Shown piece by piece: positions 1 through 64,000 of a stretch of DNA of 64,000 nucleotides. The translations under genes and the position numbers were made by a program. The notes beneath the pieces were generated by a model, which made no database searches, was not told where the DNA came from, and saw nothing but the letters and a program-made list of their open reading frames with translations. The stretch's first letter is position 1, and every line of letters begins with the position of its first letter. Source of the DNA: Cloeon dipterum (taxonomy: Eukaryota > Arthropoda > Insecta > Ephemeroptera > Baetidae); the NCBI RefSeq assembly GCF_949628265.1, contig NC_088789.1, forward strand, positions 31,055,883 through 31,119,882. Direction: 5' to 3'.

Positions 1-1197
1 GAAGAAGGAGTTGAGACACAATTCGATTACGTATACTCCATTTATTTGCTGGACCCTCCCAGAATTGGTCACGTGAGCCATATGCTTTAAACACAACTCT
101 GTGACGTCATTCGGTTAAGAAGAACTAAGATGGCTACTGTGTCTGTACCACAGTAGTTTTAAAAGACGTGCACGATCGGCCTGTGGGAGGTGCTGAGCTC
201 TCACGAAAAAATTTCGTATTAAATTTGGTGACCGAAAATAAAAATTTTAGATATTCAATGCTTATATTAAAAACGAGATTCTTTCAGCCGTCAACAAATT
301 CTAACGTGGGCGAAAACCCCGGGCAGGCACCGCCATGAATATTCTCCGGAGCAGCAGAGTGACGACGAGCGGATCATCAAATGATATAATATTTCCTGAG
401 TTTTATCAAGGACAAAAATCGCCATGAATTTCTAAAGTTCAAATGTTGCGAATTTAATTGCTCAAAACTTTGGAATTTTTAATAAAATGCTCTCCTGTGC
501 CTAATCAAAATTCTGAAGGGAACAAGGACAGGGAATGCTGGGTTTCCGTCCCATCCCTGACCGATGGGGCTATTTTTTCATTTCGGGACGGACAATTTCA
601 GCTGGACGAGAGACAGTGTTGTCGGCATTATTAAAAGCATAAAGATTCTCACATTGTCAATTTATTGAATTGTTTTACAGTCCTGCTGATTAATTAAACA
701 AGAGTCTGTCGAAAAAAGAATTATTGTTTGGTCAAACCTTCCCCTGCGACCAAAGTTAAAAGAATTGTGTATTTTAAAAATTAAATAGTCGTTGAATTAC
801 ATTATTTAGCGTCACTTTAATGATTTTGTCCTAAAATGTAATTATAAAAATCAATTCTAGTGATAAGTATCCTTTTTAAGGTTTCAAAATAACAATCCAG
901 GAATAATTCCCATGCAAAATAAATTTAATATTTTGCAGTTTTAAAAATTGATAAAATATAAAACAGATTTTTTCACATTTTGTTTAAAATAGGTCAAAAA
1001 CTTTAAGTTCTCATATTACAAGACATAAATTTATAATTTCTACGCAGCACTTAGCGATTTGTTTTACCACAACTTCAAGATTAATAAATAAACATTGCAC
1101 TTTCTGATAAAGTGTATCACGTCCACTCGCTTTCATCTTCGAAAGATGGTCCAATAAACTCTGCAGCAAAAGTCCAAAAACATATAAGAGACTCTTT
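1..1197. other. Intergenic DNA with repeat remnants
   Basis: No coding exon is supported here. The first 230 bases resemble 18790-19020: both contain the string AGAATTGGTCACGTGAGC, a GTGACGTCAT site and a GGGAGGTGCTG motif. This is therefore a dispersed repeat shared with the flank of the LRR gene cluster. Bases 300-380 resemble the internal units of the foldback element at 3802-5097 (GGGCAGGC..CCGCCATG and GCAGAGTGACG). The remainder is AT-rich and featureless to me. It is the 3' flank of the minus-strand gene that stops at 1198. Confidence 0.55.
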
Positions 1198-3533
1198 TCA
1201 GCCCTTGTAGTAGCGTGAGGGTCCAAGAATTAGGTCAAATTCTGAATAGTCTATTGGTTGGTGCCGGTGCCTTATTTTTCCATGTACTTGCTTCTCGAAA
1301 ATTTCCGATAGTTCATATCTGTAGGGATCCTCGAAGGAAAGGCAGCTTGCATCCTTCGGCCCCCTTTTTTGTCGTTCTTTGCATGCCTTTTCCTTCAATT
1401 CAGTCACTTCCTGCTCTCTCGTCAATATTCTAGGCTTGGTAAGATGTTGTGATGGAGCAACCACAGCTACTGCTTTCAGCTTCTCCTGGAATGGTGACTC
1501 AACAGACGTGGGTCTACAAATATTAAAAAGTTTGTTTAATTTCATGGAAACCTGGCAATAGCAACGTTCAATTTTCCATTAGATTCTAATCGAAAGTTAC
1601 AGACTAAAATATAGGACAAAAAGGATAGAGCGTAATATTCCATTTTAGTGTTCAGACCCGCCAACAGATGGCGCCACCGAATACTTCCGTTATAAATTTA
1701 ATTTTAAGGCGATTCCTCTGCGATTTCAGACACAATCCTGCCACTGTACATTCTTATGACGAGCTAAAAACCAAATTTGTTTCCAACATTCGCCATAGAG
1801 AATCTTGAAAATTTGTTTTTTGATAAAAAAAATATATATTTCCGATCATGTAAAGGCGAGTGGCTTAACCGATTTTGGTTTTCAGCCCGTCAAAAGAAAG
1901 TATAATAGTGCAGAATGCACAGTAGAAGTATTGAGTCTGAAATCACAGTGGAAGTGCCTTTAAATTAAATTTATTACGAAAGTATTCGATGGCGCCATCT
2001 GTTGGCAGCTTGGAACTTTCGAAATTATTGAATAAACTAATTGCGAAAAAGGCAGCGAGGGGTTATTTTATCTTCTGTAACTTCAAAGTTTTGAATTAAG
2101 AGATCTACGGCTGTTTGCTGTCTATGGTGTATGGATTTTTTAACAAGATTTTTATGTGCTCAAAATTAAATATTTACCTCAAAATTGGGGTCTCACTGAT
2201 CCTTCGTGCTGGCGATGGCTTCATGGTTTTTTTTCGATAACATGCAGCGTAATATTGCCATGACGCGCGCTATGTGAGGAAATTGAAAAGATTTACTTAA
2301 TAAAATAAATAAAATTTAAGTTATTTCTACAAACCTGAGGAACGACAGGCTTTGGCTTGCTTTCAGGGGCCATTTCCTTCGAAGATGCTGATTGCGTATG
2401 CTGGAGAGGAACAGCCTCTGATTTCAGTTCCTGAGGAAATGACGTCGAGACTTTCTTTTTCTTGAACTGGCTGATCTCGATTATCGAACAGCTAGATCTG
2501 TTTTCATTCAAAGCCTCAGCGGGCCTTTTTTCTGAAAATTTGAACGACGTATATCAATGATTTGTTAACGAAATTTGATACCACACGCCCCCGATTGCCT
2601 TGGGCTGCCGAATATTTCATTTTTCGTGATTTTCAAATTTGTCAGAGTAAAAAAAGTTATGTCAACATACTGGGGCAGGGTTTGAAGGCTTGTGGATCGA
2701 CAGGCTTTGCCTGGATTTCAGGGGAAATTTCTTTGGAAGATGGTGAAGGTGTCGGGAGAGGAACAGCCTCTAATTTCTGTTCCTGAGGAAACGACGACGA
2801 GACTTTCTTAGCGAATTCCTTTTCTTCGCACTGGACGACATCAACTATCGGAGAGCTGGGACAAACTTCATTCTCAGCCTGTGAGGCCCTGATTTCTGAA
2901 AAATTGAACGAATTATATTGTGTGAGTTGCTGAGACGAAATTTGAAGACAAGTTATTTTACCTGCAGAATTGCTGCACTCGACCAATTTTAATGTGTCCA
3001 GCGGTGCTTGTTCTTCAAGATGGATGGGATCTTCAGAACTTGATGACGTTGTAGGCTCTAAAAATATAAAAAGAAACCTCATTTGAAATAAAAATGTTAT
3101 TTTTGAACGGTTAAAATTAAATTAAAAGCGATCGGGCGAGAAAAATGATTTTGAGTTGTTCAATGAAATTATATCAACATAGTTTATTAAACTCATTCTT
3201 ACTTTGGGAGTCTACGAATTTTCGCAACTCTTGGAGCGTCGAGTCGCTTAGCTGCATGACGTTGACAAAGTCCCGTGTCTTGACTGGACACTTCTCGTTC
3301 AAGGAAATGATGTTGTGAATTTTAGCCAATTTCTCCTCTGAAATAATTTCGATCATTTTTCCTTTCTCTACAAATTTTTTAATTCGTTCCGTACTATACA
3401 GAGACAGCTGGGCGATGTCTGCATGCAGGTCTATTTTCTTCCTGAGGTTTAATCTCCACTTCGTGTCGAACCCTCTTTTATAATTTTTTAGCTTCCACAG
3501 TTTTGTTTCTCCACGCTTCATCTTGTTCTGCAT
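1198..3533 (-). CDS. Unrecognised six-exon gene, predicted 418 aa basic/low-complexity protein
   Basis: The function is not recognised. Exons (minus strand, 5' to 3') are 3533-3203, 3057-2962, 2895-2671, 2531-2335, 2269-2178 and 1513-1198. All introns are GT-AG, the phases run 1,1,1,0,2, and the total is 1257 bp (419 codons), so the model is internally consistent. The start at 3533 is the first ATG in an open stretch preceded by a TAA; an upstream exon is not excluded. The N-terminal 110 residues are Lys-rich and helical. The middle is Ser/Pro/Glu-rich and carries two homologous exons (3 and 4) that share KKVSxSFPQE, EAVPL and SSKE. Exon 4 has basic clusters (KKRPAE, FKKKKV) that could be nuclear localisation signals. 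The C-terminus is charged and ends DLILGPSRYYKG. A 345 bp MITE sits in the last intron. A nuclear protein is plausible, but this is only inference. Confidence 0.7.
1661..2005. repeat. MITE with long terminal inverted repeats (family M, copy 1)
   Basis: The ends are a perfect 16 bp inverted pair, CCAACAGATGGCGCCA at 1661-1676 and its complement at 1990-2005. Inside, the two halves stay complementary: the left half has AAAACCAAA and CATTCTTATGACG, the right half TTTTGGTTTTCAG and CGTCAAAAGAAAG. It lies in the last intron of the gene at 1198-3533. Relatives occur at 23567-23760 (half copy), 34071-34485 and 47393-47802. There is no coding capacity, so it is non-autonomous. Confidence 0.8.
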
Positions 3534-3801
3534 CTTTTCTTCGACTCTATTTTTGTGAAAATTTTGCAGACGATATAAAATAATCTCTCTTGGTAACAGC
3601 CGTTAATTATTAAACAATCAATTCATGTTTTCCACCCTTTGAAAGCTCAATTTCTTCCAGCTTGAACTAAGATTTGCTCCATTTTTCCCTTTGAAACTGA
3701 ATGTAGTATACGAAATGCCAAAATTGAAATATGAAATAAATTTTAATTTTACTGAAATATAAACGACGCAATTTCGTTGAGTTCTTAATGCGATTTACAG
3801 C

Positions 3802-5097
3802 GGGTAGTTTTAAATACACAGACGTTCCGTGCATTTATCAAAATTTTGTGTATATTTTTTATTTGCACAGACGATCTGTGTACTTGAATTGCGTGTATTC
3901 GTTGCACAGACGGCAGAGACGCTCAAGGGATTTGATACGATGACGTCATAACATTATCCGTGAAACGAGGATTGTTCAGCTTCCTTTTAGCGGTGAAATT
4001 TTACAAAATGGCGAACGCAAACGGCGTAGTGACGCTCCTCACTTTCCCTGGTCACAATCAGTCTTTTCAGGGTGGCAATCGCGCCTAAAGTGACCTAAAT
4101 AAGTGTCATCATGAGCGTCGGGTAGGGTGGACACAAGAAAGGTACGAAACTTTTTTCTTTATTTGACCAATGATGAAAATTGTAGCTAATATTAAACCAT
4201 GTCATTTGCAGTTCCCAAATATTATGGTAATTCACTGCAATAATATGCGTGATGAGCATGGGCAGGCGCCACTTCGCAGATTCCTGAGAGCAGAACGACG
4301 CCAAGCTCGATGGGCAGGCAGGCCCCGCCATGCATATTCAGCAGCGCGACGGCGTAGCGGATGGGCAGGCGCTGCCATGCAGATTATGGCCATGCGCCGC
4401 TGTGGCTGTTGGGCAGGCGCCGCCATGCATTTTCTCCAGAGCAGAGTGACGCCGAGCTAGATGGGCAGGCGCCGCTGTAACGATTCCTGGATGCAGAGTG
4501 ACGCCGAGCTGGATGGGCACGAGCTCTTCAAGCTCATCAGCTACGCCGTCGCGCTGCTGAATATGCATGGCGGAGCCTGCCAGCCCATCGAGGTTGGGGT
4601 CGTTCTGCTCTCAGGAATCTGCGAAGTGGCGCCTGCCCATGCTCATCACGCATATTATTGGAGTGAATTAGCATAATATTTGGGAACTGCGAATGACGTG
4701 GTTGAATATTAGATACAATTTTCATCATTGGTCAAATAAAAAAAAAGTTTCGTACCTTTCTTGTGTCCACCCTACCCGACGCTCATGATGACACTTATTT
4801 AGGTCGCTTTAGGCGCGATTGCCACCCTGAAATGGCTGATTATGACCTGGGAAAGCGAGGAGCGTCACTACGCCATTTCCGTTCGTCCGCCATTTTGTAA
4901 AAATTCATCGCCAAACGCTCCTCGTTCCACGGATAATATTATGACCGACGTCATCGTATCAAATCCCTTAAGCGTCTCTGGGGTCTGTGCAACTTAACAA
5001 ATACACGCAAATCAAGTACACAGATCGTCTGTGCAAATAACAAATATGCACAAAATTTTGATAAATACACGGATCGTCTGTGTATATACAATTACCC
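3802..5097. repeat. 1.3 kb foldback element (giant palindrome)
   Basis: The left arm (3802 to about 4375) reads, with few mismatches, as the reverse complement of the right arm (about 4530-5097). Both arms carry GACGATC(T/C)GTGTA, TTATCAAAATTTTGTG, GGGATTTGATACGATGACGTC, AAGTGTCATCATGAGCGTCGG and TATTTGACCAATGATGAAAAT in mirrored order. The 150 bp centre holds degenerate units built on GCCGAGCT.GATGGGCAGGCGC and GCAGAGTGACG. Short open frames inside are by-products of the palindrome. The structure is that of FB-type or other foldback transposons. No transposase and no clear target-site duplication were found. Confidence 0.85.
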
Positions 5098-5099
5098 TT

Positions 5100-7373
5100 A
5101 CCTCGCTCCGTCAGGAAAGAAAACACAAGAGCAAAATGAATTTAGCCATTTAAACAGCCTCCAACCCAAATTATTTTCAAATATTTTTGATTTGTGAGAA
5201 AGGCAAAGCATTATTCTACTATTAAAACACAATTTTACCTCAATCTACACCCTTTCCGCTTGAAATAACAAAATTCTTCAGACGAAAGAAAACGCAACGT
5301 GCTCTTGCAGTTGTAAACAAGCAGTATCAGGTGATCGCCTGATCGCTGATCGGAGGAGAGAGTTGAAAAGGGAGTAGAAAAAGGAGAGTATATTATTATT
5401 TCGCGCACGCTATTGGGGGCAAATCAGCAAAAAACCGAATCGGAAAGCTTTCCCTATTTCTCAAAGTCAAATTTGATAGTTGATTTGTAAAATTGAGGCT
5501 CAAATATGCCAAGTACTTGACTTGAAAACACAGCTCCTTTCCTCACACTGCAAATGCTACCAGTGCGTCACAATGCGCAAGCGCAACGTGTACTTTGAGA
5601 CATAAACAAGCAGTATCAGCTGATCAGAAAAGAGAGTTGGAAAGGGAGGATAAAAAGGAGAGTAGCTGTTAATAATTCGCGAACGCTTTGGAGGTGCAAA
5701 TCAGCAAAAAAACCAAATAGGAGAGCTTTCACTCTATTTCTCAAAATCAAATTTGCATATTGATTTGAAAAATTAAGGCTCTTATAAGACAAGTATCTGT
5801 CTCCAAAACACAGCTCCCTTCCTCATATTGCAATTGCTAGCTGTTCGACGCAGGGCGCGCCCAGCCCCTGTTCACTCATGTGGCGCGAAAATGCGCCAGC
5901 TAAGAAGTTCTGCAGCAACACACAGGTGGCAGGTCGATAGCTATTTCAGCCAATCAGAGGCCGCCTATGAGTTTGTCGCCTGTTACGCCCACGGGCAGAG
6001 TGAGGCGAAGAGGGGCGTTTGTGCGGAGATTTCGTGGGCGTAACAGGCAACAAACTCCGAGATGGCCTCTGATTGGCTTAACTTAAAAAGCTATCGACCT
6101 GCCACCTGTGTGTGGCTGGAGAACTTCTTAGCTGGCGCATTTTCTGGGCCTTTTATCACTGCATAGTTGTAATTTTTAGATATATTTCTCAATCTCCTTG
6201 AAAGAAAAACCACGACAACTTCTTCTTTTATTTATTTATTTAATTTTTTTTTAGATGTTATTGCTGGTTTGAAAGGGAAGAGGATATGGATACAAGAATA
6301 TATTATTTCTCGAAAGCTGTAAAGGTGCAAACAGGAAGGAAGCAAGGTTCGAAAGCTCAACAATCTCAAACACAATTTTTGATCAGAAAATGGAAAATAT
6401 CGTCTTAAATACGCCACGTATTTGACCCCAAACGCCGCTCCATTTCTCACTTTGCATTGCAAGGTGGCCTGTGTTTAATTTTATTGCTATTAAAATTTAC
6501 TAGATATTTTAGCCGAATTATTCATTTCGTGAAACCGAAATGTTACAGCAGAAATCAGCCATTTTAGAGGGGAGCGTAACCGTGCGAACAATATCAGTAG
6601 CATTATTATTATTCTGAACAAACTGTGATACAAAGAACCCGTGGGGCCTCTACAAGATACGGCCGGATTTGTAGTTGGCACCTAGAAAAATTAAAATGGG
6701 GTCTTCTCCCAAGGCGAGCCCAGAGTGCCACCAGTCATCTCTGCAATATTTGTCCCACGCAGCCAACAATGCACCCAGACTAGGAGCCGCGAGGCCTATG
6801 GCCTATTCGACTGATCAGGATATTGGCTAGGAACTTCATTTTCAGCTCGGAACTGTTTTCTCAAAATTGACTTGGCTGAGTTTTAAGAAGCGACCGGGTG
6901 TTGGCTAATGCTTGGCGCTCTATCCACGCTGGCTCCCTGCAGTTCGTCAGGAAGGTTGGACGCTGCGGAAATCCAAATCACTTCCCCGGCCGGTCTTCTT
7001 CGCAGACTTCCAGCTGCTTTGCATTTGCTTTTTCCTACCATTTGGGGCTCTTGTCCGAAAGTGAGAGGGGACGTGTTAGTGGTTCTAATTCCCTCGTTGG
7101 TAGGAAAGCATAATTGGCAATCTCTAGTGCTACTTTAGCAAGAAAGATTCGGAATCGATTTTTTGACTTCAAAACCAACATTTTAATTTTTTTATACCTT
7201 AAATAGCTTTAATTATATTAAGCGATGTTGGCAAATAATTAAATAAATAATAATTATAAGTGTTGTCAAGTTATTTAAGTTTCCTTTGAATGAACTTTTT
7301 TAAGTTTAATTCTAAGAACGAAAATGTGCGAATTATAATAAGACAATATGCTTGCAAAGTATGAATAAAATTT
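5100..7373. repeat. Composite repeat block 3' of LRR gene A
   Basis: No gene is supported. Two tandem units of about 280 bp (about 5257-5535 and 5540-5825) share AAACAAGCAGTATCAG.TGATC, GTTGAAAAGGGAG/GTTGGAAAGGGAG, CAAATCAGCAAAAAA and AACACAGCTCC.TTCCTCA. A decayed third unit lies at about 6235-6470. The same units recur at 10480-11095, 14350-14680 and 18690-19680, i.e. beside every LRR gene. A 250 bp hairpin lies at 5887-6144. Bases 6900-7135 match, with gaps, 15610-16175 in the 3' flank of LRR gene C. Open frames in this block are artefacts of these repeats. Confidence 0.7.
5887..6144. repeat. Hairpin element (family H, copy 1)
   Basis: The outer arms GAAAATGCGCCAGCTAAGAA and its complement enclose mirrored segments: CAGGTGGCAGGTCGATAGCT, CCAATCAGAGGCC and CCTGTTACGCCCACG on the left, with their reverse complements on the right. 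The loop is about 30 bases. Copies lie at 11136-11388 and 15261-15509, one per LRR gene. Each arm contains CCAAT, but a promoter role is not shown. Confidence 0.8.
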
Positions 7374-7389
7374 TTTATTCAAATCCATT

Positions 7390-9239
7390 TCAACGGCGCA
7401 GTTTGCAGAATGATTCTAATATCGGAACGAGAGTTTTATTGCTTACAATCATGGCCTTGATATCGTTAATATGATAATCTTGACCACTTTTCAAACGTTT
7501 TGCAACATCAACATAATCTTCGCAATCAAAGATAAATTTGATATCTTTCAATTTTGGAAGGAATGCTGATACCTTTTCTAAGAAAACAAGGAGTTCCTTA
7601 AAAGCATCAGTTGCCATGGCCATGTCACGACCCAAGCTGTATATCGTAAGCGTTTCCAATTCCTGAAGTATCAGACCTTCAGTCACCATCGTGTTCAATT
7701 CATCCAAATCCCCTTTGTAGTAGACAACAACACGTAAATAAAGTTTTTGTAAACGTGGTGATGACAGCATCTTTGGAAGGAATTTTCCTCTTGGGTATCT
7801 GCAAATCAGTGTCATTATTTCACATTTCATTTTTAAATTTAACATTTATTTACCCAGAAACATCCATATAGAGATCTTTTAGGTAAGGAAAATTCTTCAG
7901 TTGCATTGATGTTTCACCAAAATCAAGAAACCTCAGTTGAATTGATTCCAGATTTGGGCAAAGTTCCAAGATTTTCATATCAACATCTCCGTCACCCAAA
8001 GATGCTCCCAAACAGAGTGATTGCAGACCAGGGCCGTAGAAGCGCAAAATTTTGGTAAAAAGAGCGTCACAGCGACTACCATGCATGATAAGAGTCTTGA
8101 TCTTGGAAAAGTTTGGCAATTGGAGCCGATCAGGTGTAATCTCCCAGGCATCGTAACAATTGATCTAAAACGACAGAAATTTATATGTTAGAGATAAAAA
8201 GTTGACGTTTGGGAGAACTGAACCTCAAGATAAGTGACATCCGGGTATATTTCGTGAATGTCCATATCGGGTGACTTGAACCAGTTTCTGCCACAGGAGA
8301 AATATTTCAGTTGTCCTGGATTTCCTTTCTCTGTCACTTGGAAGTGTCTATACTTGACGAGACGGAATGTAGTTTTCACCTCATCTTCTTCAAAGTCTTC
8401 GACGAAATTAAGAAGGGGAAACTGATGCAGTATTGCCCATTTTTCACCTTCAAAAGAAAATCCCATGAGCAGTCTCACGTTTCCAAGGGATTGTCTAATC
8501 TCCTCATCTGTCACATCGAGACGGGACCCTGCAAATCCGCGAATACCTAAGATTTGTAATTGCGGCAAGTTTTTGCAGAGTTGAATGACATGACGGAACT
8601 CTAAATAGACCCGTTTCATCTCTAATATTTTGAGATTCTTCAAGTCGGCCAGGTAGTCGAGCAAAGTCAAATGTTGGGCGTTCTGGAGATCAATGTTTCT
8701 GCTGTTGAACACAATATGCTCGATGTTTGCAGCTTGATTCTTCACTATGTTGATGACCTTTAAAATATTTTCAGTTAAATATGAAAAATTGATGGAAAAC
8801 TTGTATTTCATTTACCCAAAAAACAACGTTCATTTCTTGACACTCAACAGTCGGACACTCTTCTCGGTAATAATGTGATTTACACTTTAGCAAAAAAGCA
8901 TCCAGATCCAAGTATTTGGTGTTTGCAGTCAGCAAGAAGGGGATTTTAAGTAGATTTTGAAACTTGTATATATCAGGATCCTCTTTCATCTCAACAAGCA
9001 ATCGTTGAAATATTTTGTCACACATGTTGTATGCTATAAAAATATTTACTTAACAAAATTATTGTTCAAAAGGTAAACTTACAAAGATAGGTCGCGAGGT
9101 GGTTTCTAGGAATGTGGGCTGCGTAGGGGTTCATACCTCTGATGATTGTTCTAATAGCAATCTTCTCCAATTTTTGGACTCCGTAAAATCTTGTGAGTCT
9201 CCTTTTGGTCATCTCGACCAAATCTATTTGGTTCTCCAT
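7390..9239 (-). CDS. Leucine-rich-repeat protein, tandem copy A (542 aa)
   Basis: Exons (minus strand, 5' to 3') are 9239-9083, 9033-8816, 8757-8224, 8164-7854 and 7798-7390. All introns are GT-AG and 50-58 bp long. Phases are 1,0,0,2 and the total is 1629 bp. Residues 1-75 form a charged helical N-terminus (MENQIDLVEMTKRRL, then a short IPRNHLATYL segment). From about residue 125 there are irregular leucine-rich repeats, such as LKNLKILEMKRVYLEF, LPQLQILGIRGF and NLESIQLRFLDF. Such architectures usually mediate protein binding, and F-box/LRR adaptors look similar, but no canonical F-box is visible. There is no signal peptide, so a cytosolic or nuclear location is inferred. An AATAAA (7379-7374, minus) lies 10 bp past the stop. 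Exons 3-5 and their introns are nearly identical to copy C. Confidence 0.85.
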
Positions 9240-11740
9240 CTTGAAACAAATGGACAGAATTTAATATTACAAAAGATGATTCAATAGAGTGTTGTCTTGA
9301 AATTCTCGAGTAAGGACAACAGATAGTTTTGTACCTTCCCAGCGTGTTGATGGACAAATATATGACATTTTAATTAAACACCTCGGTGCATGGATGTGAA
9401 AATAAAGCAGAATAAAATTTGGCTTTAGTTCTTTTATTAGCAACTCTGTTGCTAAATTAAAAGGTTGTGTTAATTTGTAACTACGTCAGGTCAAATTCTT
9501 TGGATTTGTTAACTATGGTCCACGGAATATAAATCTTAACAGAAACCAATTTATTTTTTTAAATTTATGTCGCAAAAGCCACTTTACCTTATCTCAATAA
9601 GAGTACTTGTAAATATTATAATTGTACCTTTGCTCACGTCTTAGCGCATTCCGAAGGTTTACTGGGTCTGTTTAAATGAAATAATACGGCTGAATGACTT
9701 ATACATTATACAGCATCATATTATTAACCGGAGAGTGATATTTGAACTCAGTTTATGCTTTTAAGAAAGAAGGAAATTAACTAGGCTTTGTTCGGATTTC
9801 ACGCGGTCAAGATGGGGGGTGGTCGCTAACGGAGGTAACGCTGGGTGGTATGCAACTCTGGTGGGTGGCAACCGTAGGGGGACTGGCATTCCTCTGGGGT
9901 GTGGCAACCTCAGCGGCTGTTTAAACTCCCTTGTTTTATGTAACTCTAGCAGTGGCGTCATCTACGGAGACTGCGCCAACTCTTACCCTTGCTGACACCC
10001 CGTGTCCTCGAGTCGGGTCCCTTTGGCCCATGCGGAAACCCCGGTTCAACTGAGCCCTCCAGCTCTTGCGGCAACTCTGGCGCCTACGGCGACTCCTTAC
10101 CAAAAAAAACGAACTCTGGTCCCTCTGCAGCACGCGCGGCAGTTCAAAATACTCTAGCCCTTGCGGAAACGGTTGCTACTGCGCGATTTCCGTTCCAGGG
10201 AGTCCCTACAGCCGTTTAGATAACTCGGCTTCCTTCTCGTGCATGAGGCCCTTCAAGAAAATCCGGTCAAAGTGGCCCCTCCTCTAACTAATTCACGTAA
10301 GTGCGAGTCGGCGGGCACGCCGATCCGCTCGGCCGACGCGCGATAAATTACTGACTGAGAGCGAAAACACAGCTTCGTTTAAGTTGAAGTACACGACATA
10401 TTAGGCTCGTTACGTCAAGATCAATTTATTTTCAAATATGTTAGATTCTTGAGAAGGGCAAAGCATTATTCTACTATTAAAACACAATTTTACCTCAATA
10501 TACACTCCTTTTCGCTTGAAATAACAATATTTCTTTGGCCGAAAGGAAACGCAACGTGCTCTTGCAGATATAAACAAGCAGTATCAGCTGATCGGAGAAT
10601 AGAGTTGGAAAGGGAGGGGAAAAAGGAGTGCAAATATCATTTAATTCGTGCACGCTTTTGAGGTGCAAATCAGCAAAAATCCAAATCAGAAAGCTCTCAC
10701 TATTTTTCAAAATCAAATTTGAATATTGATTTGTAAAATTGAGGCTCAAATATTCCAAGTGCTTGACTAAAAAAACAGCTCCTTTCCTCACACTGCAAGT
10801 GCTACCTGTGCGTCACAGTACGCAAACGCAACGTGTACTTTGAGACATAAACAAGCAGCAAGCAGTATCAGCTGATCAGAGAAGAGAGTTGGAAAGGGAG
10901 GAGAAAAAGCAGAGTAGCTGTTAATAATTCGCGAATGCTTTGGAAGTGCAAATCAGCAAAATACTTAATAGGAGATCTTTCACTATTTCTCAAAATCAAA
11001 TTTGAATATTGATTTTAAAAATTAAGGCTATGATAAGACAAGTATCTGTCTCCAAAACACAGCTCCCTTCCTCATATTGCAATTGCTAGCTGTTCGGCGC
11101 AGGGCGCGCCCAGCCTCTGTTCACTCATGTGGCGCGAAAATGCGTCCAGCTAAGAAGTTCAGCAGCCACACACAGGTGGTAGGTCGATAGCTTTTTCAGC
11201 CAATCAGAGGCCGTCTCGGAGTTTGTTGTCTGTTACGCCCACGGGCAGAGTGAGGCGAAGAGGGGCGTGTGTTCGGAGTTTTTCGTGGGCGTAACAGGCA
11301 ACAAACTCATAGACGGCCTCTGATTGGCTTAAAAAGCTATCGACCAACCACCTGTGTGGCTGCAGAACCTCTTAGCAGGCGCATTTTCTGGGCCTTTTAT
11401 CGCTGCATACTGCATAGTTGTAATTTTTTTAGATATATTTCTCAATCTCCTTGAAAGAAAAACCACGATAAAATACTTCTTCTTCAGATTTCAAAACTGA
11501 ACCCTTGTTTTTTTGTTTTTTTTTCAGGCTAAAAACCCCATAAAACTCTTTACGTTACCCAACGTTAAAAAATGGACAGTATAAACAATAAAAAAATCCA
11601 TTTTTTGACGCTAAAAAATATTACTGCATATTTGTGAATTGCAAAGTTTGCAAGCGCTGCGTTTAAGTGAAGAGTTTCTTCGTTTCTTAAAAAGTGCGAA
11701 ATAATAAGAAAATTTGCTGAGCTGGATACATGGGTATCAG
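9240..11740. repeat. Intergenic repeats between LRR genes A and B
   Basis: The 5' flank of gene A (9240-9780) shows nothing recognisable. Bases 9790-9945 are a degenerate GGTGGCAACC-rich stretch that also occurs at 13855-14030 upstream of gene B, so it belongs to the duplicated unit. GC-rich bases 10290-10350 match 14150-14200 (GTAAGTGCG.GTCGGCGGGCACG). From 10480 to 11095 there are two copies of the roughly 280 bp tandem repeat, then a hairpin copy (11136-11388), then AT-rich DNA up to the AATAAA of gene B (11746-11741, minus). Confidence 0.65.
11136..11388. repeat. Hairpin element (family H, copy 2)
   Basis: Inverted arms correspond to the hairpin at 5887-6144: GAAAATGCG.CCAGCTAAGAA on the left, CTTAGCAGGCGCATTTTC on the right, with CCAATCAGAGGCCGTCT and AGACGGCCTCTGATTGG mirrored inside. 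It lies 3' of LRR gene B, in the same relative place as the other two copies. Confidence 0.78.
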
Positions 11741-11758
11741 TTTATTGCAACAACACTT

Positions 11759-13592
11759 TCAAGTGCGACGTTGGCGGAACGATTCTAATGTCGGAACGAG
11801 TGTTTTATTCTTGACAATTAGTTTCCTGATTTTGCAACGAGGATAAAAATTGCCACTTTTCATACGGTTTGCAAAATCAGCATACTCTATTCCATCAGAG
11901 AAAAACTGAACATCTTTCAGTTTTGGAAGAAACGCTGATACATTTTCGAAGAATAGAATGAGTTCCTTGAAAGTATCAAGGTCGAAGTCATCAGCGTAGA
12001 TGAATACATTGAGCGATTCCAGTTCCTGCAGGATCTGATTGTCAGTAACCATCATGTTTAATTCGAACAAATCTTCTTGATAGAGAACATCGAATATTTC
12101 AACTTTTTTCAAATGCGGTGACGATAGCATCTTGGGAAGAAAGTTTCCTCGTTCATACCTGCAAATCATAATGACATTATTTTTTGTTTTTATTATTTGG
12201 AGTAACGTTTTTTACCCAGTGTTGTTCAAATAAAGTTCTTTGAGGTGAGGTAACTTCTCCAGATGTACTGAAGTTCGATCAAGACCTACTCTGATCAGTT
12301 GAATAATTTCCAGCTTTGGACACAAGTCTAAGATTTTCGCGTCAAAACTTCGTTGATCACGACTTTCTATACAAAGCGTTCGCAATTCTTGACCGTACAT
12401 GCGCAAAACGTCGGTAATGACCGTTTCATTTTCAGCATTCCAAGCAATCAGTGTTCTGATGTTGGAAAATTTTGGCATTTGTAGATCAATTGATTTGTTC
12501 CCGACAAACTGACATTGGATCTAGAACAAAAATATTTGTAGACGAATGAAAGCTGGATATTTGGTTAATTGTACCTCAAGATAAGTGATGTCAGGGTGTT
12601 TTAGGTGAATGTCCATTTCTGACGAATTGAACCAGTCGTTGCCACGGGAAAAATACTTCCGTGGCCCTGGAGTCCCTTTCTCAGAGTCTGACACAAGAAA
12701 GTCTTCAAAAATGTAGGGATGGAATGCAGTTTCATATCCTTGTTCCAAGTGTGATGCGATATTTAGATGAGGCGATTGCTGCTGGATTTTACGTTTTTCA
12801 TTTTCGTTCGTAGTACACACGAGCAATCTCAGGTTTCCAAGGGATTGCTTAAGCTCCGGCCATGATACTCTGATGCCGTGTCTCCCTAATAGACGGACAT
12901 AAAGGACTTGTAGTTCAGGCATGCTTCTACACAGGTTTTTGAGTTGAGCAGTTGCGATAGAGATACGCTTTATCTCTAATATTTTGAGATGCTTCAATCC
13001 GGTCAGGTAGCAATAAAGCAAAGTCAAATGTTCTTCCTTGCTATTATCGATGTTTCTGCTGTTGAAGACAATATGCTCTATGTTTGGAGCATGTTGCTTG
13101 GCTGTGTCAATGACCTGTAAAATTATGTGTCAGTTAAATCATTAAAGATAAATGAAATCTGCTTTATCATATTACCCATTTCAGAATGATGATCTCGTCG
13201 TTTGTAAGATATTTTATAGCATCTGTATAAATCGGTGGTCTCTCTGGCAAAAAAGCATCCAAATCCAAATACTTGGTGCTTGCATTCAGAAGGAAGGGAA
13301 TTTCCATTCGATATTCGATTTTGTTTATTTGTGGATTCTGTTCCATTTCAACCAGCAATTGTTGAAATATTTCCCCACACAAGTTGGGCGCTAAAGAAAA
13401 ATGTTTTATTTAAAAATAAGATTGTTAAAAAATTGATCACTTACTCAAATAATTCGCGAGATGGTTCTTTGGAACAAGGGCAGCGTCTAGGTTTAAGTTT
13501 CTTATGATTGTTCCAATCACATTCTTCTCCATCTTTTTTAACTTCGCTAGTATACTTCTAGGCAATTCACCTGAATCTTCATGGTTCTCCAT
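11759..13592 (-). CDS. Leucine-rich-repeat protein, tandem copy B (535 aa, diverged)
   Basis: Exons (minus strand, 5' to 3') are 13592-13445, 13390-13176, 13114-12575, 12520-12216 and 12158-11759. The intron positions and phases match copies A and C (1,0,0,2), and the total is 1608 bp. The protein starts MENHEDSGELPRSIL and keeps the N-terminal VPKNHLANYL block, the KYLDLDAFL block and the LRR core (LKHLKILEIKR, LPHLKELYLNN). The sequence is clearly diverged from A and C along its whole length, so it is the older duplicate. All reading frames are intact. Function is inferred only as LRR-mediated binding. An AATAAA lies 13 bp past the stop on the minus strand. Confidence 0.83.
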
Positions 13593-16408
13593 CCTGAATC
13601 ATATATCTAAACAAATTTGTAAAATTAATATAACGCTTGGCTCTTCAAGCTAAATTATGTCAAAAGCTGCTTTTTGCACCTTGCCAGGGGATTTTCGGTC
13701 AAATATGTGTAGTGTTTTAATTATAATATGCTGCGTGCGAGGGAGAAACAAAAACAAGATACCTATCGGTTTTAAATCAAAATTTTCGTTTTTCTGGTAG
13801 GCAGGAACGCGGGTTATGTTTTTGTGAAAGATATTAACTAGGCTTTGTTCGCATTGTTCGTGGTTTTGGTGGGGTGCGGTCGCGAGTGGTGGTATCGCTG
13901 GGTTGTATCTAATTTTGGGGGTCAGCAACCCTAGGAGGGTGGCAACCGTAATGGAACTGCCATTCTGATGGGGTTTGGCAACCCTAGAAGTTGTTTCAAC
14001 CCAGAGTGCCTGGCAATCTTAGGGGTTGTGAAAACCTCACAGCCTCTTTAGCTTCGGCTACAGCGTCAACTCCCTCTAACTCAGGTCCATCTCGTGCATG
14101 CGGCCCTTGAAGAAACGGCCAAATTGTCCTCTCGTGACTCACGCGTGTAAGTGCGTGTCGGCGGGCACGTCGATCCGCTCGGCTGCACGAGCCATAAATT
14201 ACTGCGCGATTGAAAACACAGCTACAGCTTCGTTTGAGTTGAAATCCGGAAGTACGCATCGCGCACGGCATATTACGCTCGTTACGTCAAGATCAATTTT
14301 TTTCAAATAATATGTTCTTGAGAGAGGCTAAGCACTATTCTAATATTTACAAACTATTTTACCTCAATATACAATCCTATTCACTTGAAAAACCAATAAT
14401 CTTCGGCCGAAAGGAAACGTTCTCTTGCAGATATAAACAAGCAGTATCAGGTGGTCGGAGGGGAGAGTTAGAAAGGGAGGAGAAAAAGTAGAGCAGCCGT
14501 TATGGATTGGCACACGCTTTTGAGTTGCCGAAAATAAAATTAGAAAGCTTTCACCATTTCTCAAAATCAAATTTGAATATTTATTTTTAAAATTGAGGCT
14601 ACAATATGCCAAGTGCTAGACTAGAAAACACAGCTCCTTTTCTCACACTGCAGCTGCAAGTTCTGCATGACAGTGAAGCGCCGGCAGCGCCACAGCATAA
14701 TTTTGCGAATGAGAGCCAAATTGACTTAATTTAATTAAAGATATCGTTGATCATATGATAATTAGATTTTAAAATGTAACAAAAGCTACTGGCCATCGAT
14801 TGGTACCAAAATTAAACAATATGGATCAGTCAGGAAATAAAGATTGTTAAACGGAGAAATGACCAACCAAGAAATAGCCACTTGAGCTGTGTGTTGTAAA
14901 TTGTAAGAATGAACGAGTTAAGTAAGATTGCTGCTACAAGCATGTACCAACTTAAATTTATAATTAGCGTGCTATATCCCTGGGAGGTGCTGTGCTCTGA
15001 CGAGAAAGGTACATATTAAATTTGGTGAGACAAAACAGACGTCGATGGCGACTGGAAAAATTTCGTTGGCTCGGCTTTTTGGGCCTTTTAGGACTGTATA
15101 GTTGTAATTTTTCGATATAAATTTCTTAATCTGCCATCTTCCAATAAAAAGCCGTCTGGTAAATTTATTTATCTTAATTTAACAAGAATTTTGTTAGTGT
15201 TTGCCTGCGCTTGCGGGAATCCCGCAGGACCCACCAGCCCCTGATCACTCTTATGGTGCGTAAATGCGCCAGCTCAGCAGTTGCAGCTACACACAGGTGG
15301 CAGGTCGATAGCTTTTTCAGCCAATCAGAGGCCGTCTCGGAGCTTGTTGCCTGTTACGCCCACGAAAATCTCTGCACACGTCCCTCTTCGCCTCCTCCTG
15401 CAAGTGGGCGTAACAGGCAACAAACTCCGAGACGGCCTCTGATTGGCTGAAGAAGCAATCGACCTGCCACCTGTGTGTGGCTGCAGAACTTACAAACTGA
15501 CGCATTTACTTGCCATATTGAGTGACCAGGGGCTTGGACCCACCGGCTACCCCCCTAAAGCGATCTTAGGGGGGAGGGGCGTAACCGAGGGAGCAATATT
15601 ATGCATTAAGACTTGACGCTCTATCCACCCTGGACCCTGCAGTTCGTCTTGGAGGTTGGACGATGGAGCTCGAATTCTTTTCCCCGGCCTGTCTTTCTGC
15701 GCAGACTTGCTGCCACTCCTCGTCCTAAAATATTATTTCTTAGCCTCAGGGGTGCCGGCTGTCGCTCGTTGAAGGAAGGTTTAAGGGCACAGCGGGTTAG
15801 GCTCTGGATCATCCCAAGCAGAGATCCCTCGATGGTCGTGGCGGTGGCCAGTTTCTTGGACGAATAGACGCATCCTCCTCCGGCTAGAGGGAACTCCTCA
15901 CCGCCAAGGCAGAGGCCCTGTGTGATTCTACGGTGTCGTGAGCAAAAATTCGCTGGGTGACTTTTTCGAGCCACTTTGGGCGCTTGCAACAAAACCAGAT
16001 TTTGGGCCAGAATGTGGTCCCCAGAAAAATATTTGGCATCGATCAATGCGGCGTGAAAAGCTGAGCAAGATGCTCTTGACCGAAAGTGAGAGACGACGTG
16101 TTTGTTTCGCAAAAGCAGTTAATTCACGCGATGGCAGAGGCCTAGTTGGCGATCTCCAGTGCCGCTCTAGTCAGTGAGAGAGATTAAAAGTCTACAACTT
16201 TTGACTTAAATAAAATTAATAAACAACAAATAAATAAAATTAATTGTTTAACGGCGGTGGCAATTATTATATTAAAAAATAATTTTAAATGACGTCAAGA
16301 GTTATATTTATAGTTGAATTTTAATTAACGTTTTTGAGGATAATTCGAAGAAGGTAAATATGCAAGTTTTAATAAGAGAATAAGCTTGCGGAGTATGAAT
16401 ATATAATA
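13593..16408. repeat. Intergenic repeats between LRR genes B and C
   Basis: Bases 13855-14200 repeat the GGTGGCAACC and GTCGGCGGGCACGTCGATCCGCTCGGC segments seen upstream of gene A. Bases 14350-14680 hold a copy of the roughly 280 bp unit. Bases 14720-14850 match 19725-19850 (ACCAAAATTAA.CAATAT, GATCAGTCAGGAAATAAAG). A hairpin copy lies at 15261-15509. Bases 15610-16175 match 6900-7135 but carry about 330 extra bases in the middle (about 15750-16080). A 163-codon open frame on the minus strand covers this segment, but its composition is unlike a protein and I regard it as non-coding. Confidence 0.65.
15261..15509. repeat. Hairpin element (family H, copy 3)
   Basis: The left arm TAAATGCGCCAGCTCAGCAG and the right arm (ending CTGACGCATTTA) enclose mirrored CAGGTGGCAGGTCGATAGCT, CCAATCAGAGGCCGTCTCGG and CCTGTTACGCCCAC segments. 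The central loop differs from copies 1 and 2 (CTCTTCGCCTCCTCCTGC). It lies 3' of LRR gene C. Confidence 0.78.
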
Positions 16409-16424
16409 TTTATTCAAAACAATT

Positions 16425-18274
16425 TCAACGGCGCAGTTTGCCGAACGATTCAATTATCGGAACGAGAGTTTTATTGCTTACAATCATGGCCTTGATTTCG
16501 TTAATAAGATAATCTTGACCATTTTTCAAACGTTTTGCAACATCAACATAATCTTCGCAATCAAAGATAAATTTGATATCTTTCAATTTTGGAAGGAATG
16601 CTGATACCTTTTCTAAGAAAACAAGGAGTTCCTTAAAAGCATCAGTTGCCATGGCCATGTCACGACCCAAGCTGTATATCGTAAGCGTTTCCAATTCCTG
16701 AAGTATCAGACCTTCAGTCACCATCGTGTTCAATTCATCCAAATCCCCTTTGTAGTAGACAACAACACGTAAATAAAGTTTTTGTAAACGTGGTGATGAC
16801 AGCATCTTTGGAAGGAATTTTCCTCTTGGGTATCTGCAAATCAGTGTCATTATTTCACATTTCATTTTTAAATTTAACATTTATTTACCCAGAAACATCC
16901 ATATAGAGATCTTTTAGGTAAGGAAAATTCTTCAGTTGCATTGATGTTTCACCAAAATCAAGAAACCTCAGTTGAATTGATTCCAGATTTGGGCAAAGTT
17001 CCAAGATTTTCATATCAACATCTCCGTCACCCAAAGATGCTCCCAAACAGAGTGATTGCAGACCAGGGCCGTAGAAGCGCAAAATTTTGGTAAAAAGAGC
17101 GTCACAGCGACTACCATGCATGATAAGAGTCTTGATCTTGGAAAAGTTTGGCAATTGGAGCCGATCAGGTGTAATCTCCCAGGCATCGTAACAATTGATC
17201 TAAAACGACAGAAATTTATATGTTAGAGATAAAAAGTTGACGTTTGGGAGAACTGAACCTCAAGATAAGTGACATCCGGGTATATTTCGTGAATGTCCAT
17301 ATCGGGTGACTTGAACCAGTTTCTGCCACAGGAGAAATATTTCAGTTGTCCTGGATTTCCTTTCTCTGTCACTTGGAAGTGTCTATACTTGACGAGACGG
17401 AATGTAGTTTTCACCTCATCTTCTTCAAAGTCTTCGACGAAATTAAGAAGGGGAAACTGATGCAGTATTGCCCATTTTTCACCTTCAAAAGAAAATCCCA
17501 TGAGCAGTCTCACGTTTCCAAGGGATTGTCTAATCTCCTCATCTGTCACATCGAGACGGGACCCTGCAAATCCGCGAATACCTAAGATTTGTAATTGCGG
17601 CAAGTTTTTGCAGAGTTGAATGACATGACGGAACTCTATAAAGACCCGTTTCATCACTAATATTTTGAGATTCTTCAAGTCGGCCAGGTAGTCGAGCAAA
17701 GTCAAATGTTGGGCGTTCTGGCGATCAATGTTTCTGCTGTTGAACACAATATGCTCGATGTTTGGAGCTTGATACTTCACTATGTTGATGACCTTTAAAA
17801 TATTGTCAGTTAAATATGAAAAATTGATGGAAAACTTGTATTTCATTTACCCAAAGAACAACGTCCATTTCTTGACACTCAACAGTCGGACACTCTTCTG
17901 GGTAATAATGTGATTTACACTCTCGCAAAAAAGCATCCAAATCCAAGTATTTGGTGTTTGCAGTCAGCAGGCAGGGGATTTTCAGTAGATATTGAAACTT
18001 ATTAATTTCAGGATTCTTTTTCATCTCAACAAGTAATTGTTGAAATATTTTGTCACACATGTTGTATGCTATAAAAATGATTAGTTTACACAATTAACGT
18101 TCAAAATGTTAACTTACAAAAATATGTCGCGAGATGGTTCCTTAGATATAGGGCTGCGTGTGGGTCTATACTTCTGATGATTGTTCCAATAGCTATCTTC
18201 TCCAACTTTTGGACCCCGTACAATCTTGTGAGTCTCCTTTTGGTCATCTCGACCAAATCTTTTTGCTCCTCCAT
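16425..18274 (-). CDS. Leucine-rich-repeat protein, tandem copy C (542 aa)
   Basis: Exons (minus strand, 5' to 3') are 18274-18118, 18068-17851, 17792-17259, 17199-16889 and 16833-16425. Each lies 9035 bp from its copy A counterpart and has the same length. Exons 3-5 and introns 3-4 are almost base-identical to copy A; introns 3 and 4 show no difference that I could find. Exons 1-2 and intron 1 are visibly diverged (it starts MEEQKDLVEMTKRRL). This gradient points to recent gene conversion or a partial re-duplication. The domain content is as in copy A. An AATAAA lies 11 bp past the stop. The product is probably a protein-binding adaptor; no catalytic motif is visible. Confidence 0.85.
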
Positions 18275-20297
18275 CCTGAATCAAAGAACAAAATTTATTA
18301 TAACAAATGCTGATATAATTGAAAATTATCAAGTAGGTCAACGGTTGTTTATCCCCTGCGGATTGATTGACAAATTTATGGCAAAAGTTGAACAACTCTG
18401 CGGTGCGAGGAGGTGAAAAGAAAGCAGAATTCGGCCATGGTTCCTTTCCAGCCACAAAGTTGTTTCTATTGGTTTTTAATTAATTATTATACATTCCGGT
18501 AGGCAAATTTCACATGCAAGGAATTGAACTCAGAACTTCTAGCGTATGTTACATTTTTATGACCTCACTCCGTCAGAAAAGATCAATTTTGCCTGTTTAA
18601 AGGTCCCTTCCGCAATTTACATTCAAATATTTTAAATTCGTGAGAAGGGCCAATCATAATTCTGATATTTACAAACTATCTTACCTCAGTAAACTCTCCT
18701 TTTCACTCAAAATACCAAAATTCTTCAGATGAAAGAAAATACAACTTGTTCTTCCAGAAGTAAACAAGCAGTAACACGTCACGCGTCACGTGATCAAGTT
18801 AAGAAGAATTAAGGACACACTTCGTTTACGTGTTCTCCATGATTTTTTTCAGACCCGCCCAGAATTGGTCACGTGAGCTATATTCAGTAAAGGTGGTTCT
18901 GTGACGTCATTTGGAATAAAAATGTAAGCTGGCTGCTGTACCAGTACTGCCTCAAATTTTAAGGAAATCCCCGGGAGGTGCTGCGCTCTAACGAGAAAGA
19001 TTTTAACCAAAGTTGGTGCCTTACATTCAAAATTAAGAAATGAATGTGGTATATATGGAAATCTTGTTATTCCCAAGCATTTTCCTCAAGCCTCAAGTAT
19101 TCAAAAGATTTTACCTGTTTGAGTGACCTTTGCACGCCGAAAACCCAAATTGCAACGTTTTCTGGCAGGAAAAATGCAAGCCAAATCAAGCGATCAGTGA
19201 CAAGAGTGGGAAAGGGAGGAGAAATAGGAGGCTAGAGCTGTTATGAATTCGCGCATGCTATTGGGGAGCAAATCAGCAAAAAATAAATTGGAAAGCTTTC
19301 GCTATTTATCAAAATCAAATTTGAATGTTGATTTGTAAAATTGAGGCTCAAATATGCCAAGTACTTGACACAAAAACATAACTCCTTTCCCCACACTACA
19401 GCTGCCAGCTGTGCATCACAGTGCGCAAAAGCAACGTGTTTATAAACAAGTGGTAGCAGGTGATCTGAGAAGAGATTTGGAAAGGGAGGAGAAAAGGTCG
19501 AGTAGCTGTTATTAATTTGCGCATGCTTTAAAGATTCAAATCAGCAAAAAACAAAATCGATAAGCTTTCAGTATTTCTCAAAATCAAATTTGAATATTTA
19601 TTTGTAAAATCAAGGCTCCAACAAGCCAAGTACTCTACTAGAAAACACAGCTCCCTTCCTCACACTTCGATTGTGAGTTGTGCGGCACCTGAGCAAAATA
19701 CTGCGATTGCGAAACAAATCGACTTAATTTAATTTTAGATGTCGTTAACGACATGACATTTTGATTTTATAATGTGTCAATAATTACTGGCTATCGATTG
19801 ATACCAAAATTAAGCAATATCGATCAGTCAGGAAATAAAGATTGTTAAAGGAAATTTTCAGGTTAAATGCAACAATTTACAACCTGGCGGAACTTACCCA
19901 GTGAGACTTCTAGCTTTCAGTCTCTTTGCCTCATTGTGAAATTTGACAATAATAATATTAGTCCTAAAAAGGCGACTGGTTATCTCTCTGACGCACGATC
20001 CGAGAGGTCAAAGGTGGAGTTATGGCTCTGCTGATGACCCTGGGCATGTCAGCGGAGAGGCCAGTTCGCCTTTTGTTTTTATTTATATTGAATCGTCCTA
20101 ATTTTTCAATGATATTTTTTGATATCGGGATAGCAGGGGAAGCCATCGACACTTTTAGGTGATTTTCACTGTCCCTTCGCGCGTCAAAGGAGTCGGGAAA
20201 TCCTGCTGGGAAATCGCGGAAACGAGCGTGACGCGCGTTGAAATTCCCTCGTTCGTTAGTTCGTTTGCAGCGCAGAGTGAAACTGGCTCGGCGCGAA
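18275..20297. repeat. Repeat-rich spacer between the LRR cluster and the lectin gene
   Basis: Bases 18690-18790, 19190-19400 and 19400-19690 carry copies of the roughly 280 bp unit (CAAATCAGCAAAAAA, AAAATCAAATTTGAAT). Bases 18790-19020 resemble the window's first 230 bases. Bases 19725-19850 repeat 14720-14850. From about 19960 the sequence becomes unique and GC-richer, and is probably the promoter and 5' UTR of the gene starting at 20298. No clear TATA box was picked out. Confidence 0.6.
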
Positions 20298-23200
20298 ATG
20301 AGACCGCTCTGCTGGTTTGCCTTCTTCATTCTTATTCTGGTACGTAGGAAATTCTCACAAATATCGATATTTTTAATCGTTGTTACGTTTGATTGCTTAG
20401 AAATTGATTACTTTGTTTCATTGTAAAATTTTTGATAATATTTTTTAATCAGGTGGTAATTCTTGATGCTGGAAATGCGAAGCAGAGTACCAAACGCCGA
20501 AAGGGTGAATTAATATTTTATTAGAATTCAATTTTACTTCAATCCAATTAAAAAAGCGGGACGGAACGGCAACTCGAAGAATCAAAGGAGGAACCTGATC
20601 GTCAAGTGCTGCGGCTCGTCTTCCTGCTCCGATTCAGACCGAACAACTTTCAAATCTCAGGTATTTTCGAATTCGTCATGTTTTAAATATTATATGAGGT
20701 TGATTTGTGGTTGTGCAGAGCCTGGCGAACGTGACCGCCGGCAAGGTCAAAGCGACGACGAAAACGGCGGGGAAAACTCAAACTGAAACGCCTCCAGTCG
20801 AAGAAACAGGTTAGAGTTAAGTATTTTTGGGAGTGTGCAAACCGCAATTAATTTCCCATTGATGCTCCTTGGAAAATCCCGTACAAATGTGTGGGAAATC
20901 ACACTTTTAAATTTTGTTTGGGTTTGTGTAACGGGGAAAGCGGAAGTCATTAAAAGCCGATCAAATCTAGGCTACGGAAGTTGAGGAATTTGCTTGTTTG
21001 CATAAAAAATATTTAAATCTGCACAAATGTATTGATTTTTAAACAAATTTAGGAAATTTGACGTCTAAAATTTATTTATTTATTTATAGCATTGTCTGAG
21101 GAGCCGTCAACCCCGGCTTTGGAGGAAACAGTAAGCCCGATTACCTCCCCTGCAGTCGATTCCTCATCAACGGAATTGGTTTCATCAACCACAACGGAAG
21201 AGACGACCACCCCGACGACGACAACGACGCCGGCGACCACGACCGAGGAGACGACCACCACCACCGAACAAATTAAATTGACGGGCGTAAAATGTCGCAT
21301 TTTAATCGAAAATAAGGGCTGATTAAATTTTTGGCAGGAATATTGCGTTTTCCGCGGATGCTCCTACCACCCGTGTCCGCTCGACGTGAGTTACAAATAA
21401 AAATAATGATTTTTATTTAAAATTTTTAATTAATTTCAGTCTGTTCTACAAAAGAAAATGTTAAGCGGTGAAAGTAAGTTTACAATAAATTTAAAAAATA
21501 TATATCTAAAATAATTGCTTGTAGACTCGACCGATGGAGCATTTTACTCCCGCTGCAGCAAGAAATATTTCGTTAGCAGCACAAAGGCAAATGAATTTTA
21601 ATCAATTTAAAAACAAAAATCATGAATTAAAAATTCAGAAAACGCGTTACGAGGCAGCAGTGGCGTGCTGCAAATATAACATGCGGCTCCTCAGCATCGA
21701 AACTGACGAAGAGCAAATGTGTCTGACGTCCCTGAACAACGGTTATATATTTTTATTGAAATTTTCGAACCGAATTAAAGTCAAGTGTCTGATTGTTTTT
21801 AATGATAAAAAATATTAATATGTTTTCAGGAAAATTAGGGTGAAATCTGGGAAAATTGAGCTTATTTCGGGTTCTAATGAAGCTAGAATTTTATATTTGG
21901 TGTCAAAAGATGCCTATTCAGACGACAAACAATTTCAAAATATGAACTGCACTTTTTGATTTTTACAAATTGGAGTTATTTTCTAGTTTTAAATTACATT
22001 TTGAATGTCTTATAAACGACTTGTTCAGTATTTTTCTAAGTATGCGATAAAATGTTTCCCCAAGTGTGTGAAACATGCGTATAAATTTTCAGGATGGTGA
22101 ATCTTTCAGTTTTTGAGAAATAAAGGGTAAAAAGGGCCTTTTAGAGTTCACAGGAAAAATCTAAATTGCATGATCGGTTGATTATTAATGCTGGAGATCA
22201 CTCCCGAGGACAGATAAGACCATTAGAGCTTATTAGAAATCGAACCCTGGCGTCAGGGTAGCCTTCAAGCGATCAATTTAATCAAATTCCGAAAAGTAGA
22301 CACTTTAACGACGCCTGACGGGCTTTGTAATGTCTTGATTTGCCAGATCTGCACACACGGCCAAGTCGAGACCTTTCAGAATATGTACAATTTGACCCTT
22401 TGGAAACCATCAGGGTTTAACCTGAGTACCCTGATGGCATCCAAAAGGTCAAAGTTGACAAATTCCTAAATTCCTTGACTTTGAGATCCAATAAAACCAA
22501 TTTATAAATCTTTTTCAGACGTTTTGAAGGAGTCAGGTACAACATTCTGGACGTCAGGGTTGACAGACCCTTTCTGCCAGAGCGTGTGGTGTCCGAACGT
22601 GAACAACTACTCGGTTGACGTTGACGTGGCCATCAACCGGCTGGAGACGACGGCGACGAAAATAACAGACAAGTGCAACACCTACGTCCTCACCGCCGGC
22701 GACGACACCAAGAGCGGACTCAGGTTTTCCGACTGCAACGCTCCCAACAATTTCATTTGCGAGGCATTTTATTTTAATTATTAAAATAAGGGCGTGAACG
22801 AAACAATTCAAAATTGCAGTCTTTCGAGCCGTCATGCCCTCAGGAATGTGTCAAAGATGTAGGTGATAGTTTAATTTATAATTTAAAAGAGAGTATTTAA
22901 TTATTTTACCCCTTTAGACCTCACTTTTCAACAGCAAGGGAAATTTGATTGGTTTGTTTCCTAGTTAAAATTTAATTCTTATAAAAATATATGATTTTAT
23001 TAGACCCTTTGAGTTACGGAAATTGGATCAATAGCTGCAACTTTACGTTTTTATTCGGTACAACTCTGGTAAAGAATTTTCTACAGATTTAAAAAAAAAT
23101 CATACTGCGAGTATTTCCCCTCCAATATCTCAGGGTAACTGGCAAGAAAACTGGGACCAGTGCTGCCAGCTGGGGATGACCCCCTTCCTCCTGGACGAGC

Positions 23201-24786
23201 CGCAGGAGTTCCAGTGCTTCGACACCCTCCTGAAGGGTATATACGAACCTCCCCTCATTTATTTTAAATAAAACAATTGACATCACCCTCCCCTTACTCA
23301 GGGTGGCAGTACAACCTGAACTACTGGACGTCTGGGTCGCGCGTTGACTCGCCGGCAAACCCCAAGTGGTGCTCGCTGAAGAAGTTTGTCAACCTGAGCA
23401 GCATTGCCCTGGAGGGGCAGAGCAACCTGAGCTACGTGGACAGGGACTGCGTCGGGCTGCAGATTTCGAAGACGACCAATAACGTCACTAGCTACTTCAA
23501 CAGCTCGCTCGGAATGCGAAATTGCACCGCGAGGCAGATGTTCGCCTGCAGGGTAACTCCCCAGTTTGTGTTCGAAGCCGCCAACAGATGGCGCCACCGT
23601 ATAAATTTTATTTTAATGCATTTCAGCTGCGATTTCATTCTCAATTTTATCACTGTGTAATCTCCCGTAATATGCTTTCTCTTGACGTGCTGAAAACCAA
23701 AACCAGTCCAGCCATTTGCCGTAGAAACGTTGGAAAAGATTTTATATTTAAAAATATAATTGATGAATTTTTTTAATTATATTTTTCCTAAAATTTGGGT
23801 GTTTTCAGGGTCCACCAACGCCCAAGCCGTGCTTCAGACCGTTCTGCCCAAGAAGCTGTCCCAAAAACGTGAATTTGGGGTTGAAATTTTATTTAAAACT
23901 TAACTTTCCTCTCACAGGCGTCCCTGTTTGAAGGAGGAGGAAAGCTGAAATGTACTTTTTCGATATCATATTTGTTCCTTTCAAGGAAATAAATTAATAA
24001 TAAACGACGCAGATGCAACGAGTTACGGCCGCTGGACGTCTCGGTGCAAGAAATACTTCATGTTCACAGACAAAAACTCCAACTCGACGGTTTGTTTTAA
24101 AGACTGCGTGAAACGTGAAAAAATTATCGGATCGGACGGATTTAAAAAATAATTATTGTCACCTATTTTTATTTCCTGCTCAAACTGATATATTTAAATT
24201 CAATCAGATAAGAATTTTAATTTCATTTTAAAGGAAATTTTCAATTAAAGACAAAATATCCAAAAATAATTTTTTTTCTAAATTTTAAAATTTGAATTTA
24301 TCAAAAAAGGAGCTAAAAAGCGCTCTGAAAATTTCAAAATTGTTCGTTCCCACCTTACTTGATTTACTTTTAAAAGGTTTTTAATAAAAAAAAACTTCAT
24401 CAAAGAAATAAATTAAATAAAAAACACAGCTTTCGTGGTCTGAGGCGAAGTGCAAGTGCGAGCAGATCGGGATGCGGCTGGTGTCTGTGCAAACCCTGAG
24501 CCAGGTCGACTGCCTGGACAACGTGACCCGCGGGGGCATGGCCGACCTTCAGGGCTCGTTCTGGACCTCGGGCGCCTACCTCGATTGCGACGACCAGTTC
24601 GGGTGGTGCGCCTTCGACGACCAGTTCTTCAACGCCAGCACCGTGCGCTGGGGCAGCGCGCAGCCGCCCTCGGACAAGGCCAACACCTGCGTCAGGGTGG
24701 CCCTGACCGCCTCGGGCTCCCTCTCCTCCCTCCAGGCCGTTAATTGCGATACACGGTCGGACTACATCTGCGAGGTCGAGTCTTGA
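20298..24786 (+). CDS. Secreted mosaic protein with mucin-like stretch and three C-type-lectin-like domains
   Basis: Exons are 20298-20339, 20453-20504, 20557-20660, 20719-20809, 21090-21286, 21338-21385, 21440-21473, 21525-21586, 21639-21741, 22519-22763, 22820-22858, 22918-22951, 23004-23068, 23134-23236, 23302-23552, 23809-23868, 23918-23951, 24013-24089 and 24430-24786. The total is 1998 bp (665 aa). It starts with a signal peptide (MRPLCWFAFFILIL), then a basic/Cys segment, then a Thr-rich stretch (TTTEETTTPTTTT) likely to be O-glycosylated. Three CTLDs follow, with WTSG, paired Cys and terminal ICE/ACR landmarks. The Ca2+-binding EPN/QPD and WND motifs are absent, so sugar binding is doubtful. 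Each CTLD is built from a Cys linker exon, an invariant 34 bp exon, a 62-77 bp exon and a 103 bp exon. Two junctions (21586 and 22763) need GC donors. The final exon either stops at 24786 or splices at 24774 to the OBP exons downstream. A start 20 codons upstream at 20238 is possible but lacks a leader. Confidence 0.8.
22140..22470. repeat. Dispersed intronic repeat (copy 1)
   Basis: This stretch of the large lectin-gene intron matches 61180-61490 in inverse orientation. Shared strings include CCCTGGCGTCAGGGTAG, GCCTGACGGGCT, AGATCTGCACAC and TTTCAGAAT..TTTGACCCTTTGGAA. The rest of intron 21742-22518 holds nothing I recognise. Confidence 0.7.
23567..23760. repeat. Half copy of MITE family M in a lectin intron
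   Basis: GTTCGAAGCCGCCAACAGAT begins a sequence that matches only the left half of the family M palindromes (CTTGACGTGCTGAAAACCAAAACC, CGTAGAAACGTTGGAAA). The right half is missing. It begins within about 20 bases of the 5' splice site at 23553, so the insertion has not disturbed the donor. Confidence 0.7.
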
Positions 24787-24970
24787 AAATTTGTTAATAT
24801 TGAAAATGCTGGAAAATTCTTGGAATTTTCGGAATTTAATTCTCTTCAAAAGTTTTTAATGATATTTTCCTGGTAGGTTAGTTTTTAACAGAGATAAAAA
24901 TCGCAATTTATTAATGTTTTTATTTTAGAAACAAACAAACTTTCACATTGGACATATATTATTTTCGCAG

Positions 24971-26974
24971 ATGGACGATACAAACGGAGACAGTTTGACA
25001 AAAGCAAAGAGCGAAATGTGTCAGAAAGCATTTAACGTGACCGACTGTGAGATTTTCTATAATTAAAAAAAATTATTTTAATAAATAAAAATATTCCAGT
25101 GGAGCTTGGAAACGTTTTCATGTCGACAACATTTTCAGCCAGCCTTAAAGTGACGCTTTTTATAACCAAAAAATTAAATTAATTTTAAAATTTCCTTTCA
25201 GTGCTATTTCAAGTGCATGGGCGACAGTTTGGGTTTGGTCAAAAACGGAGTTCCAAATGCGGCAAACGTGCTGAAAATGGTCGAGGCCAACTCGAAGAAC
25301 ACCGACGCCCTTCAGGAGAGCTTTGACATTTTCGACGTTTGCAAAAACAAAAAATGTACGTATTATCTTTTTAAATCATAATTATTTTGTATTTTTCCCC
25401 CAGCTGGTGGTTGTGAGGCAATCGCCCAGGCTTTCCAGTGCACGGCTGAAAAATCTCCGAGCGTCGTCTCGGGAATGGTGGAGGAGTCGGTCAAGGACAT
25501 TTCGGTACCTAATTATTCTCGAATTTCCGGTTAAAAATAATTTTTCTTTCAGTCAGGGGCGCCAGTCTCGTGCACTAATGTAGACTGCAACGTCAACCCG
25601 ACTTGCAACATTAATGTAAGATTTTAATTTGTGCTGGGAAATTAATATTTGTGTGTTTCTTGATGCAGACTGCTGACGTGACAAACCTGGCCAATGGACA
25701 GAGTAGATTTTAATTTAATATATAAATCCGTTGATTTTAATTTGAAATGTGTGCAGACGCGGCAGGAGACAACTACGGCAGCATTTATGGCTACCCGCTC
25801 ACTGCCTGTGGCAAAAGATACTACGTCTCCACAGTTTTTGTAAAGAAAATACCAAAAGACTGACAATTTTTAATAGTTTTCTGCTTGATATTTAAAATTA
25901 TTTAGATTCCATTGGATTCCTGAGGGTCGAAATAGGTGGGATCAGTAATTAATTCGATAGAAAACGGTTTTGTGACGTGCATAAGCAGAAAACGAACGTT
26001 GGTTTGAATCTTTTAGTCGCTACTGCGCAAGTCTCACCCCTCTGACGTCACAGCCATGCTTGGTGCTTGGCTTTGGCAGCTGATTGTGAGTGAGAGAGCA
26101 GGCGACGGCAGAGACATCTGCTACCCAGTAAGCACAGTCACGCAGCTGGAGCAGTCACGTGACTCAATCCCGCCATCTCATTGGCCAAGAGCACGTACGC
26201 ACTGTTAGGAGGGAGTATGGAAAGGAGTTAGCGAAGAGATTCTTGGCCAATGGGATGCCGGGATTGAGTCACGTGACTTTTCTGCTGGGTATGAGCAGAT
26301 GTCTCTGCCGTCGCCTACTCTCTCATTCAGCCGCCAAAGCCAAGCACCAAGCATGGCTGTGACGTCAGAGGGGAGACGCTTAAACAGTATTCAAGCGTTT
26401 TGCGCGCCAAAGGAACGTGCGATTTGCTTCGAGCCTCTGCTCTGACCTCAGGAAATCATTTTCGACCGGAAAAATCACTCACCCCACCTATTTCGACCCT
26501 CAGGAATCGATTGGAATATATAAATTTAGCGTCTAAAAGGTAAAAATCTGATTTTTAGCTGGATTACGCTGGGGCCGCGACCAAGTGCTGCACGCTGAAC
26601 ATGACGCTCGCCTTTTTCTACACAATTGACCAATTTAATTGCTTCATCCAGGCTGACAATGGTGGTCTATCCAACCCCTAAAAACGAAATAAAATATCAG
26701 GCAAGAATTTTTCATTTTCGTAGCCCTGCAGAAGACGAAGGCGGGCAAGTTGTTCTTCTTAGGCGGCAACAACGAGGGTTGCGTCTCGTTTTTCGGCTGG
26801 TGCCCGTCGAAGCGTGCGATCCCGGCCTTGCAGTTCGCCGCTTCGTCCAACACGACGGCGCTGACCAACCGCTGCCTCGCGCTCACCGCCAACAACACCA
26901 TGTTCAGCGGAAAGGTCACCGAGGTCAGGTGCACCACCGACACCTACCAGTTCGTCTGCACCGAACGCGAATAG
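24971..26974 (+). CDS. Odorant-binding-protein domain spliced to a C-type-lectin-like domain
   Basis: Exons are 24971-25046, 25100-25149, 25202-25355, 25404-25504, 25553-25615, 25669-25702, 25757-25839, 26559-26661 and 26724-26974 (stop TAG). They total 915 bp (304 aa), are all GT-AG, and phases match throughout. Exons 1-4 encode about 125 helical residues with six cysteines spaced C-25-C-3-C-41-C-7-C-8-C (MCQKAF, CYFKC, FDVC, GGCEAIAQAFQC). This is the classic insect PBP/GOBP fold signature for carrying small hydrophobic ligands. Exons 5-9 repeat the CTLD module of the preceding gene (linker 63, then 34, 83, 103 and 251 bp) and end TYQFVCTERE. No signal peptide precedes the first exon, which starts straight after an acceptor. 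It is therefore either the 3' part of the three-CTLD gene, joined from 24774, or a gene whose leader exon I could not find. The CTLD lacks Ca2+-site motifs. Confidence 0.75.
25917..26506. repeat. 590 bp palindromic MITE in the OBP-CTLD intron
   Basis: Perfect 20 bp terminal inverted repeats (TTCCTGAGGGTCGAAATAGG and its complement) bound an internal palindrome. GGTGCTTGGCTTTGGC, GAGACATCTGCT.CCCAG, AGTCACGTGACTCAATCCCG and CATTGGCCAAGA all reappear inverted. The centre is near 26210. The flanks share an ATTGGA string, a possible decayed target-site duplication. It holds no coding sequence. Confidence 0.82.
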
Positions 26975-26975
26975 C

Positions 26976-27020
26976 AATAAATGTAACACAATAAATCAGT
27001 GAAATTTTCGGCTGAATAAA
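26976..27020 (+). terminator. Polyadenylation signals of the OBP-CTLD gene
   Basis: AATAAA occurs at 26976-26981, 26990-26995 and 27015-27020, just after the TAG stop at 26974. By contrast, no AATAAA lies between the putative stop at 24786 and the OBP exon at 24971. Confidence 0.7.
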
Positions 27021-27439
27021 GATATATGCGAGCAGAATATAGGATGAAATCATTTTGTCAGGAATGGGAAGAGAAAAACTCAAGGCTTTCAAACTTCAAA
27101 GGGTTAAATTGCTCATGGAAAAAATGGCTATAATTAAAATATAGAAACATTGCGCAGATAAAAAATAATAAATAAATTTTGCAAAATAATCGCTTGCTTC
27201 GGGAATTAATTTTTTAAACAGAAAAGAAGTGGATTTTATATTAAGTTATAAAAACTTCCGATGGAATGCTATAGTTTTCTGATCTTACACGATTTTCAGC
27301 CTGATAAAAATAACTTCAAACCTTAAAAATTAATTAAAACAATTTTCTCATGCACTTCGAGCCATAGGGCATCGATCGGAAGATAACCAATTCTGATTAA
27401 ATACTCTTTTAGTCCTTCAATAGAAGGACTTGTCTTCCT

Positions 27440-27581
27440 CCTTGCTCTCATATCAAGGTGACTTGTTTTCTTATCTAAAGATTAAAACTTGATTGCGGCA
27501 GTCAGGCAGGTAGACAGACGCCAATCAACTCGTTGATAAGCTTGCTTTGTCGCCAAAAAGAGATAAAAACACTCAAATCGA
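27440..27581 (+). promoter_or_regulatory. Putative promoter of the RCC1-BTB gene with GATA sites
   Basis: Within 120 bp of the start codon there are three GATA-type motifs: TTATCT at 27471, TGATAAG at 27534 and AGATAAA at 27561. A CCAAT string lies at 27521. The 27022-27440 spacer is otherwise AT-rich with no other feature seen. A regulatory role is inferred from motif density only. Confidence 0.35.
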
Positions 27582-30021
27582 ATGCTTTCCTTGCAAACAG
27601 CAGTGCTGAAACGAACTTTATTTGGTGCGGAGGCTGCTGCTGCCGCGATGTCAGACAACTTGGATAAGTGGAAAATATTTCAGGAGCTGAGCGACGACCT
27701 GAAGCGGAATATCAGGCTTGCAGTCGCATTTAGTAAGCTTTTAGATTAATTATTATGTTTCACAAAGCTTGAACTGGCCTTTTCTGATAAGAAAATTTAT
27801 GTTTTTATGTTGAATGGCTGTTGTTGGTGTTCATTCACTATTAGTTAGTTTCCACTGCCCGCTTATTCTACAAATTGAAGGCTTTGATAATAATTCCTCA
27901 GAATTACAAACATCCTTTGTCTCATCTTTAACTATAATTAACATTTAAAGATGATAGCGCAATTTACGTGACGAAAGATGATGACGTTTTCGGCTTTGGC
28001 AAAAACGAAGAAGGATTTCTTGGCACTGGCGACAGGGAACCACGCACAGAGCACACGAAAATTGAACAATTGTGCGGACAAAATATCGAAGGTGAAGCTT
28101 AAGGAAATTTATTGATGCGACTCCCAAAAATATACATTATTATATAATTTTTTAGGGTTGCAATTCGCACACTATACGTTTTTCGCGATTTCTGCTTCCG
28201 GCTCAGTTTTTGCCTGGGGATTCAATAATCATGGCCAGCTTGGACTGGGTACGAAACAAGAAACCTTGATCCCAACCAAAATTGAAGGAATTCTGGCAAC
28301 AAAGAGAGTTGTGCAAATTGCCTGCAGCACTTACCATACTCTGGCATTAACTTCAGATAGAGAGGTTTAAATAAAATACATGTCATTCAAATTAATTCAC
28401 AATTTCTAATTAGGTCTTTTCCTTTGGTCGTAACGATAGCGGGCAGTTGGGACTGGGACACAAAAAAAGCCAAAACCTTCCAATCGAATTGGACTTTCCT
28501 TCGGCTGGGAGAAATGTGACATCCGTCGCTTGTCTATATTTATCATCTGTTGCACTCCTAGACTCTGGAGAGGTGAAAATCATTTCATATTACGGGTTCA
28601 TGATTGTATATTCAATTATTTCTTCATACAAATATAACATTGAAATTTCTTTTACCTCTGGTTAATTATTGGATTTTCAATTTAAAGGTATTGGCTTGGG
28701 GAAAAAATGCCGATGGCATTTTGGGCCATAGTGCAGACGACGTGAGGGAGCAAACAATTCCTCGCAAAGTGCCCGGCTTGGAAGGCATCACGATTAAAAG
28801 AATTGTTTGTGGCCAAAACCACGCACTGGCTTTGTCTAGCGATGGAAAAATCTATTCTTGGGGAGGGAATGAATTTTGCCAGCTTGGAAATGGAACCACC
28901 GAAAATTCACATGAACCAACTTTGATAGCTGGAATTTATGGCAGGTAAGATGAACATTATAAAAGAATATTATACGATAAAAATTGTGTTCCGGTAGGGT
29001 AAGAGACCTAGCTGCTAATTACTGTTGCAGAGTTAATGCGGCAGTCACAGAAACTGATGAAGTATACATTTGGGGTGAATTAAACGGTTCGTCTATGATA
29101 TAATTAAAAACAATAATCATCACATATTAAATTATTAGAAAGTAAAATTTTGGGCCCGACAAAAACCTCATTCGCATCTCTGGATGAAGTTTTTGCGAAA
29201 CTCCCAACTCCGGCCTTGACATTCCGACCGTTGCGTCCAAAACTTGATGAGCCATTAGAAGAACTGAACACTGCTAACGAAAGTCCGGAATGGCTACAGA
29301 ATTCTTTTGATGACGCCGTAAGGAATAATAACAATAATAAACAATTGTTTATATCACTGATTAAAGGATACTGCTGACGTTGTTTTCAATGTCGAGGGAA
29401 AGAAAATCCACGCGCACAAAACAATTCTGATAATGCGATGCAATTTCTTCAGGGCGATGTTTCTAGGCGGTTGGAAAGAGAGCAACCAAAGGTAACTTAA
29501 CTTGTGAGTAATTATAAATCAAAACTTATGTTTAAAAGGGAGCAAATTATCGAGCATCACACCTACGATGTATTTTACGCCTTCTTGAGATTCTTCTACA
29601 CCAACGAGGTTGATCTGCAGCCAGATTTGGCTTTTGGTAAAGAATTCGAATTGCTGTTGATTCTGTTTTTGAATTTTGAATTTACAAAGAGCTTTTCGCC
29701 TTGGCCCACTTCTATCAAATTGCTGATCTGCAAAAGGAGTGCTTGAAAATTATCAAAAGAGGCGTAACCGTGGAAAATGCAGCGTCGATTTACGAGAAAG
29801 CCATACAACTTGCTGCTGAGGTTCCTTATTAATCCTTTTTTAAAATAAAAATTTTGTTTTGGACCCTCATTTCTTTTCAGGAGCTTAAAGAGTTCGTTTT
29901 CAACTTCTGTATGAAGAATACAAATGCTGTCGTGAAGAGCGAAGCCTTCAAGCTTTTGAAGGACGATGTCGTGAGAGATTTCGTCCTTCGTGCTGCTCAG
30001 CATGAAGCGTTTAAAAAATGA
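27582..30021 (+). CDS. RCC1-repeat and BTB domain protein (RCBTB-type), 559 aa
   Basis: Exons are 27582-27732, 27951-28091, 28156-28364, 28414-28572, 28688-28944, 28998-29086, 29139-29317, 29367-29491, 29539-29636, 29690-29820 and 29881-30021. They total 1680 bp, all GT-AG, and every phase fits. Residues of about 50-340 form RCC1-like beta-propeller blades with the VFGFGKNEEGFLGTG, VFAWGFNNHGQLGLG, VFSFGRNDSGQLGLG and IYSWGGNEFCQLGNG signatures. Residues of about 395-500 are a BTB/POZ domain (ADVVFNVEGKKIHAHK, FFRAMFLGGWKES, FLRFFYTNEVDL). A short BACK-like tail follows. RCBTB proteins are thought to act as Cullin-3 adaptors or chromatin/cytoskeletal regulators; which applies here is unknown. 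A second in-frame ATG lies at residue 23. AATAAA is at 30151-30156. The length is close to vertebrate RCBTB1/2 (about 530-550 aa). Confidence 0.9.
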
Positions 30022-32082
30022 TAGGCGACTATTTTCTTTGTTTAGAAAAAGCAGAATATGTTCCGTAATTGTTTTTTAAATTGTAATCAATTCCACGCAT
30101 TAGGATGTGTGATATACCGTCGGACCAAATATTTATTGAACTTGAAATTAAATAAAGATGAGTATTTATCTTGCTGGAATGTTTGGCACACGTTCTCGTC
30201 ATTAATCTACATTTTTAGCTTAATTATTAAATAATTCGTTGAATTGTATGGTGAGGTATGATTAACGTTTTAATCTGTGCGAGGCACAATAAGATTGCAA
30301 TAAGCTATAAAGCCTGTCGGTATGATAATGAGATAAGGACTCTTGGACTGACGCAGTATCGGATAGCGATTGACTCTTTCTGGCTTATCAATTCTTTCTA
30401 TCGGCAACGGCAATAATACCAGAATAAATATTTAAATCTTTTTAAAGATTAAATTCAGTTTAAATAGGGTGGCGCTGGGAGAGGTTAAATAAAAGGTAGG
30501 TGCCGAAGGTGCAGTTTTCTCGCTCATCGGTAGGGGCCCGCCACCGCCTCCCCCACTACGAGCAGCGAGACTCTAACTGGGAGAATGCTGCAGCTGCAGG
30601 AGCAAGGTGGCGTGAAAAGAGAGTGCCGCGCACGCCAAGTTTCACGTCGGCCGAGCAGCAGAGCAACAAAATGCTAATTTTATCCGCGCGCGCGGTTATC
30701 TCGCCGCGAGAACCTCGACTCTCGGTCTTTTCCCGCCACGCGCAACACACTTTTGCGTAGGTTACTTCTCTTTTTGGGGCTGAGAGCCGGCCACAAATTT
30801 CTCATTTTATTAAACAAAAATCAGAGTGAATTCAGCCCCACGCATTTTTCAGTTTTCGGAAGCTCATACGCATTTCCTTTTTGCAAATCAACGATATTTT
30901 TCTCGAAAAAGAGCGGAAGTCCACTCCGCTGATTGATGCTGACTGCGAGCAAAGTGATTCGCCGCCGAGAGATGTCCTTCCTTCTTCCTTCAGTGCTGTG
31001 TTCCCTCTGGGCGGTTTATTCTTTCCGCCGAGCACGCTTCTCGCGCTTGTTGCAGAGCTCAAAGATATTTAATTAAAATTTGCTCTTTTCCCCGCTGATG
31101 CATGGCAACATGGCAATGCCTCCGCCTGCAACCAGCCGCGAGCACTTTTATGATCTCTATAAATTTATTGCTTCGTTTATTTAGTCAAATTTCAAGAAAT
31201 TCAGTTGCTCTTTTACCTAATTAAATTGAAAAAATATATCTGCACGGTTTGCCGATTCACGAGTAAATAACAGAATCCCTTCGATCTTTAAATTAAAATC
31301 GTTAATTACCCTTAGGAGTTCATCCAATTTAAAATCGTTTGCATTAAAATTATCGATACAAATTTTGTCAAATTTAATTTTTATTCAACAAATTATTAGA
31401 GATTTTTACCACTTTAGTCCGTGAAGTAGATGTGGAAGCGCCGCGCTGATGTATGGATTCGCGTCGGCCATTTATGTATTTATTGAGACGATTTAAAGCA
31501 AGAAGAAATTGGTAACTCTGGTTATTTATCGTGAAGAGGATGAAGCGACCGAGATTTGAGCCAGAGTCCGCCACGGCATCCCACTGATAACACTTTTACC
31601 TTGTTTTCTTTCGCTCTTTTGGTGCTCGTGTCGCTGATCACGCAGTCGACCAATTACTTTATTTCTCTTCTTATTTGCGAAACAGACTGCGTTGATAATT
31701 GACGGTGCATGAGCTAGCGGTAAATTAAATTCATGGAAAATTCATCATAATATCAATATAATCTGAATTAATTTAAAAAAAAAAATTATTGAGCAGTCGG
31801 CGTTTGATAGAAAACGTAAGACATTGTTATTTCCTTCCAGTACTAATTTTCTGATTTATTGAATTATCAGCTTCATTACCTACCAAGTGTAGTTGCAAAA
31901 ACAGAAGAGAGGATTTTCACAAGACGATAAAGACGGGAGACCAGGTCACGGACGAAAGGTCACGGATTTGACCTCTTTCTCTTCTCCCAAATGTGTGATA
32001 AGCACCAAGCAGAGGCGGCTAAATTAATTTCGTGTTTGTGGGATGAATATTAAAAGCCGAGCATTTAAAATTTTTATAACCA
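30022..32082. other. Non-coding spacer, left edge of the segmental duplication
   Basis: Past the AATAAA at 30151 the DNA is unique to about 30740. From there it matches downstream DNA in pieces: 30740-30985 with 39235-39500, 31010-31170 with 40760-40900, 31530-31660 with both 42390-42520 and 43240-43390, and 31830-32082 with 43860-44115. Two open frames in opposite frames around 30930 and 39440 share LIDADCEQSDSPP. This reflects a 40 bp identical block and not a supported exon. Confidence 0.6.
31943..31974. promoter_or_regulatory. Cluster of three nuclear-receptor half-sites (copy 1)
   Basis: AGGTCA at 31943-31948 and at 31957-31962, then the inverted TGACCT at 31969-31974. This is a direct pair plus an everted/inverted partner, as bound by insect nuclear receptors. 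It lies about 110 bp past the protease polyadenylation signal, within a stretch of about 100 bp that is nearly unchanged in unit 2. Confidence 0.35.
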
Positions 32083-32200
32083 TTTATTATATAAAAACCC
32101 AATTGCAAAAATACTTTGATAAGAGATTATGCTGTCCATCTACCATTTTTCTACTGAATTACTACTGTCCTTTTGCTAAACTTTTTTTTTAAACCCACAT

Positions 32201-35200
32201 TTAATTCCGGAATGAAATGTCCGGCGTGTTTTTCACGATCCAGTCCATGTAACTTGCGACGTCGGCGAACAAGGAATATTGATTTGGATGACACAACGAA
32301 GTATTTTTGCCCTCAAACTCCACTATTTTCGACATTCCAAAGCTGACAATGCCCCTGATGAACCAACGGCCGTCTTTTTCAATGGAGAGGCTTCCTCCGC
32401 TGTCTCCGTTGCAGGTGGTCGTTCCTGAATTAATTAATAAAATTGAGGAAACGGTAATTATGAAATTAGGAGATTCTAACCGTTCGTGTAGCCGGCGCAA
32501 AAGTTGTCTCCCGGCCGCAAATATTTCGCAAAGAAATTTCTTTTCGACAAGTAGCATTCTTTGTGAGTTAAAATCGGCAGTCGAACCTCTTGCAGATCAT
32601 CTGTGCGCGTGTGGTTGTCGACGAGCCCAAACCCAACCGCCTTCACGAGAAAGAAAAACAAATATTAGAATCTATTTTTCGAATTCACGCACATCCGATA
32701 CCATAGCTTTGGTTCCAGCGACGCGAGCCAAGTTTGAGTCAGAGTCGTCGTTCCACAAGCAAATCGGTCGGACATTGTTGGTTATTTTTACTTTTTTCTT
32801 CAAAATCACAAGTCCGACGTCACTAATGAATTCCGCAGAGTCATATTTCGGGTGCGTGATCATACTGCTGAGCTAAAATGTTTGCATATTATTATCGATT
32901 AGAATACTGTTCGTGCAATGTGAAACCTTTCTTCTCTGAACACCAGGGGCTCTTCTTTTTCTTTTATCATACAACCCAAGAGAAACTCTGAAATCCTCTG
33001 CTTTCGATCCATAAATACAATGTGCCGCTAAAAGTAACATTTTAAATCGAAAAAGTCATGAAATTAATCATTTCTTCGCTTCAATACCAGTCAAAACTAC
33101 CGTCGGTGAAATCAATGTCCCGCCGCAGGCTCCTCCAGTCATCAAATTCTCAATGTAAACGTGCCAAGGATGATCGCCTGTCTGAGAAATGTTTCCACGG
33201 AAAATTTGACCAGCGATCGATGGTATTTCTGTGGAAGAATCGTCCTTTTCTAGTTTCGTTCCTGTTGATGTCGGTTTCCTTCCGCAGTTTCCGAAACTGA
33301 GGTTGTCTGGAGCGTTGAATCCTTTTTTAAAGATACATAAAACTGTGAGCGTATTTGTGTGAATTTACCTTTAGGTTGTTTTATTTCCGGAATTGGGCGT
33401 AGAGCAGAAATGTCTTTTGCGTGCATTGCGATCTGGTCAATGTATAACAATATATCAACGTAATATCGGTGGTTCCAATGAAATTTTAAGCCTCTCAAGA
33501 AATACCGGCCTTTGTAGAAATTGATCACATACCAAAACTCTGTGTGGCATTAAATGACAATCATTGAATTTGAATGAGATGTAATTTATCTATAAATCTT
33601 ACGCCAAAAGGTTTCCTCAACACACAGGATATTCTGGATGGGAATTTTTTCTGTTTCCAATGTACTCAATTCATCACTGTTTAGAACTCTTCTACAGTTG
33701 CTTTGGCTCGTCATGTTTGCTGTAATAATTGGCAAAAAGGAAGTAAAATCGTGTCACTGGCATTAACAAATACATTTGAATCCGACTAAAATTTATCGCA
33801 TATGAAAGAGTTTCAAACTGACTGAAATCGTAAAAACTATTGCCCCAACAGTCTGTAATCGTTCACACTTTAAAATTTATTTAAATTAATATAATTTTCG
33901 ATCATTCATATAGATTTCGTTACCTTTCCACGCTCGCTGGAAATTTTCTTATGTTCCTGACAAAATCTCTGATTGTTTTGTATTTATTTTTTATTACAAT
34001 TCTTCAGAGTAACACAAAATTGAATTTGAAATAGAAAACAAAGGAGACAACAAAAATAAATTTACATTATTTGACCAGTTGCATAAACCATTAGCGTTTG
34101 AAGCAAACAGATGGCGCAACTATAAACTCTCTGAAAATTTGTTTTTAATGCACTTTCGATTCAATTTCAGACTCAATCTAGCTACCGTGCATTCTTCATT
34201 AATTATGCTCTCTTTTGACGTTCTGAAAACCAAAATCGGTTCAGCCAATCGCCGTAGAATCATGAGAAATAAAAAATCTTTTCAACGTTTCTACGGTGAA
34301 TGGCTGGACTGATTTTGGTTTTCAGAACGTCAAAAGAGGGCAAAATTAATGAAGAATGCACGGTAGCTATAGATTGAGTCTGAAATCGCAGCGGAAGAGC
34401 TTTAAAACTAAATTTTTAGGAAAGCCTATATAGTTGCGCCATCTGTTAGCGGCTTCGAACACTAATGCTTTACGCAACTGGTCAATTTCAATGAAACTCA
34501 CAAAGGCATCAATATTTTGAAAATGCAACATTTTATGAAAATAAAAAAATCAGCACTCTTTCATTTATAAATATGCAATAAATAATTGTGGCATAAAGAT
34601 TAACACCAGTTTCTTTTCGGATTTTTGCAAAATTTATATAATTTAATATTTAAATATTATTAAATGTTTGTTCTTAGTGGATTTCAATTAATATGGGATA
34701 TTGAAACGGTCAAAATATATTTGAATGACGAGTTCAGAAAAGCAGAAAAACTGTAAAATTTGATTCAAGTCAATTTGTAACGTTTTGAAGCTATAAAATG
34801 TACATGTACTGTTTCATTCTAGCGCCGATAATTTTAAATTAAATTATTGTCACAAATAGGTTTATAATATTATATTTAACAAACTTACCTGGGATAGGTG
34901 GATCAGTCTATAAAAATAGATTTAAAATAAGTTTAAATCACTACAGAAATTAGTTTGAAAATACGAACTTGATATGGTGACCATTGAAAGTAGGGTGATT
35001 CTCTTTTAAGTTGCGAGTCCATTGCGTTGTCACGGTTAAACAAACAAAAGGGAATTACCACACTCGGCATTTTCTCGGTTATCATCATCGTGAATTTACA
35101 ATAACCATACGGATCTAAGGCAATTTTAATTACATCCAGTACCTTAAATAATTGAAAAAGTCATTGTATAAACAAGGTGATGCTGAAAATGGTAAAATAA

Positions 35201-35844
35201 TTACTTTGGCGGACCATCTGATGCATTCCTCTTTTGTTTCGCGCCTATAACAATTTCTTGGAAATACCCGTAGATCAGCTGTATCACTTTGAGTGAAATC
35301 ACAACCACCTAGGCAATAAAGAATCTCTGATTTTGATATTCTTAAGCGAGATATTCATGTTACCTATTTCAAGAATAGTCCTTTGAGAAATAGCTATAAA
35401 GTCAAAGCACATTTCTTCATTACGTGTGTTTTGAACATAAAAGAGCGATTTGTTCTCATTTAGAGTTGTTTCGATTCCACAGTTCTGAATGCTCAAGTTT
35501 TCTCCTCCGTCGAAATCTGTGAGGCGAAACTTCATGATAGCAAAATACTACGTTTAGGTCTTTTTCAATCGAGTGGCTGCTTATTTTAATCGATTGGTTT
35601 CTTTTTCCATTTTTTTTAAATAAACACCGAATCGGTTAGTTTTTTTAGATCTAATTAGACCCATCAAATTAATTTGGACCAAATTCGATTGAGAATTTCC
35701 AATTAACCAACTTTTAAAGAGTGCAAAATAGTAAAATTGAGAAAAGAGCTTACACGGAGCTGGGTAGTAGGCGTCGGTCTCATTTTCAGGTGTTTGCGCG
35801 GCGCAAACCGCGAGGCTGAGGAGGACGAAAAGTCCGAGCCTCAT
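32201..35844 (-). CDS. Secreted chymotrypsin-fold serine protease, copy 1 (about 599 aa)
   Basis: Exons (minus strand, 5' to 3') are 35844-35754, 35650-35628 (a 23 bp micro-exon, tentative), 35547-35364, 35326-35205, 35142-34969, 34907-34889 (19 bp), 33719-33603, 33539-33369, 33321-33088, 33027-32927, 32872-32693, 32640-32481 and 32424-32201. With the micro-exon the total is 1800 bp and all phases fit. The signal peptide is MRLGLFVLLSLAVCAAQ. About 300 Cys-containing residues of unknown fold follow, then an S1 peptidase with a complete triad: His381 (TAAHC), Asp430 (SDVGLVIL) and Ser534 (GDSGGS). The residue six before Ser is Thr, not Asp, so trypsin-like specificity is unlikely. The new N-terminus would be IFRG preceded by Gln, an unusual activation site. 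The layout recalls insect multidomain proteases of immune or developmental cascades. TTTATT at 32083-32088 supplies the minus-strand polyadenylation signal. Confidence 0.8.
34071..34485. repeat. MITE family M copy in a protease-1 intron
   Basis: The outer inverted ends TTGACCAGTTGC and GCAACTGGTCAA enclose AACAGATGGCGCAAC and GTTGCGCCATCTGTT, and the two halves are complementary throughout. It occupies the intron between the 19 bp exon and the exon at 33719. The copy at 47393-47802 is at the same place in protease 2, so insertion predates the segmental duplication. Confidence 0.8.
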
Positions 35845-38800
35845 CGTGATTTCTTCTCCGCGCGCGATGGACCAAGGATGTTGCTCCGACCGTCGCGCAC
35901 AGCTCTTCGAGTTTGATTAAATTATCAAGTTTTGGCATCACTAAGAACGATACTTTCGGCCTTTTGCCCCCAGTTGGCGGCTGACCTCTACATTAATTGC
36001 GTCATTCCGTTATCGCCACATATTGCGAAACAAACTCGCTAATATTTTTGAATAAATTATTTTTCTTTTTTGCTGACTTAATTAATATATTTTATAGTTA
36101 ATTTAGATTTTGGGGCACAATAATCATATTTTTTTAAATATTTGTTTCTTGGTGGAACGGCCGTTTGATTATAAATTGAAAAATTTGACTATAATTGAAT
36201 AGTTTATCGCTCTAGCAGAGCACACACACCTCTCGAGAAATATCCACCATTTTTCAAACAAAATTTTTCACATTTTTCGCAGTGATCTTTGATATTTTGT
36301 GGTTATTTAGGTTTGGTTTCGATTATCTGTCGCTGTTTCGTTGAGGTCGAGAGGGCCAAAGTCAAAGTCAAGCCAGACTCATCGCATCTCTGATTGTGAG
36401 GCATTGTCGTGACCTTGTTTTCGTCTCGAGTGCACGTGATTCTCATTGGCAGCAAATGGGAGCTCTTTTTAGAGCGATTTTTCGATTTTTTATTTTTAAA
36501 TCTATCTTTTTCACAGATATGCGGACAAATAATTAATTATGAATTCAGTTTGTTCAAATAAACCTGATTATTCTTCATTTTATAAGGGAAATTTTTTATT
36601 AATCCATGCGGGTGATCCAAAGGACACGAATGACGTATTTTTTTTTTAAATTTTCTACTTTAAATCCGCAAACTTTCTTTGCTTTTAAATTAAGAATTAT
36701 TTTCTGTTTGAGAAAGAGCGGGCATCCGGCGATGCTCCGGCGTCCAAAATCCAAAAGGTTGCAAATTAAGCTCTGAAATGGCAAATTTGCATGTTTTCGA
36801 TTTTCAGGGGGACGTTGCATTGTTTTAAAAGTTTGGAAATGGTCAAACGCTTTATTGAAGAACCCAGAGTTTTAAGATATTAATTCTGTGCAAACAGAAG
36901 AATAGGCGAGAAGCGAGGAGAAGAATTAAAAATTTCAACCGCAGCAGCGGGCAGTGCGAAAGAGGATAAATTTGCTCATTTTTTATTTGTTCGACAACTT
37001 TATTTCGGTCTGTGCGGCGGCGGTGCCGGCGGCGACGAAAAAGCAAATGAACCGAGTCCCCAAATATCTCGAAAAAAATATTTCAACCTTTCGGAAAAAC
37101 GCAGTTTCACAACTGTAAAAATCCCCACCTGAAAAAAAGTTGATTCATCTGATAGCTAAAAGGCGTGTCCGGGAAAAAAACGAAATTCAGTTTATTTTTT
37201 AGAAATTTTTGCCGAAAACATTTCGTAGTAACTTGAAAAAAGGTCCGATTTTGAAAAACCACATAAAGGCGGACGTGCCTCACCGAAAGGGCATCGACTG
37301 CGGCAAGAATCATCCGCCTCCGGCCCACAGGGCCCCCGCTGGACCCCAGAAACCACAATTTAGTAATGTCCAAATCTTGTTTTTTCAACTTGAAAAATGA
37401 ATAACACGGTTCCTATGGGCCGTAGAGGGAAAAACCAATGTTCCTTGAGCTCGCCGTTAGACTCTGCGTATGTTAAAAACCTTTGCCACCTCCGCCCACC
37501 CCGCCACCAAGCACATGTGCCCAAAAATCCGCGCCATTTTGAACATTTGCTTCTGATTTTTTTCTTAATTCAATTTTAGACCGGTGGGTGATTTTCACTG
37601 CGCGACAATTTATTTCGCACCGAGAGGCGTGCGTCGATGGACCGGATTTGGTGCCGAATTTACCTCTCGTCCAATCGTCAACCCCGGCCCCTCATCTTTT
37701 TCAGGGTATTCGACCTGAGATGCTCTGCCAAGCCGGTTTTGATGCTTTTTCATTAATTTCGACATCTCACATTATGGTGCTCGGCCAAAATTTATGGATC
37801 TCGCCTTCCGTCGACCTGCGCCAGGTCGCGCGACCTGACCTCGAGAGCCAGGCGTCCGCAGGGCCAACGGCATAAGGACAAAAGGTCCTGTCTTGGGCGC
37901 GGCAAACCAGAGGGCCAATAAAAGGTGCTAATGCGAATTGTAATTTATGACATCGCTGGACGGCTGTTCTTCCGAGGTCACGGACGTTTGATTATAAATT
38001 ACAAAAATTGGGATCCATAATAAATAATAAATTACGTAACTTAAAGACCACACACAACTCGTGAAAAATCCCTTTTTCAAATAAATTTTTACACTTTTCG
38101 CTGTGACTTTGTTATTTTGTTGCTGAGTGGGTTCGGTTTCTATAATCTGTCGCTGTTGCGTATGGAGGTCAAAAGGGCAAGTTCAAAGTCAAGCCAGACT
38201 CGTCGCATCTCTGAGGCCTTCTCGTGACCTTGTTTTCGTCTCGAGTGCACGGGAATCCCTTCGCCAGCACAGCAGCCTTTTCAGTGTGGACGTCGAATAG
38301 CTTTAAAAATGCCAATGGTCAAACTTTATTGAACTCGGATATTAATTTTATGCAAACAGAAGAATGGGCGAGGTGCGAGGCGAAGAATTAATAATTTGAA
38401 CCGCAGCATCAAGTCCAATGAGCGGGCAGTGCGAAAGAGGATTGTTTTTGTGCGACAACTTTATTTCGGTCTGTGCGGCGGCGGCGACGAACCGACTGCC
38501 GGCGTCGCAACAACGGACGCCGTCCTGAAATTTCCGGAAAAGTCCGACGAGAAAATCGCGTGATAGAAAAACACAGCGGCCGGTGCTCGCACTTCGCGCT
38601 CTTTGAGCTTTATTTTATTTGATCGCGGGCGGCATTTCCGTGTCAGAAAGCGGCTTCAGTTCGAACTCGAGCCTCGTGGTCGCGCGGCGGCGCCACCGAT
38701 GCCTCGTCCGTCTCGCGCGGCCTCCGACGTCACGGCCTCCGGTGCCGCCTCCTCGGGGGCTGTTTCGGTTTAGTGATCGTAATTTTGATCTCGGCCAGCG

Positions 38801-39234
38801 GCGCTAGTGGCGGCGGCGTCCCCTGCTCCTCCTTTCAAACCATCGCGGCTGCGACTTCCACTTCCGCCTCCCAGCCTCTCTACAGACTCTCGGCTTCTGC
38901 CTCCGCACAGAAATTAAACAAATAATAAAAATGTCAACAGAGCTGTGCATTTTATTTTAAAACTTTTGGATTAAACAACAAAATGGATTTTTGGCTCTTG
39001 TGAGTTTGGGGGAATTTTTCTGATTGTGAGTAGAGTTTGCTTTCGTTTTCGAGTATTTTGACAAATAATAATGCGTATTTTTTGTCAATCTTTTAAAATT
39101 ATCTCGGATTTTTTCAATCCTGTTCACGAATTTATCCTAAGATGGGATTTTTTAGTTTTCTTCTGTTTTTGTTTTTAAATTTTGAGTGCCATATATAAAA
39201 CAATTGTCACTATTTTTCACTTGCAGGAATCGAA
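35845..39234. other. Non-coding right half of duplication unit 1
   Basis: No coding exon is supported. Two internal copies of a 250-300 bp repeat lie at about 36150-36480 and 37980-38280, sharing ATCTGTCGCTGTT, GTCAAAGTCAAGCCAGACTC and TCGTCTCGAGTGCACG. A dispersed repeat lies at 37120-37600. Two CG-rich tracts with TTTATTTCGGTCTGTGCGGC lie at about 37000 and 38460. Short open frames in the GC-rich tracts lack splice or homology support. Confidence 0.55.
37120..37600 (+). repeat. Dispersed repeat family D, copy 1
   Basis: Landmarks in order are GGCGTGTCCGGGAAAA, GGTCCGATTTTGAAAAACCA, GGCATCGACTGC, GGCCCACAGGGCCCC, CCTATGGGCCGTAGAG and a final AATCCGCGCCATTTT. The same series occurs at 49865-50335, at 62710-63120, and inverted at 59480-60180. 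There is no open frame of note. Confidence 0.7.
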
Positions 39235-39499
39235 CGTGCGCGCAACACACACTTTTTTGCAGGATATTTTATTTCGCCGCGCGCTGGCTCTCTTCTCTCT
39301 TTGGGGCCATCAATTTCTCGTTTCATCAAACGAAAATCGGAATACTTGCCTGCCGAGTGAATTTGCCCCACGCTTTTATCAGTTCGGCGGCTCATTTACC
39401 GTTTCATTTTGCAAATCAACGATTTTTTTCTCTTCGTATTTTACACTGATTGATGCTGACTGCGAGCAAAGTGATTCGCCGCCGATGGATGCATTTTTA

Positions 39500-42400
39500 A
39501 CACCGTGAAATATTTAACAAACTTTTCTCCGCTGCAAAAAACTATTTTTAATCCTCTGCTTTCATTTTTATTTTACTCTTTTCGCCCGCAAATAGGATTG
39601 AAAAAAAAATTGGAAGGCAAATTAAATGCACAATTTTCTGTTTGCACAACAGAGATTAGGAAAAGGGAAAAAGAAGAAATCGAGAGGAAAACTTCACGAT
39701 TTTCATTTTGATATATTTAAAATTAATTTTTTCATCCCCTAAAATTTCGCTGTCCATCAAATGGCAGAGCTTGCGTTTTGCTGTGTTTTGTGGATCGCAA
39801 ATCATAGGGAAGGGGGCTGTCAACTTTGGCCTCGGCAGCGCTCAACGTGGTTGTTTTTTGCGCCGAATTAAGCGAAAGAAAGAGGCCATTCATTCTCTTC
39901 GCCCGCGTGTTTGTCTCGCTGATTTGCAGTGAGAAGAATCGCGACGCTGCTGCATTTAAATTGCACATTTTTGCCGCGGTAGTAACATTGTTCCTAATTT
40001 AAAATGCGATTAATATTGATTAGGAATCGGCAATAAAGAACTGCCGCTGCTACCAATTTTTCCATTATAAATATTTAATTTTTCTGTTTATTTTGTCAAC
40101 TCCCAGCTAACTCATTTTCGGTTAATTTTAAACAAACTTTCGTTTGCATCCGTTCGACACAAGAGCCAGTGAAAATACACAGCAGCTTGACCTTCCAAAT
40201 AAAAAATAATAGAAACAAATTGCATTTAGATGAGCCAGAAGTTCTCTTCTCCTCGACCAAGAGATTTTATTTTGCGCCTTCCACAATTTTCAGACCGTAA
40301 AAAATATTCAAAACTTTATCAGCCTAGTAAGAAGAGCCTCAAAAGTAAGGAATTTTTTTAGAAAGCTTGAGAAAATTGAGGGAGAACAGTTTAGAGAAAG
40401 ACTGCGATGAGCAAGAGCCGTTTCCTGTGTCCGAGTTGCAGTCGAACGCAAAGCAAAGTGCCGGCCAGAGCAAAAAATAGCTGCAAAATAGGTAGCAACT
40501 CTGCCGCAGCCTTTTTGGCCTTTCTCTTCCGCTTGTTTTGTGCCAAATTTCTCCAAAAGGGCGCGGATTCATAATTTAGAGCGGGCAGCGCGGTGGTGTC
40601 GCAAACGCCATTCTTCTTGCCAGCATTGAAATCGAGAGCTAAGTTTGTCTTCAAGACAATACAGCGAGAGAAACCCAAAGCAACGAAAGCAACGGCCCTC
40701 GTCCTCACAAGATTCCGATTTGATTTCTGCTCTTCTCCAATTGCGTCAGCGCCTGGAACTCTCGTTCTTTATTCTTTCCGCCGTGCACGCGTCTCGCGCG
40801 CCGGTTAAAAATTGCTCTTTCTCCCAGCTGGCCACGCCTCCAACCGGCCGTGAGCAGCGAGCACTATTTTTGGCTATTGAAAGAGGATTTTACTCTATTT
40901 CTTGACTCTCGCTATGAGCAATATTTAAACGCAAGAGAGAAATAAAGTTAATCCGACGCCTCGCAAGATAAAAGATCGCACTGCCGCTGTATATAAACCC
41001 TTAATTGTCACAATTCACAATAGCTTTTCGCAGAGGGAGGGAAATTCCGCTAGAGGGTGCAGTCGTTGAGCTCTCGTGGCACCGGCAAAAGAAAGCGCGC
41101 TGGTGGCGGTTTTTCGCGTCGCCTCAGGGCGATGCACGCACGGTTTTTGAAGTCGATGGCACCTTCCTCGCACCTTTCGAAGAAATTCAAGTCGCATGTT
41201 GACGGGCATGACGTTCGCCTCTTGCGGCGGCGGCGGTCGTCGACCACGCATCAAGCTTAAATTTCAACTACTTCCAAAATTAAATCACATATTGGTCTAT
41301 AGATTAAAATTGCTCTTTCGAGGAAATGAAAAAAATTGCATTGGTTTCCCGCCCGGAACCCAAGACAAGGAGGAGGAGCCCAATTCCTGCGAAGGGGTCT
41401 TAATTTTTCTTATTTTTTCTGCCGAATAAGCTGCGAAGAACAAAATAAAACGACGAAAGAGGGCATCCGGCGCTGCTCCGGCGTCCAGCGGGTTGCAAAC
41501 TTGCACTTCGAACGCAAAAACCGGCCGCATCTGTGGAAATAATGTTGCGAAAATTATCTCTGACAAACAGCGGGCGGGCAGCACATTCGGCAGCTCTCTT
41601 CTCGCTCGTCTCAAGAGTTCAATGCTTTTAAAAATCACCAATAGAGGTCACTGTCGGCAGAAATTGCGCCTTTTAAAAGCAGCATCGCGTGTCTGCCTGC
41701 GAGCGTCGAGCAAAAAATAACGAATATTATCCATTCACTCTGGCGGAACAATAAAAAATATTGACCCGCTTTGAATTTGGAATCCGCAAGTCTCAGCGCA
41801 GTGGTCGTGACTAATTTACAAAATTTCGCGGAAATCAAAGTTTAAAGTTTTGAAACCGCGGCTCGAATCCGTTCTTCCCGAGCATGACCTGAAATTAGAA
41901 AATACGACCGACATTTAAAAAACAAAAATCGATTTTTCCGTGTCCTGTTTACTTCAACGCACTGTGGGGATCGAAATGGAACCACTAAAGGTTGATTCCG
42001 ACCCTCAGGTTCTTACCCTGACATGACCCTAAGGGTCAGATAGCGAAAAAATGCCCAAAATGTTCATGTCTGGTGTCGTTTTACTGGGTTTTGTCCCATC
42101 ACAGTTCAAATTTTGTTCTGAATATTTTTCACGGCAAAAGAAAATTATGTTTTTGGAAAATTGTGCACGCCAAACTTAACTATTTAGTCGGTTTTAGACG
42201 ATTTTAAGTGTATGGTTTAACTATATAGCTTAAAATTGCATGATTCGTGCTCATTTGACATTGCCGCAATGATCTGAAGCTTAGAAAAAAATAGTCAATC
42301 GTCTAAAATTCACAGCCCTACTAATTATCGATTTTTTAGACGATTTGAATTTGGCAAAAATAAATAGGTTGCACTTTGCTCTTCCATCGCGAAGAGGAAG

Positions 42401-43860
42401 AAGAGATTCGAGCTGGTGGCCGCCACGGCGCCACACTCATGACTTTTGACCTTGTTTTCATTCGCGCAATTGCTTTTTTGGTGCACGTGTGGCTGATCAC
42501 GGCTCTCATCGCTGCGGGAGAAACAAGTCCGCTTGCCGCCGCGTAATTTTAAAGCTGGCGGATGACAAAAGGCTGCTCTGCTCTTTTTCGCTTTCCTCTG
42601 AGCGTCGATTCCAAACGATACACTAGATGCCATAGATAACCCAAGTGACAAGAGGCACTCTTTCGAATAAAAATCATGCCACCGTGACGCTGGAGCAGAG
42701 TGCGGCTTAATATTAATTAAGAAAACTCAGCATTATCAGTAAAAAAGTGTGGTAAAACAATATCAATCTAAAATAGCTCAACTATATATCTTGATTTTTT
42801 ACTATTTAGGAAAAATATGCTAGTTTTGTGTCTTAAAGTCAAATTAAAAAATTATGTAAAGAAACAGTCACAATTTCGGACTGGAAAAAATATGTTTAAT
42901 TTTAATAAATAAAAACATCGGCGAATGTTTTAAAATGCTCTATTTCTTAATATCAGTATTCAAGCACCAAACAATCGTGAGTTATTCTTTTGTTTCAAAG
43001 AAACGCCTGACTCGGGCAGCTCAAATGAATGTGAATTTCAGAGAGTTATTTTTAAGATAAAATATTTCAGCAAATAAATAGTTATAATCAAATTTAAATG
43101 GAATAATAAAATTATTTTATTAAAAATCATAGTGGGAATTATCTTCTTTCGACACTGAGCCGCTGTTCAGAATTCGCGTCGGCAAAAATGGATATTTAAA
43201 TTGGCAAGTTGAGAGTTGAGGTGATGCTGGTTGCCGTTTGGCCGTCAGTCTCGGCGTGAAGAGGAAGAAGAGACCGGGATTCGAGCCAGAGTGAGCCACG
43301 GCGCCACGCTGATGACCTATTGACCTTGTTTTCATTCGCTCTTTTGGTGCTTGTTTTGCTGATCACGCACTCACCCAACTTACGTTATTTCTCGTCCTAA
43401 TTTATTGCATTTATTGCAGAGTAATACCACCAATTGCATGAAAGTGAGAGAAACTGCGCCTTTATCCTAGGTCCTGCCAGAGCTATGGTTATTTTGTTAA
43501 GTCACATTTTTTATCCAAACATTTAGATATAACAAAAAAAGGTTTGAACAAAACTTTAAGCGGTGAAGCAGCTGAATATTATTTAAATTATACTTCGCGG
43601 AAATATTAAACAAATATTTTTGAAGCTAGAGGCAAAAATCGATTTATTCAAAATAAGTCAATGAATATGTAATAAAATAAATGTCGAATTTAGGTGAATA
43701 TTATTATGAATTATTGTATTGTTAAAAAAATTGTGGAACAATTAATATAATATATATATAATAAAAACTTGGTAAGTGCAGAAAAAAATCAGAAACAAAA
43801 GTTAAATGAGTCTACTGATAGCAAACATAAGCTGCATGTGTTATAATTAATTATTAAATA
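39500..43860. other. Gene-free interval within duplication unit 2
   Basis: About 4.4 kb with no supported exon. GC-rich parts (40380-41240, 41460-41700, 42380-42600) produce many overlapping short open frames on both strands, but none has splice continuity or a recognisable product. The only structure I can name is the repetition of short unit-1 fragments, including the pair at 42390-42520 and 43240-43390 (TTGACCTTGTTTTCATTCGC, GCTGATCACG). Confidence 0.5.
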
Positions 43861-43976
43861 ATTCCTTCCAGTACTAATTTTCTGCTTTCTTGAATTATAT
43901 CAGCTTCATTGCCTACCGAGTGAGTTGCAAAATCAGAAGAGTGGATTCTCAGCAGACGATAGAGAGACGGGAGGCG

Positions 43977-44008
43977 AGGTCACGGACGAAAGGTCACGGA
44001 TTTGACCT
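43977..44008. promoter_or_regulatory. Cluster of three nuclear-receptor half-sites (copy 2)
   Basis: AGGTCA at 43977-43982 and 43991-43996, then TGACCT at 44003-44008, with the same order and spacing as at 31943-31974. It lies about 110 bp past the AATAAA of protease 2 (TTTATT at 44117-44122 on the plus strand). Confidence 0.35.
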
Positions 44009-44219
44009 CTTTCTCTTCTCCCGAATGTGTGATAAGCACCAAGCAGAGGCGGCTAAATTAATTTCGTGTTTGTGGGTTGAATATTAAAAGTCGAGCAATC
44101 AAAACTTCTATAACCATTTATTTACAAAGACCATAGAAAAAACATGTCTTTGAAAGATTATCTATCTATCTACTCTTTACTGTTCAACCTTTACTATATG
44201 ACCTTAATCAGGCCAATCT

Positions 44220-47200
44220 TCATTTTCCAAAAAAAATAGAATACCACCAACGACTTTCGATTTTTCGGAATGAAATTTCCGGCGTGTTTGGAACGATCCA
44301 GTCGATGGATCTCGCGATGTCAGCAAACAACGTATATTGATTTGGGTCACACAACAGCGTTTCATTGCCTCCAAACTCCACTTTTTTCGACGTTCCAAAG
44401 CTGACGATGCCCCTGATGAACCAACGGCCGTCTTTTTCCACGGAGAGGCTGCCTCCGCTGTCCCCGTTGCAAGTGGTCGTTCCTGAATTAATTAATAAAA
44501 TTGAGAAGACAGCAATTACTAAATTAGGAGATTCTAACCATTAGTGTAGCCGGCGCAAAAGTTGTCTCCCGGACGCAAATATTTCCCGAAAAACCTCCTG
44601 TTTGATAAATAGCACTCCTTGTGACCTCTAATCGGAAGTCGAGCCTCTTGCAGCTCATCTGGCAGCGTGTAGTTGTCAGCAAGCCCGAACCCAACCGCCT
44701 TCAGGAGAATGAAAAACAAAATTAAGAATCTATTTTTTTGCATTCACGCGTATCCGATACCATAGCTTTGGTTCCAGCCACGCGAGCCAAGTTTGAGTCA
44801 GAGTCGTCGTTCCACAAGCAAATCGGTCGGACGTTATCGGATATCTCGACTTTTTTGCTCAAAATCATGAGTCCGATATCACTAATGAATTCCGATGGGT
44901 CATATTTCGGGTGCGTGATCATACTGCTGAGCTAAAATGTTTCAAAATTATTATGGATGAGAATCATTTAGGTGGAAAGTAAAACCTTTCTTCTCTGAAC
45001 ACCAGAGGATGTTCTGTGTATTTTATGGTACATCCCAACAAATACTCTGAAGTCCTCTGCTTTTGATCCATAAATGCAATGAGCAGCTAAAATGAACATT
45101 TTAATTCGAAGTCATGAAATTAATCATTTCTTCGCTTCAATACCAGTCAAAACTACTGTCGGCGAAATCAATGTCCCGCCGCAGGCTCCTCCTGTCTCCT
45201 CATTCTTAATGTAAACGTGCCAAGGATGGTCGCCTGTCTGAGCCATTTGTCCACCGAAAATATGACTAGTCGGTGGTAATTCTGTGGAAGAATCGTCATT
45301 TTCTCTTTTCCTTCTTGTTGACGTCGGTTTCCTTCCGCAGTTTTGGAAACTGAGGTTGCCAGGCACGGAGAATCCTTTTTTTAAAGATAAACTCAATTGC
45401 TGTGAGCTTAATTTTTGTGTTAAATTACCTCTCGGTTGTTTTGTTTTCGGGATTGGGCGTAGAGCAGAAATGCCTTTTGCGTGCATTGCGATCTCGTCAA
45501 TGTATGGCAATATATCAATGTAAAAACGGTGGTTCGAATAATATTTGAAACCTCTCAAGAAAAACCGGCCTTTGTAGAAATTGATCAGAAAATCACTTTC
45601 TGTGTGGCATTAAATGACAATCATTGAAATTGAATGAGATGTAATTTTCTATAAACCCCACCATAATCGGTTTCCTCGACACACAGGATATTCTGGATGG
45701 GAATTTTACTTCTTTTCAAATCTCTCAATTCAGCTCTGTTTAGAATTCTGCTACAGTTGCTTTGGCTCCTCACTAGGGTTGTGCAAAACCGATTATCGAC
45801 TATTTTTTCTTTTGCCCCTATGATGTCGGGACTATCAAATGAGTACGAATCATCAATTTTTAAGCATTTTGACAGATTTTAAAAATCGATTATTTCGTCC
45901 AAACCGACTATTTTTCGATTATCTCCGGTACAAAAAGCGATTATTATCTGATTCCTTAAAAAGGGGTTATTTTCCATTATGTTTTGCCAAAAACCGCGCA
46001 ATCCGCGAATGTTCAACAACGTTTTAAGCAGCAGAGAGGTTGCCAAAGCCAATTTTTTAAAGGAATCTTAGAAAACAGATAATTTTAAATAATAAATTAT
46101 TAAAATATAATTGCTTTTATAGCTTAATTTTTAATAATGAAGGTTTTTATCTTTTAACAGGAATGTTACGTGAGAAATTATTGATTTGGAGTGTAACCAT
46201 TTGTAAGGATTGCATGAGGTAACCAGGCACCGAAAGTTGCTGCTAATTATAGAATAGCGCTCTACACAGCAAAAGAGAGAAAATCCATTTTAACTTCACC
46301 TGAAATTTGTGAAAAGCTTCAATTTCCCAGGTTGTCGTTTAAATTTGCGAGGTAATCAGCTATTAAGCTATCATCACACACCAGTAATTGGACAGATCAC
46401 GACAAAAGGATCAAAATCAAGCAAAAATGTAATCTAATTTTTGGATAAATTTGGACTTTAACTGTTTGACAGACCTGATTTTATTATTGCTCATTTTATA
46501 ATTTAACTGTTGCTTAATTAAAAAAAATAAACATAAAGACCAACTTGTTAAAGCCAACAATGCAAAAATATTTTTAATCTTTATCGGTCTGTAAGTTCTA
46601 CTTTTTAACTTTTCACTCAACCAATGCTTTTTTAATGTACATATTTGACCTATGACCGCGACTTGAATTTAATTGTAGCTGTCTAAAATTCCTAAACTAA
46701 ACACGTTTCAAACATTCCACAAGAGCTAAGATTGTAATAAAAATTAAAATTGGTTTTTGGCAATATTTTATAAATTTTGATATTCTTAACTAACCTCTTT
46801 TTATTAAAAAAATTGTTTGCTAAAAGTAAAGAAAAGGATTAAACATTACTCCGATTAAATATTGATTTTTTGCTTATAGGAACAGGAAACCACATAAAAA
46901 ACCGATTATTTGATAGATTATTTGACTTGAACCCGATTATAAAACCGATTATCTGCCTCTAAATTTCCGACTATAATAATCGATTATTTCTTTGCCAAAT
47001 CGACTATTTTTGCACATCCCTAACTCCTCACATTTGCTGTAAAAATAGGCAAAAAGGAAGTAAATTCATGTCAACGTGGCATTAACAAATACATTTTTGA
47101 ATCTGACTAAAATTTCTCACATATAAAATAGTTTCAAACTGACTGAAATCGTAAAAACTATTGTCCTAACAGTCTATAATCGTTCACACTTTAAAATTTA

Positions 47201-49122
47201 ATTAAATTAATATAATTTTTCCAACATTCATATAGATTTCGTTACATTTCCACGCTCGCTGGAAAATTTCTTATGTTTCTGACAAAATCTCTGATTATTT
47301 TGTATTTATTTTTTATTACAATTCTTCAGAGTAACACAAAATTGAATTTGAAATAGAAAACAAAGGAGACAACAAAAATAAATTTACGTTCCTTGGCCAG
47401 TTGCATGAACCCTTAGCGTTCGAAGCCGCCAACAGATGGCGCAACCATAAACTATCTAAAAAATTTAGTTTTAAAATGCAATTCCGATTCGATTTCAGAC
47501 TCAATCTAGCTACCGTGCATTCTTCCTTAATTATGCCCTCTTTTGACGTTCTGAAAACCAAAATCGGTTCAGCCAATCGCCGTAGAGTCATGAAAATTAA
47601 AAAATGTTTTCCAACGTTTCTACGACGGATGGCTGAACTGATTTTGGGTTTCATCACGTCAAAAGAAAGCATATTAAGTGCACAGTAGCTAGATTAAGTC
47701 TAAATTAGCAGCGGAAGTGCATTACAACTAAATTTTTAGAAAGTTTATGGTTGCGTCATCTGTAAGCGACTTCGAACACTAATGCTTTACGCAACCGGTC
47801 AATTTCAATGAAACTCACAAAGGCATCAATGTTGTGAAAGTGCAACATTTTATCTTTTCGGATTGTTGCAAAATTAATATAATTTAATATTTAAATATTA
47901 TTAAATCTTTGTTCTTAGTGGATTTCAATTAATATGGGATATTGAAACTGTCAAAATATATTTGAATGACAAGTTCAGAAAAGCAGAAAAACTGTAAATT
48001 TAGATTCACATTAATTTTTAACTTTTTTAAGCTATTAAATGTGCATAAATATACCTGTTTCATTCTAGCGCCGATAATTTTCAATTAAATTACTGTCACA
48101 AATAGGTTTATAATATTAAATTTAACAAACTTACCTGAGATAGATCGAAAAAGCGTCTATAAAAATAGATTCAAAATAAGTCCAAGTAACAGCAGAAATT
48201 AGTTTGAAAATACGAACGTCGTTCCATGGTGTCCATTGGAAGTAGGTTGATTCTCTTTGAAGTTGCGAGTCCATCGCGTTGTCACGGTTAAACAAACAAA
48301 AGGGAGCTACCACGCTCGGCATTTTCTCGGTTATCAAAATCGTCAATTTATCAGTAGAAGTCGGACTTATGGCCATTTTAAATACATCCAGTACCTTAAA
48401 TAATTGAAAAAGTCAGCGCATAAACAAAAGGTGAATTGTACGGTTTTGCCGAAAATGGTAAAATAATTACTTTGACGGACAATCTGGTGCATTCCTCATC
48501 TGTTTCGCGATGAAAACATTTATCCGGAAAGACCCGTAGATCAGTTGTATCATTTTTGTTGAAATATATATAGCAATAATCATCTAGACAATAAAGAAAC
48601 TCTGATTTTGATATTCTAAGCGAGATATTCATGTTACCTTCAGTTAGAATAGTCCTTTGAGAAATAGCTATAAAACCGCACCATTCTTGATTACGTATGT
48701 TTCGAACATAAACGAACCATTTGTTATCATATAGATCTGTTTCGTTATTTCCACAGTTCTGGCTACTCAAGTTTTCTCCTTCGTCGAAATCTGTGAGGCG
48801 AAAATAGAACTTCGTGATTGCAAAATACTACGTTTAGGTCTATTTCAATCGAGTGGCTGCTTATTTTAATTGATTGGTTTCTTTTTCCATTTTTTTTTAA
48901 TATACGCCGAATCGGTTAGTTTTTTAAGATCTATTTAGACCCATCAAATTAATTTGGACAAAATTCGATTTAAAATTTTCAATTAACCAAGTTTTAAAGA
49001 GTGCAAAATAGTAAAATTGAGAATTGCTTACACGGAGCTGGATAGTAGGCGTCGGTCTCTTTTTCAGGCGTTTGCGCGGCGCAAACCGCGAGGCCGAGGA
49101 GGACGAAAAGTCCGAGCCTCAT
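44220..49122 (-). CDS. Secreted serine protease, copy 2, transposon-interrupted (about 613 aa if spliced as proposed)
   Basis: Exons (minus strand, 5' to 3') are 49122-49032, 48930-48908 (23 bp, tentative), 48827-48638, 48601-48471, 48394-48218, 48156-48135, 45772-45662, 45599-45429, 45374-45144, 45086-44986, 44931-44761, 44698-44539 and 44482-44220. They total 1842 bp, divisible by three. The triad is intact: His385 (TAAHC), Asp434 (SDIGLMIL) and Ser535 (GDSGGS). The residue before the IFGG N-terminus is His. Two oddities decide whether it works. A hAT-like element lies inside exon 7, and the in-frame acceptor is formed at the element's end. The donor equivalent to copy 1's GTGCGT is ACGCGT here, so the model uses GTATCG 9 bp upstream and drops Val-Ser-Asp. 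The C-terminus is 13 residues longer than in copy 1. It may be a recent pseudogene. Confidence 0.6.
45774..47023. mobile_element. Non-autonomous hAT-like transposon inside protease-2 exon 7
   Basis: The element starts TAGGGTTGTGCAAAA and ends TTTTGCACATCCCTA(A), near-perfect terminal inverted repeats of the hAT type. It is flanked by the 8 bp direct repeat CTCCTCAC (45766-45773 and 47024-47031), the target-site length of hAT elements. Copy 1 of the protease gene has the uninterrupted site near 33711. Subterminal regions carry repeated CGATTATT/CGACTATTTTT motifs, which are typical transposase-binding repeats. The 1250 bp interior is AT-rich with no transposase frame. Confidence 0.85.
47393..47802. 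repeat. MITE family M copy in a protease-2 intron
   Basis: The left end TTGGCCAGTTGC and right end GCAACCGGTCAA enclose CCAACAGATGGCGCAACC and its degenerated partner GTTGCGTCATCTGTAAGC. It is at the same intron position as 34071-34485, so it is orthologous within the duplication and not a new insertion. Confidence 0.78.
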
Positions 49123-52100
49123 CGTGATTTCTTCTCCGCGCGCGATGGACCAGGGATTTTGCTCCGACCGTCGCGCACAACACTCAGAGTTGGATTAAAT
49201 TATCGAGTTTTGGCATCACTAAGAACGATACGTTTGGCCTTTTGCCCCCAGTTGGCGGCTGACCTCTATATAAATTGCGTCATTCCGTTATCGCCACAAA
49301 TTGCGAAACAAACTCGCTAATATTTTTGAATAAATAATTTTTCTTTTTTGCTCACTTAATTAATATATTTTGTAGTTAATTTAGATTTTGGGGCACAATA
49401 ATCATATTTTTTACTAAATATTTGTTTCTTGGTGAAAAGGCTTTTTGATTATAAATAAAAAATTTGACTATAATTGAATAATTTATCGCTGTAGCAGACC
49501 ATACACGCCTCGAGAAATATCCGCCATTTTTCAAACAAAATTTTTCATTTTTTCTCTGAGATCTTTGATATTTTGTGGTTATTTAGGTTTGGTTTCGATT
49601 ATCTGTCGCTGTTGCGTTGAGGTCGAGATTCAGGGCCAAGTTCAAAGTGAAGCCACACTCGAATCTGAGGCCTTGATTTCAGCTCGAGTGCACGTGATTC
49701 TCATTGGCAGCAAATGGGAGCTCTTTTTAGAGCGATTTTTCGAATTTTTATATCTATCTTTTTCACAGATATGCGGACAGAGAATTAATTGTGAATTCAG
49801 TTTCTTTCAAATAGACCTGATTATTCCTTTTAATTTATTCCATTCAGTCGAATTTCGGTAAATGCAGTTGATTCATCTGAAGCCTAGCTCAGATAGCTAA
49901 AAGGCGTGTCTGGGAAAAAACGAAATTCGGTTAATTTTTTTATTTTTTAGAAATTTTTGCAGAAAACAATTCGTAGTAATTTGAAAAAAGGTCCGATTTT
50001 GAAAAACCACATACAGGCGGACGAGCCTCACCGAGGGGCATCGACTGCCGCAAGAATCATCCACCTCCGGCCCACAGGGCCCCCGCTGAACCCCGGAAAC
50101 CACAATTTAGTAATGTCCAAATGTCGTTTTTTCAACTTGAAAAATGAATAACACGGTTCCTATGGGCCGTAGAGGGAAAAACCAATGTTTCGTGAGCCCG
50201 CCCTAAGACACTGCGTATGTTAAAAACCTTTGCCACCTCCGCCCACCCCCGCCACCACGCACCTGTGCCCGAAAATCCGCGCCATTTTGAACATTTGCTT
50301 CTGATTTTTTTCTTAATTCAATTTTAGACCGGAGGGTGATTTTCACTGCGCGACAATTTATTTCGCACCGAGAGGCGTGCGTCGATGGACCGGATTTGGT
50401 GCCGAATTCACCTCTCGTCCAATCGTCAACCCCGACCCTCATCTTTTTCAGGGTATTCGACCTGAGATGCTCTGCCAGGCCGGTTTTGATGCTTCTCCAG
50501 CAATTTCGACATCTCACATTATGGTGCTCGGCCGAAATTTATGGATCTCGCCTTCCACCGACCTTTACCACGTGACGCGACCTGACCTCGAGGGCCAGGC
50601 GTCCACAGGGCCAACGGAATAAGGACACTAGGTCCTGTCTTGGGCGCGGCAAACCGGAGGGCCAATAAAAGGTGCTAATGCGAATTGCAATTTATGACAT
50701 CGCTGGACGGCTGTTCTTCCGAGCTCAAGGACGTTTGATTATAAATTAAAAAATTGGGATCCATAATAAATAATAAATTACGTAGCTTAAAGACCACACA
50801 CACCTCGTGAAAATCCCTTTTTCAAAATAAATTTTTATACTTTTTTCGCTGTGACTTTGATATTTTGTTGCTGAGTTGGTTCGGTTTCTATAATCTGTCG
50901 CTGTTGCGTGCGGATGGCGAAAGGGCAAGTTCAAAGTCAAGCCAGACTCGTCGCATCTCTGAGGCCTTCTCGTGACCTTGTTTTCGTCTCGAGTGCACGC
51001 GATTCCCTTCGCCAGCACAGCAGCTCTTTTTTAAAACGAATTTTGCATTTTTAAATTAACCATTATCGCAGAAATGCGGACAAATAATTAAATAATAATA
51101 ACCAGGAATCATTTTTCCGCTTGAGAAAGCGCGTGCATCGGGCGCTGCTCTGGCGTCCAAAATCCAAAAGGTTGCAAATTGGCTCTTAAAAGGCAAAAAC
51201 CCAGGTTCTAGCAGTTACGCGTTGCTTATTGTAGATGTTTTCGATTTTCAGTGTGGACGTTGCATAATATATTTAGCTTAAAAATGCCAACGGTCAAATT
51301 AAATGGAATCCAGAGTTTAAATATATAAATTTTTGCAAACAGAAGAACAGGCCAAGAATAAATAAATTGAACCGCAGCAACGAATCGAATGACGGGCAGT
51401 GCGAAAGAGGAGAAAGTCGAGCATTCCTTTTGTCCGAAAAACTTTATTTCGGTCTCAGTGGCGGCGGCGAAAAAGTAAATGAACCGACGGCCGGCGTCGC
51501 AACAACGGACACCGCCCCGAAATCCGAAAATTCCGACGAGAAAATCACGTGATTGAATAACACAGCGCCCGGTTTACTCGCGCTGTTTGATTTTTTTTTA
51601 GATTGTGTGCGGGCGGCATTTCCGTCAAAAAGCGGCTTCAGTTCATACGCCTGAACTGGTCAACCTTATATTTGGTGTGAAGTGGGCGACACTGCATGTC
51701 CCCTAAAAATCAGAATAAAAATAGGAAAAGAAACTAAAAAGAAGCCAGAATTCAGACGCGCGAACATTTAGCAAAAGAAACGGAAATTTTTCTTGGCATT
51801 TTACCATTAGCTCGCTTACTTGTTGCGGTGTTAATTGCTTTTTTCCAACTATGATTTTTTTTACATTTCAAACAAACAGCGTTGCGTGGGAAATCGCCTG
51901 AAATTATGAAAATTTAATAATGAGAAGATAAAAGATAAAAGTCTTGAAAATTAATATTTATTTATTCAATAATTGCGGATTTTCGAAAGGTAATTGTGTT
52001 TGGCCTGATTCAAATTCACCAGTGGATAGAAGCGTCAAAAACTGCTTAATTTAAAAAGAGCTGATTAAATTTCCGGTTTTTCCCCGCTGAGCAACGTTTT

Positions 52101-52896
52101 CTCATATTTGTTATTTTCGCAAAAAATTCGTCTGAAAATTTCAGCTGTCCGTAAGGGAACCTTTGTTTATTTATTTATTACTATTTTTTTAAATAAAAAT
52201 ACCCAAAATGAAGTAAATTTATTCCAGAATCGTCTCAGAAGAGAATATCTCTTATATTTTAATAATTTCTATAATTTTCAGAGGTAAGCTCGAACCCGTA
52301 TGGCTATCAGAGACTGCGTATAATTCAAAGTAAATTTTTATTGCTTTTCAAGGACAGATCCATTTAAAACAATGCAAACTTTGAGGCCAATCTTCTCGAA
52401 AATTTACTGTGCTTCCTACGTATTTTTTATTAGAGGGGTTCGCGGGGAAATTCACTATCATTCCTCTTTAATTTAAATAATATCGTTTCCTTTTCATAAA
52501 AAAATCTTCTCCGTTTAATTAAAAATTCAATTTTTGAAAAGCCCTTCCAGATTTTCCGTAAAAAACATTTCATAAAAGGAAAGAAATTGGGTCGGAGGAG
52601 GAGTAAAACGCTGCGATTGTGATCTAAATGCATAATTTATACGTCAAAATCACATGCTAGAGAATACAAAAAATTAAACGTACAGATCACTGCGGTTGGT
52701 AAAACGCTGTCCCGGAATCAGATTCGGGGGTAATCTTTTGCTCGAGTTCCTTCTCGGTTCTCGCGCGCAGTTGCAGAAGGATGACACGTTGTTGCTGTAT
52801 TGGAAACGGAGAGTAGCAGCCGGCCGAGTTTGTCGTTTGTTTTTATATTTTTCAAATTTGAAAGGAAAGGAGGTGGCGACGGCGACGGCGAGATTC
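49123..52896. other. Non-coding right half of unit 2 and spacer to PRMT1
   Basis: Bases 49123-51640 mirror 35845-38660 of unit 1. They include the paired 250-300 bp repeats at about 49430-49740 and 50740-51030 and dispersed repeat family D at 49865-50335. Bases 51640-52700 are AT-rich single-copy DNA with no recognised feature. PRMT1 ends at 52897; I found no canonical AATAAA close to its stop. Confidence 0.55.
49865..50335 (+). repeat. Dispersed repeat family D, copy 2
   Basis: It has the same landmark order as 37120-37600 (GGCGTGTCTGGGAAAA, GGTCCGATTTTGAAAAACCA, CCTATGGGCCGTAGAG). This copy travelled with the segmental duplication and is not an independent insertion. Confidence 0.7.
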
Positions 52897-55961
<3,065 letters not shown>

Positions 55962-56906
55962 TCTGAATACTGTTTGATGGAGAAAACAAATGGACGAACG
56001 GCGGAAAGAACGCGAGCTAGAAGCGGCGCCGCTAGACAGAAGAGTAAGGAAGGGAGCTAAGCTGGTACTGAAGATTTCTTGATATTTCTATCGATTCTGA
56101 AGGTTTTCAAGATGTTTGTAAATTAAAACTGATTTAAATAATACGTTTTTAAAGATTTTGATCCAAATTAAATCAACAAGTTCAAGTAAAAGTCAATAAT
56201 ATTTAGCTCCTTTGGTATACTCGTCAGTTAAACGAGCGCGCCATGCCCGGAAGTGCGTCTTACGCGGGCGAAATACGATCAATATTTTCAAGCGGTTTTG
56301 GCGCGAAACTCATGTGATGTAACCAGTGAGCGAGTGACAGACCAGAAATTCGCAGCGTTATCGAATGCGGGGTAAACGGATTGAAACAAAGGATCGTGAT
56401 TGTATGCAATAACATTTTAATTACTTTTCATCGTACTTGCAATGTTGTAAAGTACACACAATACATTATTACTACGAATTTGTTTTTGCTGCGTAGCATC
56501 TGTCAGGGCATTGTTGACAGCGTTTCAGTAATATTATCCATCGCAACGGGTGCCAAAACTAAGGGTTAAAAAAGATCGTACACTTTCTACAGCTGAATTC
56601 TTTTTCCTTCGCTCGAGAAAGTCGGGGGGAAAAATAATAAAATAAAATCGCGGGTGACGAAATCAGGAAGCAACGCCTGATATGTTGAGTCGATTTAAAT
56701 GCAGCATTCTCGGCTAAAAAATGCTCTGAAAAGATGTTGTCGTTGGAGTTGCTGTTGCTCACTAACACTACTTTGTAAAATCACTCCTCATTTTAGGTAT
56801 TCGAACGAGTGTCCGGCCCTGTTGCTCGAGAAAATTGCGTGCCTCGCAGGTCACGTGGCGCACCACACCTCAGCCTTGCCCGCCGCAGACTTTCCTGTAG
56901 CGCAAA
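55962..56906. other. PRMT1 upstream region and spacer to the next gene
   Basis: No coding exon. It must hold the PRMT1 promoter: the sequence next to the start is GC-richer, contains GCGCGCCA and CGGAAG-like words (56236-56250), and has no TATA box that I can defend. The right part is AT-rich and ends at the TTTATT (56907-56912) that serves the downstream minus-strand gene as AATAAA. Confidence 0.4.
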
Positions 56907-56936
56907 TTTATTTATTATTTCTCAATCAGGTTATTA

Positions 56937-59900
56937 TTATTGGTTTGTGAGACCCGCACCCTCGCGCTCCTTGCGTCGCAGCTTCTTCCGCCGCCGGTCG
57001 ATGAACGCGAGTTCCGCCTTCACGTTCATGTAGGTCTTGCGCAGCTCCTGCATCCGCGTCTGCAGCAGGGTTATCCGCTGGCTGCCCTCCATTGTCGGAT
57101 CTGAGGAACAGAAAAATACAGAAAATCTTAATGTTGGTCCAGCGAGGCAGGGAAATTAAAGTAAATAAAGAAAGGGATCGGCTCTCACAATCAGAGGCAA
57201 AAAATTAAAAAAAATAATAAATTTTAAGAATTCGGCGAATTTATTTTACGCTCTAGGGATGTTTCCTAATACTTTTGGCAACGGACCACGCCCCCTATGA
57301 GCGGCATATCCGCGCCCGCGCCACCATATTGTATTCCTTCGGTTACGGTTACGCCCCCTCCCTCTTCCACGGCCGATTTCAGAAAAAATATCGTATTTTT
57401 TAATACCAAAACCCGGGCGAAGGTAACATCCCTCTTGCGCGCGAAATTCGCGAGAATGTCTGATGTCTGGTCACGCCCACTTTTTCAGTCAACAAAAATT
57501 CTTGTTAGCGTTGAAATTGCGCATAAACTCAAATTTATTTGTTGGATGAAAAAGAGTAGCAATGAAAATTAAAGTGTTTGTTGAGCAATGCGTAATTTAA
57601 ACGCTCAAGAATTTTATTTTTGTTGTGACTGAGAAAGTGGGCGTGGCCAGAAACCAATCAGCGCGCTCGCCCGCGTCAAATGACAAGAATTTCTTGCGAA
57701 TTTCGCGCGCTAAAGCGTAAATTGAACTCGCCCAATTCTTGCAATCTATTCAATTTACGGTTTTTGTTCTCAAAATTGTTAAAAAGCAAATTATCAGCTT
57801 CCTGTAGGTACGTATGAATTTCTTTTGCCCAGCGAGAGCGCTTTGCGAGACCATTTTCGGTCAATTTTTCGCATTCAGGTCGCCAGGGACAGACCCTGAT
57901 GGTTAAATTTAGTGTCCTGAAGTGACAGGATGCGAAAAAAGTTGATTTTCTCATTAATAAAAATTTATTGATGCTCGGAAGTACGGCTCGGAGCCGTTTA
58001 TTTAACTTTAAACCACTGTGGCCGGAAAATTATCGCGATTACCACCCTGAAAATTGGTGTACAGGTGCAGAATTTTACAGGCTACAATTTCTCCTTGAAC
58101 ACCATTAAAATTAAAGGTGGATATCACCCTTAAAAATCAAATTTTCGAAAAAATGTCGCAAAAGGTGACCTTGACCTTCGACCTACCAATTTTTCGTAAA
58201 TTTAAAAGTTGTTCAGAATCGAAAACTGAGCAGGGACGCAAAATTTTCTAGATGATAAATCCATTGAATAACGAGTTATTCTGATTTTTACTTTCGAAAT
58301 TCGATTTTTCGATGATCTTGATTTTACCTAGCTCAGCGTAGAAGTTGTATCTGGAAGGCCTGGAGGGTTGGTTGGCAAGCAGATTGTCGGTGTTGGCGAT
58401 GCTGATGCTCATGAGGTTGGTGTTGTCGGCGGCGTTGTCGTCGCTGTCGCTGGCGGCGTCGGCCGACATCTGCGCCTCCTCGGACCGCTTGAGGCGGCGC
58501 CGCACCTCGTGCAACGACTCGCCGAGATTCCTGGCGGCCGCCCGGCCGCCAGAGTACCTGGCGCGTTTCGGGGCTGGCGGCTCGACCTCCTTGCGGCTGC
58601 GGCGCTTGGGCTTTTTGCCGTCGAGGCCGTCCTTGGCCGCGGCGGCCGCCTTCTTGGCCGCAGCACCGCCGGATTTGCCTTTGTTTCCGCTCGGACTTTC
58701 GCAGCCGACGTCCACGTTGAGCAGGGAGTCCTCGCTCTCGCCTTTATTGCCGTCCGTCGGGCTGTCCAGCTCCAATTCGGACAGCTCCTGCTCCGACTTG
58801 CCGCTGTCCTGCTTCGGAGATCGCTCGTTTTGGTCTCTGCAAGGGTCAAAAATGCTGATTATTTTAATTTCTTCAGAAATTCCAAATCGAACCTGGAGGG
58901 GGATGCGGAGGCGGACGTGTCGGGGGTGGTGGGCGGCGTGTTTTGCATGACGGTGGCGGCGTCGCTCTCCTCCCGGTGCTTCTCGTCGGCGCCCCCCGGT
59001 GACTGGTTGGCCGCCGACGGCTTGGAGGCGGAGGTGGACGGGCCCTCGTCGCTGCCGCCGGCCACCACGCTGGCGAAGGGCAGCTCCCGCACCTTGGGCG
59101 TCGCCGCCGCAGCCGCCGCGGTTGCTGCCTCCTGACTCGCCTTCTTCGGCTCCTCGCCCGGCACCGGACTCCCGGGTATCGTCTCCTCGCACAGAAGGGA
59201 ATTCAGACTGCTCTCCTCCTCTTCCTGCTGGTTCAAAAGAAATTATAGAAAATAAATTTTTTTTATTAAGACGGTGTTTTAAAAAAATTAACCCTGAGCT
59301 CAGGGTATGCACCAGGGGACTGAAACTCTCAGAAAAATCTAAGAGGAGGGTAAAATGATTTTTAAATAAAATTTTCGGTTACAGGAGTTTAAATTTTTGA
59401 CCTTCCGCCCTGATTAACTCCACCCTGAGTACGCAATAACATCAACCTGACCCATGGTTAACTGCTCTTGAGATATATGCTTTCAAACGAGGGGTAACAC
59501 GGCCCCGTTAGACCTCCAAACACAAAAAATGCCAAAAAGACCACGTTTCTTGGACTTTGAAAAATAATAGCTCCAGCTCTATGGCTCCGACTGACCAAAA
59601 ACAAAAATGTAATTGATGCCCACTAAATTCCGCGTCAAACGGTACGTAATTCAACCCAATTAGAGTCCATGGGGCCCTTCGCCAGCCAATCAAATTGTGA
59701 AAAAAAAACGGTTTGAATTTTGTAGCGGGGCCCCTATGGACCAAAATGGGTCTCAAAAAGGGCCTGCAAGACGCAGAATTTTACGGCGAATTTAACTAAC
59801 TTTGGTTTTTTACTCTACGACCCATAGGAGCCGAACTATTAATTTTTAAAATCGAAAAAACGCAAAATGTGACATTTCAAACTTTGGTTTGTGGGGCCCA

Positions 59901-62900
59901 GTCGGGGCCCTATGGGCCGGACGGCATCGATTTAGGTACCAATCGACGCCCTTTAGAGAGGTGCATCCACCCGTGTCCGGTTTTTCAAAATCGCACAATT
60001 TTCCGAATTTTCACGATTTTTTTTCTAACAAATTTTTAAGAAAGTCGAAATTTATTAATTTTTTATTTTTAAAAATTGCTCAATCAACACGAAATGTATC
60101 TGAAATACTTTTTAGATCAAAAACGAGCCAATCCGATCAAAATCCTTGGACAAGATAGATTTTGAAATTTGAAAAACGTGATTTTTGCACTTAGTCTACA
60201 AAGATAAGCTGGTAAATCGAAAATTTGAGATATTTTTCTAACGCAGCAAAATTTAGGGGTTTGACCGACTGCAAAGCACGCGCAGGACCACCGCTGGTCA
60301 GGAAATCGATTTTCAGATTTTTCTGGCCAATAGAAAAATTGAAAAAAAATTAACGGTTTTTCAACCTTGCGCTATAAAAATGGTTTTATTTTTGTTAAAA
60401 TTCGGCCGTTCTTCCGATCGTCGCCAACGACCCCTCATTGGACACATTTCGGGAAAGGCTTTTACCTGCGTTACTCAAACAACCTTTTTCAGGGTACCCC
60501 GCGACATGAGATCCGTTCCCACGCAAATTTATATTGATTCTTCAGTAATTTAGAGTAAATTTAGCAACAATATTTGACCACTGCCTGTCACCGACCTTCC
60601 TCAAGTCCCTTGCACCCTGAGATCGGATTTGACGCTTTAATTTGGACTTATAGTAAATTTCTGCCTCAACGGAAAAGCCCAAGGGGCGACATCAGAGGAA
60701 AACTGACCCTCTGCTGGTGTTTCTTGCTCGCATCAGAGTCGCTGGTGTCCTGTCCGGACTCCTCGAGACGGTCGATGACCAGCTTGAGCTCCTCGCTGCT
60801 GTCCGAATCGGAGCTGGAGTCGTCGTCGTCGATGAACTCCTTGCTGACCGTCTTCTTGAGCGCCTTCTTGCGCGGCTCCTTGCGCAGCGACTTGCACAAC
60901 TCGCGCGAGCTCGACTTCCAGCTCTGCAGCGGCTTCGTGTTGACCACCTGCGGCGGCGGGGGCGGCGGAGGCGGCTGCTGCGGGGGCGGAGGATCCGCCG
61001 GTTTTTTCTCCTCTGCATTAGGAACGCACGGCTCCGGCCGCTTCGCCACCGTTTGCACCAGAAAAGAGATCTGGCCGCCTTTGCCGGCCATCAGCGCAGT
61101 CTTTTTCAAGTCTTCAACCTGCAAAAGAATTCAATAAAAAGATGAAATAAAATAAGAGGAAAATCAGCATCTTGAAGCTTTCGTCCGGGATTTTGGGTGT
61201 GACCTGAGCACCCTGAGGGCTTCCAAAGGGTCAAATTCTGAAAGCTCTTGACGTGACCATTTTAAAGGTGTGCAGATCTTGCAATTGGAACCAATACAGA
61301 GCCCGTCAGGCATCATTAAAGTGGCCACAAAATGGGAATTTATGAAGTTCAATTGTTTGGGGACTACCCTGACGCCAGGGTTTGATTTATAACCTGATAT
61401 GATGGTCTTAAAATGACCTCAGGAGCATGTTCTGAGGGTAAAAAGTCAACAGATCGTGCAATTTTGATTTTCTCAATTTTTATCCGAGCTCAAAGATTAC
61501 CCTTTTTCTACCTTTAACCCTTTGCTTCTCAAAATCTATAAAGTTCTACATCCTGAAAATTTCCAGGCATGATACACACATCTAGAGCAACATTATAACC
61601 CATGCTCAGAAAAAAATAAGTCCAATTTTTAGAAATTCTAAATTTAATTTAAAAATAAAAATTTCTAAAATTCGGAAATAATTAAAATATTTTTGGAAAA
61701 TACAAAATTTATTGGCCATCTAATTAGGCACATTTAGACACAAAGATAAATGTCCTAGCTTCATTAAGACTAATTTCGAAAGCTCTATGAGTAAACTTTC
61801 CCGCCATTTTTCTTTTATACCAGGTAAAAATTTTCTACGACCTTAACTCACCTTAATTTTACCGGCAGTAACAATGTGAGCGTCCTTGGTCAGGTTCTTG
61901 ACTTCCGCGATGGGCACAGCCTTGAGCAGGGTCAGCTTGGCAGGGAGGGCGGGCTCCGGGGCCGCACTCGTAGCTGCAGCAACGGAGGAGGAGGCGGAGG
62001 CGGAGCTGGAGGCGGCGGGGACGGCAGGATCGGCTGACGGCTTCTTGGGCTCGTCGCCGCTCTGCTGCACCACGCGCTCGATCGTCTCGTGGACCGAGTC
62101 CTTGCGGCCCTTCTCCTCCTCACCCTCCACCTCCGGCCGCTCCTCTTTCAACGCAGCCTCATCCTTTTTACTGTCCTGAAATTTAAATATAAAAATTAGA
62201 AACGACGTCAAGTGACATGAGGAAGGTCATTGCAGGGAAAGAGTCACAAATGTTTGCCAAATGTGCTTGGAATTACTGAAAAAGTATCAAAAACCGGCCT
62301 GGGATCGGATCTCAGGTCGCAGGGTACCCTGAAAAAATTCGTCAGGGTATTTCAGGTCAAAGCCCTGTTTGAGACGTGTCTAATGAGGGGTCTTGGGCAA
62401 AGATCGTACGAGCGGCCGAATTTTAACAAAAATAAATTCATTTCTTTGGCTCAAAGTCGAAAAACCGGAAAAAATTAATTTTAATTTTTCTATGGGCGGG
62501 AAAAATTCTAAAATTGGTTTCCAGACCGGCGGCGGACCTTTGAGTATGATAAAGTCGGTGGGAACCCATTATGGACCATAGTTTGAAAAAATGGTGAATT
62601 TTGGATTTTCCATGCAAACCGAAAATTTTTAGTTTTATAAAATACACTATTTTAAACAAAATTAATAACAATTTTACAAAACGTGCTCCATCTATTGCCT
62701 AGCTTGGATGGCGAAGCGGCATGTCTGGGAAAATCTGCGTCATGGTAAAATATTTTTGAAAATTTAAGTCTTTTTCCTAATTTTTGCAGGAAAAAAAAAT
62801 GGTAAAAAATCGAAAAATGGTTCGATTTTGGTAAATTGCACACGGACAGACTTGCCCGTCTGAGGGGCATCGATTGGTACTGGAATCGGCGCCCTACGGC

Positions 62901-64000
62901 CCATAGGGCGCCGCCTGGGCCCCAAATACAAAAATTCTAAATGTCACAAATCGCGTTTTTTTACACTTTAAAAATTTATAACTCAACTCCTATGGGTCGC
63001 AGAGTAAAAATGCAAAGTTTGTTAGACTTTTCGTAAAATTTCCCGTCAAATGGACCCTAGTTCAATCCCCGCCCGCCTCCAAATCCGCTCCATTTTAAAT
63101 TTCTTAATTATATTTATTTTTTAGATTCGCCTATTTGGATCAAAAGGTGATTCTGACTTGAAAAAACACCTCCCCACGACAAAAAGACGCAATTGCTTGA
63201 GTTTTGCGCTAATATTTGCTATTTTGCATACTTTAACGCGTCAAAATATGGAACAGGTTCGTCCAAGGGCCCTCACGGACTTGATTTGTAAAATATTTTG
63301 GCTCTGAGGACAATTTGGTTCCCAACCCTGCATTGTATCTCATACTAATATTTATTCTAACCTGCGAAGAGTCAAGTTCGAAGGGCAGTGGTGAAGAGCA
63401 GGCGGCGTCGGCGGCGGGGAGGTCGTCGTCCTCCTGCCCAGAGTGCGGATCGCCAAACAAATCAGTAGAGGCGTAGATCTGCTTTCTTCCGGACCCAGAG
63501 GCGGCGGGGGCGGCGCCGGAGGCGGCCGCGGGGGCCTCGTAGGAAGGGCTGAGGCTTTTGAAGGAGTCGGCGCTGCCGGCGGACCAGTCGAGCGAGTCTT
63601 CGGAGGGTTTGGGGGCGGCACGGCGGCCCCGCTGCTGCTTCTCCGGCTCGGGCAGGTCGATGCTGCTGGTCGACTCCTTCTTCTTGCGGCCCTTCGGCGT
63701 CGTCGGGGTCGCCGGCGACTTCTTCAGCTTCTCATCGGACAGTTTGAGGCGCGTCTCCGGCTTGAACGGCTCTGGCTCTTTGAACTCGTAGATGTCGTCG
63801 TCGTCCAGCGAGAAGAGTTCGCCCGGCTCAGACTTCGGGGGCGTGGATTCCTGCGGCTGCGGCTCGCAAGGGGCGTCCGTCGAGGACGACGCTTCCGAGG
63901 ACTTGACGGCCTTGTCGAAGCCGCGCATTTCCGAACGCAGCTGGCTCAAATTGAAGTCGCGACCCTTTCCTTGCTCGTCGTCCTCTTCCGAGCCTTTATC
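56937..64000 (-). CDS. Large acidic nuclear protein, C-terminal 793 residues; ARID4/hat-trick-like (tentative)
   Basis: Exons (minus strand) are 64000-63362 (continues outside the window), 62175-61852, 61118-60708, 59227-58893, 58836-58328 and 57100-56937. Phases 0,0,0,2,1 fit, and the stop is TAA at 56937-56939. The protein is rich in Ser, Glu, Pro, Lys and Ala, with few ordered segments: FNLSQLRSEMRGFDKAV at the window edge, DDDDIYEFKEPEPF, a Pro-rich run (PPPPPPPPQVV), several acidic SDSDSSEE tracts, RPSRYNFYAELD and a basic coiled-coil end (IDRRRKKLRRKEREG). From memory, the C-terminal IDRRRK..KKERE block and the IYEFKEPEPF block are conserved in ARID4-type Sin3-complex proteins, which carry Tudor, ARID and chromo domains N-terminally. 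Those domains would lie beyond 64000, so the assignment is unconfirmed. AATAAA lies 25 bp past the stop. A chromatin regulator role is inferred. Confidence 0.7.
57436..57711. repeat. 276 bp MITE in the last intron of the ARID4-like gene
   Basis: The outer arms GCGCGCGAAATTCGC and GCGAATTTCGCGCGC pair, then GGTCACGCCCACTTT..CAGT pairs with ACTGAGAAAGTGGGCGTGGCC, then AACAAAAATTCTTG with CAAGAATTTTATTTTTGTT. The remainder of intron 57101-58327 has CCCTGA-rich words but no other recognisable feature. Confidence 0.72.
59480..60180 (-). repeat. Dispersed repeat family D, inverted copy
   Basis: Read on the minus strand, this intron segment gives the family D series: GGTTTTTCAAAATCGC equivalents, GGCATCGA, GGGCCCCGACTGGGCCCC, TATGGGTCGTAGAG and TTCTGCGTCTT. 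It lies in the 1.5 kb intron 59228-60707; the remainder (60180-60700) holds nothing I recognise. Confidence 0.65.
61180..61490. repeat. Dispersed intronic repeat (copy 2)
   Basis: Reverse-complement partner of 22140-22470: ACTACCCTGACGCCAGGG, AGCCCGTCAGGC, GTGTGCAGATCT and TTCCAAAGGGTCAAATTCTGAAA match in inverse order. It lies in the intron 61119-61851. Confidence 0.7.
62710..63120 (+). repeat. Dispersed repeat family D, copy 4
   Basis: The landmarks are CGGCATGTCTGGGAAAA, GGTTCGATTTTGG, GGGGCATCGATTGG, GGCCCATAGGGCGCC, CCTATGGGTCGCAGAG and AAATCCGCTCCATTTT, in family order. It is in intron 62176-63361, so this gene carries two family D copies in opposite orientation. Confidence 0.65.

Follow-up and report, generated by a model that had tools for sequence, protein, structure and literature searches.

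An odorant-binding-protein module among C-type-lectin-like domains in a large protein family of the mayfly Cloeon dipterum

Odorant-binding proteins (OBPs) are usually regarded as small free carriers. A 64,000-nucleotide stretch of Cloeon dipterum DNA, here called the window, raises the question of whether an OBP can also be one part of a much larger secreted protein. Specifically, an earlier note on the window proposed that an OBP encoded by four exons is joined to a C-type-lectin-like domain (CTLD) encoded by five. Here, we consider whether the joining is real, to what protein it belongs, how often it recurs in the genome, and what such a protein could do.

Architecture of the window gene and identity of its domains

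All nine exons between 24971 and 26974 are bounded by GT-AG splice sites and form a single open frame ending in TAG at 26974; the phases agree at each junction, as the earlier note had stated. The translated exons also confirm the OBP signature that it described, with cysteines spaced 25-3-41-7-8. They form only the 3′-terminal third of a gene model with 28 exons, which encodes 966 amino acids (Table 1). The domain order, of which we are highly confident, is signal peptide, Cys-rich stub, Thr/Ser-rich linker, CTLD1, CTLD2, CTLD3, classic six-Cys OBP, and CTLD4. Thus, the proposed joining of an OBP to a CTLD module stands, but as a description of the protein it is incomplete: the OBP sits between CTLD3 and CTLD4, in a member of a large family.

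Table 1. Features of the OBP–CTLD gene, in window positions
Feature	Position	Strand	Basis
Whole gene model	20298..26974	+	28 exons, 966 aa, no internal stops
Signal peptide, exons 1-2 (MRPLCWFAFFILIL-VVILDAGNA..)	20298..20504	+	Hydrophobic N-terminus, judged by eye
Short Cys-rich stub (VKCCGSSSC)	20557..20660	+	CCG-x-x-x-C pattern, read from translation
Thr/Ser-rich mucin-like linker, exons 4-5	20719..21286	+	44% S+T across residues 66-161
CTLD1 and its Cys-prefix exon, 5 exons	21338..22763	+	Translated model, inverted copy, paralogue alignment
CTLD2 and its Cys-prefix exon, 5 exons	22820..23552	+	Translated model, inverted copy, paralogue alignment
CTLD3 and its Cys-prefix exon, 4 exons	23809..24774	+	Pfam Lectin_C above cut-off
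Phase-0 intron, 196 bp, CTLD3 to OBP	24775..24970	+	Donor gtcgag
OBP domain, 4 exons, residues 663-789	24971..25504	+	Symmetric 0-0 exon module, PF01395
OBP exons	24971-25046, 25100-25149, 25202-25355, 25404-25504	+	Frame and splice boundaries
CTLD4 and its Cys-prefix exon, 5 exons, stop 26974	25553..26974	+	hhalign to CTLD3 profile
CTLD exons of the earlier note	25553-25615, 25669-25702, 25757-25839, 26559-26661, 26724-26974	+	Frame and splice boundaries
Palindromic MITE-like insertion in CTLD4 intron	25896..26527	+	Nested inverted repeats, outer arms 83 nt, 77% complementary

Four close copies of the gene were available for comparison. One is an inverted copy, C4:31183523-31176907, which lies 94 kb from the window gene and yields the same 28-exon, 966-aa model without stops. 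The others are three paralogues on contig C1 (L031 A and L031 B, in tandem, and L032), all of which carry CTLD1-CTLD2-CTLD3-OBP-CTLD4; the L031 A and B models were curated from CTLD1 on, and the aligner's exons 5′ of CTLD1 are untrustworthy for A. The window model is least secure in its first exons. Introns are GT-AG in 25 of 27 cases and GC-AG in two, and exon 3 has a weak acceptor (20557); splicing may therefore differ toward the 5′ end. The two GC-AG introns (21587-21638 and 22764-22819) are shared with the inverted copy; at the corresponding sites, the three C1 paralogues read GT. The two-exon arrangement of the signal peptide occurs also in L032 (MRKILHITIIIAVSL-NLLHAPEG), and the CCG-x-x-x-C pattern of the stub is found again in L031 B, L032, L048, and L046. 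The window protein contains 17 N-glycosylation sequons.

Two alternatives inside the model were rejected. For the exon preceding the CTLD3 core, an acceptor at 23986 yields a TGA; the acceptor at 24013 removes it and matches the paralogue length. An OBP-like in-frame string at about 24090-24150 was considered as a second OBP, but the model places it within an intron, and the 23-aa piece, a short query, gave no Pfam hit. Judged by eye from open reading frames, the neighbouring genes are an RCC1-repeat/BTB-like protein at 27640-30020 (+) and a trypsin-like serine protease at 32200-33360 (−).

Where the gene begins bears directly on whether the fusion exists. The exons of the earlier note begin at 24971, and the ATG there is rejected as a start codon: an AG acceptor lies immediately 5′ of it, the aligned residue is Ala in three paralogues, visual inspection of the 196 bp 5′ of the OBP exon revealed no signal-peptide exon, and the last CTLD3 exon upstream (24430-24774) closes at a phase-0 donor. 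The same phase-0 donor, following (Y/F)ICE, is present in the inverted copy (gtcaag), in L031 A and B (gtaaat), and in L032 (gtaaca), making five copies with the window gene, and in all four of these copies the OBP exon opens at a phase-0 acceptor. These observations have to be set against a simpler possibility, namely that a free OBP gene lies among CTLD genes and that the fusion is an artefact of modelling. That reading gains from an in-frame TGA just inside the 196-bp intron, which gives CTLD3 an apparent stop (VES*), and from the ATG that opens the OBP exon. The Ala of the paralogues, the unseen signal peptide, and the shared donor all argue against it, and the OBP exons themselves end without a stop, at a donor that matches CTLD4.

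The identity of the OBP module is supported by several profiles. Against Pfam PF01395, the OBP exons score 35.2 bits and the full protein 31.9 bits, with a cut-off of 22; a score below threshold, which the earlier note had named as a ground for refuting the fusion, was not seen. In each of the three full or near-full proteins, the Pfam OBP and C-type lectin profiles both pass their cut-offs. The six Cys columns are invariant in all 12 aligned OBP domains (those of the window gene, L031 A, L031 B, L032, and eight of the nine further loci modelled below; the inverted copy and L029 are excluded). Members of the L048-L052/L020 group have a longer C1-C2 spacing (30-32), with an additional, seventh Cys in L020. 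Finally, a profile built from four family OBP domains matches 11 PDB sequences (E ≤ 0.01), of which nine carry OBP or pheromone-binding-protein names and two only Anopheles gene ids. Its top solved relatives are "Odorant binding protein 4" and ASP5/ASP1 of the honeybee. Given these matches, a pocket-forming OBP fold is likely in the window family.

For the lectin-like modules, Pfam Lectin_C (PF00059) reaches 34.4 bits in the window protein (cut-off 22.6), with two stretches at E 0.1, and does not match CTLD4. When CTLD4 is compared with the family CTLD3 profile by hhalign, however, the probability is 97.5 (E 6e-12), and the OBP profile, used as a negative control against the same target, gives 0.1. 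The five-exon CTLD module of the earlier note is thereby upheld. Its implied function as a lectin fares less well: EPN, QPD, and WND motifs are missing from the window protein and, from CTLD1 on, from its four close copies. Sugar binding by these CTLDs is therefore unlikely, and those of the window group are probably protein-binding or structural modules rather than Ca-dependent lectins. EPN is kept in CTLD3 of L046 and L047.

The CTLD3–OBP junction across the genome

The assembly comprises 190 Mb in 10 contigs, five of which measure 43.2, 37.5, 37.1, 36.4, and 33.2 Mb. Nine further loci, picked non-randomly from search hits and with rough CTLD4 ends in several cases, were modelled. CTLD3 and the first OBP exon lie within one exon in seven of the nine and are spliced together in the other two (L029 and L030). 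In a cluster at C3:13.77 Mb, for example, a single open frame runs straight from CTLD3 into the first OBP exon, uninterrupted by any intron. With a spliced aligner, CTLD4-type sequence follows the OBP at all nine loci. The OBP profile is above its cut-off in nine of nine, and both domains are in eight, L029 showing the OBP only; the L046 and L047 models use a GC donor for the exon after the CTLD3–OBP junction. A tenth locus, L051, has the same junction as judged from its open reading frames only. Five more loci were drawn from other CTLD clusters, and by eye an OBP-type C5-C6 exon stands between CTLDs in four of them, the fifth, L057, being ambiguous. The seven loci that have no intron between CTLD3 and OBP contradict the idea of separate genes, which we regard as highly improbable. 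The OBP–CTLD fusion of the earlier note is thus strongly supported, and by open-frame junctions at loci other than its own.

Roughly a hundred loci carry the CTLD3–OBP junction. A 93-residue query spanning it gave 426 candidates, of which 150 were scored. The junction is crossed at no fewer than 104 loci, in that 104 of the 150 scored hits extend at least as far as query residue 91, and so beyond the first OBP Cys (query residue 86), and all 104 are free of stops. They are distributed over C1 (43), C2 (5), C3 (7), C4 (39), and C5 (10). With another query, for which 150 of 623 candidates were scored, at least 78 hits reach residue 150 of 157; the hit lists of the two queries overlap. Both counts are lower bounds for the single-exon form, and spliced copies such as that of the window lie outside the 104.

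Did these loci arise from one fusion or from many? Across 12 loci, CTLD3 and OBP distance matrices are correlated (r 0.90; none of 20,000 permutations is as high). The two domains were thus duplicated jointly, which is what a single fusion event would predict. We infer one insertion of an OBP between CTLD modules, and subsequent growth by tandem and segmental duplication.

Other searches returned little. Pfam PBP_GOBP, run against the genome exon by exon, gave one hit, and a search of 5.8 billion proteins returned 716 candidates, none at E ≤ 0.01. At L035 (C3:3621000-3630000), OBP-like exons occur and no CTLD was noticed in the one-strand open reading frames of 9 kb; this is probably a free-standing OBP gene. 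A query made from the free-standing-looking OBP at C3:3625495 found its own two exons and two further weak places.

Divergence among copies and possible function

The inverted copy belongs to a large inverted duplication that pairs window 16262-33776 with C4:31163896-31187532 (L043, L033, L042), at 93-97% identity over window 16262-31015 and 86% over 31014-33776. It includes the OBP–CTLD gene and its RCC1-like neighbour and may be a segmental duplication or an uncollapsed haplotype. Between the two genes, 804 codons hold 19 synonymous and 10 replacement changes (dN/dS 0.14). The corresponding ratio for L032 and L031 B is 0.18 overall and 0.10 for the OBP, at saturated dS values of 1.7 and 2.5. 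By this measure, protein-level constraint over the whole protein is evident. The OBP alone differs between window and inverted copy by no synonymous and four replacement changes, which are too few to read and give no sign of constraint. Compared with L032 and with L031 B, the window protein is 28-45% identical per domain.

What might such a protein do? Our best functional guess is still the tethered hydrophobic-ligand carrier that the earlier note suggested. The signal peptide, the Cys stub, and the mucin-like linker are most simply read as belonging to a secreted, matrix-held ligand carrier. In such a protein, the OBP module would fold into the usual helical pocket and bind small hydrophobic ligands. 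The CTLDs, the Cys stub, and the O-glycan-rich linker would hold it in the extracellular matrix or a mucus layer. An immobilised carrier of this kind would concentrate ligands at a surface, with no diffusing away. That the architecture acts as a held ligand-binding protein, whatever its role, seems to us reasonably probable from the predicted domains. More tentatively, the carrier may work at an aquatic surface, with gills or nymphal sensilla the most likely place.

An immune role would use the same held, ligand-binding mechanism for another purpose: the CTLDs would settle on microbial surfaces, the OBP pocket would take up microbial lipids, and the many copies would form a diversifying repertoire. 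Secreted proteins with several CTLDs are common in insect immunity, and the large tandem clusters speak for such a role, as does one tandem pair. Specifically, L031 A and B (C1:8281500-8291400, with L040) are 54% identical in the OBP, at dN/dS 0.68, and 97% and 93% identical in CTLD1 and CTLD3. Such a pattern points to gene conversion in the scaffold on either side of an OBP that has diverged. We rejected a faster-evolving OBP as a general rule, given that only this pair and, mildly, L046 and L047 show it. In most pairs of other loci, the OBP has diverged about as much as CTLD3, which gives no general indication of diversifying selection acting on the pocket. The low OBP ratio between L032 and L031 B, saturated as its dS is, and the missing canonical sugar-binding motifs of the window group also count against immune pattern recognition, which we think unlikely.

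The mucin-like linker, the Cys stub, and the 17 sequons would also suit a structural gel, coat, or adhesive secretion, such as an egg coat, cuticular mucus, or gut lining, in which the OBP would be a disulfide module and any ligand incidental. The OBP profile match and the retention of all six cysteines in every one of the 12 aligned domains weigh somewhat against a purely structural product, though they fit structure and binding alike. We consider this reading quite unlikely and prefer the tethered ligand carrier.

Relation to known proteins and significance

The module resembles classic insect OBPs (PF01395, PBP_GOBP) in its six-Cys spacing, its Pfam score, and its PDB profile matches. Classic OBPs, however, are free secreted carriers of 13-17 kDa, whereas at the protein level this one departs from the classic type, being built into the interior of a 966-aa protein between CTLD3 and CTLD4, with no signal peptide of its own seen. 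Secreted insect proteins with several CTLDs (Lectin_C, PF00059), of which immulectin-like proteins are one kind, share the tandem CTLDs and the signal peptide; unlike them, the window protein adds an OBP module and a mucin-like linker and has no EPN, QPD, or WND. D7 salivary proteins and dimer OBPs likewise hold an OBP domain inside a longer protein, and a long-form D7 matches at E 0.36. To our knowledge, these proteins combine OBP with OBP and have no lectin domain.

The published OBP set of C. dipterum is similar in its very large number of OBPs and its compact genome (180 Mb there, 190 Mb here). The main text of that study gives 191 OBP genes in a 180-Mb assembly and expression of 82 of 167 OBP genes in gills, and "lectin" does not occur in it (PMC7250882). 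The word is also absent from the main texts of two other Cloeon papers (PMC11597413 and PMC11491810). For another mayfly, Parafronurus youi, the main text reports 10 OBPs and likewise has no occurrence of "lectin" (PMC13205551). Among the open-access PMC papers that we consulted, we found no description of an OBP–lectin fusion, one of them treating OBPs and lectins apart from each other, and in the open PMC literature nothing on lectins in Cloeon. The picture that results is of an OBP built into a mosaic protein with four CTLDs, in a very large family and not as a single oddity.

We speculate, with some reserve, that the baetid mayfly OBP "expansion" (191 genes, PMC7250882) is for the most part a set of 100 to 200 secreted mucin/lectin/OBP proteins whose ligand pockets are kept at the aquatic surface of the animal. 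If so, these mayflies would possess an immobilised system for chemosensing or recognition that concentrates ligands beforehand, in contrast to the soluble OBP carriers of other insects, and the presence of only 10 OBPs in P. youi (PMC13205551) would be easier to explain. In such species, many of the proteins taken for odour carriers may instead belong to large proteins of the lectin type. If this is confirmed, OBP counts obtained by domain search in such genomes need to be re-read, and in-situ and expression data on mayfly gill "OBPs" may concern lectin–OBP proteins. The role of OBPs in an aquatic insect would then become directly testable through a defined class of proteins.
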